In this document: positions 1-64,000 of the stretch, in pieces
Layout of the letters: every line of letters starts with the position of its first letter
How positions within the stretch are numbered: the stretch's first letter is position 1
DNA from: Sulfurovum sp. TSL6
Lineage (GTDB): Bacteria; Campylobacterota; Campylobacteria; Campylobacterales; Sulfurovaceae
DNA length: 64,000 bases
Reading direction: 5' to 3'
Assembly (NCBI RefSeq): GCF_019972115.1
Contig: NZ_BPFJ01000001.1
Span: 620,001 to 684,000, forward strand
Program-made: the position numbers and the translations under genes
Notes under the pieces: model-generated
Database searches by the model: none
What the model was told of the DNA's origin: nothing
The model's input: the letters and a program-made list of their open reading frames with translations, nothing else

Positions 1-392
1 AAAGATGTGCCCCGGACGAACAAAGTCTTCACTTACTGTTTGAGGATTTGCAAGCTTGGAGATACAATCATCTCTCTCTGCTGCAGAGATACCGGTATCA
101 GCATTCGCTGAGTCTATCGATACAGTAAATGCCGTTTCATGGGCAGAGACATTATTGCTTACCATGGGTACAAGATCAAGCTTGGAAGCAATCTCATTGG
201 TAATAGGTGTACAGATCAGTCCTCTAGCTTCTTTTGCCATGAAGTTTACCATATCAGGTGTAGAGAAAGTCGCTGCATAAACAAGGTCTCCCTCATTTTC
301 ACGATCTTCATCATCCATCATGATGACCATCTTTCCTCTTTTGATCTCTTCTATAGCTTTTTCTACTCTTTTTATTGCTTCAATTGACATTC
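1..392 (-). CDS. ribB: 3,4-dihydroxy-2-butanone 4-phosphate synthase (RibB or RibBA), truncated by window edge
   Basis: The minus strand translates without a stop from an ATG at 390-392 to the window edge (130 codons). The N-terminus MSIEAIKRVEKAIEEIKRGK is followed by the family signature DDEDRENEGDL, where acidic residues bind Mg2+, and later by ARGLICTPI and the SNNVSAHETAFTVSID stretch typical of DHBP synthase. The enzyme makes the four-carbon precursor of riboflavin from ribulose 5-phosphate. The C-terminal half lies outside the window, so I cannot tell a stand-alone RibB from a RibBA fusion with a GTP cyclohydrolase II domain. Confidence 0.93.
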
Positions 393-492
393 AAATTCTC
401 CAAAAACTTTTATACAGTATAGTTTATTAATCGTATTATACCTGTGTCGTACTTCACTTAAGAAACTTTTTCTAGATTTTTTTTAAAACCTC

Positions 493-521
493 TTGACATG
501 TGAACTATTTGGTGCTATAAT
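493..521 (+). promoter_or_regulatory. Consensus sigma70 promoter for the two-tRNA unit
   Basis: TTGACA at 493-498 and TATAAT at 516-521 are separated by exactly 17 bases, a perfect match to the housekeeping consensus. The predicted start of transcription is about 25 bases before the first base of tRNA-Gln, so this should drive tRNA-Gln and probably the tRNA-fMet behind it. Confidence 0.85.
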
Positions 522-553
522 GCCGTCCACATAAGCAATTAGCTTGTGAAGAT

Positions 554-628
554 TGGGGTATCGCCAAGCGGTAAGGCACTAGTTTTTGGTACTGGCATTC
601 GGGGGTTCGAATCCCTCTACCCCATCCA
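554..628 (+). tRNA. tRNA-Gln (anticodon TTG)
   Basis: The cloverleaf can be folded by eye. The acceptor arm TGGGGTA pairs with TACCCCA. The anticodon stem CTAGT/ACTGG encloses the loop TTTTGGT with anticodon TTG. The T arm carries GGTTCGAATCC. CCA is encoded. The unit lies 76 bases upstream of the initiator tRNA. Confidence 0.95.
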
Positions 629-704
629 TAAGATTTAATCTTGGTTTAATTAAATCAAGATACAATCTCACTCCAATTAAATCGTAAAGATTTATATTTC
701 CTGT

Positions 705-781
<77 letters not shown>

Positions 782-925
782 ATTAACCACAAATCAAATT
801 TTTATCTTTATATATAACTGATAATCATCTAAGAATTAGTTCACCCTACTTTCTGAACTATACCTAAAACACTCAACTTTTAAGACGTTTAATGAACCGG
901 GACTTAAACAAAGCTGCGAATAGTC

Positions 926-1180
926 TTATTTAAGGCCGTCTGCGGCAGCGATCATTACCTTATTCGAAATAAAGGTAATAGCAATTTTAGCCTCATCATT
1001 TTTCCATTCACAGTTACTTATTCCAAGTGTTTCTGTACAACTTTCTGGCTTACCTAGAACCTTAACAACTTCCTCGTATAACATACCGCTCTTAATTTTG
1101 TCGTAATTTTCTTTCGTCACTTTGTTACATCCGTTGAATAATAGGATTAAAGCTGCGATGATTAAATATCGTTTTCCCAA
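926..1180 (-). CDS. Small lipoprotein with BamE/DUF3862-like fold
   Basis: This 84-residue protein starts with a lipoprotein signal; the lipobox is LLFNGC, with the lipidated Cys near residue 18. The mature part, VTKENYDKIKSGMLYEEVVKVLGKP followed by a Cys pair and a W, matches the small BamE/SmpA- or DUF3862-type pattern (helix-helix-strand with an LG-P turn). It is probably anchored in the inner or outer membrane, facing the periplasm. The precise role is unknown; similarity is by pattern only. It stands alone, with gaps on both sides. Confidence 0.7.
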   Translation of the reverse strand: MGKRYLIIAALILLFNGCNKVTKENYDKIKSGMLYEEVVKVLGKPESCTETLGISNCEWKNDEAKIAITFISNKVMIAAADGLK

Positions 1181-1376
1181 ATCATTCCTTTTCTATAGTT
1201 CATTCATTGATTCTTTAGATTTATTGTTTTGGGGCATTATAACAAAAGTTAAAGAAATTATTTATAAGAATATTGGCATTTTAAAAAAAGTATCCAAACA
1301 ATAATAATAGTTTTCTGTACAGTTTGTGGTGAAATTTTGTTTTAAAACCAAAATAATTAGCATAGATGAGCTATCT

Positions 1377-1688
1377 TTATTTTGTCAAAGATTCCATGGC
1401 CTTATTTTGCTCTTCCATCCGTTTGTTACCCTCAATGACCGACTTTCTGGACTTACCCATTGCATCAACTCGACTGTCTAAATAGGTATTTACAGGGTTT
1501 TGCAAAGTGTTGGAGATACTAAGTGCATCAACACGCCTCTTATAAGTATGTGCAGGAGTATCAAAAGAGGTTTTTTTAGAGGGTGGGGATTCTATACTAT
1601 TTGTATGATTATCTTCTATGTCATCTTTAGAGGTAGTAAAAACCATGATGCCTAAAATGATGAACAGAAGTATGCCAATCTTTTTCAC
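1377..1688 (-). CDS. Hypothetical single-pass membrane or exported protein
   Basis: The 103-residue product begins with KKIGILLFIILGIMVF, a signal peptide or membrane anchor. The rest is hydrophilic and rich in Ser, Lys and Met, with repeated RVDA motifs (RRVDALSIS and SRVDAMGKS, about 20 residues apart) and a coiled-coil-like end rich in E, K and Q. I recognise no family. It lies 26 bases downstream of the next gene on the same strand (start at 2092), so the two are probably co-transcribed. Confidence 0.6.
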   Translation of the reverse strand: MKKIGILLFIILGIMVFTTSKDDIEDNHTNSIESPPSKKTSFDTPAHTYKRRVDALSISNTLQNPVNTYLDSRVDAMGKSRKSVIEGNKRMEEQNKAMESLTK

Positions 1689-1714
1689 GAGGGTTCCTTT
1701 ATGATGTGTATTTC

Positions 1715-2092
1715 TTATACTTGTTTGGATGATCGAATGAAAAGAACTGTCATGAAGATCATACCTATAAATACAGTGATAGAGAATAGTGCCAAATATG
1801 GGTCAATTGTTTCAAGAGAAACAAAATTCCCATAATATAAAAATAAGCCAATTACAACTCCAAGTGTTCCGACTTGATGAATATAAAATTGGGTAACAGA
1901 GAGTTTTGAGATCAGATTATTGAGCCATAGTTTGTGACACAAACCGTATATAAATGAGACAACAAAGCCAATGAGTAGGATATGTGCGTGCGTAACCAAA
2001 TGACTATGATCTTTGGATGCTGCCATGAAGATCCCCAGTGCCAATCCGATAATGGCATAAATAAAACTGGTTAATATAAATTTTCTATCCAT
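1715..2092 (-). CDS. Four-helix membrane protein with conserved histidines
   Basis: This 125-residue protein has four hydrophobic helices (about residues 5-25, 33-55, 68-88 and 98-118). Histidines cluster at the start of the second helix (DHSHLVTHAH) and the third (YIHQVG). This spacing recalls short proteins distantly related to haem-copper oxidase subunit I, but haem binding is inference only. It has a good start with an AGGA-like site upstream, and a short exported protein (1377-1688) follows it. Its function is unknown. Confidence 0.65.
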   Translation of the reverse strand: MDRKFILTSFIYAIIGLALGIFMAASKDHSHLVTHAHILLIGFVVSFIYGLCHKLWLNNLISKLSVTQFYIHQVGTLGVVIGLFLYYGNFVSLETIDPYLALFSITVFIGMIFMTVLFIRSSKQV

Positions 2093-2166
2093 GTTTTCCT
2101 CCTATTTTCGTATGAATATTGACCTGAAACAGGCACTTTAAACGGAGTAAGTTTTACACTATTGTA

Positions 2167-2185
2167 TCACTATAAACTGTGTATT
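2167..2185. repeat. Copy A of a 19-bp dispersed direct repeat
   Basis: The 19 bases TCACTATAAACTGTGTATT recur at 3736-3754 with one mismatch (T to G at position 5). Both copies are intergenic, have the same orientation, and lie upstream of a minus-strand gene for a small membrane protein (start 2092 here). Confidence 0.5.
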
Positions 2186-2267
2186 ACCGACCTCCTCTGT
2201 CATTACTTATGATACATTTGAGAAGAAAATACTGCACATTTGTATAGAAACCTCTGCATTTTTTAGG

Positions 2268-3350
2268 TTATATGGTTTTATAGTCTGTATAACCTTTCTC
2301 ATCCTGTGTATAGAATGTATGAGGATCAGCCGTAGCTAATGGTGCATCAGTTTCAAATCGTTTAGGTAGATCAGGATTTGCAATGTATAATGTACCGTAT
2401 GCGACTGCATCTGCAAGATTGTTTTCTATGGTCTCATTACCTCTAGCTTTATCGTATCCTCCATTGGTTATCAATACCCCTTTGTATGCATTGCGAAGTA
2501 CTTGCAGTTCTACCGTATTGGCACCGTGTTTGATATCTTCTTCCAGTGCATCAATGATATGTAAATATGCCAAGTCATAATCACTCAATTTTTTGCAAAT
2601 ATACTTGAAATCCTCATGGGGGTTGGTATCGGTCATACTGTTAAAGGTACCACTCGGTGAAAGTCTTAGCGCTGTTTTCTTACACCCTATCGCATCAATG
2701 ACAGCTGATACAACCTCAAATAGAAATCTGCTTCTATTTTCGATACTTCCACCATACTCATCCGTTCTCTTATTGGTACCATCTCTGATAAACTGATCGA
2801 TCAGATAGCCATTGGCTCCATGTATCTCCACTCCATCAAAACCTGCTTCTATGGCATTAGTAGCTGCCTGTGCATACTCTTTTACAATTTCTTTGATTTC
2901 ATGAAACTCAAGCGCTCTGGGTGTCTCAAATGGCTGCATTCCTTCAGGGGTATAATGTTCACCATCAATTTTTACGGCTGATGGAGCTACAGGAAGTTTA
3001 CCATCCAAGAAAGAGGAATGAGAGACTCTACCCACATGCCATAATTGCAGATAGATTAGCCCACCTTTTTCATGTACTGCGGTAGTGACTTTTTTCCACC
3101 CCTCTATTTGTGCATCACTGTAGATACCAGGTGTATAGCGATAGCCTACACCCAAAGGAGATATCTGTGATGCTTCAGTGATGATAAGTCCCGCACTTGC
3201 CCTCTGGGCATAATATATAGCCATCAGGTCATTGGCACAGTTATTCTCTACTGCTCTACAACGTGTCATTGGTGCCATGATGATTCTATTTTTTAAAGTG
3301 TTCTTTCCTATGGTTAGTTCTGAAAATAAGTTCATTTCATTCTCCTTCAA
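2268..3350 (-). CDS. Alkene reductase, Old Yellow Enzyme family (NemA-like)
   Basis: The 360-residue protein has the full length of FMN-dependent Old Yellow Enzymes. It shows the N-terminal strand NRIIMAPMTRCRA, the substrate-binding HGANGYLIDQFI motif with its His-x-x-Asn pair, the RTDEYGGSIENRSRF signature, and the phosphate-binding end region ITNGGYD. Such enzymes reduce activated C=C bonds or nitro compounds with NAD(P)H and act in detoxification in the cytoplasm. It is a single gene with gaps on both sides. The natural substrate cannot be read from sequence. Confidence 0.93.
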   Translation of the reverse strand: MKENEMNLFSELTIGKNTLKNRIIMAPMTRCRAVENNCANDLMAIYYAQRASAGLIITEASQISPLGVGYRYTPGIYSDAQIEGWKKVTTAVHEKGGLIYLQLWHVGRVSHSSFLDGKLPVAPSAVKIDGEHYTPEGMQPFETPRALEFHEIKEIVKEYAQAATNAIEAGFDGVEIHGANGYLIDQFIRDGTNKRTDEYGGSIENRSRFLFEVVSAVIDAIGCKKTALRLSPSGTFNSMTDTNPHEDFKYICKKLSDYDLAYLHIIDALEEDIKHGANTVELQVLRNAYKGVLITNGGYDKARGNETIENNLADAVAYGTLYIANPDLPKRFETDAPLATADPHTFYTQDEKGYTDYKTI

Positions 3351-3387
3351 GCAAATATGGCGTTTTGCTTACAAATAATCATGCCCG

Positions 3388-3576
3388 TTATTTATCTTTT
3401 TTGAGCGCATTAGACTTTTCTTTATATTCCTCTTTATCTATTTCTCCACTGGCATAACGTTTATCAAGTATATCCTGTGCAGAAGAGTCTTTTCCCTCAC
3501 CTTTACTGTTTTCTTTTAAAAAATGTATAACAATGATAATCAACACTATGGGTATTAACCACATACCAAAACCCAT
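3388..3576 (-). CDS. Small membrane protein with C-terminal SHOCT motif
   Basis: This 62-residue protein has one N-terminal membrane helix (GMWLIPIVLIIIVIHFL), a short charged linker, then the SHOCT signature ILDKRYASGEIDKEEYKEK. SHOCT tails are short helical modules, thought to aid oligomerisation, found at the ends of many bacterial membrane proteins. The function is unknown. It lies upstream of the Old Yellow Enzyme gene, 37 bases away on the same strand. Confidence 0.75.
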   Translation of the reverse strand: MGFGMWLIPIVLIIIVIHFLKENSKGEGKDSSAQDILDKRYASGEIDKEEYKEKSNALKKDK

Positions 3577-3735
3577 TTGCTATCCTTTGGCAACATTTTT
3601 ATGTGAAAATTATAGTAATAATGGGTGTAATTTATGTGTAGGAAGGGCCAGGTCCAGTAAAAATATGTATACTATGTTCTTAACGATATCAATATCTTAT
3701 CTGTATATTTATGATCTGAAACTATTTTACTTGAG

Positions 3736-3754
3736 TCACGATAAACTGTGTATT
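3736..3754. repeat. Copy B of a 19-bp dispersed direct repeat
   Basis: TCACGATAAACTGTGTATT matches the copy at 2167-2185 except at position 5. It sits in the 277-bp gap between the SHOCT gene and the next exported protein. I see no other structure in that gap. Confidence 0.5.
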
Positions 3755-3853
3755 GTTCAAAATTTTCTGAAACTGCTGTGTAAGAATTTACACCACCTTC
3801 ACTCGAGGGAGTCAGATGGTGTAGGAAAGATGAATTTGAAAAGCGGTCAGTTA

Positions 3854-4267
3854 TTATGCGTCAGAGGATAACTCAAGCTCAATAGCATCTGTAAGTTCAT
3901 GTAATACTTTATGGACTTTATTATCTATTCCAAGTCTTCCCATATTCATACTGATTTTATCTACAAACTCTACATTCACATTATTGTCTGTATAGTCTAC
4001 CTTCACATAAACAGTCATACGTTTATTCTGATGTCTGTTCTGATATCTATATGTATAATAGTCTTTGTTTTTAATTCTCTTTTTAAAATATAGTGTTTGT
4101 GAACCATTTTGCATAGCTGGTGTATATTGTGTCCACTCATCATGCATTGCAGCCTTTTGAATGGCATTGATCGTTTTTTCTTCTTTTATTGTCATTTGAG
4201 ACGCTGCAAATCCGTTTGAACCTAGTAAAAAGCTTGCTATAACTGTAAGCACTAATAATTTTTTCAT
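3854..4267 (-). CDS. Hypothetical secreted protein
   Basis: The 137-residue product carries a clear signal peptide (KKLLVLTVIASFLLGSNGFAA, cleavage after about residue 22). The mature part is basic and aromatic, with short strands such as LYFKKRIKNKDYYTYRYQNR and a helical end (KVHKVLHELTDAIELEL). I recognise no domain. It is probably periplasmic. It reads in the same direction as the neighbouring small exported proteins, but the gaps suggest separate transcription. Confidence 0.65.
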   Translation of the reverse strand: MKKLLVLTVIASFLLGSNGFAASQMTIKEEKTINAIQKAAMHDEWTQYTPAMQNGSQTLYFKKRIKNKDYYTYRYQNRHQNKRMTVYVKVDYTDNNVNVEFVDKISMNMGRLGIDNKVHKVLHELTDAIELELSSDA

Positions 4268-4380
4268 GTATCTATTCTCCTAATTATGTATATATTTTTG
4301 TTATTTTGTATTGGTTAAATTTTTATATACGAACAATCACACGAGTACATACCAATAAATGAAGGCAGTGTGATCGTGTT

Positions 4381-4665
4381 TTAAGAGAATATAGGAGGTT
4401 TAAATATAGTATTGAGATAGAGTTGATCTACAAGAGGTAATGAAGAGTCAAAGCTAGTACATACTTTTGTTTCATTCAGATAGAGTACTGAAAGATTGGC
4501 AATCAGCTTTTCATCTGATATTTTTTCTGATTTTTTTTCTTCCAATGAAACTTCAATTTTTGTTTCGGATGTATTATCCATCAACTTAGGCGAAGAAATG
4601 TCAAAAGACATGACAGTCAACATAACAACGATAAGTGATAAAATATAATACTTATGTAACTTCAT
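4381..4665 (-). CDS. Hypothetical exported or membrane-anchored protein
   Basis: From the ATG at 4665 (chosen because KLHKYYILSLIVVMLTVMSF then forms a normal signal or anchor) the product has 94 residues. The mature part is acidic to neutral, with one Cys in the middle (ETKVCTSFD). An in-frame ATG at 4689 would add eight polar residues ahead of the signal and is less likely. No family is recognised. Confidence 0.5.
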   Translation of the reverse strand: MKLHKYYILSLIVVMLTVMSFDISSPKLMDNTSETKIEVSLEEKKSEKISDEKLIANLSVLYLNETKVCTSFDSSLPLVDQLYLNTIFKPPIFS

Positions 4666-4754
4666 GGCGCAAATATTATCATACTTCATTAACTATGTCA
4701 AGTGGCTGTTTCTTATCGAGAATAAGGTAAGTGAGAAGGAAGTATAACCTCCTA

Positions 4755-5375
4755 TCACTTATGTTTGTTTTCTTTTTTACGACCTTTATCTCTTTTATTT
4801 TTTTTAGAATCTTTATAGTAACGTTTCTCATCATGATAGTCACGTTGATGTTCACCCAGATAGTGCTTATTATGCTTGTAGTAGCCATTCTTATGGTTTG
4901 GATGCTTTGCTTTCTTATACTTTTTTTCATACTCTTTTCTATGATGATCTTGATACCCTCTTTCATAGTAGTGACCGCCTCTTAGTCTCTTACCCTCATA
5001 GTAGTAGTTCCCATTTCTCCAATCACCACCATAATAGTATCTGTTATTGTAATAATAGTAAGGTCTGTCATCACGATATTGAGGTTGAGTATATCTTTCA
5101 TAGGTTCTTTTAAACTGGTCAAGATACCCTCTTTCATAGTATTGACCGTTACTTAGCCGTCTACCTTCATAGTAGTAGTCTCCATTTCTCCATTCACCAC
5201 CATAATAATATCTGTTATTGTAATAATAGTAAGGTCTGTCATCACGGTACTGCGGTTTATCATAAACACCGAAGATCACACCGTTTACAACTCTTTCGAG
5301 CAATGTTTGTGCGGATACCTCCAAAGGCATACATACACTTAGACAGAGTAAACTGCTCATAATCACTTTTTTCAT
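4755..5375 (-). CDS. Secreted tyrosine-rich protein with two 57-residue repeats
   Basis: The 206-residue protein has a signal peptide (KKVIMSSLLCLSVCMPLEVSA), then two near-identical 57-residue repeats at about 41-97 and 98-154. Each begins PQYRDDRPYYYYNNRYYYGG and continues with a WRNG-YYYEG-RL-YYERGY pattern. The last 50 residues are a Lys/His/Tyr-rich basic tail. Tyr exceeds a quarter of each repeat. This kind of YYY/RG composition suits a surface or periplasmic structural or polyanion-binding protein, but no function is known. It ends 90 bases before the next gene downstream. Confidence 0.8.
   Translation of the reverse strand: MKKVIMSSLLCLSVCMPLEVSAQTLLERVVNGVIFGVYDKPQYRDDRPYYYYNNRYYYGGEWRNGDYYYEGRRLSNGQYYERGYLDQFKRTYERYTQPQYRDDRPYYYYNNRYYYGGDWRNGNYYYEGKRLRGGHYYERGYQDHHRKEYEKKYKKAKHPNHKNGYYKHNKHYLGEHQRDYHDEKRYYKDSKKNKRDKGRKKENKHK
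4914..5255 (-). repeat. Tandem 171-bp intragenic duplication
   Basis: The DNA encoding residues 41-97 and 98-154 of the Tyr-rich protein is a tandem repeat of period 171 bp. The stretch from TCTGTTATTG to GTCATCACG (about 5040-5074 and about 5211-5245) is identical in the two copies, so the duplication is recent or kept homogeneous. Confidence 0.8.
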
Positions 5376-5470
5376 ACTTCCTCCTAATCTTAATAAATCA
5401 TATCATAGTATAAAAATGTGAAATAATTGTATCCAAACTATTTTAATCCTCTAATCCCTCAAAATAGTTT

Positions 5471-5773
5471 TTATTGTTTCTTGAGCTTTTCAGCCATTTC
5501 ACAGCCTTTGTTAGAGCCATGCTTACAGGCTTTTCCGTAATATTCAATCGCTTTTGAGATGTCCTTCTCAAGTACTTCGCCTTTTTCATATTTCATTGCT
5601 GCTGTAAAACATCCGTAATAATCACCATGATTATTACAGTCATCTATAAAATCCTGAACTATCTCTTTATCTGTTAGATCCTCACCCAGATCATCATCGA
5701 ATTCATCGGTCTCTGCATATGTAAAGGCGCTCATTCCCAACAAAAGTATCCCTGCAAGTAGTATTTTTTTCAT
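5471..5773 (-). CDS. Secreted single Sel1-repeat protein
   Basis: The 100-residue product has a signal peptide (KKILLAGILLLGMSAFTYA), an acidic linker (DEFDDDLGEDLTD), then one and a half Sel1-like repeats: YGCFTAAMKYEKGE and DISKAIEYYGKACKHGSNKGCEMAEKL. Paired cysteines, one pair in each repeat, are typical of the cysteine-rich Sel1 proteins (Hcp family) common in Helicobacter and relatives. It is periplasmic; such proteins usually mediate protein contacts. The family proteins tend to be longer, so this is a minimal member. Confidence 0.8.
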   Translation of the reverse strand: MKKILLAGILLLGMSAFTYAETDEFDDDLGEDLTDKEIVQDFIDDCNNHGDYYGCFTAAMKYEKGEVLEKDISKAIEYYGKACKHGSNKGCEMAEKLKKQ

Positions 5774-5997
5774 TTCTATTCCTTTTTTAGATTATCTTAT
5801 ATTATTTATTTGTTGGAATGATAATTAATATTTGATATTTTTTTGTTTAATTCTTCAATTATCTTTCATCATGGACCATTGTAGCCGTCATATATAGCAA
5901 TCTGATCTATCATACCAGTATTTATTTTACACATTATTTTCTATGACAATTTGACATACTTTAACACTCTTCCATTTTTTTCTGTCAGAATACACAT

Positions 5998-6294
5998 ATG
6001 AAACAGACATCCAAAGAACTGCTTGAAGCAGTCAGTAAGCATTGTTATAATGAATTAACACTGTACAGGTTCAACAATACTACACTTGATGTAAGTGATA
6101 AGTATAGAGAAGGTAGATTAACCGCGCTAGAATACCTTACTGAGCTTACTTATTATTATCTACAGGAAGAGAAGAAGATAGAGGAAGAGTTTAAAAAACA
6201 AGTATCAAAACAGTTAAAGCTTTATGATTGTCTTGATGATACAGAGTATAAACGCGGTCTTTATGATGCATTAAGTGTTGTATTGGGATTATAG
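5998..6294 (+). CDS. Hypothetical soluble helical protein
   Basis: The 98-residue protein has no signal or membrane segment. It is largely helical and charged (KYREGRLTALEYLTELTYYYLQ; EEKKIEEEFKKQV). Codon use resembles its neighbours. It begins a plus-strand run after a 224-bp divergent gap. I do not recognise it. A regulatory or adaptor role would be a guess. Confidence 0.6.
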   Translation: MKQTSKELLEAVSKHCYNELTLYRFNNTTLDVSDKYREGRLTALEYLTELTYYYLQEEKKIEEEFKKQVSKQLKLYDCLDDTEYKRGLYDALSVVLGL

Positions 6295-6488
6295 TGCTTT
6301 CTATCTGTGAAGGAGAGCATTCAAAAATTCGTGTCTACATGATAGTAATGCAACATAGTGTATTGATTACAACTTTTACAAGAACGATTAGCACAAGGTC
6401 ATATCATAAAATTGTTATACTACTAATAACTTTTATATGTTTTTTATACTTTATGTGTAAGATTAAACAGAATCTAAAAAAGGACAAT

Positions 6489-6974
6489 ATGATGAAAAAC
6501 ACCTTAGTAAAATTGTTATTAACAGGAGTACTTATTGCATCCAGTAGTTTAATGGCCGAGCCATTAAGCAAAATGGATTTAATCAATCAGGCAAAAAAAG
6601 AAGTAGGTGAAGTGACACCAAAAAAATTAAAAACCATGCTTGACGATGGTGATAATATTATCATTTTGGATGTACGTGAAACCGAACAATATGCAGAGGG
6701 AAGCATACCATTTGATGAGTTTAATGAAGAGAGTTTTCTCTCTGTAACGCGTGGAAATTTGGAGTGGAAAATTAATGAAATTATTCCTGATAAAGATGCA
6801 TATATTGTAACTTACTGCCGTAGAGGCGGACGTGGAGCTTTAGCAGCACAAGTTTTAAGAAAAATGGGTTACAAAAAGGCTACAACACTTGAAGGTGGTC
6901 TAAAAGGCTGGATAAACGCAGGGTATCCTGTAAAAACAGGATTAGGAGATGTTGTATTGAAAAAGGAAAAATAG
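6489..6974 (+). CDS. Periplasmic rhodanese-like sulfurtransferase
   Basis: From the ATG at 6489 the product has 161 residues, with a signal peptide (KNTLVKLLLTGVLIASSSLMA) and one rhodanese domain: VRETEQYAEGSIPF, the active-site loop YCRRGGRGA with its catalytic Cys, and the LEGGLKGWINAGYPV end. An AAGGA site sits six bases before this ATG. The open frame extends upstream to 6294, but that part lacks a signal and is low-complexity, so I reject it. The protein probably binds or transfers sulfane sulfur in the periplasm, which fits a sulfur-oxidising host. Confidence 0.88.
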   Translation: MMKNTLVKLLLTGVLIASSSLMAEPLSKMDLINQAKKEVGEVTPKKLKTMLDDGDNIIILDVRETEQYAEGSIPFDEFNEESFLSVTRGNLEWKINEIIPDKDAYIVTYCRRGGRGALAAQVLRKMGYKKATTLEGGLKGWINAGYPVKTGLGDVVLKKEK

Positions 6975-7169
6975 ATATAACAATTTTTCCATCTGTCTGT
7001 CCTTTAGAATTTAATATGCTATCGGACCGACACAAAATTTCTAACAGCCCTATCAATATCACTGATAGATAATGTAATGATATCCACAATGTATGTCAAG
7101 GCATATATTATAACTCGAACATTATTGCCTACCATTTACTACCTGATCAAATAGTTAGAGGAAGAAAAC

Positions 7170-7637
7170 CTATTCAAAATATGATAGTAGATCTTTAACA
7201 TGTGCATTTGTAAGATCTTTTCCAATACTCTTTCCGAGTTTTTCTTTGGTTTTGGTATCAATCATTTCAGTAAGTTTATTCAAATTTTCTTGTGGAAAAG
7301 CAAGATGCCATGTTCCAGGATTGCTATCAGAGATCAATGCAGTGATATCATCAGCGATCTGTTGCATACCACGACGTTCTACTTCTAATGAACGGTTATG
7401 TTGGTCTCCGGTATTATGTCCCTGATTTCCCAACTGGTCGCTCATATCATCCGATGTATGGGTATGAGGTTCTATGTATTGAAATTTTTTAATTGAGGTT
7501 AAATTTGTTCTCACTTTTTGCATTCCAGCCGTAACATTTCTTGTCTCTTGAGGATCTATACCTTTGATCGTTTCCGCTTTATATGCTTCAAACCCACCTA
7601 AGTTAGCAATAATAATAATATTTCCATCTAAATTCAT
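7170..7637 (-). CDS. Host-attachment / baeRF-like protein
   Basis: The 155-residue protein has the layout of the 'protein required for attachment to host cells' family, relatives of archaeal release factor folds: an N-terminal strand (GNIIIIANLGGFEAYKA), a polar middle rich in His, Asp and Asn, then ERRGMQQIADDITALI, the WHLAFPQENLNKLTEMI core and a closing IGKDLTNAHVKDLLSYF. Family members are cytoplasmic and act on translation or are uncharacterised, despite the name. The assignment is by motif pattern. It stands alone between gaps of 195 and 246 bp. Confidence 0.6.
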   Translation of the reverse strand: MNLDGNIIIIANLGGFEAYKAETIKGIDPQETRNVTAGMQKVRTNLTSIKKFQYIEPHTHTSDDMSDQLGNQGHNTGDQHNRSLEVERRGMQQIADDITALISDSNPGTWHLAFPQENLNKLTEMIDTKTKEKLGKSIGKDLTNAHVKDLLSYFE

Positions 7638-7883
7638 GACTAAATTACCTCCTTTTTCTTTATTATAACGACTTTATTCACTTAACTCAAGTTTCTTTAT
7701 AATTATACGTAATACTTCTCTACATATCTATACTCATTGCATAAAATAATCATTACTATGACAGTATATGCCGGCTAATTTTAGATCACTCTTTATTGAA
7801 ACTATCTACCACAGTCGTCCCTACCCTTAAGTTTTTTGAGGCACAATAAAAAAGAAGAACTGACAAATCAGGGGATAACTATC

Positions 7884-9236
7884 ATGTCAATGACAGAACA
7901 GACAAAAAAAATATTAATGGCACTTTTATTAGGTATGGTTGCATTTGGAATAATGATCTTATTTTTTACATTTGAACAGTCTCTTATGGTCGCAGTGATA
8001 GTATTGATGGTGACATTATGGACGAATGAAGGATTACCACTGGCTGTGGTTTCACTGCTTCCGATCGTTCTTTTCCCTACTGCAGGTGTATTGTCTACCA
8101 AAGAAACAGCTGTCAATTATGCCAACCCTATCATCTATCTATTTCTGGGTGGTTTTCTGATCGCGATCGCTGTTGAGAAAACAGGTCTTCACAAAGTGAT
8201 AGCAAGTAGAATGTTGGATCTGTTTCCAAGCTCTGTCAGAGGTATTATCTTTGCTTTGATCATCACATCGGGTCTTTTAAGCTCTATACTTTCCAATACT
8301 ACAACCACCCTTCTCTTACTTCCTATTGCACTTTTTTTAACAGAGGATGTAAAACTCAAAATGAGGTTTGCATTGAGTATAGCGTATGGTGCAAGCATCG
8401 GGGGTATATTGACACCTATCGGTACACCGCCAAATCTGATCCTTTTGGGGATCATGAATGAGATGGGGATGGAAGCTATTCCTTTTGTCCAGTGGATGTA
8501 TATGGTCGCACCATTGGTTTTCTTGATGTTTATAGCCGTAGGGTATATTCTGGGAACGGGTGTTAAAAATCTGTATCTCGAAGCAGATCTCAGTAACAAA
8601 ACGCTGAATGCCGATCAAAAAAAAGTCGTCTATCTTCTCTCTGGATTGATCCTGATGCTATTGGTCAATGCGCCTATCAAGCCGTATTACAATGGATTGG
8701 GATTGAGTGAACCGGGTATTCTGCTTGCAGCAGGACTGCTCCTTTTTGCTCCGCCTTTTTCAATTTTGGAGTGGATGAATGATAAAGACAGTATCCCCTA
8801 CCGTATTATGTTTCTTTTTGGTGCAGGGTTTGCGATCGCTGCGGCGGTCACAAAGACGGGTATGGCCGAAGAGATTGCCTCACATCTTATTGGCTTCTCG
8901 AACATGCCTATGATTCTATTTTTGCTCATCATTGCTGCGATGGTAACATTTACTACAGAGATCACGAGCAATACAGCACTTATATCGATCATGCTGCCTA
9001 TACTCTACAAGGTGGCAGAACAAACGGGTATTAATGCAACACTGATTATGATGGTTGCGACGATTTGTGCTTCGTATGCCTTCATGCTTCCTATTGCCAC
9101 CCCGCCTAATGCGATAGCGATGAGTTCAGGTGTGGTCTCGGTAAAAACTATGGCGACCTACGGTATCGTCTTTAATATTTTGGGTATTTTACTTATCGTT
9201 ACAATTGCCCAATCTTTTTGGATACATTTGCTGTAG
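7884..9236 (+). CDS. DASS/SLC13-family anion (dicarboxylate or sulfate) transporter
   Basis: From the ATG at 7884 the protein has 450 residues and about 11 to 12 membrane helices. It carries both diagnostic Ser-Asn-Thr hairpin motifs of divalent anion:Na+ symporters: ILSNTTTTLLLLPIA and EITSNTALISIMLPI, each followed by a Pro-rich turn (TPIGTPPNLILLG; LPIATPPNAIAMSS). Substrates in the family are C4-dicarboxylates, citrate, sulfate or phosphate. The ATG at 7836 would add 16 polar residues and lacks a ribosome site, so the internal start after AGGGG is preferred. It converges with hypA, 8 bp away. Confidence 0.88.
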   Translation: MSMTEQTKKILMALLLGMVAFGIMILFFTFEQSLMVAVIVLMVTLWTNEGLPLAVVSLLPIVLFPTAGVLSTKETAVNYANPIIYLFLGGFLIAIAVEKTGLHKVIASRMLDLFPSSVRGIIFALIITSGLLSSILSNTTTTLLLLPIALFLTEDVKLKMRFALSIAYGASIGGILTPIGTPPNLILLGIMNEMGMEAIPFVQWMYMVAPLVFLMFIAVGYILGTGVKNLYLEADLSNKTLNADQKKVVYLLSGLILMLLVNAPIKPYYNGLGLSEPGILLAAGLLLFAPPFSILEWMNDKDSIPYRIMFLFGAGFAIAAAVTKTGMAEEIASHLIGFSNMPMILFLLIIAAMVTFTTEITSNTALISIMLPILYKVAEQTGINATLIMMVATICASYAFMLPIATPPNAIAMSSGVVSVKTMATYGIVFNILGILLIVTIAQSFWIHLL

Positions 9237-9244
9237 ATAGTTTA

Positions 9245-9586
9245 TTATTCCATCTCCAGTGTCATCAGATACATATCTTCCCCATCGAGTACAGAGACAT
9301 CTGTACTTTGACAATGCACACATTGATACCGTACTTCACTTTGTTCACTCTCTTTTTGACATATATTGCAGTGGAGCTTTAGGTCTTGCAGATTCATGAT
9401 AAATTCTGCCCCGTCACACACAGTATTCTCTTTAAATGTTTCAAAAGCAGTTTTTAGCAGGTGTGGTTCCACACCGCTGAGTTTGCCAATCTTGGTCACT
9501 ACTTTGGTGACTTTCGTTGAATCATTCGCTTTGGCATGACCTTCACATTGTTCTAAAAGGGCTTGGACTATGGAGTATTCATGCAT
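9245..9586 (-). CDS. hypA: Hydrogenase nickel-insertion protein HypA
   Basis: The start at 9586 gives MHEYSIVQALLEQCE, where Met1-His2-Glu3 form the Ni2+ site that must be N-terminal; the upstream in-frame extension to 9649 is therefore wrong. The 113-residue protein carries the Zn motif CNIC and CVHC (about residues 73-93) in the usual Cys4 layout. HypA hands Ni2+ to the large hydrogenase subunit with HypB. It is the last gene of the hydrogenase block, four bases after hypE. In Helicobacter HypA also serves urease; no urease gene lies in this window. Confidence 0.95.
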   Translation of the reverse strand: MHEYSIVQALLEQCEGHAKANDSTKVTKVVTKIGKLSGVEPHLLKTAFETFKENTVCDGAEFIMNLQDLKLHCNICQKESEQSEVRYQCVHCQSTDVSVLDGEDMYLMTLEME

Positions 9587-9590
9587 GGTG

Positions 9591-10598
9591 TTAGCATATC
9601 CTAGGCAAAAGTTCGCCTTTTGGCAAGTCAAGATAACGGCTGCTTCCATAGGCAGAATGGAGGATCACTCTTCCCTCTTTTTTCAGACTTACCTGCCCGA
9701 TAATAGTTGCTTCCTTTGTAACTTCAACTTTATGCAAAGCAGCCAATGCCATTTGTGCATCTTTTTCAGGGACAGCCACTATGCAGGTACCCTCATTGGC
9801 AAAATCAAACGCTTCAAAACCAAACAGTTCGCATATCCCCTGCACTGCTTCATTAACTGGTATACTTGACTCTTCTATTTCCAAACAGACTGAACTTTGT
9901 TCAGCCCATTCGTTCAATACAGCAGAAAGACCACCACGTGTGGCATCACGCATGGCAGAGATAGAAATATTTGCATCGATCAAGGCTTGTACTGCGGGCC
10001 ATAATGTGGCACAATCACTCTTAAGATCACCAGAGATTCCCAATCCTTCACGTTCCATCAAGATCGCTGCACCATGCCGTCCTACGTCACCTGATACGAT
10101 AATGACATCTCCCTCTTGAAGATGATTTGCTGAAATTCCCTCTTTTTCTATCTCCCCTATGCCTGAGGTATTGATAAATATCTGATCTACTGCACCTTTG
10201 GGAACCACTTTGGTATCACCACAGACGATCTTTGCTTCAGAGTGTTTAAGTTCCTCTGCCATCGCTTTTACGATAGTTTCCAAGTCATCAAAAGCAAATC
10301 CTTCTTCGATGATGAATGAGGCACTGAGATAAAACGGTTTTGCACCCATCATAGCAAGATCGTTGACCGTACCTGCTATGGCAAGTTTTCCTATGTTCCC
10401 ACCGTTGAAAAAGATTGGACTCACAGTAAAACTGTCTGTGGTAAAGGCGATCTTGCTTTTCACCTCCAAAACTGCAGCATCTTCTGCAGCAAGCAGTGTA
10501 TCGTTGGAAAAATAATGATAGAAGAGATCGTGTATAAGGCTGTTGGTCTCTTCTCCGCCACCTCCGTGGCTCAACTGTATCTGTTTAGGACTTGTCAT
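9591..10598 (-). CDS. hypE: Hydrogenase maturation protein HypE (thiocarbamoyl dehydratase)
   Basis: The 335-residue protein begins with LSHGGGGEETNSLIHDLFY, has the AIR-synthase-like ATP-binding repeats, and ends in the hallmark PRIC. The C-terminal Cys receives the carbamoyl group from HypF and is dehydrated to a thiocyanate, which is passed as CN- to the Fe held by HypC-HypD. The neighbours are hypD (stop adjacent to this start) and hypA. All key features are intact. Confidence 0.97.
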   Translation of the reverse strand: MTSPKQIQLSHGGGGEETNSLIHDLFYHYFSNDTLLAAEDAAVLEVKSKIAFTTDSFTVSPIFFNGGNIGKLAIAGTVNDLAMMGAKPFYLSASFIIEEGFAFDDLETIVKAMAEELKHSEAKIVCGDTKVVPKGAVDQIFINTSGIGEIEKEGISANHLQEGDVIIVSGDVGRHGAAILMEREGLGISGDLKSDCATLWPAVQALIDANISISAMRDATRGGLSAVLNEWAEQSSVCLEIEESSIPVNEAVQGICELFGFEAFDFANEGTCIVAVPEKDAQMALAALHKVEVTKEATIIGQVSLKKEGRVILHSAYGSSRYLDLPKGELLPRIC

Positions 10599-11720
10599 TT
10601 ATATTTCTCCATATCTGTAATAGGCATTACAGGCACCTTCTGAGCTTACCATACAGCTGCCCATAGGGGTGTTGGGTGTACAAGCGGTTCCAAATACCTG
10701 ACAGTCATTGGGTTTAGCCAATCCCTTGAGGATCGTTCCGCAGATACAAAGTTTATGATCATCAATAGGCTCAGTCGGTAGAATATCAGCAAATATCTTT
10801 TCTGCATCATAAGCAGTATACTGCTCTCTTAATACAAGTGCACTATCTGGCATGTCGCCTATGCCGCGCCAGCGAAAATGTTCACGCGGCTCCATAAACT
10901 TTGCGATCATTACCTGTGCTTTAATATTACCCTCTAAGGTGACAGATCGGCTGTATTGAATCTCCATTTCACAGCGCTCTTCATTCTTCTGTCTCACGAT
11001 CATCAAAATACTCTGCAATACATCAATAGGTTCAAACCCACTGACGACTACAGGGGCACCATATTTCTCAGGTAATGGCTGATAGATTTTCGCTCCACTG
11101 ATGACACTGACATGTGCAGGACCTATAAATGCATTGATCTTTGCCTGACCGTCTGCCATAATAGCATCTACTGCCGGAGGAACAAGCACATGATTGATAT
11201 GAAAATAGAGATTGGCGATACCTTGTTTTTCGACCTGCTCCAGTAAAGCTGCTGTCATAGGTGTTGTTGTTTCAAAACCTATGGCAAAGAAAACGACTTT
11301 TTTATCTGGATTATCAAGTGCTATCTGGATGGCATCCAAAGGTGAATAGAGTGCCCGTATATCACAACCATTCGCCCGTTCCACAGCCAAAGAACTTTTA
11401 GATCCCGGTACACGGATCATATCACCCAGGGTCAATAAAATGGTGTCTTCCATCTGTGCCAAGGCGATTGCATGATCGATCCGTTCTTTTGGCATGATGC
11501 ACACCGGACAACCAGGACCATGTATAAAATCTATATTTTGAGGGAGCAGCTGCTTTAGACCGTATTTCATAATGGTATGGGTATGCCCGCCACACACTTC
11601 CATGATATTTAACGGCTTTTTTAAATTTTTTGCCTCATCTGTAATGGCCTTAGCCAGGGCTTTGATAACATCAGGGTTCCGAAACCCGTCATAAAGATCT
11701 TTAAGCTGAAGTTCACTCAT
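10599..11720 (-). CDS. hypD: Hydrogenase maturation protein HypD ([4Fe-4S] scaffold)
   Basis: This 373-residue protein carries the conserved HypD motifs: EVCGGHTHTIM, GPGCPVCIMP, the GFETTTP loop and the C-terminal [4Fe-4S] region with CICGTILKG and the CQVFGTAC-GSCMVSSEGAC cysteines. It assembles the Fe(CN)2CO unit with HypC. It overlaps hypC by four bases (translational coupling) and directly abuts hypE. Confidence 0.97.
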   Translation of the reverse strand: MSELQLKDLYDGFRNPDVIKALAKAITDEAKNLKKPLNIMEVCGGHTHTIMKYGLKQLLPQNIDFIHGPGCPVCIMPKERIDHAIALAQMEDTILLTLGDMIRVPGSKSSLAVERANGCDIRALYSPLDAIQIALDNPDKKVVFFAIGFETTTPMTAALLEQVEKQGIANLYFHINHVLVPPAVDAIMADGQAKINAFIGPAHVSVISGAKIYQPLPEKYGAPVVVSGFEPIDVLQSILMIVRQKNEERCEMEIQYSRSVTLEGNIKAQVMIAKFMEPREHFRWRGIGDMPDSALVLREQYTAYDAEKIFADILPTEPIDDHKLCICGTILKGLAKPNDCQVFGTACTPNTPMGSCMVSSEGACNAYYRYGEI

Positions 11721-12004
11721 ACTTGGGTCCGATTGTCACATTGGTCATCTGATTCAATGACCTGCCGCCGCTCTTCCTCTTCCATGGCTTCAAGCATTTC
11801 TCTATAAACTTCCAGACTTTGCAAGGCCTCTTCTTCATCTATTTTATTCATGGCAAAACCGACATGGATGAGTATATAGTCTCCTATGTTGATTTCATCT
11901 GCTATGAGATCAAGGCTTACATGACGCTTGATCCCCATTGTATCAACCGTAGCCATATTATTATCATCAATCTCAACTACTTTCGATGGTATGGACAGAC
12001 ACAT
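11717..12004 (-). CDS. hypC: Hydrogenase assembly chaperone HypC
   Basis: The 95-residue protein starts MCLSIPSKVVEID; Cys2, exposed after Met removal, carries Fe and docks with HypD and the large-subunit precursor. The OB-fold strands (VSLDLIADEINIGDYILIHVGFAMNKID) match the family. The tail (ESDDQCDNRTQV) is somewhat longer than average. It sits between hypB (1-bp gap) and hypD (4-bp overlap). Confidence 0.96.
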   Translation of the reverse strand: MCLSIPSKVVEIDDNNMATVDTMGIKRHVSLDLIADEINIGDYILIHVGFAMNKIDEEEALQSLEVYREMLEAMEEEERRQVIESDDQCDNRTQV

Positions 12005-12005
12005 A

Positions 12006-12788
12006 TTAACCTCTCATTTTTCGTTTGAAATTGATCCAGTCTACAACGGATTGTATAGAATCTTTGTCATTGATATTGACTTCCAGTATATCTACATTGG
12101 GTTTAATGCGTCTGGCTTCTGCTTTTTCATTTTCTATGTCATACTTGAAGTATGGCAGAAGATCGGTTTTTGTGATGAGGACAAGATCAGCTTGACGGAA
12201 CATGACAGGATATTTGGCTATCTTGTCTTCACCTTCTGGTACAGAGACAAGCACGATATTTAAATGGGTACCCACATCATAAGAAGCAGGACAGACAAGG
12301 TTCCCGACATTTTCCACAAAACATACATCTATTTCATCCAATGGCATATCGTGTAAGCCTTTGTGCACCATAAATGCATCCAAGTGACACGCTGAACCTG
12401 TTTGTATCTGCATAGCAGGAATACCTTTTGCTTTAAGTCTGTCTGCATCTTTACTGGTTTCCAAGTCACCCTCGACCACACCGAACTTGAAATCTGCCAC
12501 ATCTGCCATATGTTCCAACAGTGTGGTTTTCCCACTACCCGGACTGCTCATAAGGTTGATACCCAATATGCCGTTGTGGTTAAAATGTTGCCTGTTATGC
12601 TCAGCTTCATGGTCATTTTTATCTAAGATCTTTTGAATGACCGAGATGGTTTTTGCATCATTGAGTTGAGGATTATGATGTAAATGTTCATGTGCTTTTT
12701 GATGGTCGTGAGAATGACCATGACCTTCTTTATCATGACTATGCTCCATCACATTATCTGTTAAACTACACCCGCAATCTGTACACAT
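12006..12788 (-). CDS. hypB: Hydrogenase nickel-incorporation GTPase HypB
   Basis: This 260-residue protein opens with MCTDCGCSL, the N-terminal CxxCGC nickel-binding motif, then a His-rich stretch (SHDKEGHGHSHDHQKAHEHLHH) likely to store Ni2+. The GTPase core has the P-loop SSPGSGKTTLL, the NVGNLVCP element with metal-site Cys, and the TKTDL base-specificity motif. It drives Ni release to HypA and the large subunit. It follows the nickel permease gene by 10 bases. Confidence 0.97.
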   Translation of the reverse strand: MCTDCGCSLTDNVMEHSHDKEGHGHSHDHQKAHEHLHHNPQLNDAKTISVIQKILDKNDHEAEHNRQHFNHNGILGINLMSSPGSGKTTLLEHMADVADFKFGVVEGDLETSKDADRLKAKGIPAMQIQTGSACHLDAFMVHKGLHDMPLDEIDVCFVENVGNLVCPASYDVGTHLNIVLVSVPEGEDKIAKYPVMFRQADLVLITKTDLLPYFKYDIENEKAEARRIKPNVDILEVNINDKDSIQSVVDWINFKRKMRG

Positions 12789-12798
12789 CTCTATTCTC

Positions 12799-13437
12799 CT
12801 ATCCTAATAATATATTGGTTCCGACAAGCAATGAAACCAAACCGGCAGTTGCAAATGCTCTTCTTAGATTTTGTAGATTACCTAAAAAGTTTTGATTCAC
12901 ATAGAGTATAAAAATACCAAATGCTATAAACACAAGTATCACTCCCAGTGTAAAAAACCCTACCATGGTGAAATCAACCACGCCACCTTGCACAGCACCA
13001 AGTGTAATCAACATACCTCTTACACCTCCTGCTCCCATCAAAAGTCCCAATGAGAAGGATGAACTCTTCTCTATGCCATGATGTTCATGTGACTTTCCAA
13101 ACCAAATGTGTATATGCTCTTTATCTCCATGTTTATGCTTTCTTAGTTGAATACGATGCATAAAAACCATGAAAAGCAGATAGGTTCCCATACCCATAAT
13201 CACGATGGCAGAAATTACATCACCATAGGCTAAAATATTTTCAGATAATTCAGTGTGCTGGAGTATTTTTGCAAAGATAAAAAGGCTGAGACCATGACCT
13301 AAAGCAAAGAGTGAAGTGATCAATAAGGTCTTACGTTTATTCTTTCCTATGGAAAAATCAGCAATAGCGGTAAGATGATCTGGACCAAATGCATGCAGCA
13401 TACCATACCAAAAAATGAGTAATAGACCAGCTTCCAT
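12799..13437 (-). CDS. Nickel permease-like membrane protein (NicO/UreH type)
   Basis: The 212-residue protein has about six membrane helices. Helix 1 contains HAFGPDHLTAIADFS, close to the HxxxxDH metal signature of nickel/cobalt transporters, and LFALGHGLSLF follows in helix 2. A His-rich cytoplasmic loop (KHKHGDKEHIHIWFGKSHEHHG) separates the halves. Its place between hypF and hypB argues for Ni2+ supply to the hydrogenase. The family is related to TauE/DsbD-like folds, so the exact subfamily is uncertain. Confidence 0.8.
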   Translation of the reverse strand: MEAGLLLIFWYGMLHAFGPDHLTAIADFSIGKNKRKTLLITSLFALGHGLSLFIFAKILQHTELSENILAYGDVISAIVIMGMGTYLLFMVFMHRIQLRKHKHGDKEHIHIWFGKSHEHHGIEKSSSFSLGLLMGAGGVRGMLITLGAVQGGVVDFTMVGFFTLGVILVFIAFGIFILYVNQNFLGNLQNLRRAFATAGLVSLLVGTNILLG

Positions 13438-13486
13438 CTTACCTTCCTTAACTATTTAATTATAGAGTCTTTTCATAAATTTGTGT

Positions 13487-15775
13487 TTAAATATATGACT
13501 CTTTGATCATGCTTTTTTGTACAGAGAGATCATGCAGGGCACACCATGCCTGTCCCAGAGCGATTCCTCCATCATTGATCGCTGTTTCATTTTGAAAATA
13601 AGAGGAACGCTTCTCTTCCTTGCAGCGTCTGCTTATTTTCTCCACCAATACTCTGTTCTGGAAAACGCCTCCAGAAAAAAGAAGCGGGAGTGCAGGATGT
13701 TTTTGGGCAATCTGAAAAATGATCTCTGTGACGGTATTAAAAAAGGTTGAAACCATGATTTGTTTGTCTTCCATTTGTACCATAGATCTTACCATGGGTT
13801 GTAGGTTGATCATGCCACTCTCTATCTCAAAGTGAAAGATATCGGTGATGTTTTCATCCACATACTGTTCCATGACCAAGCCACTTTCCCCTTCAAAACT
13901 TGACAGGTGGACAATATCTGCAAAGCTTGCCACGGCATCAAAGAGTCTTCCCATAGAACTGCATAACGGGGCATTCATACCCTTCTTCCATGCTTTATGA
14001 AGCATATGGACTTCTTCTTTGGAGAATTGCTGTAATAGCGGTAAATTCAATGCAACTATCTCATCAAGTGTATAGGTTTCAAACAAGAGTGTAAGAGCAG
14101 ATCTGCGTGGCTCTTTTATGGCCTTTTCTCCACCCAAAAGACGAAAGGGTGTTAAGGTCACGATACGTTCATACTCTTGATGATCAGCTATCATCACTTC
14201 CCCACCCCATATGGTTCCATCATCGCCATAGCCGGTGCCATCAAATGCAAATCCCAAAACTTTTTCATCGATCTGATGTTCGGCCATCGTTGCAAGAAGA
14301 TGTGCATAATGGTGCTGGACTTCAATGGTTTGTAGTTTTGGATGATCTTTTTGTAATTGTTGAGCCCATTTTGTGCTCATGTATCCGGGATGCTTATCAT
14401 AGACAATGACATCAGGTTCAAAGTCATAAAAGCGTTTAAAGGACTGAAGTGTACGTTCAAAGTATTCAAATGCTTCCAGTGAATTTAAATTGCCAATGTA
14501 GGGACTCATAATAAGCGTATCATCAAAGATCAAGGCTAGACTGCTTTTTTGATTTGCTCCGACAGCAAGTATCTTTTTTTTACTCTTAAATGGCAGTTTC
14601 ATGCTCTTTGGTGCATAGCCTCTGGACATACGAAACGTGATCTTTTCATCACCTGCCATTTGTAAGACACTATCATCATTCGCATTGAGTATATCACGGT
14701 CGTGATCAAGTACCAGATCAACAACAGAGCCAAGCTTTTCAAGCAGTTCCATACTGTTTCGTATGATTGGCTCATTCGTGTGATTTGCACTTGTCGCGAC
14801 AAGCGGCACATTTACCTCTTCGAGTAGAAGATGATGCAAAGGTGTATAAGGAAGAAAAACACCTATACGGTCAATACCCGGTGCTACAAGAGAACTGAGT
14901 AAACTGTCTCTTCGTTTGCGAACGATGACGATAGGTTTTTCTTTTGATGTGATCAGCTCTGTTTCCCTTAGAGATATTTCTGCAGAGATTTTTACGCTTT
15001 TGATATTTGGAAACATCACAGCAAAAGGCTTAAGGGGTCTTTGTTTGCGTTTTCTTAGTTCATTTACAGCATTGGTGTTGGTTGCATCACAGATCAGATG
15101 AAATCCTCCAAGTCCTTTGACTGCTACAATAGCCCCTTTTTTGATAGCATCTACTGTTAATTTTATAATATTGTCACCCACTTTTAATACGTTTTTCTTG
15201 GAATCAAGTAATTGGAGTGTAGGTCCACAGTCTGGACAGCTGATAGGCTGTGCATGAAAACGGCGATCCAAGGGATCCATATACTCTTTTTGGCACGCTT
15301 GACACATCGTAAACGAATGCATAGACGTGTTGGGTCTGTCATATGGAAGTGTTTCTATAATGCTGTAACGCGGCCCACAGTCAGTACAGTTAATAAAAGG
15401 ATAAGCGTATCGTCTATTTGCTGGGTCATGCATCTCCTGGAGACAATTGGTACAGATAGCTATATCGGGAGAGACCAGAGTAGATTTCTGACTTTCTTTT
15501 TGACTTTGAAGGATTTGAAAACTTGTATAACCAACATACTGCACCTCTTCACTTGTGAGTGTATCGATGCGTGCAAGAGGGGGCAGTTCTCTGTGTAATG
15601 CTTCTACAAATGCCTCAATGTCACGCTCTTCACCCTCAAGTTCTATGCTTACTCCAGCTGCAGTGTTTACTATAAAACCACTTAAACGGTAACGGTCAGC
15701 AAGCTGGTAGATAAAAGGACGAAAACCAACTCCTTGTACAACTCCGGTGATGTTAAGTTTTCTATTCACTACCAA
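13487..15775 (-). CDS. hypF: Carbamoyltransferase HypF
   Basis: The 762-residue protein has the full HypF architecture. An acylphosphatase domain (about 5-92; GVVQGVGFRPFIYQLA) comes first, then two zinc fingers (CTNC-CTDCGPRYS and CQAC-CPDCGPTL), a YrdC-like domain (about 210-390; KGLGGFHLICDA) and a Kae1-like carbamoyltransferase domain with HHYAH and FDGTGYGDDGTIWGGE, ending in SGGVFQNRVL. It loads carbamoyl phosphate onto the HypE Cys for cyanide synthesis. It overlaps the end of hydE by 14 bases. Confidence 0.97.
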   Translation of the reverse strand: MVVNRKLNITGVVQGVGFRPFIYQLADRYRLSGFIVNTAAGVSIELEGEERDIEAFVEALHRELPPLARIDTLTSEEVQYVGYTSFQILQSQKESQKSTLVSPDIAICTNCLQEMHDPANRRYAYPFINCTDCGPRYSIIETLPYDRPNTSMHSFTMCQACQKEYMDPLDRRFHAQPISCPDCGPTLQLLDSKKNVLKVGDNIIKLTVDAIKKGAIVAVKGLGGFHLICDATNTNAVNELRKRKQRPLKPFAVMFPNIKSVKISAEISLRETELITSKEKPIVIVRKRRDSLLSSLVAPGIDRIGVFLPYTPLHHLLLEEVNVPLVATSANHTNEPIIRNSMELLEKLGSVVDLVLDHDRDILNANDDSVLQMAGDEKITFRMSRGYAPKSMKLPFKSKKKILAVGANQKSSLALIFDDTLIMSPYIGNLNSLEAFEYFERTLQSFKRFYDFEPDVIVYDKHPGYMSTKWAQQLQKDHPKLQTIEVQHHYAHLLATMAEHQIDEKVLGFAFDGTGYGDDGTIWGGEVMIADHQEYERIVTLTPFRLLGGEKAIKEPRRSALTLLFETYTLDEIVALNLPLLQQFSKEEVHMLHKAWKKGMNAPLCSSMGRLFDAVASFADIVHLSSFEGESGLVMEQYVDENITDIFHFEIESGMINLQPMVRSMVQMEDKQIMVSTFFNTVTEIIFQIAQKHPALPLLFSGGVFQNRVLVEKISRRCKEEKRSSYFQNETAINDGGIALGQAWCALHDLSVQKSMIKESYI

Positions 15776-17573
15776 GGGTTATCGCTCCAAGTGCGACATT
15801 GGCATCGTCAATACTCAAACGTTTGTTTCTATAGATAGGATAATTGACACTCAGGCCATTATAGGCACGCATCAATAATTGACGGTTTTCAAATATCCCT
15901 CCACTCAGTGTCACACCATGAATACCAATATTTGCATCTGCATTTTCAGCCTGTTGTGCAATAAAGTCTGCCAAAGAATCAATAAAACCGAAACTAAGAA
16001 GATAATCATCAAGACCAGCAAGTTTGAAACTCATAGCAGAACGGATGGCAAGCCTTGGATCAAGTTGGTAGCCCTCTTCTGTACTTATGACTTTGTAATC
16101 GATACGGGGACCGGATTTACCACTAAATTCAATGGCAGTGGACTCAAGTTTTTCACACGATTCTAAGGCATCATCACCTTCATACAAACCGATAAAAACA
16201 GCTGCAATGGACCATATTTTGGTAATGTCAGAAGTATCAATATTGGATTTAAATTCCACTTGTTCGATAGTATCATAGAGATCAGGAAAAGTTTTTTTAA
16301 AATTGTCTACCAGGCGCATACCTCTTTCGTCCATGGTTCTGATCGCTTCCAACATATGCTTAGGCTGGGTTATATCGTTATCTCTGAAGATTACCATAGG
16401 TGTATAGCCTATTTTAGTAGAAAAAGAAAAGATATGAGAAGGATGTGCATGGCTAAAATGTATCCCACAGAGGGCTTTCTCACGAAGTTCATGTTCAAGT
16501 ACAATAGAACGCATTGCAGCATGTGCAGGTTCAAAACGTATCGTTTTGGCAACAGAAGGTTTTTCATTGTTCGCAACATACTGTATGGTTAGTTGGTTTT
16601 TTAAGTCAACTTCTTTGTTAACCTGTAATCCATTGGCGTCTCCATAGGCTTGAAAACCGTTATACTCACAGAAGGAAGGTTGTTTTAAACGCATATCTAT
16701 AGACCATGGGAGCATATCACGACCTGCTCCTATGATCAACTTTTCATCCAGCGCAGTAGAAACTCGTAGAGTAGATACCTGATCGCAATACACTGCATCT
16801 ATACCTTTGTTTTTTAACGCAGTAGAGAGGGCCAAAGTAATTTTATCATCTGCAAAGAATACAAGATAAAAAGGTTGATTCAACTCATGTTCAGAGCGAA
16901 ACATTAATTTCGGTTTTAAACGAACTGTAGGTTTTTCCACCATCATCAATGACTCTAGTTCCCCTTGGGTGATAAGAAATTTATCCGAAATATCTGTCGG
17001 ATCGCAAAAGAGTATACCATGATGCTTCTGTTCATCTGTATGTAACAAAGAAAAACGGCGTAACCCATTATAGGTAGGTAAGGTAATTTCACCTTTTTCA
17101 TCTAAAACAGTTGCTAATTGCGAAAAAAAGTCTTCTTCTGTAGATGCTGTGATCTTAGTAAATGTAGTTAAATCATCCATACAAATAGAGTTATCACTGA
17201 ATCCACAAACAGAACATGGATTAAATGGATTCAAACTTTTTATCACTTTCTCTTGGCATTCAGGACAATACGGTACCTCATATACAACATCATCGTTGGA
17301 TAATGTGTCAGATATACTATTTTCAGAATCTTGTGCACTATCTACCTCTTCTATTTTGTATTCCTCTAAGAAGAGTGATTGGGGGATGAGTGAGGAGATT
17401 TGTTCTGCAAGTGCTTCTAGACTAGCTTGGTCACCTGAAGTTTCTATTCTGTATTCTGAACCCTCTTGATGAAGTGAAAGTGGTAGTGTTGAGAGTTCAT
17501 TTATACGAAATAAGAGACGTGCAAATAATCCATTACTATGGATGTATTTAAATTTAAACGCTATATGCATCAA
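15762..17573 (-). CDS. hydE: HydE, epsilonproteobacterial hydrogenase accessory protein; HypF-like paralogue
   Basis: This 603-residue protein lies where hydE lies in the Helicobacter/Wolinella hydABCDE operon, and HydE is known there to be needed for hydrogenase activity. The sequence resembles a degenerate HypF: an acylphosphatase-like N-terminus (about 12-70, but without the VQGVGFR loop), one Cys4 finger (CPEC at 103-106, CSVC at 120-123), a middle region of YrdC size, and a Kae1-like end with HFSHAHPSH (about 385) and SGGIFENRQLL (about 565). The HypF motif FDGTGYGDDG is missing, so HypF catalysis is unlikely. It overlaps hydD by 20 bases and hypF by 14. Confidence 0.85.
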   Translation of the reverse strand: MMHIAFKFKYIHSNGLFARLLFRINELSTLPLSLHQEGSEYRIETSGDQASLEALAEQISSLIPQSLFLEEYKIEEVDSAQDSENSISDTLSNDDVVYEVPYCPECQEKVIKSLNPFNPCSVCGFSDNSICMDDLTTFTKITASTEEDFFSQLATVLDEKGEITLPTYNGLRRFSLLHTDEQKHHGILFCDPTDISDKFLITQGELESLMMVEKPTVRLKPKLMFRSEHELNQPFYLVFFADDKITLALSTALKNKGIDAVYCDQVSTLRVSTALDEKLIIGAGRDMLPWSIDMRLKQPSFCEYNGFQAYGDANGLQVNKEVDLKNQLTIQYVANNEKPSVAKTIRFEPAHAAMRSIVLEHELREKALCGIHFSHAHPSHIFSFSTKIGYTPMVIFRDNDITQPKHMLEAIRTMDERGMRLVDNFKKTFPDLYDTIEQVEFKSNIDTSDITKIWSIAAVFIGLYEGDDALESCEKLESTAIEFSGKSGPRIDYKVISTEEGYQLDPRLAIRSAMSFKLAGLDDYLLSFGFIDSLADFIAQQAENADANIGIHGVTLSGGIFENRQLLMRAYNGLSVNYPIYRNKRLSIDDANVALGAITLGSE

Positions 17574-18102
17574 GTGCCCTAAAAGAGTTTGGTAGAATTT
17601 CCTGTATATTTACATCAGCTCTTTTGACTGCATCAATACCCATTGTTTTTAGGTAATCTAAAAGCGTCTTTTCCATCAATGGAACGGCAGCAGTCACACC
17701 CTCAGAAAGAGAAAATTCTGTGGCTTCTATGACTGTGGGTACGACTCCTATGATCATCGTAGGTGGACGATCACCTGCAAGATCCATCATATTGAGTGTC
17801 TGTAGCATTTCGACTTCATGTGCACTGCCCTGCCAGTCCACGGCATCAGGAACTGCATCAAAATCAAAGAAGTAGACTTCACCAGCTTGTACTCCTGGTG
17901 CATTGATCGTATCGATAATGATCACATGATCATACTCTACAATGATAGGTATGAGTCTTTGTGCAAGAGTTCCTCCATCAACAAGATCAATTTGAGGTTC
18001 ACCTTCAAAATGATATTTTTGTCCTATATAATTGATGAAATGAACACCTATTCCCTCATCTCCAAAGAGCAGGTTCCCTATGCCAAGTACTAATATCTTC
18101 AC
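17554..18102 (-). CDS. hydD: Hydrogenase maturation endopeptidase HydD (HyaD/HybD type)
   Basis: The 182-residue protein has the HybD fold signatures: LGIGNLLFGDEGIGVHFI (Glu ligand), VDGGTLAQRLIP, IIDTINAPG (Asp ligand) and a QGSAHEVEMLQ His. These three residues read the Ni in the large subunit before the protease cuts its C-terminal tail. The substrate is HydB, three genes upstream in transcription order, which does carry a cleavable tail. It overlaps hydC by four bases. Confidence 0.95.
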   Translation of the reverse strand: MKILVLGIGNLLFGDEGIGVHFINYIGQKYHFEGEPQIDLVDGGTLAQRLIPIIVEYDHVIIIDTINAPGVQAGEVYFFDFDAVPDAVDWQGSAHEVEMLQTLNMMDLAGDRPPTMIIGVVPTVIEATEFSLSEGVTAAVPLMEKTLLDYLKTMGIDAVKRADVNIQEILPNSFRALDAYSV

Positions 18103-18803
18103 GTATTATCTTCTTTATTCTCTTTTTCTTTTTTTAGATGATAGTCATACCCTGTAAACATCACATCAAGTGCAGCATGCTTAAATCGAATTGCTGACCA
18201 TATGACCATATAGATATGAATAGGAATGAAGATCAAAAAACCCCATATTGCCATATGATGAATATAACGTACAGTAGCAAGTCCACCCATCCATGCTTCA
18301 ACAGCACGCATAGGATCATATAACCAACCACCAAGACCCTGATGATATACATGTACATAAAGAACCAATCCAGTAATAGAAGATACAATAAGCAATAGCA
18401 TAATGGCTGTATACGTCAAGAACTGTAACGGTCCATAAAAACCTTTTTTACGTAACTCCCCTAAAAAGAAATAAGATTTTAACTGAACCATCCAAGACTT
18501 TATACTAAAGAAATCCTTTAGTGAACGCAACTCCCCTTCACTGTCTTTTCCAAAAAAGAAAAGATATATTCTGAGTAATCCTGAAGCTATCAGAATAAAT
18601 CCTATGATCAAGTGCCACTTTGTCCACGTAGCATACAAAAGTTTATCGGTTGAGCCATCAGATGTAAGGAACGGATCAGCGATATAAAAACCTGTTATAA
18701 TTAAGCCCGTGACGACTAGAGCTCGTATCCAGTGTAAAATTCTATTAGCACTGCTGTAGACAAAATCGGGATGATCTGAGGTATATTTTTCTTCTTGTCC
18801 CAT
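18099..18803 (-). CDS. hydC: Hydrogenase cytochrome b subunit HydC
   Basis: The 234-residue protein has four membrane helices with well-placed histidines (ANRILHWIRALVVTGLIITGF; TKWHLIIGFILI; VLYVHVYHQGLGGW; YIHHMAIWGFLIFIPIHIYMVIW), the pattern of dihaem Ni,Fe-hydrogenase cytochrome b. It anchors HydAB on the periplasmic face and passes electrons to menaquinone. It is 44 bases downstream of hydB and overlaps hydD. Confidence 0.95.
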   Translation of the reverse strand: MGQEEKYTSDHPDFVYSSANRILHWIRALVVTGLIITGFYIADPFLTSDGSTDKLLYATWTKWHLIIGFILIASGLLRIYLFFFGKDSEGELRSLKDFFSIKSWMVQLKSYFFLGELRKKGFYGPLQFLTYTAIMLLLIVSSITGLVLYVHVYHQGLGGWLYDPMRAVEAWMGGLATVRYIHHMAIWGFLIFIPIHIYMVIWSAIRFKHAALDVMFTGYDYHLKKEKENKEDNT

Positions 18804-18847
18804 GTTTTAATCCTTCATTCATTATTATTAAAAACTATTCTAATCTA

Positions 18848-20566
18848 CTAACAGCTTGTACCACTGCTCATAGGGTTCACTTTAAATTCACTGAGTTCTA
18901 CACCTTTCATATCCATCACATGTACAGAACATGACATACAAGGGTCAAAAGAATGAATGACCCTAAGTACTTCAAGCGGTTTGGTAGGATCTTCAAGTTT
19001 TAAGCCAACCAAGGATGCTTCATAGGGTCCAATAGTACCATTACCATCCATTGGTCCGGCATTCCAAGTTGTAGGTACAACGGCTTGGTAATTTTCTATT
19101 ACACCATCTTTAATACGCACCCAGTGGCTGAGCGTACCACGAGGTACTTCTCCGATGAAACGACCTGTATACTCTTGTGAAGGATCTATTTCAAACTTAG
19201 TGTAGGTACTGTCATCACTTTTAATATTTTCCACCAATGAATTAAAAGTTGTGATGGCATTGTCAGAGATCAGCTTTGTTTGAAGCATTCTTGCTGCTGT
19301 TCTACCTAATGTCGTAAAGAGTGCACCCACTGGTAACCCTGTACGTTTTAGGAAAGCACCAACCTCATCTTGAACCTTTTTATTTCCTCTGGCATAATTG
19401 ACAAGCAAACAGGATAAAGGACCTACTTCCATCGCTTCACCATCATAACGAGGTGCTTTTACCCATGAGTATTTCTGCGTTTCATCAATGATCTTTGCTT
19501 CGCCATTGACGGTATCACCATCTATAAAACCTGTATATTCAGGCTCAGTAACGCCATCATAGGGTTGAAGAGGAGTTGTTCCTTTGTACCAAGCATGTGT
19601 CACATCCTCTTCTATCTTCATATCATCAATATCATATGCTTGAGAGAGATCACCGTTTTTAATGTATCCACTTTGGAAAAGATTTTCTGTACGGTTTAGC
19701 ATAAATGCATCGGCAGCAAGGAAGTTTTTTACCCCTACACCACCCAGTACAGTCTCTTCGGTACCGTATGCTTCTGCAGCCATCACGATATCCGCCTGAT
19801 ATGCGCGGTCGATAAAATCTTTGACAATTTTATATTTTTCTTTCCACTGTGCCAAACGTGTAGGACTCAAGATATCTCGGACACAAGTCACTCCACCAAC
19901 TACAAGACTTTGTGGATGTGGCTGTTTAGCCCCAAAGATAGCGAACATTTGTGCTGCTACACGCTGTACTTCAAGTGCCTTGAGATAGTGTGAAAGTGCG
20001 ATAAGGTTCTGTTCCGGAGAGAATTTGTATGTTTTATTTCCCCAATAAGCATTGGCGAATGGCCCAAGTTGACCTTTATCAACAAATTCTTTCACTCTTT
20101 TCTGAACAGCAGTGAGTTCATCTGTACCTGTTGCAATAGGTAAATCAGAATATTTGAAAGCCAATCTAGATGCTTTTTCAGGGTCTGCACTCAATGCTGA
20201 AACGACATCCACCCAGTCAAGTCCATGTAAGTGGTAGAAATGCACCACATGATCATGCATATAAAGAGACTCATTGAGCAGTGAACGTACCAATTGTGCA
20301 TTGTATGGTGCTTCTACACCTAATGCATTTTCTACAGCTTCTACACCTGCCTTATAGTGTGAATAGGTACAAACCCCACATATACGCTGAGACATAAGTC
20401 CAGCATCACGAGGATCACGTCCTTTAAGGATAAGTTCGATCCCTCTCCACAACGTCGATGATGAGTAGGCTTTTTGTACAACATTGTTCTCATCTACCTC
20501 TACTTCTATACGCAGATGCCCTTCAATTCTTGTTATAGGATCTATAACTACACGTCTGTTACCCAT
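18848..20566 (-). CDS. hydB: [NiFe] hydrogenase large subunit HydB
   Basis: The 572-residue protein holds both Ni-Fe binding motifs: L1, RICGVCTYSHYKAG (about 61-74), and L2, DPCMSCSVH near the C-terminus. After the L2 His come about 17 more residues, the tail removed by HydD. The type is the group 1 membrane-bound uptake enzyme (probably 1b by operon context). It follows hydA by three bases. The large subunit has no signal and would ride the Tat signal of HydA. Confidence 0.97.
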   Translation of the reverse strand: MGNRRVVIDPITRIEGHLRIEVEVDENNVVQKAYSSSTLWRGIELILKGRDPRDAGLMSQRICGVCTYSHYKAGVEAVENALGVEAPYNAQLVRSLLNESLYMHDHVVHFYHLHGLDWVDVVSALSADPEKASRLAFKYSDLPIATGTDELTAVQKRVKEFVDKGQLGPFANAYWGNKTYKFSPEQNLIALSHYLKALEVQRVAAQMFAIFGAKQPHPQSLVVGGVTCVRDILSPTRLAQWKEKYKIVKDFIDRAYQADIVMAAEAYGTEETVLGGVGVKNFLAADAFMLNRTENLFQSGYIKNGDLSQAYDIDDMKIEEDVTHAWYKGTTPLQPYDGVTEPEYTGFIDGDTVNGEAKIIDETQKYSWVKAPRYDGEAMEVGPLSCLLVNYARGNKKVQDEVGAFLKRTGLPVGALFTTLGRTAARMLQTKLISDNAITTFNSLVENIKSDDSTYTKFEIDPSQEYTGRFIGEVPRGTLSHWVRIKDGVIENYQAVVPTTWNAGPMDGNGTIGPYEASLVGLKLEDPTKPLEVLRVIHSFDPCMSCSVHVMDMKGVELSEFKVNPMSSGTSC

Positions 20567-20569
20567 AAT

Positions 20570-21721
20570 CTATCCTTCATTCTCATCATTTTTATTCATA
20601 AAGATACTTGCAACGGCATGAGCACCAATACCAACCAAAGTAGCAGTAAGAAGTGTTGTCCCGATCTTATCAACGGTAGAGTTGAGTCCCATGACCAGAT
20701 GTGAATCAATCGGTTTTTCCAATGGTCCCATCGTGTCCCAGAAGTCTGGTTCTGAACATCCCATGCAACCATGCCCTGCCCCAATAGGCCAATTTACATG
20801 TTGATTAAATCGTTCGGTGGAACAGTTATTAAAGGTGTAAGGGCCTTTACAGCCTTGTTTATAGAGACACCAACCGCCTTTTGCCCCATCATCACCAAAG
20901 CTCTCTACAAATTCTCCCGCATCAAAATGTCCACGACGTTCACAAAGATCATGTATACGGTTACCGTATGCCCATTTTGGACGATGGTAACGATCAAGTG
21001 CCGGTAATGTACCAAACAGTAAGAAGTGCATCAGTGTTCCAACGATATTTGAGGCACTTGGAGGACAACCAGGAACATTGATCACAGGTTGAGATATAAC
21101 CTTATCTACACCTTTTGCACCGGTTGGATTAGGTGCGGCAGCCTGGATACCTCCAAAAGCTGCACAGGTCCCTATGGAAAAGATCGCTGCAGCATCTTTA
21201 GCCGCTTCAGTGACAACACTAAGTCCAGTCCGACCTTGGGGACCCAATGTCAAATACTGACCATTCATAGCTGTTGGTACCCCACCCTCAACAAGTAAGA
21301 CATATCTTCCAGCATATTTTTTCAAAGCATTATTAAGATTTTCTTCGGCTTGCCAACCTGCGGCAGCCATAAGTGTTTCATGGTATTCAAGAGAGATATA
21401 ATCAAAGATCAGTGAATCGATAGTTGGCGCATCAGAACGTATAAGAGATTCACTGCATCCTGTACACTCTGCCATATGTAGCCAAACCAATGGTACACGA
21501 TCCGCCATTTTCGCAGCTTCAGCAAATAAAGGAGTGAACTGAGATGGCAGTGCAAGCATTGCTGTAATACCTGCAGCCCACTTCATGAAGTCACGCCTCT
21601 CAATACCACGACCTTCAAGCATCTGTTCTATGGACTCTTCTTTAATCGAAGGCAACTCAGACAACGCATGTATACGATCTTTTGCTTTCGCATAAAGTGC
21701 ATCAAAACCATTCATCTTCAA
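20570..21721 (-). CDS. hydA: [NiFe] hydrogenase small subunit HydA (Tat)
   Basis: The 383-residue precursor carries the twin-arginine motif ERRDFMKWAAG at about 37-47 and a hydrophobic stretch. The proximal-cluster motif AECTGCSESL has only the standard cysteines, without the two extra Cys of O2-tolerant group 1d/1h types. Distal-cluster residues (GCMGCSEP) are present, as is a C-terminal membrane helix (about 345-372). It is the first gene of the operon. The 110 bp upstream are very AT-rich, with TATACT about 55 bases before the ATG and an AAAAGGGG ribosome site. Confidence 0.97.
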   Translation of the reverse strand: MKMNGFDALYAKAKDRIHALSELPSIKEESIEQMLEGRGIERRDFMKWAAGITAMLALPSQFTPLFAEAAKMADRVPLVWLHMAECTGCSESLIRSDAPTIDSLIFDYISLEYHETLMAAAGWQAEENLNNALKKYAGRYVLLVEGGVPTAMNGQYLTLGPQGRTGLSVVTEAAKDAAAIFSIGTCAAFGGIQAAAPNPTGAKGVDKVISQPVINVPGCPPSASNIVGTLMHFLLFGTLPALDRYHRPKWAYGNRIHDLCERRGHFDAGEFVESFGDDGAKGGWCLYKQGCKGPYTFNNCSTERFNQHVNWPIGAGHGCMGCSEPDFWDTMGPLEKPIDSHLVMGLNSTVDKIGTTLLTATLVGIGAHAVASIFMNKNDENEG

Positions 21722-21831
21722 CCCCTTTTATTTTTTTGTATATTCTAAGTATATCACACTTGATTTATATAATAATGATTTTTATCAAATACTATATAAT
21801 AATTTATACTTATACTATTACTATGATTTTT

Positions 21832-23295
21832 TTAAAACCATCCTCTCAACATAAGATACCAGTACATAGGTTTTAACTGATACAGGTCAAATGCCCACCA
21901 GAAAAATCTTGGTTTTGCAGGATCTAAGAACGGTATAGTAGGTGCTAGACCTTTATAGTTAAATTCTGCCATGATAATTTCTCCATATCCAGTTTTGATA
22001 GGACATACAGTATAGCCATCGAATTTTTCTTTAAGTGGTTTACCTTCCAATGTAGAAACCAGGTTACCTACAGTCACGGGGCCCTGATGTCTTGCTGATC
22101 CACCTGTTTTACATAATGGGATGCCACACACATCACCAATCCCAAATACATTTTTGTATCTTCTGTGTTGTAGCGTTTCTTCATCTACTTCCAACCAGCC
22201 CTTGGCATTACCTTTTTGCCAACCTAAAGGAGAATCCACCAATGCCTGAGGTGGTCCCATAGGTGGTACGACATGAATGAAGTCATAAGAGATGTCGACC
22301 ATTCTTTTTTCTTCTGACATGTCATATTCCTCAAGATCCTCATCGTATTCACCTTTAACTTCATATGTCTCTTCAAAAGTGGCTACCTTGTTATTTACAT
22401 CGATCGCTACAAGATTATGTCTGAAATGATTGGTGATGGTGTCATATCTCTTCTGTACTTCAACCAATGATTTATCAATCTCTGGAATACTAAAAAGTTT
22501 CGTACTATCTGTTGCAAAAATATAATTAGCCCCTAAAGCATCTTTTTTTAAATGATCTGCACTGAGGTAGAGCATTTTTTGTGGTGCACCTCCACATTTA
22601 ATAGGTGTGTTTGGACTTGTATAGATAGCTGTTGGTTTTTTTCCTGAAGCAGCTGCTTCTTTCAATGCGTTAAACCATTCCCAAGTTACTTCACCGCCTT
22701 TAGCGGTACCTTTCTCAAAATTGTTCAAATATACACTTGAGATACCATTCCTACCAATATCATCTTCAGTCAGTCCTTTGATCCAGTCATAATGGTATAC
22801 AATTCCTGTAGCCACTACCATATAGTCATAAGGTACTTCCAAACCTGCACGGGTAGTAACCTTATTGTTATCTGGATCAAAAGAAGCTACTTCGTCTTTG
22901 ATCCAATTTACATCATCAGGTATGAAGTCTTTATTCTCTTTAGAAATATCATCCAAAGTATAAAGTCCAGCACCCATAAACACTTGTCCTGGCTGATAAA
23001 GATGTATCTCATTAGGTGCAATAATCGTAATATCTGCATTTGGCAAAGCCCTGTGAAGCCTAGCAAGTGCCATAATACCACCTGCCCCACCACCTACAAC
23101 CAAGACCTTCGCGTGCTTTTCACTTTTAGCATTTGGTGCTTCATCTGCATGTAAAGAAGGAGAGAGTCCCATCACTGTAGCTGCCCCACCGACACCCATC
23201 ATTTTGAGTGCGCTTCTCCTGCTTATGCCTTCAGTTGCTTCTCCATGTAACAGATCTACTAGAGGTTTACTATGCTCGATCTTGTCATTCTTCAT
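21832..23295 (-). CDS. Tat-exported sulfide:quinone oxidoreductase / FccB-like flavoprotein
   Basis: The 487-residue protein has a twin-arginine signal (GISRRSALKMMGVGGAATVMG, cleaved after about 51) and an FAD Rossmann motif (VLVVGGGAGGIMALARL). It keeps redox cysteines in the SQR positions: PIKCGGAPQKMLYL and GIPLCKTGGSARHQGPV. The end (FWWAFDLYQLKPMYWYLMLRGWF) is aromatic and could dip into the membrane. It would oxidise sulfide in the periplasm and reduce quinone. SQR subtypes and FccB are close, so the electron acceptor is inference. It is upstream of hydA on the same strand. Confidence 0.85.
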   Translation of the reverse strand: MKNDKIEHSKPLVDLLHGEATEGISRRSALKMMGVGGAATVMGLSPSLHADEAPNAKSEKHAKVLVVGGGAGGIMALARLHRALPNADITIIAPNEIHLYQPGQVFMGAGLYTLDDISKENKDFIPDDVNWIKDEVASFDPDNNKVTTRAGLEVPYDYMVVATGIVYHYDWIKGLTEDDIGRNGISSVYLNNFEKGTAKGGEVTWEWFNALKEAAASGKKPTAIYTSPNTPIKCGGAPQKMLYLSADHLKKDALGANYIFATDSTKLFSIPEIDKSLVEVQKRYDTITNHFRHNLVAIDVNNKVATFEETYEVKGEYDEDLEEYDMSEEKRMVDISYDFIHVVPPMGPPQALVDSPLGWQKGNAKGWLEVDEETLQHRRYKNVFGIGDVCGIPLCKTGGSARHQGPVTVGNLVSTLEGKPLKEKFDGYTVCPIKTGYGEIIMAEFNYKGLAPTIPFLDPAKPRFFWWAFDLYQLKPMYWYLMLRGWF

Positions 23296-23433
23296 ATTTA
23301 AATCCTTTTGATTTGCATATTTTAAGTATAAGATAAATTAATTTTATTAATACTGAAAATCATTTAGAAATATGCGCTTAAGAGTAAATGATAGTTATTT
23401 AACTATTAGAGTAAAATGATCCTCATTGCCTTG

Positions 23434-23463
23434 TTGCTTGAATCACAATAATATTGATATAAT
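23434..23463 (+). promoter_or_regulatory. Probable sigma70 promoter of the Na/Pi cotransporter gene
   Basis: TATAAT at 23458-23463 lies 23 bases before the ATG, and TTGCTT at 23434-23439 lies 18 bases upstream of it. The leader would be short. Confidence 0.55.
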
Positions 23464-23485
23464 GTGCTAAAAAAGAGATAAATGT

Positions 23486-25138
23486 ATGGCTGCACAACTT
23501 ATTCAAGCACTTTCTGGTTTGGGAATGTTCTTATTTGGTATGTTGTATATGGAACTTGCACTGAAAGAATCAGCGGGTCGTCGTTTTAAAAGCTGGGTCA
23601 AGAACTCAACATCTTCTACGATAAAATCTCTTATGACCGGAACTGTTGCCACTGCCCTGCTTCAAAGTTCTTCCGTTGTCACACTCATGACGCTATCATT
23701 TGTAAGTGCTTCAATGATCTCATTACATTCTGGTATTGCCGTCATATTTGGTGCAAATGTTGGGACCACAGTCACATCATGGATCGTTGCAACACTTGGT
23801 TTTAAGGTCAAGATCCAAGCTTTTGCTCTTCCTATGATAGGTACAGGAGGTCTACTGCTTATATTTGCATCTTCACATAAAAAAATCACTACAGTGGCTA
23901 AAGTTTTTGTCGGGTTCGGCCTTTTATTTCTTGGTCTTGAATTTATGAAAAGTTCTATAGAGTCCTTGACCAGTATCATTGATCTTGAGAAATTTTCACA
24001 TTATCCTCTGATCGCTTTTATAGGTATTGGTTTTTTTCTTACAGCACTTATTCAGTCAAGTTCGGCGGCTACAGCTATTGCACTAAGTGCACTCTATGTA
24101 CATATCTTGAACTTTGAACAGTCCGCTGCAATGGTGATCGGTACGAATATCGGGACAACAGTGACAGCACTGCTTGGTTCAATAGGTGGTATCCCTGATA
24201 AAAAACGTGCTGCACTGGCACATTTTATATTTAATTTTATTACTGCAGTAGCGGCTTTCTTGATACTGGCACCTTTGACACATTTTTTGATGGGTATTCA
24301 AGGATTAAAGAATGATCCGGTCACAGCATTGGCACTCTTTCATACGATATTTAATCTGCTGGGTGTAGTGCTGCTGATTCCTTTTATATCGTTGATGTCT
24401 AAGTACCTCAATCAACTCTTTGTACACGGTGAACCCGAACCGACACGATACATACATTTGGTCGATCCTCAATTTTCAGAAACTGCACTTGTTGCATTAC
24501 GTGATGAAGTAAACAATTTATTTGTTAAAACCATGAAATATGCACTTTTGGTTGCAAATATTAAACCCAATGATGTATTTATAAAAAAACTTGGTCTCAA
24601 AGAAGTCGTAGAGTTGAATCAGGAGCAGATAGAATTTGATCATAAAATAGCCTATAACACGATTAAAGAGATAGAGATCAAGATCATGGAGTTTGTATCT
24701 GCTTTGAACCAACAAGATCTACTGGAGGATGAAAGAGAAAGCCTACAGACACTTTTAGCATCCGTACGAGAGAGTGTTTATGCAGCAAAGATACTTAAAG
24801 ATATAAAGAATGATATGAACGAATTTGCTGAAAGTAGCAGTAATACCATTCATACTATTTATGATTCTATACGAAGAAACCTTCTCTACGCAATACTTAT
24901 TTATGTCAATTATATGGAAGAAGAATGGACTATGGAGAAATGTTTGGAGAAATTTTCTAAATTAGAAGAAGAAAACAAACGTATTATGCAAGAAGCGTCC
25001 GTTTCTATCAGTCATAAAGGAATAAATGAGAAAAAGGTGGTTTCTTTGCTCAATACAAACAGAAGTATTGCAATAGCCACTGAAGCTCTTTTTGAAGCAT
25101 CTAGATCCGTATCATTACACTTCCCGCTCGAAGATTAG
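23486..25138 (+). CDS. Na+/Pi cotransporter with PhoU-like domain (NptA/YjbB type)
   Basis: The 550-residue protein has the duplicated Na_Pi_cotrans core with its two Gln-Ser-Ser motifs, ALLQSSSVVTLM and ALIQSSSAATAIAL, and the matching GANVGTTVTSW and GTNIGTTVTAL turns. About 310-550 is a soluble helical PhoU-like domain. Such proteins export or import phosphate at the inner membrane. There are no pho genes next to it, so the physiological direction is open. Confidence 0.9.
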   Translation: MAAQLIQALSGLGMFLFGMLYMELALKESAGRRFKSWVKNSTSSTIKSLMTGTVATALLQSSSVVTLMTLSFVSASMISLHSGIAVIFGANVGTTVTSWIVATLGFKVKIQAFALPMIGTGGLLLIFASSHKKITTVAKVFVGFGLLFLGLEFMKSSIESLTSIIDLEKFSHYPLIAFIGIGFFLTALIQSSSAATAIALSALYVHILNFEQSAAMVIGTNIGTTVTALLGSIGGIPDKKRAALAHFIFNFITAVAAFLILAPLTHFLMGIQGLKNDPVTALALFHTIFNLLGVVLLIPFISLMSKYLNQLFVHGEPEPTRYIHLVDPQFSETALVALRDEVNNLFVKTMKYALLVANIKPNDVFIKKLGLKEVVELNQEQIEFDHKIAYNTIKEIEIKIMEFVSALNQQDLLEDERESLQTLLASVRESVYAAKILKDIKNDMNEFAESSSNTIHTIYDSIRRNLLYAILIYVNYMEEEWTMEKCLEKFSKLEEENKRIMQEASVSISHKGINEKKVVSLLNTNRSIAIATEALFEASRSVSLHFPLED

Positions 25139-25164
25139 GTCATAGCCATTTAGTCCTCTTGTGT

Positions 25165-25170
25165 TATAAT
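25165..25170 (+). promoter_or_regulatory. -10 element of thiI
   Basis: TATAAT at 25165-25170 would place the transcript start near 25177, after the ATG at 25169. This decides the thiI start in favour of the GTG at 25202. The -35 region is weak. Confidence 0.5.
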
Positions 25171-25201
25171 GCTGCCCATACAAAAACAAGGGTGCACAAC
25201 A

Positions 25202-26665
25202 GTGGAAACTCCATCAGTAAAAACACAAAAATTCATTATAAAACTTTTTCCAGAGATAATGGTCAAAGGTTCTTCTGCCAAAAGACAAATGGTAGGACAG
25301 CTTTATAACAATCTTCTAAAACTATTAGGCAGATACAGTGATGATATCACAGTCAAAAAGTTTTCTGATAAACTTGAAGTTGTTACACCTATAGAATTTC
25401 TCACTGAGGTACGTCAAACTCTCCTTGACACTCCAGGCATAGAACAGGTACTTGAAGCATTACAGTTTGACTGCATGGATACACTTGAGAAGATCAAAGT
25501 CAAAGTAAATGAAATGATGGCTAAAGAGATCCTAGGTAAGACCTTTGTAGTACGTGTCAAGCGTTCAGGAAAACACTCATTTAGATCACTTGATATAGAG
25601 CAAACGGTAGGCGGATATATGCTGGCACACAATGAAACAAAAGGTGTAGACCTGCATCATCCCGAAGTCACTATTCGTCTGGAACTTATTAACAATCAAC
25701 TCAATATCATTACTATCAAACATGAGGGGCTCAGCGGCTTTCCTTTAGGTACACAGGGAGATATACTTTCACTGATGTCCGGCGGTTTTGACTCTACAAT
25801 TGCGAGTTACCTAACGATGAAAAGAGGCATAAAGACCCATTTTATATTCTTCAATCTCGGAGGTATTGCACATGAGATAGGTGTCAAACAGGTGGCGCTT
25901 TATCTTTGGTCCAAATTTGGTGCTTCTCATCGTGTCTCTTTCATCTCTGTACCTTTTGATACAGTCATCGAAGAGATATTCCGCTCTACACATGAGAGCT
26001 ACATGGGGGTCACACTGAAGCGGCTTATGCTTATGGCTGCTGAGAAAGTGGCTAATGATATGGAGATAGATGCACTACTTACAGGTGAAAGCGTTGCACA
26101 GGTTTCCAGCCAGACCTTGCGTAACCTGGCATTGATCGACCAAGTGACCAATAAACTGATTTTACGTCCATTAGCTACGATGAATAAACCAGAGATCATC
26201 AAAATTGCCAGTGAGATAGGCACACGCCGTTTTGCAGAGAATATGCCAGAGTATTGTGGTGTCATTTCGAAAAACCCTATTACACACGGTTCATACAAAC
26301 GTATGGAAAAAGAAGCTGCACGCTTTGACTACTCTGTGTTAGATAAAGCCGTAGAGGATGCACAGAAGATCTATGTGGATGAGATCATCGATGATGTGAC
26401 CAATGCAGCACCTGTAGAGATCATACATGATCTAAATGATGATAAGTACGTAGTGATAGACATACGTACGGAAGATGAATGTATAGAAACACCATGTAAG
26501 AGCATTAAAATCCCTTTTCATAAACTCAAAACAGAGTTCAAGAAGTTACCCCAAGATAAAGAGTATCTGCTCTATTGCGACAAGGGTATCATGAGTCAAC
26601 TCCATGCCCAATATTTGCGCGATGCAGAAGATGTTAAAAATGTAAGGGTATACAGACCCGAATAG
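25202..26665 (+). CDS. thiI: tRNA 4-thiouridine sulfurtransferase ThiI with rhodanese domain
   Basis: Starting at GTG 25202, the protein has 487 residues: a ferredoxin-like/THUMP region (about 15-165), the PP-loop adenylation site (MSGGFDSTIASYL), the PEYCGVIS cysteine, and a C-terminal rhodanese domain with catalytic Cys in YCDKGIMSQ. This long form, as in E. coli, accepts persulfide from a cysteine desulfurase, makes s4U8 in tRNA and can feed thiazole synthesis. The in-frame ATG at 25169 overlaps a TATAAT element and is unlikely to be used. An AAGGG site precedes the GTG. Confidence 0.92.
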   Translation: METPSVKTQKFIIKLFPEIMVKGSSAKRQMVGQLYNNLLKLLGRYSDDITVKKFSDKLEVVTPIEFLTEVRQTLLDTPGIEQVLEALQFDCMDTLEKIKVKVNEMMAKEILGKTFVVRVKRSGKHSFRSLDIEQTVGGYMLAHNETKGVDLHHPEVTIRLELINNQLNIITIKHEGLSGFPLGTQGDILSLMSGGFDSTIASYLTMKRGIKTHFIFFNLGGIAHEIGVKQVALYLWSKFGASHRVSFISVPFDTVIEEIFRSTHESYMGVTLKRLMLMAAEKVANDMEIDALLTGESVAQVSSQTLRNLALIDQVTNKLILRPLATMNKPEIIKIASEIGTRRFAENMPEYCGVISKNPITHGSYKRMEKEAARFDYSVLDKAVEDAQKIYVDEIIDDVTNAAPVEIIHDLNDDKYVVIDIRTEDECIETPCKSIKIPFHKLKTEFKKLPQDKEYLLYCDKGIMSQLHAQYLRDAEDVKNVRVYRPE

Positions 26666-26677
26666 TGTCTGAAAATC

Positions 26678-27139
26678 ATGACCCTACATGCCATTATTAT
26701 CGGAGAAAACGCAAAAGAGCCTTTACATTATATCAAGAGTGTCCGTGCTACCAAGGGTAAAGGCTTAGAAGGCGACCGTTATTTTTACGGACAAGGGACA
26801 TTCAACAAACCTCAACTCTCCCAAGATGTAAGAGAGGTCAGCATACTTCCTTTTGAAGCTCTTGGAGAATGTAACAGCCGCTTAGGGAGTGATCTGGACT
26901 TTTTGGACCTACGCAGAAATCTTGTCATCAAAAACTTTGATGCTTCGCTCCTGGAAGAGAAAGTCTTTGCGATAGGTACGGCAAAGTTTCGCATTGTACG
27001 TACCTGCCCTCCCTGCCGTTATCTCTCTAGGCTTTTAGATCAAGATATGATGAAAGGCTTGAAGTATATAGGTGGATATAGGGCTGTCATTGTTCAAAGC
27101 GGTGTCATATCGGTTGGAGATGAAGTTAACATTGTATAG
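26678..27139 (+). CDS. MOSC-domain protein
   Basis: The 153-residue protein is a stand-alone MOSC domain (the C-terminal domain of Mo-cofactor sulfurases). It shows KGLEGDRYFYG, the RRNLVI strand, and CPPCRYLSRLLDQ, where conserved cysteines are thought to carry sulfur or bind Mo-cofactor. It lies 12 bases after thiI on the same strand and is probably co-transcribed, linking it to sulfur-transfer chemistry. The substrate is unknown. Confidence 0.88.
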   Translation: MTLHAIIIGENAKEPLHYIKSVRATKGKGLEGDRYFYGQGTFNKPQLSQDVREVSILPFEALGECNSRLGSDLDFLDLRRNLVIKNFDASLLEEKVFAIGTAKFRIVRTCPPCRYLSRLLDQDMMKGLKYIGGYRAVIVQSGVISVGDEVNIV

Positions 27140-27163
27140 AATTAATAATATGAGAATTTAAAT

Positions 27164-27196
27164 AACCTAATATAATACATAATTTTATTAGGTTTT
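27164..27196 (+). terminator. Probable terminator of the thiI-MOSC unit
   Basis: AACCTAATA (27164-27172) and TATTAGGTT (27186-27194) form a perfect 9-bp stem with a 13-base loop, followed by a short T run, 25 bases after the stop codon. Confidence 0.5.
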
Positions 27197-27369
27197 GAGA
27201 ACAAGACATTATTTTATATACTCTTGCTACCGAAAAACATAACAGAAGGATATTTTGATTCTTTAATAAATGGACAGACTTTTAAATATGAAGAGAAGAT
27301 GAACAATAAAATGATTTAAAGGTGTTAGGTGGCTGGTTAATACTAGTTACTATCGGGATTGTAATTTGA
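27197..27369 (+). pseudogene. Unrecognised ORF remnants in the 321-bp gap before the MipA gene
   Basis: Two overlapping frames read as protein but lack a start. One runs from 27197 to a TAA at 27317-27319 (ENKTLFYILLLPKNITEG, then GYFDSLINGQTFKYEEK). The next, from 27316 to a TGA at 27367-27369, encodes a membrane-helix-like VLGGWLILVTIGIVI. Together they look like a small membrane protein broken by a frameshift. No family is recognised; chance open reading cannot be ruled out. The rest of the gap holds a terminator-like hairpin, an AT-rich stretch with TATACT at 27419-27424, and the G tract. Confidence 0.3.
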
Positions 27370-27445
27370 GTATAGTAGTCAATTTATAAAGTATAAATTA
27401 ATAATAAATAATAAAAGATATACTATAGTTATATTATTCCCAAGA

Positions 27446-27454
27446 GGGGGGGGG
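27446..27454 (+). repeat. Nine-G homopolymer tract overlapping the MipA ribosome-binding site
   Basis: AAGA is followed by nine consecutive G and then AAAAGA directly before the ATG at 27461. The tract is the only possible Shine-Dalgarno sequence for the gene. Poly-G tracts of this length are classic slipped-strand phase-variation sites in Campylobacterota, usually inside genes or in promoters. Confidence 0.7.
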
Positions 27455-27460
27455 AAAAGA

Positions 27461-28741
27461 ATGAAATATTTTATAACATTTACAATCTTCAGCGTTCTTT
27501 TACTTGCCAAAAATGAATATAATGATATGACATGGGGTACAGGAATTGTAGCTAGGAGTGCCGCTATCCCCTATTATGACCCTGTCGTGACAGACAATAC
27601 TCTCAATGACTTTGTTCCTCTATTTTATTATGAAGATGATTATATTTATCTGCATGGGGTGACCTATGGTGTCAAGCTCTATGATATGGATAACTGGCAG
27701 TTCTCTGCTTTGGGTCGTGTTCGCTTCCTGAACATTCCCCAAGAGTATCAGAATGAAGTACAGGGAGATACCATGGATTATGGTTTAAGAGCCCGATACT
27801 TTCTCCATAACAATCGCTATATCGACCTTGAAGTGATGGAGAATCCTGATAAAAGTACCCATGCCAATCTTACATACTCTGCTAATATTAAATATGATGA
27901 TCTCTACTTTGAACCGCATGCCACATTGCGAGTCAAAGATGCAGCATTCAATACCCAATACTATGGTCGAGACAAAGAGGAGATTAAGGAAGATATTGAC
28001 TTTTCTGCAGGTCTAGACTTGAAATACCATGTCTGGTCCAATTTCTACCTCATGGGAAGTGCCGATATTAATTGGTTTGGCAATAATGTTCAAAAGTCAT
28101 CAATTATTGATGATGATTACGAATACACTCTGATGGCTGGTTTTGGTCTCCTTAACGACAAAAACAAAAAGTTCTTCGATGTCAATGGTATGAAACCATA
28201 TATCCGTCTGGCACATGGATGGGCTACGCCATCAGATTTAGAGGACATTTTGATTGGTAATATAGAATCCGATGACTATAACAATCAATCTACCTCTGTC
28301 TTTTATGGACATCCCCTTTCAAAAACGTTCTTTAATTTGCCTATAGAGGTCTATCTTAGTCCAGGATTTGCTTACCATTACTCTTCAGAAGTACAAGAGA
28401 GCTCTCTGGAGTATATTTTGGGGTTTAAACTCTACTATACACTCCCCCTCCCCAATATTGATATGAGACTGGGATTGGCTGAGGGTGTTTCCTATATGGA
28501 TGAAGTCATCTATATAGAAAAGTCAGAGATAGAAGAAAAAGGACTTAAGCCGAGCAGTTTGACATTCTATTTAGATGTGAGTGTCGATTTCAATCTTGGC
28601 TTCCTCCATGACAATCTTGAACCGCTCTGGATCGGTGCAGCGGTACACCACCGTAGTTCCGGATTTGAAGAGGTATCCCTCTTTGGCCGTATCAAAAGTG
28701 GTAGTAATTATAATACTGTTTATCTGCAGTGGCATTTCTAA
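27461..28741 (+). CDS. MipA/OmpV-family outer-membrane protein
   Basis: The 426-residue protein has a short signal (KYFITFTIFSVLLLA) and a beta-barrel pattern of alternating aromatic and polar strands. The MipA/OmpV start DMTWGTGIVARSAAIPYYD, the YLHGVTYGVKLYDMDNWQFSALGRVRF region and the terminal aromatic residue after a strand (NYNTVYLQWHF) support the call. Family members are outer-membrane barrels tied to peptidoglycan enzyme complexes or to metal and stress response. Its length is greater than the usual 250-300 residues. It may be phase-variable through the G tract. Confidence 0.75.
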   Translation: MKYFITFTIFSVLLLAKNEYNDMTWGTGIVARSAAIPYYDPVVTDNTLNDFVPLFYYEDDYIYLHGVTYGVKLYDMDNWQFSALGRVRFLNIPQEYQNEVQGDTMDYGLRARYFLHNNRYIDLEVMENPDKSTHANLTYSANIKYDDLYFEPHATLRVKDAAFNTQYYGRDKEEIKEDIDFSAGLDLKYHVWSNFYLMGSADINWFGNNVQKSSIIDDDYEYTLMAGFGLLNDKNKKFFDVNGMKPYIRLAHGWATPSDLEDILIGNIESDDYNNQSTSVFYGHPLSKTFFNLPIEVYLSPGFAYHYSSEVQESSLEYILGFKLYYTLPLPNIDMRLGLAEGVSYMDEVIYIEKSEIEEKGLKPSSLTFYLDVSVDFNLGFLHDNLEPLWIGAAVHHRSSGFEEVSLFGRIKSGSNYNTVYLQWHF

Positions 28742-28785
28742 CTGAACATTAGAGTATGAAGAGAAATTTAATGCTCTCAAGATAA

Positions 28786-29874
28786 GATTTTGTTTTTAAG
28801 TTACATAGGCAGTGCACACTTTTACTGCTATTATTTTATCTACTAAGTACACTGTGTTTAGCTAAAGATGTATACTACGATCTCACTATAGACTATCAAA
28901 CTGTTAACTTTACAGGAAAAGATGTAGAAGCCTTGACCATTAATGGAGGTATTCCTGGTCCAACCATTAAAGCGGAAGAAGGTGATTGGGTTAACATTAA
29001 AGTATCAAATAACATGGATGTAAACACCTCTATCCATTGGCATGGTATTCTGTTTCCAGGGCGTAATGATCAAGATGGTGTCCCAAACCTCACTACACCT
29101 CCTATTAAAGCCCATGGCTCGCTTAAATTCCGTTTTCCTCTGAAAGAGTTTGACTCCATCACTGGACAAAGTATTAAAGGTGTTGTAAATCAGCATCACA
29201 TAGTCATAGGAAATATTCATCTATTTGAATCTTTAGATATAGACACAAAAAAACTGAAAGAGAGAGCAGAATCATTCAGAGAAGATGGTGCTACCGTAGT
29301 ACTTGTCGCTGTAGATAATGAAATTACCGGTCTCATTGCTGTGGCCGACCCTATAAAAGAGACAACGAAAGATGCCATAGATGCACTGCATCATGATGGA
29401 CTGAAAGTAGTGATGATGACTGTTGACAACCGCAAATGCCTTAGCGAGTAAACTTGGCATTGATGAAGTACATGCAGATGTACTTCCTGAAGACAAAGCC
29501 AATATCATCAAAAGGCTTCAAGACAAAGATGAAATCGTCGCTATGGTCGGAGACGGTATCAATGATGCCCCTGCCCTGGCACAGTCTCATGTAGGTATCG
29601 CAATGGGAACAGGAACGGATGTGGCTATGGAGAGTGCGGGAATTACACTTATCAAGGGTGATCTTAGAGGTATTATTAAAGCGGTTCATCTCAGCCGTGC
29701 TACAATGAAAAATATTCGACAAAATCTCTTTTTTGCCTTTATTTATAATAGTTTAGGTGTACCTGTTGCAGCCGGTGTACTCTACTCTCCCCTATGATCG
29801 CTGCTACAGCAATGAGTTTCTCTTCGGTATCGGTGATCATGAATGCATTGAGATTAAAGAACAAAACACTCTGA
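28786..29874 (+). pseudogene. Decayed chimera: multicopper oxidase N-terminus fused to CopA-type Cu+ ATPase C-terminus
   Basis: From 28786 the frame encodes a signal-like LLLLLFYLLSTLCLA without an ATG, then a multicopper oxidase N-terminus (INGGIPGPTIKAEEGDWV; copper ligands in SIHWHGILFPG). Near 29145 it switches to the N domain of a P1B Cu ATPase (FDSITGQSIKGVV; IAVADPIKE). A frameshift near 29435 moves the ATPase to another frame ([16 protein letters not shown]; the hinge motif [14 protein letters not shown]). A third break near 29790 drops part of the last helices before [20 protein letters not shown] and a stop at 29872-29874. The ATPase phosphorylation site, metal-binding domain and A domain are gone. 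It is clearly non-functional as either enzyme. Confidence 0.88.
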
Positions 29875-29996
29875 ACAGTCTATTTTGAAGGCCAAGATCA
29901 TTGATTTATAAAATAAGCTACACGTAGACTGCACACATCTGGACTAATATAAGACAATAAAATTACATACTATATGAGTATTAAAAAGGATTAAGA

Positions 29997-30584
29997 ATGA
30001 CACACACATTAATGGACTTGCCTTTTGATGAGAATGCATTGGAGCCGCATATTTCAAAAGAAACACTTCAATACCATCATGGTAAACACCATGCTGGATA
30101 TATAAATAAACTCAATGATCTGATAGAAGGTACGGTGTATGCGGACGCGAAGCTTGAAGAGATTGTGAAAAAAGCCGATGGTGGTATATTTAACAATGGT
30201 GCACAGGTCTATAACCATAATTTTTATTGGAATAGCATGAGCGAAAAAGTAACCTCCCCCTCTAAAGAACTGTTAGCCATAATTGAACGTGATTTTACCT
30301 CTATGGAAGCATTTAAAAAGAAATTTTTAGAAATGGCCGCAGGTCTTTTTGGTTCTGGTTGGGTATGGCTGAGTATAAATGACTCAGGTACTTTAGTCAT
30401 AGAATCATTTTCCAATGCCGGTAATCCCCTTCTTTTGAATCATACACCTTTGCTCACTTGTGATGTATGGGAGCATGCCTACTATATAGACTATAGAAAT
30501 GCCAGAGCTGATTATCTTCAAAAATGGTGGGAGCTTGTGAACTGGGATTTTGTTTCTGATAACCTGGAAGCATGTTCACAATAG
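29997..30584 (+). CDS. sodB: Iron superoxide dismutase SodB
   Basis: The 195-residue protein has the Fe/Mn-SOD signatures: LEPHISKETLQYHHGKHHAG, VYNHNFYWNSM, and the metal-site DVWEHAYYIDYRNARADYL. AGLFGSGWVWL and the residues around the outer sphere resemble the Fe type. It is cytoplasmic and protects [Fe-S] enzymes, which abound in the following genes. An AAAAAGGATTAAGA site precedes the ATG. Confidence 0.95.
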   Translation: MTHTLMDLPFDENALEPHISKETLQYHHGKHHAGYINKLNDLIEGTVYADAKLEEIVKKADGGIFNNGAQVYNHNFYWNSMSEKVTSPSKELLAIIERDFTSMEAFKKKFLEMAAGLFGSGWVWLSINDSGTLVIESFSNAGNPLLLNHTPLLTCDVWEHAYYIDYRNARADYLQKWWELVNWDFVSDNLEACSQ

Positions 30585-30635
30585 TATTACAGATAGTAGT
30601 ATATACAGAACATTCTGACATCTAAAGGAGCTATC

Positions 30636-30935
30636 ATGAAAACATCAAGAAGAGATTTTTTTAGATTTATCTCTGCACTTGGTTTGGTGAGTTTTGTGAC
30701 TACACCGCTCAGTGCTAAAACAGCTAAAAATATCGTCAAATATCAATCCACACCAAAAGATGGCAATTCGTGTAAGACATGTATGCACTTTATCCCTGAA
30801 ACTAATGAATGTAAAACAGTGGAAGGAAGTATTGATCCCAATGGCTGGTGTATCATTTACTTCAAAGATCCTAACTATAAAGAAGTAACAATAGAAGATG
30901 ATAAACAGACAAATGATAACAATAAAACAATTTGA
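30636..30935 (+). CDS. Tat-exported high-potential iron-sulfur protein (HiPIP)
   Basis: This 99-residue precursor has a twin-arginine signal (SRRDFFRFISALGLVSFV). The mature part holds the four HiPIP cysteines in the family order CKTCMHF, then NECKTVEG, then NGWCIIYF. HiPIPs are soluble periplasmic one-electron carriers. It lies between sodB and the oxidoreductase fusion gene, 50 bases before the latter. The acidic, Asn-rich tail is unusual. Confidence 0.9.
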   Translation: MKTSRRDFFRFISALGLVSFVTTPLSAKTAKNIVKYQSTPKDGNSCKTCMHFIPETNECKTVEGSIDPNGWCIIYFKDPNYKEVTIEDDKQTNDNNKTI

Positions 30936-30985
30936 TCTTGTTATTAGATAGTTAGCCACTATGCTTGTAGGTAGGAGCTTATAGT

Positions 30986-33529
30986 ATGACCTTAGAACAA
31001 TTGAAGCAGTTTAATGGACAAAATCAACAAAAAGCGTATATTGCCTACAAAGGAAATGTCTATGATGTAACCAGCAGCCCATTATGGGAGAATGGAACAC
31101 ATCAAAATATGCATGAAGCGGGTGTTGATCTCACGGATGCACTAGCAAGTGCACCCCATGCTGAAGAGGTCTTTGCGAAGTTTGAGGTTGTAGATACGCT
31201 TGATGAGAATGATCGTAATGATGAAAATGATCATGATCGAAATGATGAAAACAGAAGAGATTGGGTTCGCTGGTATCGTAAATACCATCCCCATCCGATG
31301 CTGGTTCATTTTCCTATTGCACTACACCTCTTTGCATCCGGTCTGAACCTTATTTTTTTATTTCAACCTAATCCTTCTTTTGCTACAGCAGTTTTTTACA
31401 CTTTTTTTGTCTCCACTGTATTGGGTATATTTACGATGCTTTCGGGAATATTAAGTTGGTGGATCAATTATCAATTGGCCTTGAACCATATTTTGGTCAA
31501 GAAACTAATATTCTCTGTAATTACCCTCATTCTTGGTATTATCGGTATTACGATCTATCTTAATAATCCTAATGTTGTCTACTTAACGACACTGCCGAGT
31601 ATATTTTATCATGGAACTATATTTCTTACAGGAATTACAGTGATAGTATTGGGATATTATGGAGGTAAACTTACATGGCCAGATACTAAGAAAGATACTA
31701 TGTCAGATACCGAGAAAGAGACCAAAAACGATATCAAGAAAGAGACTATGAGTGTATCGATGAAAGAGCTAACAATACCGTTTCAGTCAACGATTTCAAC
31801 ACCACCCGTTGCTTTACCGAAAGATGAAGAAGTGAACGTACATGGTGAGAGTCACAGTATCTCTATTCTCATCGGAGGAGCCGCAGGTACAGGGATCCAA
31901 ACACTGGAAAATATTTTAAGTGCTGCATTTAAACGTAGCGGTTATTTTGTTTTCTCTACCAAGGAGTATATGTCAAGAGTACGAGGCGGAAGTAACACCA
32001 CGCTGCTTCGTCTCTCAGATACACCACTTATTGCTCCATGTTGGCATGTTGACCTTTTTATAGCCCTGGATGCCGATGCACTGTCTCATGTGCAGGAGCG
32101 CTTAAAGGATGATACTATCGTTTTGGCAGATGAAAAGATTAGCCACGAACAGATACCTCTTACAAGTATACCTATGATCAACACAGCCAAAGAACTTGGA
32201 AACAAAAATTATGCCAATTCGTATGCCGCTGGTGTGCTCTTTGGTATGTTTAGCCTTGAATCATTTGCATTGTCAGAAAGTATCACTACGTTCTTTAATG
32301 AAGAAGATCGTCAAGGGAACGAAAAAGCGATGGCAGAAGGAGTAATGTATGGTAAGAACCTAAAGATCCGCCATCTTCTAAAACTTCCTGCAACGTTATC
32401 AAACTCTACCGATTCTATGCATCTAATGGATGGCTCCTCTGCTTCCGGATTCGGTTTTCTGGCGGGAGGATGCAATATGATAACGGCATATCCTATGTCT
32501 CCTTCTACAGGCGTACTGAACTTTATGGCATCGATGTCCAAAGATCTTACTCTGTTGGTTGAACAGAGTGAAGATGAGATCGCATCACTGAATATGGTGC
32601 TGGGTGGATGGTATGGCGGAGCACGGGCAATGACTTCTACTTCAGGAGGTGGTTTTGCACTTATGAGCGAAGCAATCAGTCTTTCAGGGATGAGTGAAAC
32701 GCCCGCTGTGATCTACCTCGCACAACGCCCTGGACCTGCGACAGGCTTACCTACAAGAACAGAACAGGGGGATCTGAACCTGGCCATACACAGTGGTCAT
32801 GGATTTTTTGGACGTATTGTTTTAGCCCCAGGTGATCTGCAGGAATGCATCGACTATGGCTATCTTGCTTTTGAACTCGCAGACAGGTACCAAATGCCTG
32901 TGATCTATCTTAGTGACCAATACTTGGCAGATTCTATCAGTCTGTTAAAAACGATTGATTTCGAAGCGTATGAACAAAGACGCTATGTACACACTACGGA
33001 TGCATCATATGATCGCTATGCACTCAATGATACAGGTATTACAGCACGGGGTGTACCAGGCTTTGGAGATGGGATCGTAGTTTCTACCAGTGATGAACAT
33101 GATGAGCGTGGACAGATCACTGAGAGCTACCAAATGCGTGAAAAGATGGTAGAGAAGCGGCAAAAAAAGATTGAGTTGAGCATTACTGAAGCACTTGGAC
33201 CAAAGGTCTTTGGAGAAGGAGATATCGCTCTTATAGGATGGGGGTCATCCAAGGGGGCTATCATGGAGACACTGAACGCGTTGAATGATCCCCGGCTCTT
33301 TCATGTACATTTTTTCTGGGTACATCCCCTGAATCCAGAACATCTTGCACTGCTCAAACACACTAAAGTCAATATAGTGATAGAAAACAATGTTACAGGA
33401 GAGTTTGCAGGGTTATTGAAAAGCCATGATATCAATATTGATCATCGTATTCTACTGTCCAATGGATTTAGCTTTTTTACTGACCTGTTGAAAGAAGAAT
33501 TGGAAAAAGTACTAAAGGATATAAAATGA
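30986..33529 (+). CDS. Fusion: cytochrome b5-like domain + DUF2231-like membrane domain + 2-oxoacid:acceptor oxidoreductase gamma-alpha chain
   Basis: The 847-residue frame is unbroken. Residues 1-72 form a cytochrome b5-like haem domain (AYIAYKGNVYDVTSSPLW; His39, His43). An Asp/Asn linker (73-92) follows, then a DUF2231-like domain (93-232) with HPHPMLVHFPIALHLF and four membrane helices. A charged linker (233-287) joins the gamma domain (about 290-465; GGAAGTGIQTLENIL, SRVRGGSNTTLLR) and the alpha domain (480-847; AYPMSPSTGVLNFM; STSGGGFALMSEAISLSG) of a KorA-type 2-oxoacid:ferredoxin oxidoreductase. The last four bases overlap korB. The gamma-alpha fusion alone is known; joining it to a haem-membrane module is unusual. 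The linker between 233 and 287 has several Met codons, so internal initiation is possible. Confidence 0.85.
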   Translation: MTLEQLKQFNGQNQQKAYIAYKGNVYDVTSSPLWENGTHQNMHEAGVDLTDALASAPHAEEVFAKFEVVDTLDENDRNDENDHDRNDENRRDWVRWYRKYHPHPMLVHFPIALHLFASGLNLIFLFQPNPSFATAVFYTFFVSTVLGIFTMLSGILSWWINYQLALNHILVKKLIFSVITLILGIIGITIYLNNPNVVYLTTLPSIFYHGTIFLTGITVIVLGYYGGKLTWPDTKKDTMSDTEKETKNDIKKETMSVSMKELTIPFQSTISTPPVALPKDEEVNVHGESHSISILIGGAAGTGIQTLENILSAAFKRSGYFVFSTKEYMSRVRGGSNTTLLRLSDTPLIAPCWHVDLFIALDADALSHVQERLKDDTIVLADEKISHEQIPLTSIPMINTAKELGNKNYANSYAAGVLFGMFSLESFALSESITTFFNEEDRQGNEKAMAEGVMYGKNLKIRHLLKLPATLSNSTDSMHLMDGSSASGFGFLAGGCNMITAYPMSPSTGVLNFMASMSKDLTLLVEQSEDEIASLNMVLGGWYGGARAMTSTSGGGFALMSEAISLSGMSETPAVIYLAQRPGPATGLPTRTEQGDLNLAIHSGHGFFGRIVLAPGDLQECIDYGYLAFELADRYQMPVIYLSDQYLADSISLLKTIDFEAYEQRRYVHTTDASYDRYALNDTGITARGVPGFGDGIVVSTSDEHDERGQITESYQMREKMVEKRQKKIELSITEALGPKVFGEGDIALIGWGSSKGAIMETLNALNDPRLFHVHFFWVHPLNPEHLALLKHTKVNIVIENNVTGEFAGLLKSHDINIDHRILLSNGFSFFTDLLKEELEKVLKDIK

Positions 33530-34371
33530 AACATCCGCTTGATAGAACAAACATAGACAATGCATGGTGTCCCGGATGCGGGAACTTCGGAATACTGAAA
33601 ATGATTGAAGAAGTATTGACGGAACTTGAATGTGATGCTAAAAATACCGTCATCGTTTCAGGTATTGGGCAAGCTGCAAAGATACCTTACTATATAGATA
33701 CACATATGTTCTGTGGACTTCATGGCCGAGCACTTCCCGTAGCTACAGCGCTAAAAGCTTCCAATCCTGCACTCAATGTCATAGCAGAAGGCGGAGATGG
33801 AGATATGTATGGTGAAGGGGGAAACCATTTTATACATACCATCAGGCGCAACCCTGATATCGTACATATCGTACACAACAATATGGTCTATGGGCTTACA
33901 AAAGGTCAGGCCTCACCCACAAGCCAAACAGGTTTTAAAACCCCTGTACAGGTAAAGGGTGTCACTAATGAACCATTTAATCCCATTTCAGTTGCTTTAG
34001 CACTCAAGGCCGGTTTTGTGTCACGTGTCAATATCGGTAATCTTGCCCATGCCAAAACGGTGCTCAAAGAAGCATTTTTACACAAAGGGTATGCCTTGGT
34101 AGATGTTTTTCAACCTTGTGTGGTCTTTAACAAGGTCAACACATATAAATGGTTCAATGAAAACACCTATGAACTGGATAGCACCTATGAGAAGAACAGC
34201 CTATCCTCAGCCATGCAAAAAGCACTTGAAAATGACCCCATACCTATTGGTATTTTTTACCAGGATGAGCATACAACATTTGAAGAGCATATCAGGGGAA
34301 ATGAAAACAATCCACTGGTAACTCTTACTCATGATGTAAAAAAATTACAGGAATTATTTGATTCCTATTGA
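33526..34371 (+). CDS. korB: 2-oxoacid:ferredoxin oxidoreductase beta subunit (KorB type)
   Basis: The 281-residue protein has the [4Fe-4S] start WCPGCGNFGILKM and the TPP-binding region GGDGDMYGEGGNHFI. MVYGLTKGQASPTSQTGFKT is the typical KorB substrate/TPP loop, most like 2-oxoglutarate-type enzymes. It pairs with the gamma-alpha chain just upstream (4-bp overlap). Together they would decarboxylate a 2-oxoacid with CoA to give acyl-CoA and low-potential electrons, or run in reverse for CO2 fixation in a reductive TCA cycle. No KorD-like ferredoxin subunit is adjacent. Confidence 0.92.
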   Translation: MKHPLDRTNIDNAWCPGCGNFGILKMIEEVLTELECDAKNTVIVSGIGQAAKIPYYIDTHMFCGLHGRALPVATALKASNPALNVIAEGGDGDMYGEGGNHFIHTIRRNPDIVHIVHNNMVYGLTKGQASPTSQTGFKTPVQVKGVTNEPFNPISVALALKAGFVSRVNIGNLAHAKTVLKEAFLHKGYALVDVFQPCVVFNKVNTYKWFNENTYELDSTYEKNSLSSAMQKALENDPIPIGIFYQDEHTTFEEHIRGNENNPLVTLTHDVKKLQELFDSY

Positions 34372-34418
34372 AATAAAAAGGTAAATAGGATAAAATTACT
34401 CCTTATTTATAAAAATAC

Positions 34419-34447
34419 TTGACGGCACATTGTAATTGTGCTATAAC
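34419..34447 (+). promoter_or_regulatory. suf promoter with inverted repeat in its spacer
   Basis: TTGACG (34419-34424) and TATAAC (34442-34447) are 17 bases apart. The entire spacer is an imperfect palindrome: GCACA (34425-34429) and TGTGC (34437-34441) with a T-A step inside. An operator in this place would block RNA polymerase, so an [Fe-S]- or Fe-sensing repressor is a good guess. The regulator is not in the window. Confidence 0.65.
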
Positions 34448-34483
34448 GTGTAACTAAAATAATGATCTATATAAGGATTTTAA

Positions 34484-35923
34484 ATGGCAAATGAAGGATT
34501 AGATAAAGCTGTCTCAGGTGAGTATGCACTCGGCTTTGAGATAGATATCGAAACCGAAACTGTACCACCGGGACTTTCAGAAGAGACTATCGCATTTATC
34601 TCAAAGAAAAAAAATGAGCCTGAATGGATGTTAGAGCTTCGTCTCAAAGCACTGAAGAAATGGGAAACCATGACTGAACCACACTGGGCTAAACTTGACT
34701 ATGAGCCTATAGATTACCAATCTATCTCATACTATTCAGCACCTAAAGAAGGTATTGACAGTTTAGATGAAGTTGATCCGAAAATTTTGGAAGCCTATGA
34801 GAAGTTAGGTATCTCTTTAGAAGAGCAAAAACAACTTGCAGGTGTCAAAGTGGCTGTAGATGCTGTGGTTGACTCAGTCTCAGTTAAAACAACCTATGCA
34901 GAAGAGCTTGCTGAACATGGTGTTATCTTCTGTTCGATTTCAGAAGCGATAGAGCGTCACCCAGAGCTCATTAAAAAATATATGTTCTCTGTCGTACCAA
35001 TGGCAGATAACTACTTTGCAGCACTTAACTCTGCAGTATTTACAGATGGTACCTTTGTGTACATCCCTAAAGGTGTACGTTGTCCTATGGAGCTTAGTAC
35101 TTACTTTAGGATCAATGCGATGAATACAGGACAATTTGAACGTACACTTATCGTGGCAGATGAAGGATCATACGTTAGTTATAATGAAGGGTGTTCTGCT
35201 CCAACACGTGATGAGCACCAACTTCACGCAGCTGTCGTTGAACTTGTTGCGATGAAAGATGCAGAGATCAAGTACTCTACGATCCAAAACTGGTTTCCAG
35301 GAGATGAAAATGGAAAAGGCGGGATCTACAACTTCGTTACCAAAAGAGGTATCTGTGAAGGAGATAACTCCAAGATCTCATGGACACAGGTAGAGACCGG
35401 TTCAGCTATTACATGGAAGTATCCGTCATGTATCTTAAAAGGTGATAACTCTGTGGGTGAATTCTACTCAGTAGCAGTCACTACCCTGGCCCAGCAGGCT
35501 GATACAGGTACAAAGATGATACATATCGGTAAAAATACCTCTTCAACCATCATCTCTAAAGGTATCTCTGCAATGAAGGGTCAAAATACCTATAGAGGAT
35601 TAGTGAAGATAGGTGCCAATGCTACAGGTGCAAGAAACTACTCTGAGTGTGATTCCCTGCTCATTGGTTCTAATTGTGGGGCACATACTTTCCCTTATCT
35701 TGAATCAAAAGATACCCAGGGACAAGTAGAACACGAGGCAACGACATCAAAGATCAGTGACGAACAACTCTTTTACCTCCGTCAAAGAGGTATCAATGAA
35801 GAAGATGCTGTGAGTATGATTGTTCACGGTTTCTGTAAACAAGTCTTTAGCCAACTCCCTATGGAGTATGCAGTAGAAGCAAAAGCATTATTAGAATTAA
35901 CATTAGAAGGAAGTGTAGGATGA
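34484..35923 (+). CDS. sufB: Fe-S cluster assembly scaffold SufB
   Basis: The 479-residue protein matches full-length SufB: the N-terminal [16 protein letters not shown], the [21 protein letters not shown] strand, the core Cys/His residues ([22 protein letters not shown]), the [21 protein letters not shown] helix-turn, and [20 protein letters not shown] before the last helix. With SufC and SufD it builds [4Fe-4S] clusters. It is first in sufBCDE-T; its stop overlaps sufC by four bases. Confidence 0.97.
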
Positions 35924-36669
35924 GTATTATGAAAATTGAGAATTTAGAAGCAAAAATAGGTGATAAGCAGATTTTAAAAGGTTTAAATCTAGAGCTGGAA
36001 CCAGGGAAGGTCCATGCGATCATGGGACCCAACGGTGCTGGTAAATCTACGCTTTCAAAAGCACTGGTAGGACACTATGACATTGAATTACTTGGTGGAA
36101 ACATTATCTACAAAGGCAAAAATATCAATGAAATGGAAGCTGAAGAGAGAGCTTTAGAGGGACTATTCCTTTCCTTTCAACACCCAGTAGAGATTCCGGG
36201 CGTTAACAATGCCTATTTCTTAAGAACGGCACTCAATGCTAAGCGTAAACATGAAGGTAAAGAAGAACTGAATTCAGCTGAGTTCTTGCGTCTTATGAGA
36301 GACCATTTAGAGATGCTTGGCATGAAGTCAGATATGATCAGCCGTTCACTCAATGAAGGTTTCTCAGGTGGTGAAAAGAAGCGTAATGAAATTCTTCAAA
36401 TGCTTATCCTTGAGCCAGATGTCATTATTCTTGATGAGATTGACTCTGGGTTGGATATCGATGCGCTAAGAGCTGTATCTGAAGGGATTAACAAGATGAA
36501 AGATGGTAAACGTTCATTCTTGGTTATCACGCACTATAGTCGTATTCTTGACTACATTGAACCAGACTACATCCATGTACTTAAAGATGGAAGAGTGATC
36601 AAAACAGCAGGACCAGAGCTTGTAGCACAGCTCGAAGATACCGGATATGACGCTATAGAGGAAGAATAA
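35920..36669 (+). CDS. sufC: Fe-S cluster assembly ATPase SufC
   Basis: This 249-residue ABC-type ATPase has the Walker A motif [14 protein letters not shown], the Q-loop [12 protein letters not shown], the signature [14 protein letters not shown] and Walker [15 protein letters not shown], with the EIDSGLD form typical of SufC. It energises the SufBD scaffold. It overlaps sufB by four bases and abuts sufD. Confidence 0.97.
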
Positions 36670-37862
36670 TGAACCTTTCAGCGCTTAAAAACACAAACCT
36701 GCAAGACGTCAATAGCTTGTTGGATATAAAAGATAGAGATATCTTGGCAGAGCGTTTTGTATCACTAGGACTTCCAAGTAAAAAGTCAGAAGAGTATCGT
36801 TACTTTGATGTAGAGAAACTCCTAGAAAAAGAGTATAAAACACTTACATACGTTCCAAAAACGCTTAGAGTCTCTGAAAAGATAGAAATTGTTGATGGTG
36901 TAGTAGTAGCTGCTCCACAAGGTTTACGCGTGTACAATGAAGCATGCGGGCAGATCGATATGGATCATTTTGATCCGCTCTATTACCTTGGACACTTACT
37001 CTCTCCACAAGCGATCAAAATAGAGTTGGATGGAGATACAGAAGTAGAAATTGAGCATAAATTTACACAAAGTAATGCGCTGATCAACTACCGTATCGTA
37101 CTTTATACACAGGCGAATCGTCATGCAACGGTGTATGAGAACTTTGTAGAAGAAAATATTGAGAACTCACTGGTACTTTATGGGTATGATATGCATATTT
37201 CACAGGACTCTTCACTGCGTATGGTCAAAATGCAGAGTATGCAAAACAGTGGCTATAGTATGGTGGCTTCACATAAGATCAATGTTGCAAAAAATGCACA
37301 TGCGGTCTTTAAAAGCTTTGATCTGGGTGGAGACAATGCACTGCAACTTCTCAAAGTAGAACTTGATGAGTATGCCCATATAGATGCTGGCCACCTTCTC
37401 TATCTCAACAGTGAAGCAAAACGCGGTACCGTTTCTCAGATCGTGCATCGTGGTGAACATTCCACTTCAAAACAAGAAGCTAAAAATATTTTGGATGGTG
37501 AATCCAGAGGTATTTTTGATGCACTGATCCGTGTAGAAAAGAGTGGTAAATATACTAAAGCTGAGCAGAATTCCAAAGCAATTTTACTTCATGACAAAGC
37601 CTATATGGCTGCAAAGCCACAGCTTGAGATCTATATTGATGAGCTAGAAGCAAGCCATGGAGCAACCACTGGACAACTCAGTGAAAAACAACTTTTCTAC
37701 CTACAAAGCCGTGGTATCACTCGTACTGAAGCCAGAAAAATGTTGGTGATTGCTTTTGCAAATACACTAATCGAGACGGTGAAAGACAGTAGACATCAAG
37801 AGCGTATTCAAAAAGCTTTTGAAGATGTCTTTTACGTAGTACATAAAAAGGATAACGCATGA
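36669..37862 (+). CDS. sufD: Fe-S cluster assembly protein SufD
   Basis: The 397-residue protein shows the SufD layout: an N-terminal helical part (ERFVSLGLPSKKSEEYRYFDVEKL), a beta-helix core, and the conserved end HGATTGQLSEKQLFYLQSRGITRTEARKML with the His shared with SufB. It complements SufB in the SufBC2D complex. Its first base overlaps the last base of sufC and it overlaps sufE by four bases. Confidence 0.95.
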   Translation: MNLSALKNTNLQDVNSLLDIKDRDILAERFVSLGLPSKKSEEYRYFDVEKLLEKEYKTLTYVPKTLRVSEKIEIVDGVVVAAPQGLRVYNEACGQIDMDHFDPLYYLGHLLSPQAIKIELDGDTEVEIEHKFTQSNALINYRIVLYTQANRHATVYENFVEENIENSLVLYGYDMHISQDSSLRMVKMQSMQNSGYSMVASHKINVAKNAHAVFKSFDLGGDNALQLLKVELDEYAHIDAGHLLYLNSEAKRGTVSQIVHRGEHSTSKQEAKNILDGESRGIFDALIRVEKSGKYTKAEQNSKAILLHDKAYMAAKPQLEIYIDELEASHGATTGQLSEKQLFYLQSRGITRTEARKMLVIAFANTLIETVKDSRHQERIQKAFEDVFYVVHKKDNA

Positions 37863-38278
37863 ATATGGAAGAAACAGTAGCAAGATATAAAGAAGATTTT
37901 GAACTTTTTCCCACCGATAATGATAAATTAGAGTACATCTTTGATCTGGGAAAACGCCATACAACACTTTCTGAAGAAGAGAAAAATGAAGACACCTATG
38001 TACAGGGATGTGCTTCTGATGCATGGCTTGTCGGTGAGTGTAAAGATGGAATACTCGAACTTCGCGGTGAAGGTACTTCTGAGATGGCCAAAGGTATGTT
38101 GACCCTGCTTTTGGACATTTTCTCCAACCGTCCGGCCGATGAGATACTCAGTTTTGATCCTGCTAAACTCCATGATATGGGTGTGGTAGAACTGCTCTCA
38201 CCTGTACGTCAACAAAGTTTGGAAGCATTTTTAAATATGGTTTATGGCTACGCGCAAAAATGTAAAGAACAAGGATAA
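37859..38278 (+). CDS. sufE: Sulfur acceptor SufE
   Basis: The 139-residue protein matches SufE. The active-site Cys is in VQGCASDAWLVGE, and the fold runs through EGTSEMAKGMLTLLLDIFSNRPADEIL to the helical end. SufE takes persulfide sulfur from a SufS-type cysteine desulfurase and gives it to SufB. No sufS is in this cluster, so a desulfurase (perhaps NifS-like) must be encoded elsewhere. Confidence 0.95.
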   Translation: MNMEETVARYKEDFELFPTDNDKLEYIFDLGKRHTTLSEEEKNEDTYVQGCASDAWLVGECKDGILELRGEGTSEMAKGMLTLLLDIFSNRPADEILSFDPAKLHDMGVVELLSPVRQQSLEAFLNMVYGYAQKCKEQG

Positions 38279-38279
38279 A

Positions 38280-38678
38280 ATGATGAGTAGTGAAGATAAA
38301 AACATCAATGACAAAATGTCTGAAGAGAGACAGAAATTCATAGACTCTCAGCCGACAGATGAAGAGATGACAGAAAAGATCATCGCTCATCTTAAAGAGA
38401 TCTATGACCCTGAACTTCCGGTAAATATTTATGATCTGGGACTTATCTACAATATAGACACATGGACAGATGAAGTCTCTATGATGAAAAAAGCCAAAAT
38501 CACTATGACACTGACTTCAGCAACATGTTCATTTTCACAAGTGATCATCGATCTGGTCAAAAGTATCGCTACCCGTCAAGAGGGACTTGAAGAAGTAGAT
38601 GTAGAAATAGTCTTTGACCCACCATGGAGTCAAGACAGTATGACGGATGAAGCAAAGTTAGCTATGGGATTACTCTAA
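38280..38678 (+). CDS. SufT / MIP18-family (DUF59) Fe-S maturation protein
   Basis: From the ATG at 38280, just after the sufE stop and behind an AAGGA site, the product has 132 residues. It holds the MIP18 core: IYDPELPVNIYDLGLIYNI and SATCSFSQVIIDLVKS (conserved Cys), then VDVEIVFDPPWSQDSMTDEAK. SufT proteins help to mature [4Fe-4S] enzymes. The N-terminus (about 35 residues, charged) is longer than the minimal domain. The longer frame to 38244 lies inside sufE and is rejected. Confidence 0.9.
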   Translation: MMSSEDKNINDKMSEERQKFIDSQPTDEEMTEKIIAHLKEIYDPELPVNIYDLGLIYNIDTWTDEVSMMKKAKITMTLTSATCSFSQVIIDLVKSIATRQEGLEEVDVEIVFDPPWSQDSMTDEAKLAMGLL

Positions 38679-38703
38679 AAAACAACACTGCTTCCTCCCT
38701 ATG

Positions 38704-38740
38704 AGCATTTAGTACAAGAGTGTATTAAATGCTTGCTTTT
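38704..38740 (+). terminator. Strong intrinsic terminator after the suf operon
   Basis: AGCATTTAGTACA (38704-38716) pairs with TGTATTAAATGCT (38721-38733) over 13 bp (one G-T pair) around an AGAG tetraloop, followed by TGCTTTT. This separates sufBCDE-T from the second suf-like pair. Confidence 0.75.
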
Positions 38741-38845
38741 AATATCACTTCCCTTCTTCACATCTGAATACTAAAACACCCAAATCATAGACTATAAAAT
38801 GCTTAACTAAAAAACTGATAGATATAACTTTGATTTAAGTACTTG

Positions 38846-38851
38846 TATAAT
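38846..38851 (+). promoter_or_regulatory. Possible -10 element for the second SufCB-like pair
   Basis: TATAAT at 38846-38851 lies 53 bases before the ATG of the second sufC-like gene, after the terminator. The -35 region is poor. The rest of this 226-bp gap holds the terminator hairpin. Confidence 0.4.
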
Positions 38852-38904
38852 ATAGTTTATAAAAGTCAGTATATAAAAGCCTAATAAGAAGAAAAGAGTC
38901 TAAA

Positions 38905-39657
38905 ATGGATCTACCTGTATTAGAAATCACTGATCTCTATGTTTCTGTAGCTATGAAACAGATTATAAAAGGAATGAACCTGAGCATAGGTAAAGGTGAA
39001 GTTCACGTTATTTTCGGTCCTAACGGCTCTGGAAAATCTACTTTTCTCAATACTATTTTGAAACTTCCTGGCTATAGCATTGATAAAGGAGAGATCCTAG
39101 TAAAATCAAAAAATATAGAAGAGTTAACTACAGATGAAATAGCCAACCTGGGTATTGGTATGTCTTTTCAGCATCCACCAAAGATCAAAGGGGTAACACT
39201 CCAAAACTTTCTTCAGGCGATCAACAAGTCCGAGGATCTTGATGATGAGATTCGAGCGCTCAGTATGGAGAATTTTCTGGATAGAGAGCTCAATGTCGGT
39301 TTTTCCGGTGGAGAACTCAAAAGAGCCGAAGTACTGAAACTCTATGCACAAAGCCCTGATATGCTTTTGATAGATGAGCCCGAATCCGGGGTCGACATTG
39401 AAAATATTGCCGTTATCTCCAAAGCGATCAACAAGATCCTTCAAAAAGAGATGCCGAAAAAGCAGCGTGAACGGTCTGCGATCATCATTACTCATACCGG
39501 GCATATCCTCAACTATATCGATGCGGATGTAGGGCATGTCTTCATGGATGGTGAGATCGTCTGCACCGGCGATCCAAAATTAATCATGGATGATATAAAA
39601 AGGCTTGGATTTGCTGGATGCGTAGAATGTATGAAGCGAGAAAAGGATGTGACATGA
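38905..39657 (+). CDS. Second SufC-like ATPase (SMS/archaeal-type)
   Basis: The 250-residue ATPase has Walker A GPNGSGKSTFLNTIL, the Q-loop MSFQHPPKIKG, the signature FSGGELKRAEVLKL and Walker B LLIDEPESGVDIEN. The EPESGVD form differs from EIDSGLD of the first SufC and resembles the SufC of archaea and anaerobes that work as two-gene SufCB (SMS-like) systems. It overlaps the partner gene by four bases (ATGA). The SMS assignment is inference from motif and gene order. Confidence 0.85.
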   Translation: MDLPVLEITDLYVSVAMKQIIKGMNLSIGKGEVHVIFGPNGSGKSTFLNTILKLPGYSIDKGEILVKSKNIEELTTDEIANLGIGMSFQHPPKIKGVTLQNFLQAINKSEDLDDEIRALSMENFLDRELNVGFSGGELKRAEVLKLYAQSPDMLLIDEPESGVDIENIAVISKAINKILQKEMPKKQRERSAIIITHTGHILNYIDADVGHVFMDGEIVCTGDPKLIMDDIKRLGFAGCVECMKREKDVT

Positions 39658-40751
39658 AGCACTTTGATGAGGCTACGAAAACAACCATGAAAAAGGTTGC
39701 ATTTGATGAAAAAGAGGAACGATCGGCAAGTTTTTTGGCCAAAGACTGGGATATTCTGGATACACACTCCGCGGCAGAAGGGCTTGAGATCCTCCCAATC
39801 GAAACAGCATTGAAAAAGTATGAATGGCTCAAAGAACTTTTCTTTACGCTTGTAGACAAGGAGAAAGATGATTATGTTAAGCAGGTTGCCTCCAGTGATG
39901 TTCTTCTAGGATACTTTATCCGTGTCAAGGCTGGGATAAAAATTACACTGCCTGTATATACGTGCTATATGATAAACACCGATAAATTTACCCAGTGCAC
40001 CCATAACATTGTGATCGCTGAAGAGGCTTCTGAGCTTCACCTTATCAATGGATGTACAGCCAATGCGCATGTCACATCCGGACGCCATCTCGGTGTCACG
40101 GAATACTTTATCAAAGATGGTGCTACACTTACCAGTACCATGATACACAGCTGGGGAAAAGAGGTTGAAGTCTATCCAAGAAGCGCTGCACATGTGGGTA
40201 AAGATGGAAAATTTATCTCAAACTATGTGGCGATGACCAGCGTAAAAAAACTGCAGATGAATCCACTTGCAGTGATAGAAGAATCTGGACTCGGGGAATT
40301 TTATACTGTCATATATGCACCTGAAAATTCTCAGTTTGATGTTGGATCGACGGTTGTCTTAAATGGTGATGGAGCATCATCCGAGATTATCAGCCGTGTT
40401 GTTTCCAATGGTGGTGAAGTAATAACCAGAGGAGAGATCATCGGTAAACACCCTAATGGCAGGGGTTCAATGGCTTGCAATGGACTGTTGCTAAACAAAA
40501 AAGGTTATATTCACGCGATCCCAGAACTGCTTGGAGAGGACCCACATCTTGAACTCTCCCATGAAGCAAGTGTGGGTATGATCTCAAAAGATGAACTTGC
40601 CTACTTGATGGCATCAGGGATCGAAGAGGATAAAGCAAAATCATTGATCATCGAAGGCTTTTTGGATCTCAAAATCCCTTCTCTTCCTGAAGACCTGCAA
40701 CGGCAGATAGATGCTCTCATTAAAGAGACAAAAGATTTTGAAACCATGTAA
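39654..40751 (+). CDS. Second SufB/SufD-family scaffold (SmsB-like)
   Basis: From the ATG at 39654, fused ATGA-style to the previous stop, the protein has 365 residues. The SufBD beta-helix core is clear (HNIVIAEEASELHLINGCTAN, RGSMACNGLLLNKKGYIHAIPEL). The typical end LELSHEASVGMISKDELAYLMASGIEEDKAK has the shared His region. It is shorter than SufB (479) and lacks its N-terminal domain, as in minimal SufB-only scaffolds. The alternative start at 39618 lies within sufC2 and is rejected. Confidence 0.85.
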   Translation: MKHFDEATKTTMKKVAFDEKEERSASFLAKDWDILDTHSAAEGLEILPIETALKKYEWLKELFFTLVDKEKDDYVKQVASSDVLLGYFIRVKAGIKITLPVYTCYMINTDKFTQCTHNIVIAEEASELHLINGCTANAHVTSGRHLGVTEYFIKDGATLTSTMIHSWGKEVEVYPRSAAHVGKDGKFISNYVAMTSVKKLQMNPLAVIEESGLGEFYTVIYAPENSQFDVGSTVVLNGDGASSEIISRVVSNGGEVITRGEIIGKHPNGRGSMACNGLLLNKKGYIHAIPELLGEDPHLELSHEASVGMISKDELAYLMASGIEEDKAKSLIIEGFLDLKIPSLPEDLQRQIDALIKETKDFETM

Positions 40752-40813
40752 GTAACATTTGTTTGGTGTGAGTTGGATGATAGATGACACATTAAAAAAC
40801 ATAAATAGAGACT

Positions 40814-41569
40814 TTACTGTAACAAAGAGATCAATTCTGTTACATCATCCACACAAAAGTCCGGTGTGATACCTCTATCAAGATCAGATGATTGAAATTT
40901 CCCTGTTCTAACAAGCGCTGTTTTAAGTCCGGCATCTTGAGCGCCTTTGATATCTGAGACGATGTCATCACCTACCATCATTACTTCCTCAGGATCTAGT
41001 CCCATCGAATCTACTGCAAGATGGAAGAAATCTTTACTTGGTTTACCTATGATCTTGGCTTCCACGTCTGCAGCAAACTCCAGTCCAGCAATAAAACCTC
41101 CTGCATCCATAGAAAGCCTGTTGTCTTCATCTTTAAAATATCTGTTTTTGGCAGCGGCTATGAGCCCTGCACCCTCTTGTAAATGTCTAAAAGCGATATT
41201 GAGTCTTTCATAGTTAAAATTCAAATGTGCATCTCCAACAACAACAAAGTCTGGCGTGTCAGACTCTAATTCCCTAAACCAACTCGCAGCTTCATCTGTC
41301 AAAAGTGTATAAACCGTCCCGTTTTGTGATATCACATATTTTTTTGTTGCATCAAGTGCTGTAAATAATTCTTCGGGTTTTACAGAAAATCCCATGGTAT
41401 TTAGCTTATTCATCATGACTAAAGGTGTACGTCTGGTCGTATTCGTTAAAAAACGCATCGGATAGATGGTCTGTAATGATGCTATAGCCTCATTTGCACC
41501 AGGTATAATGCTGTCACCGACATATAATACACCGCCAATGTCAAATAACAATCCTTTTATCTTATGCAT
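40814..41569 (-). CDS. HAD-IIA family hydrolase, LHPP-like
   Basis: The 251-residue protein is a class IIA HAD: motif I LLFDIGGVLYVGD, motif II FLTNTTRR, the LLTDEAASWF cap region, and motif IV MMVGDDIVSDIKGAQDAG. Motif I has Gly where most HADs have the second catalytic Asp (DxD), as in the LHPP/hyp3 branch (DISGVL). It may be a phosphatase with altered mechanism. It is convergent with the SufB-like gene, 62 bp away. Confidence 0.85.
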   Translation of the reverse strand: MHKIKGLLFDIGGVLYVGDSIIPGANEAIASLQTIYPMRFLTNTTRRTPLVMMNKLNTMGFSVKPEELFTALDATKKYVISQNGTVYTLLTDEAASWFRELESDTPDFVVVGDAHLNFNYERLNIAFRHLQEGAGLIAAAKNRYFKDEDNRLSMDAGGFIAGLEFAADVEAKIIGKPSKDFFHLAVDSMGLDPEEVMMVGDDIVSDIKGAQDAGLKTALVRTGKFQSSDLDRGITPDFCVDDVTELISLLQ

Positions 41570-41663
41570 ATTTATACCTCTTCTTTAGTATAAGATTCTC
41601 TATTTAGTATACTACAAAATGAAGCATATTTCTATACATAAATCATAACTATCACCTTGGGTA

Positions 41664-41692
41664 TTGCATATTTTCTATTATCCTGCTATAAT
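41664..41692 (+). promoter_or_regulatory. sigma70 promoter of the helicase leader
   Basis: TTGCAT (41664-41669) and TATAAT (41687-41692) are separated by 17 bases. Transcription should start near 41699, which leaves a leader of about 246 bases before the helicase ATG. Confidence 0.7.
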
Positions 41693-41699
41693 TCCGAAC

Positions 41700-41945
41700 T
41701 TTTACTGCAAGAGAGTATCAAACTCCTTATTTAGATACATCATGAGATGTATCACCTATTTTCCACATATCAATGTGGACATCTGATAGTTTGGTATCAA
41801 GTTGCATAAAACAGGGTGTACCCTATTCGCTTTAGCGATGGGGATATCGGCAATGAGTGCCAGATAACATGCTTGTAACTTTAGAACCGTTCTATCGCCA
41901 AGACCTTACCACCCCACACTAATAACAACATAAAGAAAACAATAT
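41700..41945 (+). promoter_or_regulatory. Long, highly structured 5' leader of the DEAD-box helicase gene (possible riboregulator)
   Basis: The leader can fold into two multibranch domains. Domain 1: a closing stem 41715-41724/41788-41797 (10 bp, two G-T) encloses hairpins GATACATC/GATGTATC (41734-41753, loop ATGA) and CCACAT/ATGTGG (41763-41778, loop ATCA). Domain 2: 41799-41807 pairs with 41869-41872 plus 41877-41881 and encloses AGGG/CCCT (41813-41824), TCGC/GCGA (41827-41838) and GGCA/TGCC (41849-41861). GCGAT (41835-41839) could instead pair with ATCGC (41894-41898), a possible switch, and GGGG (41840-41843) with CCCC (41912-41915). I recognise no known riboswitch, 6S RNA or tmRNA. Helicase autoregulation is inference. 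The upstream 41570-41663 holds nothing I can name. Confidence 0.6.
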
Positions 41946-43418
41946 ATGAAATTTACAGATTTTAACCTCAAAGACACTATTCAAGCTGCGATAACAGACG
42001 CAGGATTTACAGAACCAAGTCCAGTTCAAAAAGACGCTATACCTTTAGTATTAGAAGGTCATGACATGGTTGCACAAGCACAAACAGGTACAGGTAAAAC
42101 TGCTGCATTTGGACTTCCTATTATGAGTATGATGAAAGCGGATGGTTCAGTGGAAGGACTTGTTATCGTTCCTACACGTGAATTGGCAATGCAAGTAAGT
42201 GATGAACTTTTCCGTTTTGGTCAAAAAAGCGGACTTAAAACAGCTACTGTATATGGTGGTACTCCGTATGGTAAGCAGATAGAGCGTATCAAACAAGCTT
42301 CTATCGTCGTAGCAACACCGGGTAGACTCCAAGACTTACTTATGAGTGGAAAGATCAAAATGAATCCTCAGTTCGTTGTACTTGATGAAGCAGATGAAAT
42401 GCTGGATATGGGTTTCCTCGACGAGATCAAGAACATTTTTACATTCCTACCTAAAGAACGCCAAACATTGATGTTCTCAGCTACAATGCCAAGTGCGATC
42501 AGAAAACTTGCAGAACAGATCTTAAAAAACCCTAAAACAGTTTCTATCACAAAGGCTGAGAGTACAAATACTTCTATCACACAGCTTTACTATGTCGTGC
42601 AGGACAAAGAGAGAGACGATGCGCTTGTAAGACTTATCGACTACAAGAACCCTAACAAATGTATCATCTTCTGTCGTATGAAAAAAGAGGTGGATAGACT
42701 GGTAGCACACATGACTGCGCAAGGGTTCAAAGTATCCGGTCTTCATGGAGATATGGAGCAAAAGCAAAGAGAAGTAACGATCCGTGCCTTTAAACAAGGT
42801 GGTATCGATATTTTCATAGCAACAGATGTTGCAGCACGTGGTCTTGATGTCAATGACGTTACGCATGTATTTAACTACCATATTCCTTTTGATTCTGAAT
42901 CATATGTTCACCGTATCGGTCGTACAGGTCGTGGTGGTAAAACAGGTGAAGCGATCACATTGGTAAGCCCTAATGAGCTTAGAACCATCAAACGTATAGA
43001 AAAAGACGTTGGTACGAAGATGACCACACAAGTGATCCCTACTCGTATGGAAGTACAAAATAACCGTGCAGATGCACTCATCACGAAAATTTCTGAGACT
43101 AAAGTGACTGAAAGTGCAATCAACCTTGTAAAAACATTACAACATGACTTAGACATCGTGACGATCGCACATCTTCTTGCTTCTTTGGTACAGGAAGAGA
43201 ATTTTGTAAAAGGTAAAGACAACATTGGTCTTGGTCTTGAAGAGGTAGAACTGCTTATAGAAAGAGCCATGAAAGGCGGAGGCGGTGGTGGCCGTAACCG
43301 TGGTGGTTATCGTGGCGGTAACAGAAGTGGCGGCGGTCGCAGTAGACACGGTCGTAACGGACGTTCAAGCGGTAGTCGTGACAGCCGTAACGGCGGACGC
43401 GGGAGCAACAGAGGGTAA
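41946..43418 (+). CDS. DEAD-box RNA helicase with Gly/Arg-rich tail
   Basis: The 490-residue protein has the full motif series: Q motif and AQTGTGKT (I), PTRELAMQ (Ia), DEAD (II), SAT (III), FCRMKKEV and RGLDVNDVTHV (V), HRIGRTGRGG (VI). A linker (about 400-445) is followed by an RGG-type tail (from about 447: GGGGGGRNRGGYRGGNRSGGG). It should unwind RNA in ribosome assembly or cold adaptation. Close to CsdA/RhlE in type, but without a DbpA domain. Its own leader is structured, which suggests feedback control. Confidence 0.95.
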   Translation: MKFTDFNLKDTIQAAITDAGFTEPSPVQKDAIPLVLEGHDMVAQAQTGTGKTAAFGLPIMSMMKADGSVEGLVIVPTRELAMQVSDELFRFGQKSGLKTATVYGGTPYGKQIERIKQASIVVATPGRLQDLLMSGKIKMNPQFVVLDEADEMLDMGFLDEIKNIFTFLPKERQTLMFSATMPSAIRKLAEQILKNPKTVSITKAESTNTSITQLYYVVQDKERDDALVRLIDYKNPNKCIIFCRMKKEVDRLVAHMTAQGFKVSGLHGDMEQKQREVTIRAFKQGGIDIFIATDVAARGLDVNDVTHVFNYHIPFDSESYVHRIGRTGRGGKTGEAITLVSPNELRTIKRIEKDVGTKMTTQVIPTRMEVQNNRADALITKISETKVTESAINLVKTLQHDLDIVTIAHLLASLVQEENFVKGKDNIGLGLEEVELLIERAMKGGGGGGRNRGGYRGGNRSGGGRSRHGRNGRSSGSRDSRNGGRGSNRG

Positions 43419-43500
43419 ACTACCCTCCCACCTCTCTTCTCCTTATCTCTTACATATTGATCCACTCCTACATAAGTTCACTCTTTGTACAATAATGTTT

Positions 43501-43538
43501 AAAAAGTAATAGGTGGCAGGTAACATCTATTACTTTTT
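43501..43538 (+). terminator. Bidirectional-type intrinsic terminator after the helicase
   Basis: AAAAAGTAATAG (43501-43512) pairs with CTATTACTTTTT (43527-43538) over 12 bp around a 14-base loop. The T run is part of the stem end, with an A run on the 5' side. Confidence 0.7.
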
Positions 43539-43569
43539 ATCCCTTATTTAATTTAGATAGAATAACTTC

Positions 43570-44178
43570 ATGAAAACTTTACAATTTAAACAGCAAACTC
43601 TAACTCCTTCTAAAGTTATCTGTATAGGACGAAACTATGTAGAACATATCAAAGAGTTGGGTAATGAAATTCCAGAAAATATGGTGGTGTTTAACAAACC
43701 TAATTCAGCTATTACGGATAGCTTGTATTTTATAGATGAGACGACGCGTTTTGAAGCAGAGATCTGTTTTTTAGTGGAGCAAAATAAGCTGTCGGGTGTT
43801 GGCGTTGGACTTGATCTGACAAAAGCAACTATTCAAAACAAGATGAAAGAGAAAGGCTTGCCTTGGGAACGTGCTAAGGCTTTTGATGGTTCAGCCGTAT
43901 TAAGTGACTTCATAGCTTTAGATACACCTTTGGAAAGCTTATCGATGAAGCTCTTCGTCAATGACACACTCCAGCAACATGCAACTTATGAACTGATGAT
44001 GTATAAACCTTTAGAGATGTTAGAAGAGATTCAATCTTTTATGAGCTTAGAGGATGGGGATGTTATCATGTCAGGCACACCTAAAGGGGTGGCGAATTAT
44101 AAAAGAGGTGATGCTTTTCAGATTGAACTTTATAGCGATGAAGAAGTGATACTTTCTCAAACGTGGCAAGCCAAGTAA
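43570..44178 (+). CDS. Fumarylacetoacetate hydrolase (FAH)-family protein
   Basis: The 202-residue protein is a single FAH domain: VICIGRNYVEHIKELG, the metal-binding EAEICFLVEQ (Glu-x-Glu), KAFDGSAVLSDFIAL and LEDGDVIMSGTPKGVANYKRGD. Family activities include oxaloacetate decarboxylation and acylpyruvate hydrolysis. No aromatic-degradation genes are near, so an oxaloacetate or acylpyruvate role is more likely. Metal ligands are intact. Confidence 0.88.
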   Translation: MKTLQFKQQTLTPSKVICIGRNYVEHIKELGNEIPENMVVFNKPNSAITDSLYFIDETTRFEAEICFLVEQNKLSGVGVGLDLTKATIQNKMKEKGLPWERAKAFDGSAVLSDFIALDTPLESLSMKLFVNDTLQQHATYELMMYKPLEMLEEIQSFMSLEDGDVIMSGTPKGVANYKRGDAFQIELYSDEEVILSQTWQAK

Positions 44179-44195
44179 GTAAGGTAAGTAAAACA

Positions 44196-44405
44196 ATGGA
44201 ATATGAGTTTATAGAATTCAAAGAAGGTCAGAGATGGAAGACTCGGATGGGCAAGAGATTTATTATCAAAGAGATTCGCGAGGACGAAGAGTACGCTCTG
44301 GTATGCATTAGTATGGATACAGGTAAAAAACATTTTTTTGATGAAGATGGTTTTGAAGTTCCAGGCTATCCTACAGATAATGATTTAGTAGAACAGATCT
44401 CTTAG
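44196..44405 (+). CDS. Hypothetical small soluble protein
   Basis: From the ATG at 44196 the product has 69 residues (EYEFIEFKEGQRWKTRMGKRF; ALVCISMDTGKKHFFDEDGFEV), with alternating strands that suggest a small beta barrel. The frame can be extended to a GTG at 44163 inside the FAH gene, but the AAGG-preceded ATG is better. It is 17 bases after the FAH gene and probably in its operon. Unrecognised. Confidence 0.55.
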   Translation: MEYEFIEFKEGQRWKTRMGKRFIIKEIREDEEYALVCISMDTGKKHFFDEDGFEVPGYPTDNDLVEQIS

Positions 44406-44514
44406 TATTTTGGGACAGGTAGGAGAATAAAGTAGGAAAAATCCCAACTTTTTGCTACCATTAGTAGTATCAGTATTTCACGCATACATCTTACGAGTAA
44501 AAAAAGGATTCTAT

Positions 44515-45390
44515 ATGAAAATACGATTAATTTTTCCACATATCTTGATTTTGATATTGTTCAATCATACTGCTCACGCGGAGGAACCGACTTATAAACA
44601 AGGGGTGAACACCTTCATAGAAACCGGGGTCACCCAACCAGACAATGTCCCTACGTGGTATGCGCCCATGGTGGCCAAGCCTTATGCCCCTGTGTTTGAA
44701 ATTCTCGCCACCAAAGGAACTCAAGGGAGGTATTACCCGTACACGTATGCCGTAACAATAAAGGATATGATCAAATGGCATGGCCATGATTGTGAAGGAA
44801 CTACCCATGCTGCAAACATGATGAAAGTTGCATTTGAAATCCTTTTTCCTGATGGCATTATAGATAGAAGTGTTCTGAAGGGTATTTCCGGAACCGGCCC
44901 TTGTTGGTCAGATGCTGTGGCTTTCTTGACTGGTGCTCGACTTCAATATGGAAATCTTGGATTTTTTAAAAACAAAGATTACAACCATTCCATACTACTC
45001 TACCGGACGGACACCAAGGTCGCTGTTTTAGCGACATGGAAGAAAGGTATCAATAATATTCCTGGTGAGCCGGTTGTCCTGCCTGAAAAAATCAATTGGA
45101 CAACAAAAATTAACATGCAGGAAGTCATTGCACTTAAAAAAGAAGTGAAAAATGCAAAAGGGAACCCTACACCCTACCAGGTCGATCTCTTACGCTTCTA
45201 TCAATGGACACATGTTAACGACATTCTGAGTCATCCATTACATGAAAGCTACCAAGCCAAAGTCATTGAAGATTTCAACTGGAACAACTGGGTAGATAAC
45301 ACAAAAAGCATTGCAAAACCGTTTGTAAGATCAGATACACGTTTAAAGAATCACCCATATCGTGAAAAGCCTGTATTAGACACAAAATGA
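44515..45390 (+). CDS. Periplasmic FmdE-family metal-binding protein
   Basis: From the ATG at 44515, after AAAAAGGAT, the protein has 291 residues and a signal peptide (LIFPHILILILFNHTAHA). Its core is the FmdE domain: DMIKWHGHDCEGTTHAANMM, with the metal-site His-His-Asp-Cys, and GISGTGPCWSDAVAFLTGARL. FmdE was named from formylmethanofuran dehydrogenase operons, but the periplasmic bacterial forms have no known role; metal or haem binding is plausible. GC content looks higher than its neighbours in its 5' half, so transfer is possible. Confidence 0.82.
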   Translation: MKIRLIFPHILILILFNHTAHAEEPTYKQGVNTFIETGVTQPDNVPTWYAPMVAKPYAPVFEILATKGTQGRYYPYTYAVTIKDMIKWHGHDCEGTTHAANMMKVAFEILFPDGIIDRSVLKGISGTGPCWSDAVAFLTGARLQYGNLGFFKNKDYNHSILLYRTDTKVAVLATWKKGINNIPGEPVVLPEKINWTTKINMQEVIALKKEVKNAKGNPTPYQVDLLRFYQWTHVNDILSHPLHESYQAKVIEDFNWNNWVDNTKSIAKPFVRSDTRLKNHPYREKPVLDTK

Positions 45391-45422
45391 TCTGTTTCAC
45401 TGCAGTTCATTATTACTAAGTG

Positions 45423-45456
45423 TTCCTCGTTCCCATCGAGACGATGGCACGAGGAA
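45423..45456. repeat. REP-like palindrome
   Basis: TTCCTCGT-TC-CCATCG (45423-45438), loop AGA, CGATGG-C-ACGAGGAA (45442-45456): 14 of 15 positions pair. The CGTTCCCA core recalls the REP-type palindromes moved by RAYT transposases in other Proteobacteria. No T run follows, so it is not a normal terminator. It directly follows the FmdE gene. Confidence 0.55.
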
Positions 45457-45465
45457 AGAAAAAAG

Positions 45466-45861
45466 TCATAATTCAAAAGATAGATTTGAAAATGCCCCTT
45501 CGACACTTTGTGCCGTTTTATAGCGAGTCTGGAGCAGTCTTACCTTTTTGGTCTTCATATCACATATGGCTATGCGAAAGCTCATACCCATTTGCGGTTC
45601 AACAATACAGATAATTTTTCCTTCATACTCTCGTGTGGCGTGGATGATGCCCTGTAGGTTGGGGAAAAAGTATTTTGGATAGCTTAGCGGAGTTATCTCT
45701 ACGATCTTGACTTGATTGCGTTGATCAAGGGTATCTAGTATAAGCTGTGCATCTTCCACACTCTCAAACTGTACACACCAATCATCAAAAACTTTATTGA
45801 AATGCTTTAGATCTTCATCTAAAAAACCTCCGGCAAGTGATTGTAAAGCAAAAATACCCAT
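45466..45861 (-). CDS. Hypothetical soluble protein
   Basis: The 131-residue product has no signal and is a mixed alpha/beta protein: DEDLKHFNKVFDDWCVQFES, VKIVEITPLSYPKYFFPNL, GKIICIVEPQMGMSFRIAI. AGGATAAA stands before the ATG. No domain is recognised. It is convergent with the FmdE-like gene, the REP-like palindrome lying between them. The 257 bp upstream to the P460 gene hold no clear feature. Confidence 0.6.
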   Translation of the reverse strand: MGIFALQSLAGGFLDEDLKHFNKVFDDWCVQFESVEDAQLILDTLDQRNQVKIVEITPLSYPKYFFPNLQGIIHATREYEGKIICIVEPQMGMSFRIAICDMKTKKVRLLQTRYKTAQSVEGAFSNLSFEL

Positions 45862-46118
45862 TCATTTTATCCTATTTTATCAAGGCGGAATTTTAACATA
45901 AATAGTTGGAGAACAGAAATAGTCCTTAGGGTCGAATGAGTGTTTTTGACTCATACCTATCTTTTCTATAGGAACTAGAACTTCATACCCAAGTATGGTT
46001 CATTATTATATTTACTAAAACTTTACACATTTCTTGTATACTATAAATAATACAATAAAAGTAGCATGTTCCTCAAATAAGGTGAGCTATAAATCACATG
46101 TATAAAAAGGGTATTAAA

Positions 46119-46622
46119 ATGAAGCTTATAAAATTATTTTTCACTTCGTTGATCATGATCTTGTCATCCACTGACATAGCGGTTGCAGATACTCCAGAGC
46201 CATCAAACAATATTGATTATCCTGTGGGATGGCAGAAGTGGTCACCGATAGCTGTCTCACACCGTACCGATAACAACACAAGTCGTGTAATATTAGGTAA
46301 TTCAATTGCCGTCGAAGCTGCACGTACGGGAAAAATTAACCCTTGGCCAGATGGTGCTATATTGGGAAAAGTTGTTTGGAAAGACAGACAACTAAAAGAT
46401 TGGAAGGCAGCGACTGCACCAGGAAAATTTGTCCATGCCGAGTTTATGTTTAAAGACTCAAAGAAATATAATAAGACATACGGATGGGGTTGGGCACGTT
46501 GGGTTGGTCTATCACAAAAGCCTTTTAATGATGGAGGAAAGTCCTGTATCTCTTGTCATACGCCAGTTAAAAATCGAGACTGGACATTTACAGATCCAGC
46601 TGTATTTCCAACTATAAAATAG
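46119..46622 (+). CDS. Cytochrome P460-family c-type haem protein
   Basis: From the ATG at 46119 (after AAAAAGGG and an in-frame upstream ATG at 46098) the protein has 167 residues: a signal peptide (LIKLFFTSLIMILSSTDIAVA), the P460 pattern (YPVGWQKWSPIAVSHRTDNN, NPWPDGAILGKVVWKD) and one haem c motif CISCHTP near the C-terminus. Such proteins bind a cross-linked haem and oxidise hydroxylamine or detoxify NO-type compounds. Whether the cross-linking Lys is present cannot be judged by eye. It is periplasmic. Confidence 0.82.
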   Translation: MKLIKLFFTSLIMILSSTDIAVADTPEPSNNIDYPVGWQKWSPIAVSHRTDNNTSRVILGNSIAVEAARTGKINPWPDGAILGKVVWKDRQLKDWKAATAPGKFVHAEFMFKDSKKYNKTYGWGWARWVGLSQKPFNDGGKSCISCHTPVKNRDWTFTDPAVFPTIK

Positions 46623-46638
46623 CTTAGTTAAAAAAGGA

Positions 46639-46669
46639 AAGACATGATCAATAAACATGATCATGTCTT
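46639..46669. terminator. Shared terminator between P460 and Toprim genes
   Basis: AAGACATGATCA (46639-46650) and TGATCATGTCTT (46658-46669) form a perfect 12-bp stem with a 7-base loop between two convergent genes. A run TTTTTT follows on the minus strand and a short TTTT on the plus strand, so it can serve both. Confidence 0.65.
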
Positions 46670-46676
46670 GGTATTT

Positions 46677-47633
46677 TCACTTCTCCCGCGTCATATCTTT
46701 TACCCCGTCTACATCGATCGGTATGGACCACTTCGCATCAAATGCGGTTTCCATAGCCTCTACTTCATCTTTGATATCATCTATCCTCTGTCTTAGCTGT
46801 TCATGCAGTTTCCTATAACGTTCATCGCTGGACAGCATCTCTTCTTCTTTCTTCTTTTTCCATCGATGTCGGCTCAGTTCCTCGACGACTTCCGGAGCAA
46901 CGGATCTTAGGATAGCTGATTCGAGGAGTTCTGCTTTGTTTTCCACAACATTAAGCTCGACACCCAGGGTTTGTCCTTTCTTGATCCAGGCCTGGTTTAT
47001 CTTGTTTTGTTTATGGCTGCTGAGTGTATAGGTGGGATAATGGGAGACGATATCATCATATCCGCTGCCAAAAAGTACAGGAATGGCAGTAAACTCGATA
47101 TCGGGGTTGATGAGTCCCAGATCTGTCTTGACTTTTAGCGCAAGGGAGTGAAAGATAGACTCCCCTGAAGGATCGAAATCGGTGATAGCTATAAGGTAAG
47201 CTTTGTTGTGTTTGGCAGTACGGTTGAGATACTGTGCAATATTCACTGACTCAAAGGACGGGATCTGTCCGGTACTGCTGTAGATACCGCATAGCAGTGC
47301 TTCAGATAAACTGTCCGTACTTCGAGTCGGTTTCTCAGAAAAAAGTACGATAGGTGTATTATAGGTATGGGCATCATTGCTCAGTCCCTTAGTGATCACA
47401 TTGAGTCGACTGTAGATCGTCACATCACCGTCCAAAAAGAGTTCATAGAGGTATTCTCCGATCAGACGGTTGACATAGGTATCCCACTTATCATCAGGCA
47501 TGTTTTTGAGATATTCGATATCCCCTTTGAACTTATACCAGATATCTCTGATATTTTCTACGGTCTCCCCTGTGTCAAGGAACTGATCGATATAGGTGGT
47601 GAGTTTTTTTCGGATGCCTCTGTAGTGTTTCAT
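46677..47633 (-). CDS. Toprim protein related to topoisomerase VI subunit A / Spo11
   Basis: This 318-residue protein has the Toprim catalytic pattern of TopoVI-A: VLFSEKPTRSTDSLSEAL (conserved Glu) and AYLIAITDFDPSGESIFHSLA (DxD plus Gly). The stretch before it (WYKFKGDIEYLKNMP; IYSRLNVITKG) fits a winged-helix part. The C-terminus (about 255-318) is a charged coiled-coil. The typical RxxYY catalytic tyrosine motif of TopoVI-A is not evident. There is no TopoVI-B or JetABC neighbour. The role is unknown. Confidence 0.6.
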   Translation of the reverse strand: MKHYRGIRKKLTTYIDQFLDTGETVENIRDIWYKFKGDIEYLKNMPDDKWDTYVNRLIGEYLYELFLDGDVTIYSRLNVITKGLSNDAHTYNTPIVLFSEKPTRSTDSLSEALLCGIYSSTGQIPSFESVNIAQYLNRTAKHNKAYLIAITDFDPSGESIFHSLALKVKTDLGLINPDIEFTAIPVLFGSGYDDIVSHYPTYTLSSHKQNKINQAWIKKGQTLGVELNVVENKAELLESAILRSVAPEVVEELSRHRWKKKKEEEMLSSDERYRKLHEQLRQRIDDIKDEVEAMETAFDAKWSIPIDVDGVKDMTREK

Positions 47634-47778
47634 AGCTAGCCTTTACGCATACAAAGTTAGGAATATTATAACAGTTTTTAACTCTTTTAGAGAACTTCCA
47701 TTCCAAATGATAATTTTTATTACATAGCTGTAAGTGTAACAACTATATAATGACTTATCTAATTTATAAGGAGAAAAT

Positions 47779-48798
47779 ATGAACGTGTCTAAAATCATTG
47801 CTGCCTCACTGGTAGCATCATCCGTATTGTTTGCCGGATCATTAGCTGAAAAAGCAAAATCAATGGGGCTTCAAGCGATCCCTACAGATAAAACTGAGCT
47901 TACTAAACTTATAGACCCAAATACTACGATCACACCTGAGAGAGTGGAACTGGGTAAAAAGCTTTACTTTGAACCAAGACTTTCAAAAAGTGGTCTTATC
48001 TCCTGTAATACTTGTCACAACCTTGCACTTGGAGGAGCAGATGGTGCTCCAGCAGCCATAGGTCACATGTGGGTAGCAAATCCGCACCACCTTAACTCTC
48101 CGACCGTTTACAATGCAGTATTCTTTGAGTCTCAGTTCTGGGATGGTAGAAGTCCACACCTTGAAGATCAGGCACAGGGACCTATGCAAGCTGCACCTGA
48201 GATGGCCTCACCGGCTTCACTCGTTGTAGAGAGAATCAACTCTATTCCTGAGTATGTAGAAGAGTTTAAAAAAGCATACGGTAATGATGTCAAAGTTGAT
48301 TTCCCAACGATCACATCTACGATCGGTATCTTTGAGAGAACACTCGTCACACCTTCACGATATGATGACTTCCTTAACGGTAAAGAAAATGCATTGAACG
48401 ATGCAGAAAAAGAGGGTCTTAAAGTATTTATGGATCAAGGCTGTACATCATGCCATAGCGGTGTAGCACTAGGTGGAAAAATGATGCCTTTCCCAATGGT
48501 AAAACCATATAAATTTGCCAATGTAGGTGACTTCAAAGGTGATAAGAACGGTATGGTAAAAGTACCAACACTTAGAAATATTACTGAAACGGCACCATAC
48601 TTCCATAATGGACAGATCTGGAGTCTTGCTGAAGCGGTTAAAGAGATGGGACGTACACAGTTAGGTAAAGATATCTCTGATGCAGATGCAGCAAAGATCG
48701 TTACATTCTTAAAAGCGCTGAAAGGTACAAAACCTGAGATCGTTTATCCACAGCTTCCAGAAAGTACTGCCACTACACCAAAACCTGAGTTTAACTAA
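47779..48798 (+). CDS. Dihaem cytochrome c peroxidase (CcpA/MauG family)
   Basis: The 339-residue protein has a signal peptide (KIIAASLVASSVLFAGS) and two haem c motifs, CNTCHN (about 75) and CTSCHS (about 222), in the typical two-domain layout, with RSPHLEDQAQGPM and FRDIT-like PTLRNITETAPYFHNG stretches. It reduces H2O2 in the periplasm with electrons from cytochrome c. It has its own promoter region and ends at a stable hairpin. Confidence 0.93.
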   Translation: MNVSKIIAASLVASSVLFAGSLAEKAKSMGLQAIPTDKTELTKLIDPNTTITPERVELGKKLYFEPRLSKSGLISCNTCHNLALGGADGAPAAIGHMWVANPHHLNSPTVYNAVFFESQFWDGRSPHLEDQAQGPMQAAPEMASPASLVVERINSIPEYVEEFKKAYGNDVKVDFPTITSTIGIFERTLVTPSRYDDFLNGKENALNDAEKEGLKVFMDQGCTSCHSGVALGGKMMPFPMVKPYKFANVGDFKGDKNGMVKVPTLRNITETAPYFHNGQIWSLAEAVKEMGRTQLGKDISDADAAKIVTFLKALKGTKPEIVYPQLPESTATTPKPEFN

Positions 48799-48815
48799 TC
48801 CAAAAGGTATTTACT

Positions 48816-48846
48816 TTTAGAGCAAGAATTGCTTTCTTGCTCTAAA
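48816..48846 (+). terminator. Stable hairpin after the peroxidase gene
   Basis: TTTAGAGCAAGAA (48816-48828) pairs perfectly with TTCTTGCTCTAAA (48834-48846), loop TTGCT, 18 bases after the stop. No long T run follows, so it may stabilise the mRNA end instead of terminating it strongly. Confidence 0.5.
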
Positions 48847-48958
48847 CCACTTTCATCTTCTCATACCCTTCATACATTGCGATTTATATACTTTATTTTT
48901 TTATAAGTTATAGGTATTATAATAAACATTAAAAATTATTATAATATGGACAGAATTA

Positions 48959-49294
48959 ATGACAGATAAAAAAATATTTGCGCTTGAATTATGGATATCA
49001 ATTCAGCTCATTATATTATTAGTAGCAGCACATTATATATTTAACTGTAATCATGAAAACGTAGAAGTTTTATTTGTAGGTATAGAGAGTTTACTCATTA
49101 TGCCAGCAGGAATCATCACACTATATCTTAATGAGATATTTCATGTGCATCATTATTTTTTAACTCATGAAACATTCTTTTTATTTGTATTCATGAATTG
49201 GATTGTCTATAACATTGTTGGATATATACAATGGTTTGTCATTGTGCCTAAAATGATAGAGAAATGTAAAAAAAATGGATGTTTACTACAATAA
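48959..49294 (+). CDS. Hypothetical three-helix membrane protein
   Basis: The 111-residue protein has three hydrophobic helices (about 9-27, 36-55 and 71-95) with a short basic Cys-containing tail (KCKKNGCLL). His residues occur between helices (EIFHVHHYFLTHE). No family is recognised. It is convergent with ftsH. Confidence 0.6.
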   Translation: MTDKKIFALELWISIQLIILLVAAHYIFNCNHENVEVLFVGIESLLIMPAGIITLYLNEIFHVHHYFLTHETFFLFVFMNWIVYNIVGYIQWFVIVPKMIEKCKKNGCLLQ

Positions 49295-49317
49295 CACTGC
49301 CCCATAAGTGTAATAAT

Positions 49318-51156
49318 CTAAAGATTTACCAGGTTTCTTATCTCATCAGCATATAGCAGCTCTTTTTCTGCTAATCTGTCTGAAAGCGCAGTGATCTCCT
49401 TCTTGTGTTTTGAGAAGAGGTTCATTACCTCTTCTTCTTTTTCTGTAATGATCTTACGAACTTCGTCATCTATGAGTTTGGCAGTCGCCTCACTGAAGTC
49501 CTTTGGCATAGCCATTTCACGCCCCAAGAAAACATGCTCTTCGCCTTTTTGGTAGTAAACCGGCCCAAGCAGTTCACTCATACCCCATTGGCTGACCATA
49601 TGGGTTGCAAGACTGGTTGCTTCTTTGAGATCATTGGCTGCACCTGAAGAGAGGTCACCAAGCAACGTTTTTTCAGCAGCCCTTCCTCCTAGCATGACCC
49701 CTATCTTGTCTAGAAGATAGTCTTTAGGAAAATTTTTGATATCTTTCAATGGTAGCTGTTCTGTCATTCCCAGCGCCTGTCCTCTTGGTATGATACTCAC
49801 CTTTTCTATGGGGTCTGCATGTTCGAGCAAGAGTGCTGCTAAAACATGACCACTCTCATGGATGGCTACTCTTTTTTTATCTTTTTCATCCAGAACGAAC
49901 TCTTGTTCCACACCCATAATAATACGGTCACGCGCATACATAAAGTCATCTTGTGTCACATGTCTCTGCCCTTCTCTGGCTGCATGCATGGCTGCTTCAT
50001 TGACAAGATTGGCCAGGTCTGCACCAGAGAAACCGATGGAGATCTTGGCTATCTTTTCCAGATCTACGGAGCTGTCTATCTGCACTTTGCGTATGTGGAT
50101 GTTCAGTATTTTTTCTCGTGCTTTTACATCTGGTAAAGTGAGTGTTATTTTACGGTCAAACCTGCCTGGCCTTAACAGGGCATAATCCAGAACATCGGGA
50201 CGGTTAGTCGCAGCGATGACCACTACTTGCTCTTCTGACTCAAAGCCATCCATCTCTGCTAAAATCTGGTTGAGTGTCTGTTCTTTTTCATCATGACCCC
50301 CACCTACACCTGCACCTCTGGCACGTCCTACAGAGTCTATTTCATCAATGAAAATGATCGCAGGAGCTTCTTTTTTGGCATTTTTAAATAGGTCACGTAC
50401 CCTGGAGGCTCCTACACCAACGAACATTTCGACAAACTCAGATCCGCTGATGGAAAAGAAAGGTACTTCAGCTTCCCCGGCTATAGCTTTTGCCAAAAGG
50501 GTTTTACCTGTACCCGGTGCTCCCATCAGTAAAATACCTCTGGGTATCTTAGCACCTATCTTTTCATACTTTTCAGGATTTTTAAGAAAATCCACGACTT
50601 CATAGAGTTCTATCTTTGCATTTTCTACACCTGCTACATCATCAAAGGTAATAGATATTTTTTGTTTCTCATATTTTTTGGCAGTAGATTTCATAAAGTC
50701 AAAGACCCCACCACCACCCATGCCGCCTATCTGTTCTTTAATGCGTCGTGAACTATAAAATATAAATGCTAAGAAAACAAAAAGGGGCAGTAGCATGAAA
50801 AAAGAAAGCCAAAAGCCAGATTCTTTTTGTGACTTAACATGCATCTCAACCTGGTTCTTTTCCAAAAGTTCTAAGAATGTTTCATCATCAAAAGGAGGAA
50901 GCGTTGTTCTTAGGTAAGTCGATTTTTCACCTAAGCCACCTTTGAGAGTAGCTACAATCTGGTCCCCATCAATACGAACCTCTTTGATAATATTTTGTTC
51001 AATTTTGCTTTTAAATTGATTGTAGGGAATGGTTTGACTCTGTTTTTGCAGAAACATATAATTAAAGAGTTGAAATCCCAGTATCATGATAATGAGTACT
51101 ACCCATATATTAGGAAAAGGATTGGGTCTATTCTCTTCTATTGGTTCTTTTTGCAT
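49318..51156 (-). CDS. ftsH: ATP-dependent zinc metalloprotease FtsH
   Basis: The 612-residue protein has two N-terminal membrane helices (about 17-34 and 114-134) around a periplasmic FtsH_ext domain, an AAA+ module ([26 protein letters not shown]; the [13 protein letters not shown] pore loop; second region of homology [18 protein letters not shown]) and an M41 peptidase domain with HESGH. It degrades membrane and regulatory proteins. The helical tail lacks the long C-terminal extension of E. coli FtsH, as often in this phylum. Confidence 0.95.
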
Positions 51157-51240
51157 TTTTTACTGCCTTTAGGAAACGATGTGAGTAGTATTATTGTACC
51201 AAAATAGAGAAAGACTTGTATATGGTTTATTTGATACATA

Positions 51241-51268
51241 TTGAGAATTACGACTTATTGGCTATAAT
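51241..51268 (+). promoter_or_regulatory. sigma70-like promoter of ygiQ
   Basis: TTGAGA (51241-51246) and TATAAT (51263-51268) with a 16-base spacer, 94 bases before the ATG of the YgiQ gene. The ATG is preceded by AAGAAGGCACCCC. Confidence 0.6.
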
Positions 51269-51361
51269 ACGAAAATAATGATAAATAAGAAAATGATATA
51301 TGCAGATACGCAAATCATTTTCCAGCAGATATAATACGTAAAAGCATTAAGAAGGCACCCC

Positions 51362-53107
51362 ATGAGCAAACTTGACCTTAGAGAAACAAAAAACTTTTTA
51401 CCAACGACCAGAGAAGAGATGGATGCACTAGGATGGAAACAGTGTGACGTGATACTCGTTTCTGGCGATGCCTACATAGACTCCCCGTTCATTGGCGTGG
51501 CAACTGTCGGACGTATGCTCGAAAAACTGGGTTATAAAGTCGGGATCATAGGTCAGCCTGATGTAGACAGTGACAGTGATATCAAACGTTTGGGTGAACC
51601 AAGACTCTACTGGGGTGTGAGCGGAGGAAGTATTGACTCCATGGTTGCCAACTATACTGCCACAAAGAAGTTCAGAAATTCAGATGATTACACTCCTGGC
51701 GGAAAGAATACCAAACGACCTGACCGTGCAGTACTTGTCTATACAAACCTTATACGTAAGAACTTTAAGAACACTGTACCTGTTGTACTGGGAGGGATAG
51801 AAGCGTCACTTAGACGTGTAACACATTATGACTACTGGAGCAATAAGCTGAGAAAACCCATATTGTTTGACTCTAAGGCAGATATACTCATCTATGGTAT
51901 GGGAGAACAGGCTATTCGTGACCTGACTCATGCACTTGATAAAGGAAATGAGTGGAAAGATATACGTGGGGTCTGTTACATAAACAAAGAGCCTGTTGAG
52001 AGTTATCACCAACTTCCTTCACACCAGGAGTGTCTGGATAACAAAGAAAAATACATTGACCTTTTTGATCTTTTTTATGACAATAATGATCCCATCGCTG
52101 CCAAAGGTCTTTGCCAAAAAGTAGATACCCGCTACTCTATACAAAATCCGCCATGCGACTATCTGAGTGAACCCGAAATGGATGAAGTCTCTGCCCTGCC
52201 GTTTACAAGGGAACTTCATCCATACCACCGTCCAGAGGGAAAAGTAAAGTGTTTGGAGACGATCAAATTTTCCATCATGACACATCAGGGATGCTGGGGA
52301 GAATGTAACTTCTGTGCCATAGGTGTCCACCAGGGACGTACAATCCGTACACGTTCTGAACAGTCCATCGTTAAAGAAGCCAACCAGTTTAAAGAGTACA
52401 AAGATTTTAAAGGCATCATCTCAGACCTTGGTGGACCAACGGCAAATATGTATGGATATGAGTGTAATAAAAAACTTAAACTCGGTACCTGTGACCATCA
52501 ACGTTGTGTCGATTCACGACATCTGTGTTCTTCTATGAAACCTGACCATACACGTGTAATAGGCATGATGAAGCAGGTACGTAACATAGACGGTATCAAA
52601 AAAGCATTTGTCGCTTCAGGGATACGTTATGACCTTATCAATGAAGACAAACGCAAGGGATACTCTTATCTGAAAGAGCTGGTTGAACACCACATTTCCG
52701 GACAGATGAAAGTTGCACCTGAACATACCCAGCAGCATGTACTTGATCTTATGGGAAAACCGGGAAAACAGACCCTTATAGACTTTAAAAGGCTGTATGA
52801 CAAACTCAACAAAGATATGGGAAAAAAGCAGTATCTTACCTACTATCTTATCGCTGCACATCCGGGTTGTGAAGAGAAAGACATGCATGAGCTTAAACGT
52901 TTTACCACCCAAGAGCTTAAAATGAATCCTGAACAGGCACAGGTCTTTACACCGACTCCGGGTACCTACTCAGCTGTGATGTATTATACAGAGATGGACC
53001 CGGTCACACGTAAAAAGATCTTTGTTGAGAAAGATATACACAGAAAAGAGAAACAAAAAGCCATCGTTCAGGCAAAAACAAATTTTAGCAGCGGATTTTC
53101 AAGTTAA
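51362..53107 (+). CDS. ygiQ: YgiQ-family radical SAM protein
   Basis: The 581-residue protein carries the radical-SAM motif GCWGECNFCAIGVHQG with the unusual CxxxCxxC spacing matched by YgiQ. The N-terminal YgiQ region (FLPTTREEMDALGWKQCDVILVSGDAYIDSPFIG) and the C-terminal AAHPGCEEKDMHELKRFT are both intact. The reaction catalysed by YgiQ is unknown. Its stop overlaps the next start (TAATG), so the two genes are coupled. Confidence 0.94.
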   Translation: MSKLDLRETKNFLPTTREEMDALGWKQCDVILVSGDAYIDSPFIGVATVGRMLEKLGYKVGIIGQPDVDSDSDIKRLGEPRLYWGVSGGSIDSMVANYTATKKFRNSDDYTPGGKNTKRPDRAVLVYTNLIRKNFKNTVPVVLGGIEASLRRVTHYDYWSNKLRKPILFDSKADILIYGMGEQAIRDLTHALDKGNEWKDIRGVCYINKEPVESYHQLPSHQECLDNKEKYIDLFDLFYDNNDPIAAKGLCQKVDTRYSIQNPPCDYLSEPEMDEVSALPFTRELHPYHRPEGKVKCLETIKFSIMTHQGCWGECNFCAIGVHQGRTIRTRSEQSIVKEANQFKEYKDFKGIISDLGGPTANMYGYECNKKLKLGTCDHQRCVDSRHLCSSMKPDHTRVIGMMKQVRNIDGIKKAFVASGIRYDLINEDKRKGYSYLKELVEHHISGQMKVAPEHTQQHVLDLMGKPGKQTLIDFKRLYDKLNKDMGKKQYLTYYLIAAHPGCEEKDMHELKRFTTQELKMNPEQAQVFTPTPGTYSAVMYYTEMDPVTRKKIFVEKDIHRKEKQKAIVQAKTNFSSGFSS

Positions 53108-53937
53108 TGCCAAAAAGACCGATCTTTATCACTGACTTGGACCATACTTTCTTGCGTACAGATCAGAGTATCAGTGATTTCAGTACAGAAGTCTGGAATA
53201 CCAAGCGTGAAGATGCCATACTCTCAGTAGCCACAGCCAGAAGCTTTCAAAAGACCCATGATTTTTTGGAAAAACTCCATCTGGATGCTCCTATGATACT
53301 CTTAGATGGTACGATGATAGTCTCTCCGGATAAAAAGCTTATAGACTTAAAAACCATCAACAAAGTTTTGGGTGATGCTGTTGTTGAGATAGGTTTGCAG
53401 TTTGATATTGACCCTTTTATCATAGGGCTGAAAGACATGGAGCTTAATGAAACTTTCTTGTACCCTCGTAAACTCAACGAACACCAGAAATTTGTCCTTA
53501 AGGGTTACAAAAACGATCCACGCCTACAGTTCAACCCTCAAAACAAAACGATGGATATGAACCTGAAGATCGTTTATTTTGGAGACAAAAAGACCCTGGA
53601 GCCTCTCACGGTCAAACTAAAAGAGACGTTCAAAGATGCCATAGAGTGCAAACTCTCTCCTGAAAAATATTCAGACGGCTACTTTCTTACGATACTTCAT
53701 CCAGAGGGAGACAAGGCACATGCACTGCAAAAGGTTATGGACTATTTAGAACGTGATACTGCTGATGTAACCGTATTTGGTGACTCAGTCAATGATATAG
53801 GGATGTTTAAACTTGCAGGAACCTCCGTAGCAGTTGCCAATGCCCTGGATGAAGTGAAAGCTGTTGCAGATCTTGTGCTTCCTCACTCTAATGATGAGGA
53901 TGCTGTAGCGAAGTATTTGAAAGATCAGAAGCGTTAA
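53107..53937 (+). CDS. HAD-IIB (Cof-type) hydrolase
   Basis: The 276-residue protein has HAD motif I ITDLDHTFLRTD, motif III/IV VTVFGDSVNDIGMFKLAG and a class IIB cap. It is probably a sugar or metabolite phosphatase. It is coupled to ygiQ and ends in a 4-bp overlap with murU on the other strand. A MurNAc-6-phosphatase role in the recycling set next door is possible, but MupP enzymes belong to another HAD subclass, so this is speculation. Confidence 0.85.
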   Translation: MPKRPIFITDLDHTFLRTDQSISDFSTEVWNTKREDAILSVATARSFQKTHDFLEKLHLDAPMILLDGTMIVSPDKKLIDLKTINKVLGDAVVEIGLQFDIDPFIIGLKDMELNETFLYPRKLNEHQKFVLKGYKNDPRLQFNPQNKTMDMNLKIVYFGDKKTLEPLTVKLKETFKDAIECKLSPEKYSDGYFLTILHPEGDKAHALQKVMDYLERDTADVTVFGDSVNDIGMFKLAGTSVAVANALDEVKAVADLVLPHSNDEDAVAKYLKDQKR

Positions 53938-54602
53938 TACCGATTCATCAACTGCGCATTCAAAAGTTCCAGTCTCTCTGGTGTTCCTATATCAAGCCAT
54001 TCACCTTCATAGAGCTCTCCTGTCACTTTCCCTTCTTTCATTGCTGCTCTAAGTAAAGGAGCTAATGCAGATTTACCATAGGGTACATCCTCAAAGAGTT
54101 TTGGAGAGTAGTAGCCTATACCTGAGAAAGTGTAGGCTTTGGCATCTATGACTTTATTATCTTTTAAAGCGAAATCACCTTCAGGGTTATGTTCCGGGTT
54201 AGGTACTAGGACTAAATGGGCCAGGATGCCTTCTGCTAACTTTCTATGGTCTTGAAAATCATAATCTGACCATATGTCACCGTTTGCGACCAAAAACGGT
54301 TCATCACCCAGTAATGGCAGAGCCTTGACTATGCCCCCTGCACTCTCAAGTCCACCCTCTTCCTGTTCATCAGAGTAGGTAATGTTTACTCCCCACTCTG
54401 AACCATCACCAAGTGCCTCAGGAATTTGATAACCTAGGTGTGCGATGTTAATGACTATATCAGTATATCCATCATGTGCAAGCCGTTCCAGGTGCCAAAC
54501 TATAAGGGGTATACCACCTACTTTAAGTAAGGGTTTGGGTGTTGTGTCAGTCAGTGGTCTCATTCTTGTGCCCAATCCTGCGGCAAGTATCATACATTTC
54601 AT
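53934..54602 (-). CDS. murU: N-acetylmuramate 1-phosphate uridylyltransferase MurU-like nucleotidyltransferase
   Basis: From the ATG at 54602 (preceded by AAAAGGATAC) the protein has 222 residues and the sugar-nucleotidyltransferase signature MILAAGLGTRMRPLTDTTPKPLL, then VNIAHLGYQIPEAL, NGDIWSDYDF and EGEWLDIGTPERLELLN. With AmgK it makes UDP-MurNAc directly from MurNAc. The neighbouring kinase genes strongly support MurU over other sugar nucleotidyltransferases. The frame upstream to 54635 lacks a ribosome site. Confidence 0.85.
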   Translation of the reverse strand: MKCMILAAGLGTRMRPLTDTTPKPLLKVGGIPLIVWHLERLAHDGYTDIVINIAHLGYQIPEALGDGSEWGVNITYSDEQEEGGLESAGGIVKALPLLGDEPFLVANGDIWSDYDFQDHRKLAEGILAHLVLVPNPEHNPEGDFALKDNKVIDAKAYTFSGIGYYSPKLFEDVPYGKSALAPLLRAAMKEGKVTGELYEGEWLDIGTPERLELLNAQLMNRY

Positions 54603-54661
54603 AGTAGAGTATCCTTTTTTGTGTAATGTCAGCACTCAATACGTGTGAAGCAGTGAGATCA

Positions 54662-55642
54662 TTAAAACATTCTCATGGTTACAGGTGCATCTTTAAACTC
54701 ACCATACTGAGACTTCAATAGAGAGATCAATCCATTTAATTCCGGATACTTATAGCCTACCTCCAGGATATACTTCAATGTCAAAGGAATATCTTTTATG
54801 TACTCCTTTTTACCATCTCTTATGGCAAGTCTTGCAAAGATACCAAGTATCTTGATATGACGCTGTAAACCTGTAAAATCAAACCAACGGATAAATGTTT
54901 CATCATCTACATCAAGACCTTTTAAATCTCTAAAAAGCAAGATGAGTCTTCGAAGTTCTCTTGTATCAAGTTTCACATATGCATCACGAAGCAATGAGAC
55001 CAAATCATAAGTCAAAGCTCCCTCTCTCGCATCTTGAAAGTCTATGACCACTATCTCTTCATTTTCATCTACCATCAGGTTTCGTGCATGGTAGTCACGA
55101 TGCACAAAAATACCTTGTGGCTGACTCAATACCTCTTTTGCAATCAGAGAAAAACTCTCCAGAAGCATACGTCCTTCAAGACATTCAAGCGAAGTATCTA
55201 GATACTCCTTGAGGTACCACTCTGTCATAAGATTCATCTCTTCGAGTAAAAAACGCTCATCATAAGGTTCTAAACCTTTTGAAGGTGTGGTTTGTAGTTT
55301 AACCAAAGTTTCTATGGCTTTGTCATAATATGGTCTTGCATCAACACCTTCAACACATTTATCCAGTAAATGGGTAGAGCCCACATCCTCTAAAAAGATA
55401 AAACCTTTGTTAGTTTCATAAGACTTTATAGTTGGTATACGTACTTTAGCATCCATGAGTCTTTGGCCCACACCGATAAAGACAGGTACGCTCTCTTTAG
55501 CCTCTGAAGCATCCATCACGATACCTCCAAGATTATTTTTAAGACGGTAGTAGCTTCTAGAGCTTGCATCACCATGTAACCTATGAAGATCCGGATCCTC
55601 CATATCTATCAACTCTAGCCAGTCTTTTAACTCTTTATGCAT
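54662..55642 (-). CDS. amgK: N-acetylmuramate/N-acetylglucosamine kinase AmgK-like (APH fold)
   Basis: The 326-residue protein has the aminoglycoside-phosphotransferase fold: LHGDASSRSYYRLKNNLGG at the N-terminus, the catalytic loop VHRDYHARNLMVDENEEIVVIDFQDAREG (Brenner motif with Asp and the DFQD Mg2+ site). Between anmK and murU it should phosphorylate MurNAc at C1. It overlaps anmK by eight bases, and murU follows after 59 bases. Confidence 0.88.
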   Translation of the reverse strand: MHKELKDWLELIDMEDPDLHRLHGDASSRSYYRLKNNLGGIVMDASEAKESVPVFIGVGQRLMDAKVRIPTIKSYETNKGFIFLEDVGSTHLLDKCVEGVDARPYYDKAIETLVKLQTTPSKGLEPYDERFLLEEMNLMTEWYLKEYLDTSLECLEGRMLLESFSLIAKEVLSQPQGIFVHRDYHARNLMVDENEEIVVIDFQDAREGALTYDLVSLLRDAYVKLDTRELRRLILLFRDLKGLDVDDETFIRWFDFTGLQRHIKILGIFARLAIRDGKKEYIKDIPLTLKYILEVGYKYPELNGLISLLKSQYGEFKDAPVTMRMF

Positions 55643-56711
55643 ATATGCCTCCTAAAACTGCATTTTCTCTTGCGCCTGTGACGTCTTTTAAATTGACTTT
55701 TTCATGATGAAACCGTTTGTATGCAAGCCATGCAAAAGTCATAGCTTCTATCTCATCTGCATTGGTCGCTATGCTGACTTCTATGTTGGGCATAAGCGCT
55801 TTTATACGCTCCACCAAGAAGATGTTTTTAGCCCCGCCACCGCATAGCATGACCATATCTCTATTAAAACGCAGCACTTCATTACTTATGCTTAATGCAG
55901 TGAATTCAAGAAGCGTACGTTGGACATCTTCCGGGTTATGTGTTGCTCCTGAAAGGTGACTTTGCAACCAACCTTTGTTAAACTTCTCTCTGCCGGTACT
56001 TTTAGGGTATGACTGTTCAAAGTAACTGTCTGACATCATACGGTCTAAAAGTCCATAATCCACTCTGCCTGTCTTTGCCCACGCACCGTCCTTATCGTAT
56101 GAGGACCCTTCATGCTCAGCTATCCACATATCAAGTAATGCATTTCCACAACCCGTATCATAGCCTATAAGTGTGTCATCCAACACGGTAATATTAGCCA
56201 TTCCGCCAATATTGACAATAGCGATACTGTTTTTTATATTACTAAATATAAACTCATGAAATGCCGGTGCAAAAGGCGCACCCTGCCCACCCAATGCAAC
56301 ATCTTTACGTCTGAAGTCTGCTACCACAGGTATACCTGTTTTTGCAGTCAATATATTGGGGTCTCCAAGCTGCATAGAAAAAGGATATTCTCCTGTTGGA
56401 GCATGCCACAGTGTCTGTCCGTGTAAACCTATGGCTTTGATGCTACTTACATCTATATTCTCACGGATAAGCAAAGCACCTACAGCTTGAGTAAAGAGTA
56501 GACCTAAACGATGGTCTAATTGACCTAGTTGTTCTAAACTGCTTTCGTCTTCTATGGTCTTCAATATGTCTGCTTTTAGTTCTAATGAAATGGGATACTC
56601 TAACGCGCTTAAGAGTTTACATTCTACATCATCAATTTCACAGAGAACCACATCTACGCCATCTAGAGATGTACCTGACATAATACCTATATAACATTCT
56701 TTATTCATCAT
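55635..56711 (-). CDS. anmK: Anhydro-N-acetylmuramic acid kinase AnmK
   Basis: From the ATG at 56711 the protein has 358 residues. The ATP-binding start CYIGIMSGTSLDGVDVVLCEI, the HGQTLWHAPTG loop, DFRRKDVALGGQGAPFAPAFHE and ANIGG-like VNIGGMANITV match AnmK. It opens 1,6-anhydroMurNAc to MurNAc-6-P in cell-wall recycling. The frame extends ten codons further to 56741, less likely. It is the first gene of the anmK-amgK-murU set. Confidence 0.94.
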   Translation of the reverse strand: MMNKECYIGIMSGTSLDGVDVVLCEIDDVECKLLSALEYPISLELKADILKTIEDESSLEQLGQLDHRLGLLFTQAVGALLIRENIDVSSIKAIGLHGQTLWHAPTGEYPFSMQLGDPNILTAKTGIPVVADFRRKDVALGGQGAPFAPAFHEFIFSNIKNSIAIVNIGGMANITVLDDTLIGYDTGCGNALLDMWIAEHEGSSYDKDGAWAKTGRVDYGLLDRMMSDSYFEQSYPKSTGREKFNKGWLQSHLSGATHNPEDVQRTLLEFTALSISNEVLRFNRDMVMLCGGGAKNIFLVERIKALMPNIEVSIATNADEIEAMTFAWLAYKRFHHEKVNLKDVTGARENAVLGGIYA

Positions 56712-56895
56712 TTTATTTTCTACTTCCAGTGATTGGCCCAAGTCATATAACGCACTATATCTAAGCTAAAGCTATAAGTTTGGGAATACATATATTATAT
56801 CAGAATATCAAATAATAAATGACAAATACAACTCCTCCCCGTATTTGTATAAGTGAATTTCAACTATACTTCTAAAAATAAATCAAGGGCACGTT

Positions 56896-56901
56896 TATAA
56901 T
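56896..56901 (+). promoter_or_regulatory. -10 element of the aminotransferase gene
   Basis: TATAAT at 56896-56901 lies 25 bases before the ATG at 56927, in the 215-bp divergent gap opposite anmK. A clear -35 is not seen. Confidence 0.5.
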
Positions 56902-56926
56902 AGACGTGATCTAAAGTCAGGTCAAT

Positions 56927-58072
56927 ATGAAACTAAGTAATCGAGCAAAAAATATCGCACAATCTGAGATCAGAGCGATGTCTATCCTTTGTAATGAGAA
57001 AAATGGACTCAATATGGCACAAGGTCTTTGTGATCTTGAAGTACCATACCCTGTTACAGAAGGCGCAAAAGTAGCTATAGACGGTGGTAAAAATGTCTAT
57101 ACCTCGGCATATGGTAATTACAAGTTAAGAGCAGCTATCGCTAAAAAGCAGAATGATTTTTATGATCAGGATATCGATGTGGACAACGTACTTGTAAGTC
57201 TGGGAGCAACGGGAGCTTTTTATGCTGCAGCGATGTCACTGCTCAATGAAGGAGATGAAGTCATTCTTTTTGAGCCTTATTACGGCTATCATGTTGCAAC
57301 CCTGGAATCCATTGGGTGTAAGATTAAATACATTAGAACGACCCCACCAGCTTATGAGATAGACTTTGAAAACTTGAAAGATCAAATATCAGATGAGACA
57401 AAGGCTATACTCATCTGTAACCCTTCAAACCCTAGTGGAAAAGTATATACAAAAGAAGAACTGCAAAAGCTTTCTGAGATCATTCACCAAAACGATCTTT
57501 TCCTCTTTAGTGATGAGATGTATGAACATTTTATCTACGATGATCTTACGTTTGTATCTGCACTGAGTATCGAGAGTTTAAAAGAAAGAACGGTTGTCAT
57601 ATCCGGGTTTTCAAAGATCTATTCTATCACAGGATGGAGAGTGGGATATGCGATCACACAAAAGGAGATCATTGATGCAGCTTCTGCCTTTAACGATCTG
57701 GTCTACGTCTGTCCTCCTGCACCACTACAGAACGGTGTACTAAAAGGACTCAATGCACTGCCAAAATCCTACTATGAAAATGTAGCCATAGAGCATCAGA
57801 AAAAAAGAGATAAATTCATAAAAGCCCTCAATGATGTAGGACTTAGTGCTGAATATGTAAAAGGTGCCTACTATGTACTGGCTGATATTTCGAAACTGGA
57901 AGGTGAGGATGACAAGCAAAAAGTCGTAAGCCTTCTTGAAAAAACAGGCATTGCCGCCGTGCCTGCAAGGGCATTCTATCAAGACAGCGAAGGTCTTCAT
58001 CTGGCAAGATTCTGTTTCTCCAAAAAAGAAGCAGAGCTTGATGAAGCTATCGAGAGATTGAAACGTCTCTGA
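56927..58072 (+). CDS. Class I/II PLP-dependent aminotransferase
   Basis: The 381-residue protein is a fold-type I aminotransferase: NMAQGLCDLEVPYPVTEGA, AYGNYKLRAAIAKK, the CNPSNPSGKVY loop and the PLP Lys in SGFSKIYSITGWRVGYA. It resembles kynurenine/methionine-type or alanine-type enzymes; the amino donor cannot be told from sequence. The last 26 bases overlap the mutarotase gene tail to tail. Confidence 0.92.
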   Translation: MKLSNRAKNIAQSEIRAMSILCNEKNGLNMAQGLCDLEVPYPVTEGAKVAIDGGKNVYTSAYGNYKLRAAIAKKQNDFYDQDIDVDNVLVSLGATGAFYAAAMSLLNEGDEVILFEPYYGYHVATLESIGCKIKYIRTTPPAYEIDFENLKDQISDETKAILICNPSNPSGKVYTKEELQKLSEIIHQNDLFLFSDEMYEHFIYDDLTFVSALSIESLKERTVVISGFSKIYSITGWRVGYAITQKEIIDAASAFNDLVYVCPPAPLQNGVLKGLNALPKSYYENVAIEHQKKRDKFIKALNDVGLSAEYVKGAYYVLADISKLEGEDDKQKVVSLLEKTGIAAVPARAFYQDSEGLHLARFCFSKKEAELDEAIERLKRL

Positions 58073-58913
58073 ATTCAGTCACGATCGTCTGTCTAAGGGT
58101 GTGAGATTCACCTTTAGCCAAAGTCACAGCATCATCTAAAACATTTGCGCTCTCTACACAGAGCATCTTCGTGTGATCGCTTAGGTCTGGCATACGACTT
58201 TCTAAAACCTCTCCTGGGTTCCAAACTACAATGGTTTTTGTTCCCTCTGTTTGGATAGTATGATGCACCTTTTCATCTTTTACTACAACATCATTTTTAA
58301 CATTTTTATAGATTCTATCTACCTCTTTGCTAAAATCGATAGTACCCTCTTGAATGGCAAAAGTATTTTGCGTTTTATCAAAGTACTGCTTCGCTTTGAA
58401 ACCGTCTACTCGTGTTTCATAAATGGTATCTATAGCCAGGTAGGTGTGCAGTGCAGATGTGAAGGTAAAAGCTTTGGTATCAAGGTTTTGACTTGTAAGT
58501 TCTAATCTAAGTACCTTACCTACATAGATATCTAACGTCAGACAAAATGCATAAGGCCAAAGTACAAGTGTTTCAGGTGATGAATGCAGTGTCAGTGTGA
58601 CCTTGGTCTCCCTATCACTTAAAGTCTGGGTTGATTGATGGGCCCAAAGTGAAGTTCTGGCAAATCCATGATTAGGCAATGCGCTATCATTTTCATTTGC
58701 ACCAAACCAAGGCCAACAGATAGGAACACCGCCTCTTATGGCCTTACCCTCTCTAAATTCTGATGCTTCACTCAGAAAGAGCACTCTGCCCCTTTCTTTA
58801 AGTATGAAATCAAAGATATGCGCACCTTGCAGTGCTATCTTTGCACTTGAAGAACTGTTTTCAACACTGATGTACTCTAAGTCATCTTGTTTATACATGC
58901 CGTCTCTTTTCAT
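58047..58913 (-). CDS. D-hexose-6-phosphate mutarotase (YeaD-like)
   Basis: The 288-residue protein has the aldose-1-epimerase fold with the YeaD signature: GAHIFDFILKERGRVLFLS, the RGGVPICWPWFGANEND loop, and a phosphate-pocket His region (LPNHGFARTSLWAHQ). It interconverts alpha and beta glucose 6-phosphate. It follows the symporter gene by nine bases in the reverse orientation block. Confidence 0.92.
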   Translation of the reverse strand: MKRDGMYKQDDLEYISVENSSSSAKIALQGAHIFDFILKERGRVLFLSEASEFREGKAIRGGVPICWPWFGANENDSALPNHGFARTSLWAHQSTQTLSDRETKVTLTLHSSPETLVLWPYAFCLTLDIYVGKVLRLELTSQNLDTKAFTFTSALHTYLAIDTIYETRVDGFKAKQYFDKTQNTFAIQEGTIDFSKEVDRIYKNVKNDVVVKDEKVHHTIQTEGTKTIVVWNPGEVLESRMPDLSDHTKMLCVESANVLDDAVTLAKGESHTLRQTIVTEFRDVSISR

Positions 58914-58922
58914 AATATAATT

Positions 58923-60434
58923 TTAAGCTCTTTTTTCTTTTCCAAACATCATCAAGACAAATGCCACTAAAGTCCCAGCCAACATCTGCCATGCAAATCC
59001 AAGTTTGATATCCAGTGCACTGCCCAGCACATAAGGTTGAAGCAGCAGTACTGTCATAAATCCACCCAAGAGTGCCAATGGCACTGTAGCAGCCGAACCG
59101 CGTTGAGTAAAGATAGCCGCTCCAAAGACTCCAAGCAAGCCTGTGTAAGCAAATGCCATTACACCAAGAGCAAAGCTAAGCAGCGGAAGTTCTGTGTAAC
59201 GTTGCCAGTAGTAGCTGAGCATCGCCATCAGTGAGAGTGCCACAGCAAAGAGAAGTACTGCATTACGCCCTGCTTTGACAAAGTGCATCTCATCTACATT
59301 ACTTCTTTTTTGTTTCCAAGGTTTATAGAGGTCTTCTATGGCTACTGATGACATGGCACCCAGGACAGAATTGGAACTGGACAAGGCAGCGGCTACAGCT
59401 CCTACGGTGACCAGTCCTCTCATGCCCTCTGGCATCTCATGCAAAATGTAATACATGAAAATGGTGATCTTTTCACCATCAAACTTTTGTACCACTTCTG
59501 TACTGAAGCCTGAAAGTTCAGGATGCTGGTAAAAGAGGTAGAGTAGAAGACCGATCATTAAAAAAAGTAATGCTACAGGGATAGTCAGATAGATACTCAT
59601 CATGAGTGAATTTTGGGCTTCTTTGGTACTTTTACAGGTCAATGCTCTTTGTGTCATGTCCTGATCCAGACCATATGCAGCAATATTAAGAAGCAGCCAG
59701 CCACCAAACAAGGCCCAAACAGAAAAACCGCCAGACATTGACCAGTCAAGAAATGTGAGTTTGTTCTCAGTTTGCAAGGTAGAGACTATGGTAGAAAAAT
59801 CTGTATGCATACTCATGTACAGGTAGATGAGTACCGCTATCCCTGCTCCAATGTAGGTCATGGCTTGAATAATGTCAGAAAAGATGATCGATTTCACTCC
59901 GCCAAAGTACGCATAGGCCAATGCACCCAGCATTAATAGTGTAATAGATATAGCAACATGTGTTGGCGTAATGTCTAAGAAGAGTATCATAGAGATGGCC
60001 AATGCACCTATATAGAGCCTTGCACCCGAAGCAAATAGACGTCCCACAAGGAACATGATACCAGCTTCTCTTTTTGCATTCTCACCGTAACGCTTTTCAA
60101 GCAGTTCATACACAGTTACTGCTTTGATCGCATAAAAACGAGGTATTAATACTTTAGCCACAAAAAGGATCGCAAAAAAAGCAGAAATGTAAAATCCTAT
60201 AAAAGTAAGATCTTTCCCATAGGAGTACTCAGGTCCACCAAGAAAGGTAGCTGCAGACTGAGATGTTGCCAGTACAGACATCGCTGCAGCAAACATGGGA
60301 ACGCTGTTTCCCCCTACAAAATAATCACGTGTATTCTTCACCTTCACTCTGCTTAAAAGTACGGATGAAACGGTTAATACTAAAAAATATGCAAAAAATA
60401 TTCCCCAGTCAAGGATACTGAATGCAGAGTTCAT
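58923..60434 (-). CDS. Sodium:solute symporter (SSS family)
   Basis: The 503-residue protein has about 13 membrane helices. The SSS pattern starts LDWGIFFAYFLVLTVSSVLLSRV, with DYFVGGNSVPMFAAAMSVLATSQSAATFLGGP and GGVKSIIFSDIIQAM as in sialic-acid, proline or sugar symporters. The substrate is unknown. Its neighbours, a peptidoglycan amidase and a recycling set, make a cell-wall sugar or peptide a fair guess, but nothing more. It shares one base with the amidase stop. Confidence 0.88.
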   Translation of the reverse strand: MNSAFSILDWGIFFAYFLVLTVSSVLLSRVKVKNTRDYFVGGNSVPMFAAAMSVLATSQSAATFLGGPEYSYGKDLTFIGFYISAFFAILFVAKVLIPRFYAIKAVTVYELLEKRYGENAKREAGIMFLVGRLFASGARLYIGALAISMILFLDITPTHVAISITLLMLGALAYAYFGGVKSIIFSDIIQAMTYIGAGIAVLIYLYMSMHTDFSTIVSTLQTENKLTFLDWSMSGGFSVWALFGGWLLLNIAAYGLDQDMTQRALTCKSTKEAQNSLMMSIYLTIPVALLFLMIGLLLYLFYQHPELSGFSTEVVQKFDGEKITIFMYYILHEMPEGMRGLVTVGAVAAALSSSNSVLGAMSSVAIEDLYKPWKQKRSNVDEMHFVKAGRNAVLLFAVALSLMAMLSYYWQRYTELPLLSFALGVMAFAYTGLLGVFGAAIFTQRGSAATVPLALLGGFMTVLLLQPYVLGSALDIKLGFAWQMLAGTLVAFVLMMFGKEKRA

Positions 60435-61147
60435 TATTGCCCTTTAGGCGGTGCTTTGAGATGGAGGCATTTTACACCCTTTCTAATGTCGGTCATGAAC
60501 TTGTCTCCCGGATCAGACTTCACTGTTCTGTACCCTTTGTCTTTTTCCAACCACAAGGATGTTTGCTCCATCTGCCGATACTCATGATGTCCTACAAGAT
60601 ACTCGATCGTAGGGTACTTGGCTTTGAGATACATCACAAGGTCAATGTTTGCCTGACGCTGTGCCGGTGTCAGGTCATCTATCTTGTTCTCCTTCCCTCC
60701 TATGTTTTCTATGCCGATAGTTGAGTAATTAAGTCCTATAACATGACGAGCCATCCAATTCTCTGGCATTAAACGGTAAATAGTCCCGTCACGAGCCACC
60801 ATAAACTGTGAAGAGACATTTAAGGCTGAAGCTTTCACGATGTCTTTTCGGTCAGAAAGAAGTTTCTCTGGTTGCAAGCGTTTAAACGATTTGTCAAGAT
60901 CCATATCCGCTGTCCAGTGAAGCATGATGATCTTTGGCGTGATCTCAATGTTCTCTACATTCATGCCATAATGGGTCTTGATATACTCTTTCGTCATAGC
61001 GATACGCTGGGGGCCAAAGTCTATGGGTCTATCAATGATCTGGAGTGGTTGTATAGGTTTTGTGCTACAGACTGAAGGTTTTGCTTCTTCTTTCCCACAT
61101 GCAGTGAAGCTGAGAAGTGCCATAGATAGCAGTAAGATTCTTGTCAT
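60434..61147 (-). CDS. Lipoprotein N-acetylmuramoyl-L-alanine amidase (AmpD-like, amidase_2)
   Basis: The 237-residue protein carries a lipobox (LLSFTAC, Cys about 17) and an amidase_2 domain with Zn ligands IIMLHWTADMD, HVIGLNYSTIGIENIGG and the YLVGHHEYRQ, plus SDPGDKF at the end. It cuts the bond between MurNAc and peptide in the periplasm. It may supply fragments for recycling by AnmK-AmgK-MurU encoded nearby. It is coupled to the SSS gene (one-base overlap). Confidence 0.9.
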   Translation of the reverse strand: MTRILLLSMALLSFTACGKEEAKPSVCSTKPIQPLQIIDRPIDFGPQRIAMTKEYIKTHYGMNVENIEITPKIIMLHWTADMDLDKSFKRLQPEKLLSDRKDIVKASALNVSSQFMVARDGTIYRLMPENWMARHVIGLNYSTIGIENIGGKENKIDDLTPAQRQANIDLVMYLKAKYPTIEYLVGHHEYRQMEQTSLWLEKDKGYRTVKSDPGDKFMTDIRKGVKCLHLKAPPKGQ

Positions 61148-61183
61148 AAAATAAGTCCTGAGTTCTGATTGAACCTATTTTAT

Positions 61184-61729
61184 CTAATCTTGGCTATGGT
61201 TTTCTTTTTCTTTTAGAAGGACCCAAACAAGAATCACAGAAGGAAGTCCTAAAGAGAGTATATAACTGGGAATATGCAACAATCCCTGTCTGTTGAGGTA
61301 CAAAAAACCTAAGATTAGCAGTGCATATGCCCCCAGTCTATAGAAAGAGAGTGCCGCTTTCGTGTCTTTGATCGTTTGATAGACACTGCGTCTGTTCGCT
61401 TTGCGTTTTTTCTTCTCTTCTTTAACTGTTTCAGCCAAACTTTTCTCTTCCACGACTTCATCTTCACTATAAAGGTCATATGGATCTTCAAGTTTATCAA
61501 TCACATCTTTGCTGTCATCCATAGTCACAATGTTGTGTTTCACACGGGCATTGACCATACGTCTATGGCTGACGATCGAAGCTATCATGACTAGAGATGC
61601 GGTGATGTACCCTATTTGTGTATTGTAAAGTACTTTCATATCAAAAAATATTATAGAAATCAATAGTAGTAAAATATCGACAGCAACAAGTACTGTAAGG
61701 ATTTTACGGTTCGCACTATGCATCATCAT
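61184..61729 (-). CDS. Hypothetical multi-pass membrane protein
   Basis: Start is set at 61729 (MMMHSANRK), where the ATG codons overlap the end of the AtpZ-like gene. The 181-residue product has two N-terminal helices (about 8-27, 34-50), a cytoplasmic region rich in Lys and Glu (DDSKDVIDKLEDPYDLYSEDEVVEEKS, EKKKRKANRRSVYQ), and two C-terminal helices. I do not recognise it. The longer frame to 61795 overlaps the previous gene further and is less likely. Confidence 0.6.
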   Translation of the reverse strand: MMMHSANRKILTVLVAVDILLLLISIIFFDMKVLYNTQIGYITASLVMIASIVSHRRMVNARVKHNIVTMDDSKDVIDKLEDPYDLYSEDEVVEEKSLAETVKEEKKKRKANRRSVYQTIKDTKAALSFYRLGAYALLILGFLYLNRQGLLHIPSYILSLGLPSVILVWVLLKEKENHSQD

Positions 61730-62024
61730 CCTCAGCATCGTATTTGGCTTGCTGTTCTTTTTTATACGTGTATCTTGGGTCGTTTGCCAGTTCATCTAAT
61801 GACTTTTTTTGCTTTGCATAGGCTTTGTAGACATTAGAGATAGCAGCACCTATTCCGATAAATACACCGATCCAAAGTGTCCATCCGGCACCCGTAAGAT
61901 TACGTAATCCTAATCCTATACCTACACCTATAAGTACAGCAACGACCATAGAAATACCGAGGCTAAGCCCGTCTGCAGCATTTACCACTTTTTTGAATTT
62001 TGGTTCTTCCGTATTGTTTTGCAT
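61716..62024 (-). CDS. AtpZ/AtpI-family membrane protein
   Basis: The 102-residue protein has two helices (about 22-39 and 45-66) with the AtpZ/AtpI glycine pattern AADGLSLGISMVVAVLIGVGIGLGL and GWTLWIGVFIGIGAAISNVYKAY, and a charged tail (ELANDPRYTYKKEQQA). Members aid F-ATPase assembly or move Mg2+/Ca2+. No ATP synthase genes are in the window, so it may act alone or on a remote operon. The end overlaps the next gene. Confidence 0.8.
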   Translation of the reverse strand: MQNNTEEPKFKKVVNAADGLSLGISMVVAVLIGVGIGLGLRNLTGAGWTLWIGVFIGIGAAISNVYKAYAKQKKSLDELANDPRYTYKKEQQAKYDAEDDDA

Positions 62025-62119
62025 TTTTAGTCCTCATGATTTAAAAATGTAGTATAGCTAATTGGTACATAGAGCATGTTTTATAGTAAAGTTTTCTTGC
62101 TCTCTTTATTCTATCTACT

Positions 62120-62857
62120 CTAGCGTGACAATTCAAGAAACAGTAAAATATACTCCTCCACTTTAGGCAGCAGTACGGTACCGTGTCCATCGCCTGAGAG
62201 TATGAGTGTGGTACCCGAAATCGCCTTTTTAACGTATTCTAGTGCGTTAACGTTTGCACCTAAGGGGTCATTTTTAGTAGCGACAAAGTAGGTTTTTGTC
62301 AGTGAACTGGAGAGCGCCATGTCACTTTCGCTACTGCTTGATTTTCCTGCTGAAAGTGTGATGAGTGCTTTTGCATCGTAATCATTCAGTACTGGGATCA
62401 ACGATGCACCACCCAGTGATGCACCAATAAGGTAGAGTTGCTGCATATCCAGGCTGTTATCCTCTTCCATCATCTCTAACCATGCTATGAGATCTTGTGG
62501 TATCTTGGAAAAACCCACTTTTTGAGCACTTTCAGTAAATGCATCTCTCACTTCACTTGTGTTTTTAGGTATCTTGACTCTGTTCTCCACACCATTTTGC
62601 ATGATAGACTTTCCATGACCACGCAGATCCACACTGAGTGTTGCCATACCTTTTTCATGCAGTCTCTTCATAAGACTATCCCATGAAGTATGGTCTGAAC
62701 CAAACTGGTGTGCCAAAAGTACAATAGGTGTAGTTTTCATGGTATTTTTCGGTTTTACCAGCCATCCGTGGAGTTCAAACCCATCTTCGGTAGTAAGACT
62801 AAGCTCCGTAGCAAAAAGAGGCATGATAAGCACTAAAGAGAGTAGAAATTTTTTCAT
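62120..62857 (-). CDS. Exported alpha/beta hydrolase
   Basis: The 245-residue protein has a signal peptide (KKFLLSLVLIMPLFATE) and an alpha/beta-hydrolase core: the oxyanion region VLLAHQFGSDHTSWDS, the SVDLRGHGKS strand, the nucleophile elbow LIGASLGGAS, and DGHG at the catalytic His. Probably a periplasmic esterase or peptidase-like enzyme. The substrate is unknown. It lies alone between the AtpZ-like gene and hemL. Confidence 0.85.
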   Translation of the reverse strand: MKKFLLSLVLIMPLFATELSLTTEDGFELHGWLVKPKNTMKTTPIVLLAHQFGSDHTSWDSLMKRLHEKGMATLSVDLRGHGKSIMQNGVENRVKIPKNTSEVRDAFTESAQKVGFSKIPQDLIAWLEMMEEDNSLDMQQLYLIGASLGGASLIPVLNDYDAKALITLSAGKSSSSESDMALSSSLTKTYFVATKNDPLGANVNALEYVKKAISGTTLILSGDGHGTVLLPKVEEYILLFLELSR

Positions 62858-62921
62858 AACGTTTCCTTTACAAAGAGTGTAACTTTATGGCTGTTTCATC
62901 AACATACTATGAAAGAGTGAT

Positions 62922-64000
62922 CTAGGCTATTTCAGCCATCACTTCATAGGCTGCTTTGATCGTCTCGTCTATCATCTCATCAGTTGTAGCTGCACAGATA
63001 AATCCTGCCTCAAAAGATGAACATGCAAGATAGATACCTCTGTCCAACATGCCTTTATGGAATTTTGCGAACCTGGCTGTATCATTTTCCAATGCATCAT
63101 CAAAGTTTTTTACCGGCTTATCAGAGAAAAAGAAACCAAACATACTTCCTCTTACATCGGTCACCAAAGGTATGTTTGATGCATCTGCTGCTTTTTTGAA
63201 TCCATCCATGAGTTTTTTAGCTTTATTCCCAAGTGATACATATAAAGAAGGATTGGATTTGAGTTTTCTAAGACTAGTAAGACCTGCTGCCATTGCCACA
63301 GGGTTACCTGAAAGCGTTCCCGCCTGGTAGACTGGACCTTCAGGAGAAAGGTGTGCCATGATCTGCGCTGATGCACCAAATGCACCCACAGGCATACCTG
63401 CGCCGATAACTTTACCCAGAGTGACCATGTCCGGTTTCACACTTGAAATACCTTGGGCCCCTCTAAGTGAAGCCCTAAACCCACTCATGACTTCATCAAA
63501 GATAAGCAGTGCACCATGGTTGGTACAGAGACATCTAAGTTCTTCCAAAAATGCTTCATCCGCAGGTACAAGACCCATATTCCCAGCTATAGGCTCGATG
63601 ATCACACATGCGATACCCTCTGGTGACTCTTCAAAACATGCCAGTACGGATTCAATATCATTATACGTTGCCAAAAGTGTATGTTTTGTAAGGTCAGCCG
63701 GTACACCCGGGCTCGATGGAGAGCCGAATGTAGCGAGACCCGAACCTGCCTGTACAAGAAGTGAGTCTGAGTGACCATGATAACATCCTGTAAATTTTAC
63801 AATATTTTCTCTGCCTGTCACACCACGAGCCAAACGGATAGCAGACATCACTGCTTCCGTTCCGGAACTAACGAAACGTACTTTGTCAATGCTGTCAAAA
63901 AGCGTCACGATCTCATTTGCAAGTTCAGTCTCTATAGTAGTAGGTGCACCAAAACTTAGACCTCTTTTCACTGCATCTATGACTGATGCTTCTATATCTG
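62922..64000 (-). CDS. hemL: Glutamate-1-semialdehyde 2,1-aminomutase HemL, 5' end cut by window edge
   Basis: The frame stays open to 64000 (upstream codons read [17 protein letters not shown]), so the GTG at 63971 is not the true start. The PLP Lys is in [54 protein letters not shown] and [17 protein letters not shown] are further hallmarks of HemL. It makes 5-aminolevulinate for haem. About 70-75 N-terminal residues lie outside the window. Confidence 0.95.

Follow-up and report, generated by a model that had tools for sequence, protein, structure and literature searches.

The 5' region of a DEAD-box RNA helicase gene of Sulfurovum sp. TSL6 is almost certainly, judged from comparison of sequences, a conserved cis-acting leader of the helicase mRNA. 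It combines compensatory changes in a conserved structure with a constant position ahead of one gene, which are the marks of structured cis-regulatory leaders. The window, i.e., the whole stretch of 64,000 nucleotides that was analysed, contains the helicase gene (41946-43418, plus strand) and, divergent to it, a gene for a HAD-type hydrolase (40814-41569, minus strand), with the promoter located between the two. The region comprises the following features:

41687..41692, plus strand: -10 box TATAAT, found in the sequence, preceded by TGC and followed 5 nt further on by ACUUUU
41698..41816, plus strand: conserved structured 5' leader element in which P0, an internal loop and P1 lead to a multibranch junction bearing P2 and P3, identified by covariance models R1 and R2, covariation and an independent RNAalifold consensus
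41700..41709, plus strand: 5' strand of P0 (UUUU and UGCA), partner of UGCA and AAAA at 41803-41811; 99.0% of the cells paired, both-side changes in 2 of 8 pairs
41803..41811, plus strand: 3' strand of P0 (UGCA and AAAA), assigned by covariation
41715..41724, plus strand: 5' strand of P1, GUAUCAAACU; 99.2% of the cells paired, both-side changes in 4 of 10 pairs
41788..41797, plus strand: 3' strand of P1, AGUUUGGUAU, covarying with the 5' strand
41734..41753, plus strand: hairpin P2, GAUACAUC-AUGA-GAUGUAUC; both-side changes across species in 6 of 6 modelled pairs
41762..41779, plus strand: hairpin P3, UCCACAU-AUCA-AUGUGGA; both-side changes in 3 of 4 modelled pairs
41816..41864, plus strand: inserted dispersed repeat of about 49 nt, recognised by its other copies in the genome and the genus
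41872..41903, plus strand: segment CUUGUAACUUUAGAACCGUUCUAUCGCCAAGA, conserved in sequence in 14 type II leaders, with a possible weak hairpin P5
41932..41936, plus strand: Shine-Dalgarno-like AAAGA, conserved as AAAG in the alignment and predicted to be open in both folds
41946..43418, plus strand: DEAD-box RNA helicase of 490 amino acids, the sole gene found behind this leader (PF00270, PF00271; CshA as best NCBIfam match; PDB 5ivl)

An earlier note on this DNA had placed a sigma70 promoter ahead of about 246 untranslated bases and a DEAD-box helicase gene. The helicase was confirmed, as the open reading frame starting at 41946 matches both Pfam families PF00270 and PF00271. For the promoter, the -10 box stood up to comparison: all 61 leaders counted carry TATAAT, TATACT or TACAAT 5-6 nt upstream of the element with its conserved ACUUUU, and 58 of them have TATAAT or TATACT at the same spacing, the remaining three showing slight variants. 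A consensus -35 box, on the other hand, is absent from the helicase promoter of this genome. Because the -10 box precedes the conserved ACUUUU by 5-6 bases across 61 leaders, the helicase transcript should start near the predicted position 41698, consistent with the previously proposed 41700. In 48 of 65 leaders, though not in that of this genome, a conserved CTATCTT, CTAGCTT or CTAGCAT box precedes the -10 box at a fixed distance of about 18 bases. On the other side, a terminator-like hairpin of 16 pairs (43500-43539) lies 3' of the helicase gene.

The minimum free energy predicted for the 253-nt leader was -62.7 kcal/mol, compared to -45.8 ± 4.05 kcal/mol for dinucleotide shuffles (z = -4.16), and none of 200 shuffles was as good, in agreement with the previous impression that the region holds more structure than a plain leader. 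P1 consists of ten pairs, inside which lie P2 and P3 and, depending on the species, extra hairpins; the number and length of these peripheral hairpins are free to vary among leaders. P0 is rich in A-U pairs. The internal loop between P0 and P1 is conserved, the 3' strand of P1 is near-invariant, and in the otherwise variable element two unpaired stretches have kept their letters, CAAGAG 5' of P1 and CUCC 3' of P1.

The leaders were aligned and used to build covariance model R1, with which 78 genomes of the genus were searched. In the 65 genus sequences obtained, 98.0% of the cells pair and 62 cells show double changes, compared to 11.4 in shuffles. When sequences of other genera were added, 97.9% of the cells paired, 15 of 28 pairs were changed on both sides, and 81 double-change cells stood against 15.1 in shuffled controls (0/500). 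Sliding the partner strands by one to three columns lowered the pairing from 97.9% to 35-55%. Since these alignments were fitted to the covariance model, an independent check was made with RNAalifold on a structure-free MAFFT alignment of 18 leaders, which returned the same four helices. The covariance analysis suggested in the earlier note thus found covarying stems in the first domain (41698-41816). By comparative analysis, the secondary structure runs from P0 through an internal loop into P1 and a junction whose hairpins vary.

With model R1, the element was detected in 65 of the 78 genus genomes and in 38 of the 40 good assemblies among them. It occurs once per genome, except for one genome with a second, weak match (E = 0.027). 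All 65 genus copies are located directly upstream of the same DEAD-box helicase gene, including four in which the gene start was masked or lay farther away and which were checked individually. Exact matches to the leader core among named genomes all belonged to Sulfurovum or other Campylobacterota assemblies. A search of 399 genomes of the order yielded, outside the genus, only G336, a member of the same family with the element ahead of the same helicase (E = 1.5e-6), and three weak matches (E = 0.003-0.036) beside which no helicase was seen; presence of the element outside the family was therefore rejected. Leaders of other genera were collected starting from the helicase gene and then scored with the model. 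G455, from another genus, gave an E value of 5e-18, and with the model run at full sensitivity the helicase leaders of G455, G476, G481 and G336 reached 80.4, 56.0, 50.0 and 38.6 bits, respectively. Three further genera of the family likewise carry the element ahead of this helicase. In most family genomes a second, shorter helicase paralog is found, where the covariance model gives no match.

Other helicase leaders differ. In ten leaders from other genera (L122, L123, L126-L129, L131-L133, L139), the predicted mRNA start UUUUCUGC is kept, whereas the leader is short and the rest of the element absent; in L128 and L133 this start can pair with CAGAAAA ahead of the ribosome site. Two very short leaders, L144 and L206 (genomes G412 and G357), consist of UUUCUGC and a hairpin, formed by AAGAGUAUU and AAUACUCUU in L144, and resemble the alternative hairpin that the long element could form at its 5' end. 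Because the leaders of certain genera are short or of another type, regulation of the helicase gene does not depend on the element throughout the family. Two helicase leaders from another family of the order, L189 and L191, look unrelated and have a long-range stem of their own (ACGAUUCGAUC/GAUUGAAUCGU; z = -2.7 and -4.9), which suggests separate structured leaders ahead of this helicase. The broader proposition of structured helicase leaders throughout the Campylobacterota was dropped, since the excess was modest (z < -2 in 29% of them, compared to 9% of control upstream regions).

At the gathering threshold, Rfam 15 recognised only two tRNAs in the whole window. At E ≤ 5 the leader gave a single, meaningless lncRNA match of 15.9 bits, and at E ≤ 0.05 eight related loci gave only a tRNA outside the leader. 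None of the Rfam families, including riboswitches, cspA and the RNase E leader, was reached, so that the RNA, previously described as unassigned, keeps that status after the Rfam search proposed at the time. The literature searched on bacterial structured RNAs, outside which most subscription literature lay, held no mention of such an element. The leader element is therefore apparently an undescribed RNA family, of a kind that is already known, namely the structured leaders of RNA-metabolism genes.

The downstream half of the leader is of a different nature. In a DNA search of relatives, positions 41690-41817 matched upstream of the helicase in many members of the genus, whereas 41828-41867 matched unrelated places too. 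Two multibranch folds had been proposed for the leader; the first corresponds to the conserved, covarying element, but the second consists mostly of the dispersed repeat (41816-41864), which most related leaders lack. The repeat has a consensus near GTGTACCCCACTTACGCTTTAGCGACAGGGGTATCGGCATTTAGTGCCAGA and four further copies in this genome, about five in total, and is also found elsewhere in the genus. Among the leaders it occurs at a single position in those of five related genomes (L001, L002, L070, L077, L084) and is missing from all others. The repeat, seen also in L031, L032, L211 and L219, has short hairpins and in several places lies between longer palindromic arms. It illustrates that a regulatory leader can take up a small dispersed repeat, which then persists in a group of related species. 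Further downstream, hairpins P4, P5 and P6 were discarded as parts of the element, since covariation is absent despite conserved letters; the type I counterpart of P5 likewise showed no covariation.

Competing pairings that could act as a switch had also been pointed out. Such pairings do exist in the predicted folds: in many leaders the minimum-energy fold has the 3' strand of P1 paired downstream instead. Two families of downstream partners were found, RUACY versus GGUAU in 40 type I leaders, with five pairs that are never broken and no covariation signal, and UGYAACUU versus AAGUUGCA in type II leaders. The two predicted states are nearly equal in energy: the median difference (A-B) was +0.4 kcal/mol at 5°C, -0.1 kcal/mol at 37°C and -0.8 kcal/mol at 55°C. 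When the downstream part was shuffled, however, the competing pairing hardly changed in type I leaders (0.25 native versus 0.22 shuffled) and in this genome (0.27 versus 0.23). Only in type II leaders, the clade of this genome, was it weakly above shuffles (0.36 versus 0.18; four of 14 leaders individually below 0.05, these being from related species). A possible alternative 5' hairpin (Q1) had one pair with three double changes and 18 breaks. We therefore make no claim of a two-state switch, as the type I competing pairing lies at about the level of shuffled downstream parts and covariation is lacking.

These results bear on a leader responsive to temperature or stress, a cspA-like RNA thermosensor that would increase helicase production at low temperature with no action of the helicase on the leader. 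Helicases of the CsdA/CshA type are linked to cold, RhpA of Helicobacter pylori is required for growth at 33°C (PMC5874925), and the two near-equal folds and their shift with temperature would fit. We nevertheless regard this explanation as unlikely, because the competing fold is no higher than in shuffled controls in most leaders, the ribosome site is predicted to be open in both folds, the cspA family of Rfam is not matched and, in the same source, the RhpA protein of H. pylori is described as not induced at 33°C.

With respect to the output of the leader, the accessibility of the ribosome site was 0.77 and 0.73 in the two predicted folds, and conservation runs on through the linker up to this site. 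No intrinsic terminator was found between leader and gene, as the vicinity of the gene start held no GC-rich stem followed by a proper T-run; this gives no evidence for a transcription attenuator. In a scan of 61 leaders limited to ATG starts (GTG and TTG left out), none had an open reading frame of at least five codons with a Shine-Dalgarno-like site ending in the leader, giving no evidence for an upstream open reading frame. Mimicry of 16S or 23S rRNA was also discarded, as local alignment scores of eight leaders were within the shuffled range. With the ribosome site open in either predicted fold, control of mRNA stability or protein binding is to be expected, and these are also the likelier outputs left when no terminator, upstream open reading frame or rRNA mimicry is found. 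On the basis of the folding models, the output is thus more probably mRNA stability or protein binding than masking of the ribosome site.

Another explanation is that the leader is a site for a different regulator, either a small molecule in a riboswitch or an RNA-binding protein other than the helicase, for which the P0/P1 internal loop and the junction strands would be the recognition site. The conservation of CAAGAG and CUCC although they are unpaired speaks for it. We consider it quite unlikely, since the element serves one gene only, a helicase without a metabolic partner, no Rfam riboswitch is matched, and neither a terminator nor masking of the ribosome site is available as output.

The helicase itself may connect the leader to RNA decay. 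Its best NCBIfam model is CshA (NF053631), with 497.7 bits below the cut-off of 646, and its PDB match 5ivl is also CshA; by sequence it is CshA-like, yet not assignable to the family. It is likely the counterpart of H. pylori RhpA. As described in PMC5874925, RNase J is universal in Epsilonproteobacteria and RNase E/G absent, RhpA and RNase J form a degradosome in H. pylori, this degradosome is needed for feedback on rnj via the 5'-UTR/promoter region of that gene, and in the cold RhpA is recruited to ribosomal subunits. For the helicase gene crhR, autoregulation is known (PMC3485376).

Our favoured, still tentative reading is that the leader acts in cis to control the mRNA of the helicase itself, most probably by negative feedback via 5'-end structure and mRNA decay. 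P0 begins at the predicted transcription start, and feedback via 5'-end protection is suggested because P0 covers the first bases of the mRNA in an organism with 5'-3' decay. The first transcript bases would be locked in P0, joined by the conserved internal loop to P1 and the hairpin junction. When the helicase is scarce, or engaged in assembling ribosomes, as happens in the cold, the element would stay folded and the 5' end protected; when it is plentiful, it would open P0/P1 and expose the 5' end to an RNase J-type decay machinery. Against feedback we count that the excess of 5'-end pairing over shuffled controls was moderate (0.68 versus 0.47 in a genus sample, and mixed in relatives), that P0 is A-U rich, that H. 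pylori RhpA is not induced at 33°C, and that leaders differ among genera. A more specific version, in which the degradosome helicase of bacteria without RNase E would gauge its own level by unfolding the structure that hides the 5' end, in analogy to the RNase E leader but based on the 5' end, is doubtful. The RNA family, with its clear covariation, points to a specific site of control in the RNA metabolism of bacteria using RNase J and not RNase E, and offers a concrete case for how a decay machinery may adjust its own amount.

The same position of P0 at the extreme 5' end, together with the free variation of the peripheral hairpins in number and length, would also suit a simple stabiliser, a constitutive structure that shields the mRNA from 5'-end decay without sensing. 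This we hold to be very unlikely, because the conserved internal loop and the near-invariant 3' strand of P1 exceed what a stabiliser needs. Release of the leader as a separate trans-acting small RNA, the alternative raised before, for which its compact fold and own promoter could be cited, is highly improbable, as 65 of 65 copies adjoin the same gene, conservation extends via the linker to the ribosome site, and no terminator-like site with a convincing T-run is present in the leader.

The cspA cold-shock thermoregulator resembles the Sulfurovum leader in being long, structured and placed at the 5' end of the mRNA of a cold-related gene. The Sulfurovum leader, however, matches no Rfam family in sequence or structure and has no supported temperature switch. 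For the protein, the CshA degradosome helicase (NF053631, PDB 5ivl) is the closest named family and solved structure. The crhR gene of Synechocystis is likewise a DEAD-box helicase gene and is autoregulated, partly via transcript stability and temperature, but it is cyanobacterial, and no structured leader element or UTR is mentioned there (PMC3485376). In H. pylori, which belongs to the same bacterial class, the degradosome, made up of RNase J and a related helicase, exerts feedback on one of its own genes via a 5' region; the target is rnj and not the helicase gene, and the accessible text of PMC5874925 describes no conserved RNA element. The 5'-UTR of E. coli rne, the feedback leader of RNase E (Diwa et al., 2000, as cited in PMC5874925), differs in that the Sulfurovum RNA is another one, as judged by Rfam, the gene codes for a helicase, the group has no RNase E, and feedback is only proposed in Sulfurovum; what both have in common is a conserved structured leader of the gene for an RNA-decay enzyme.
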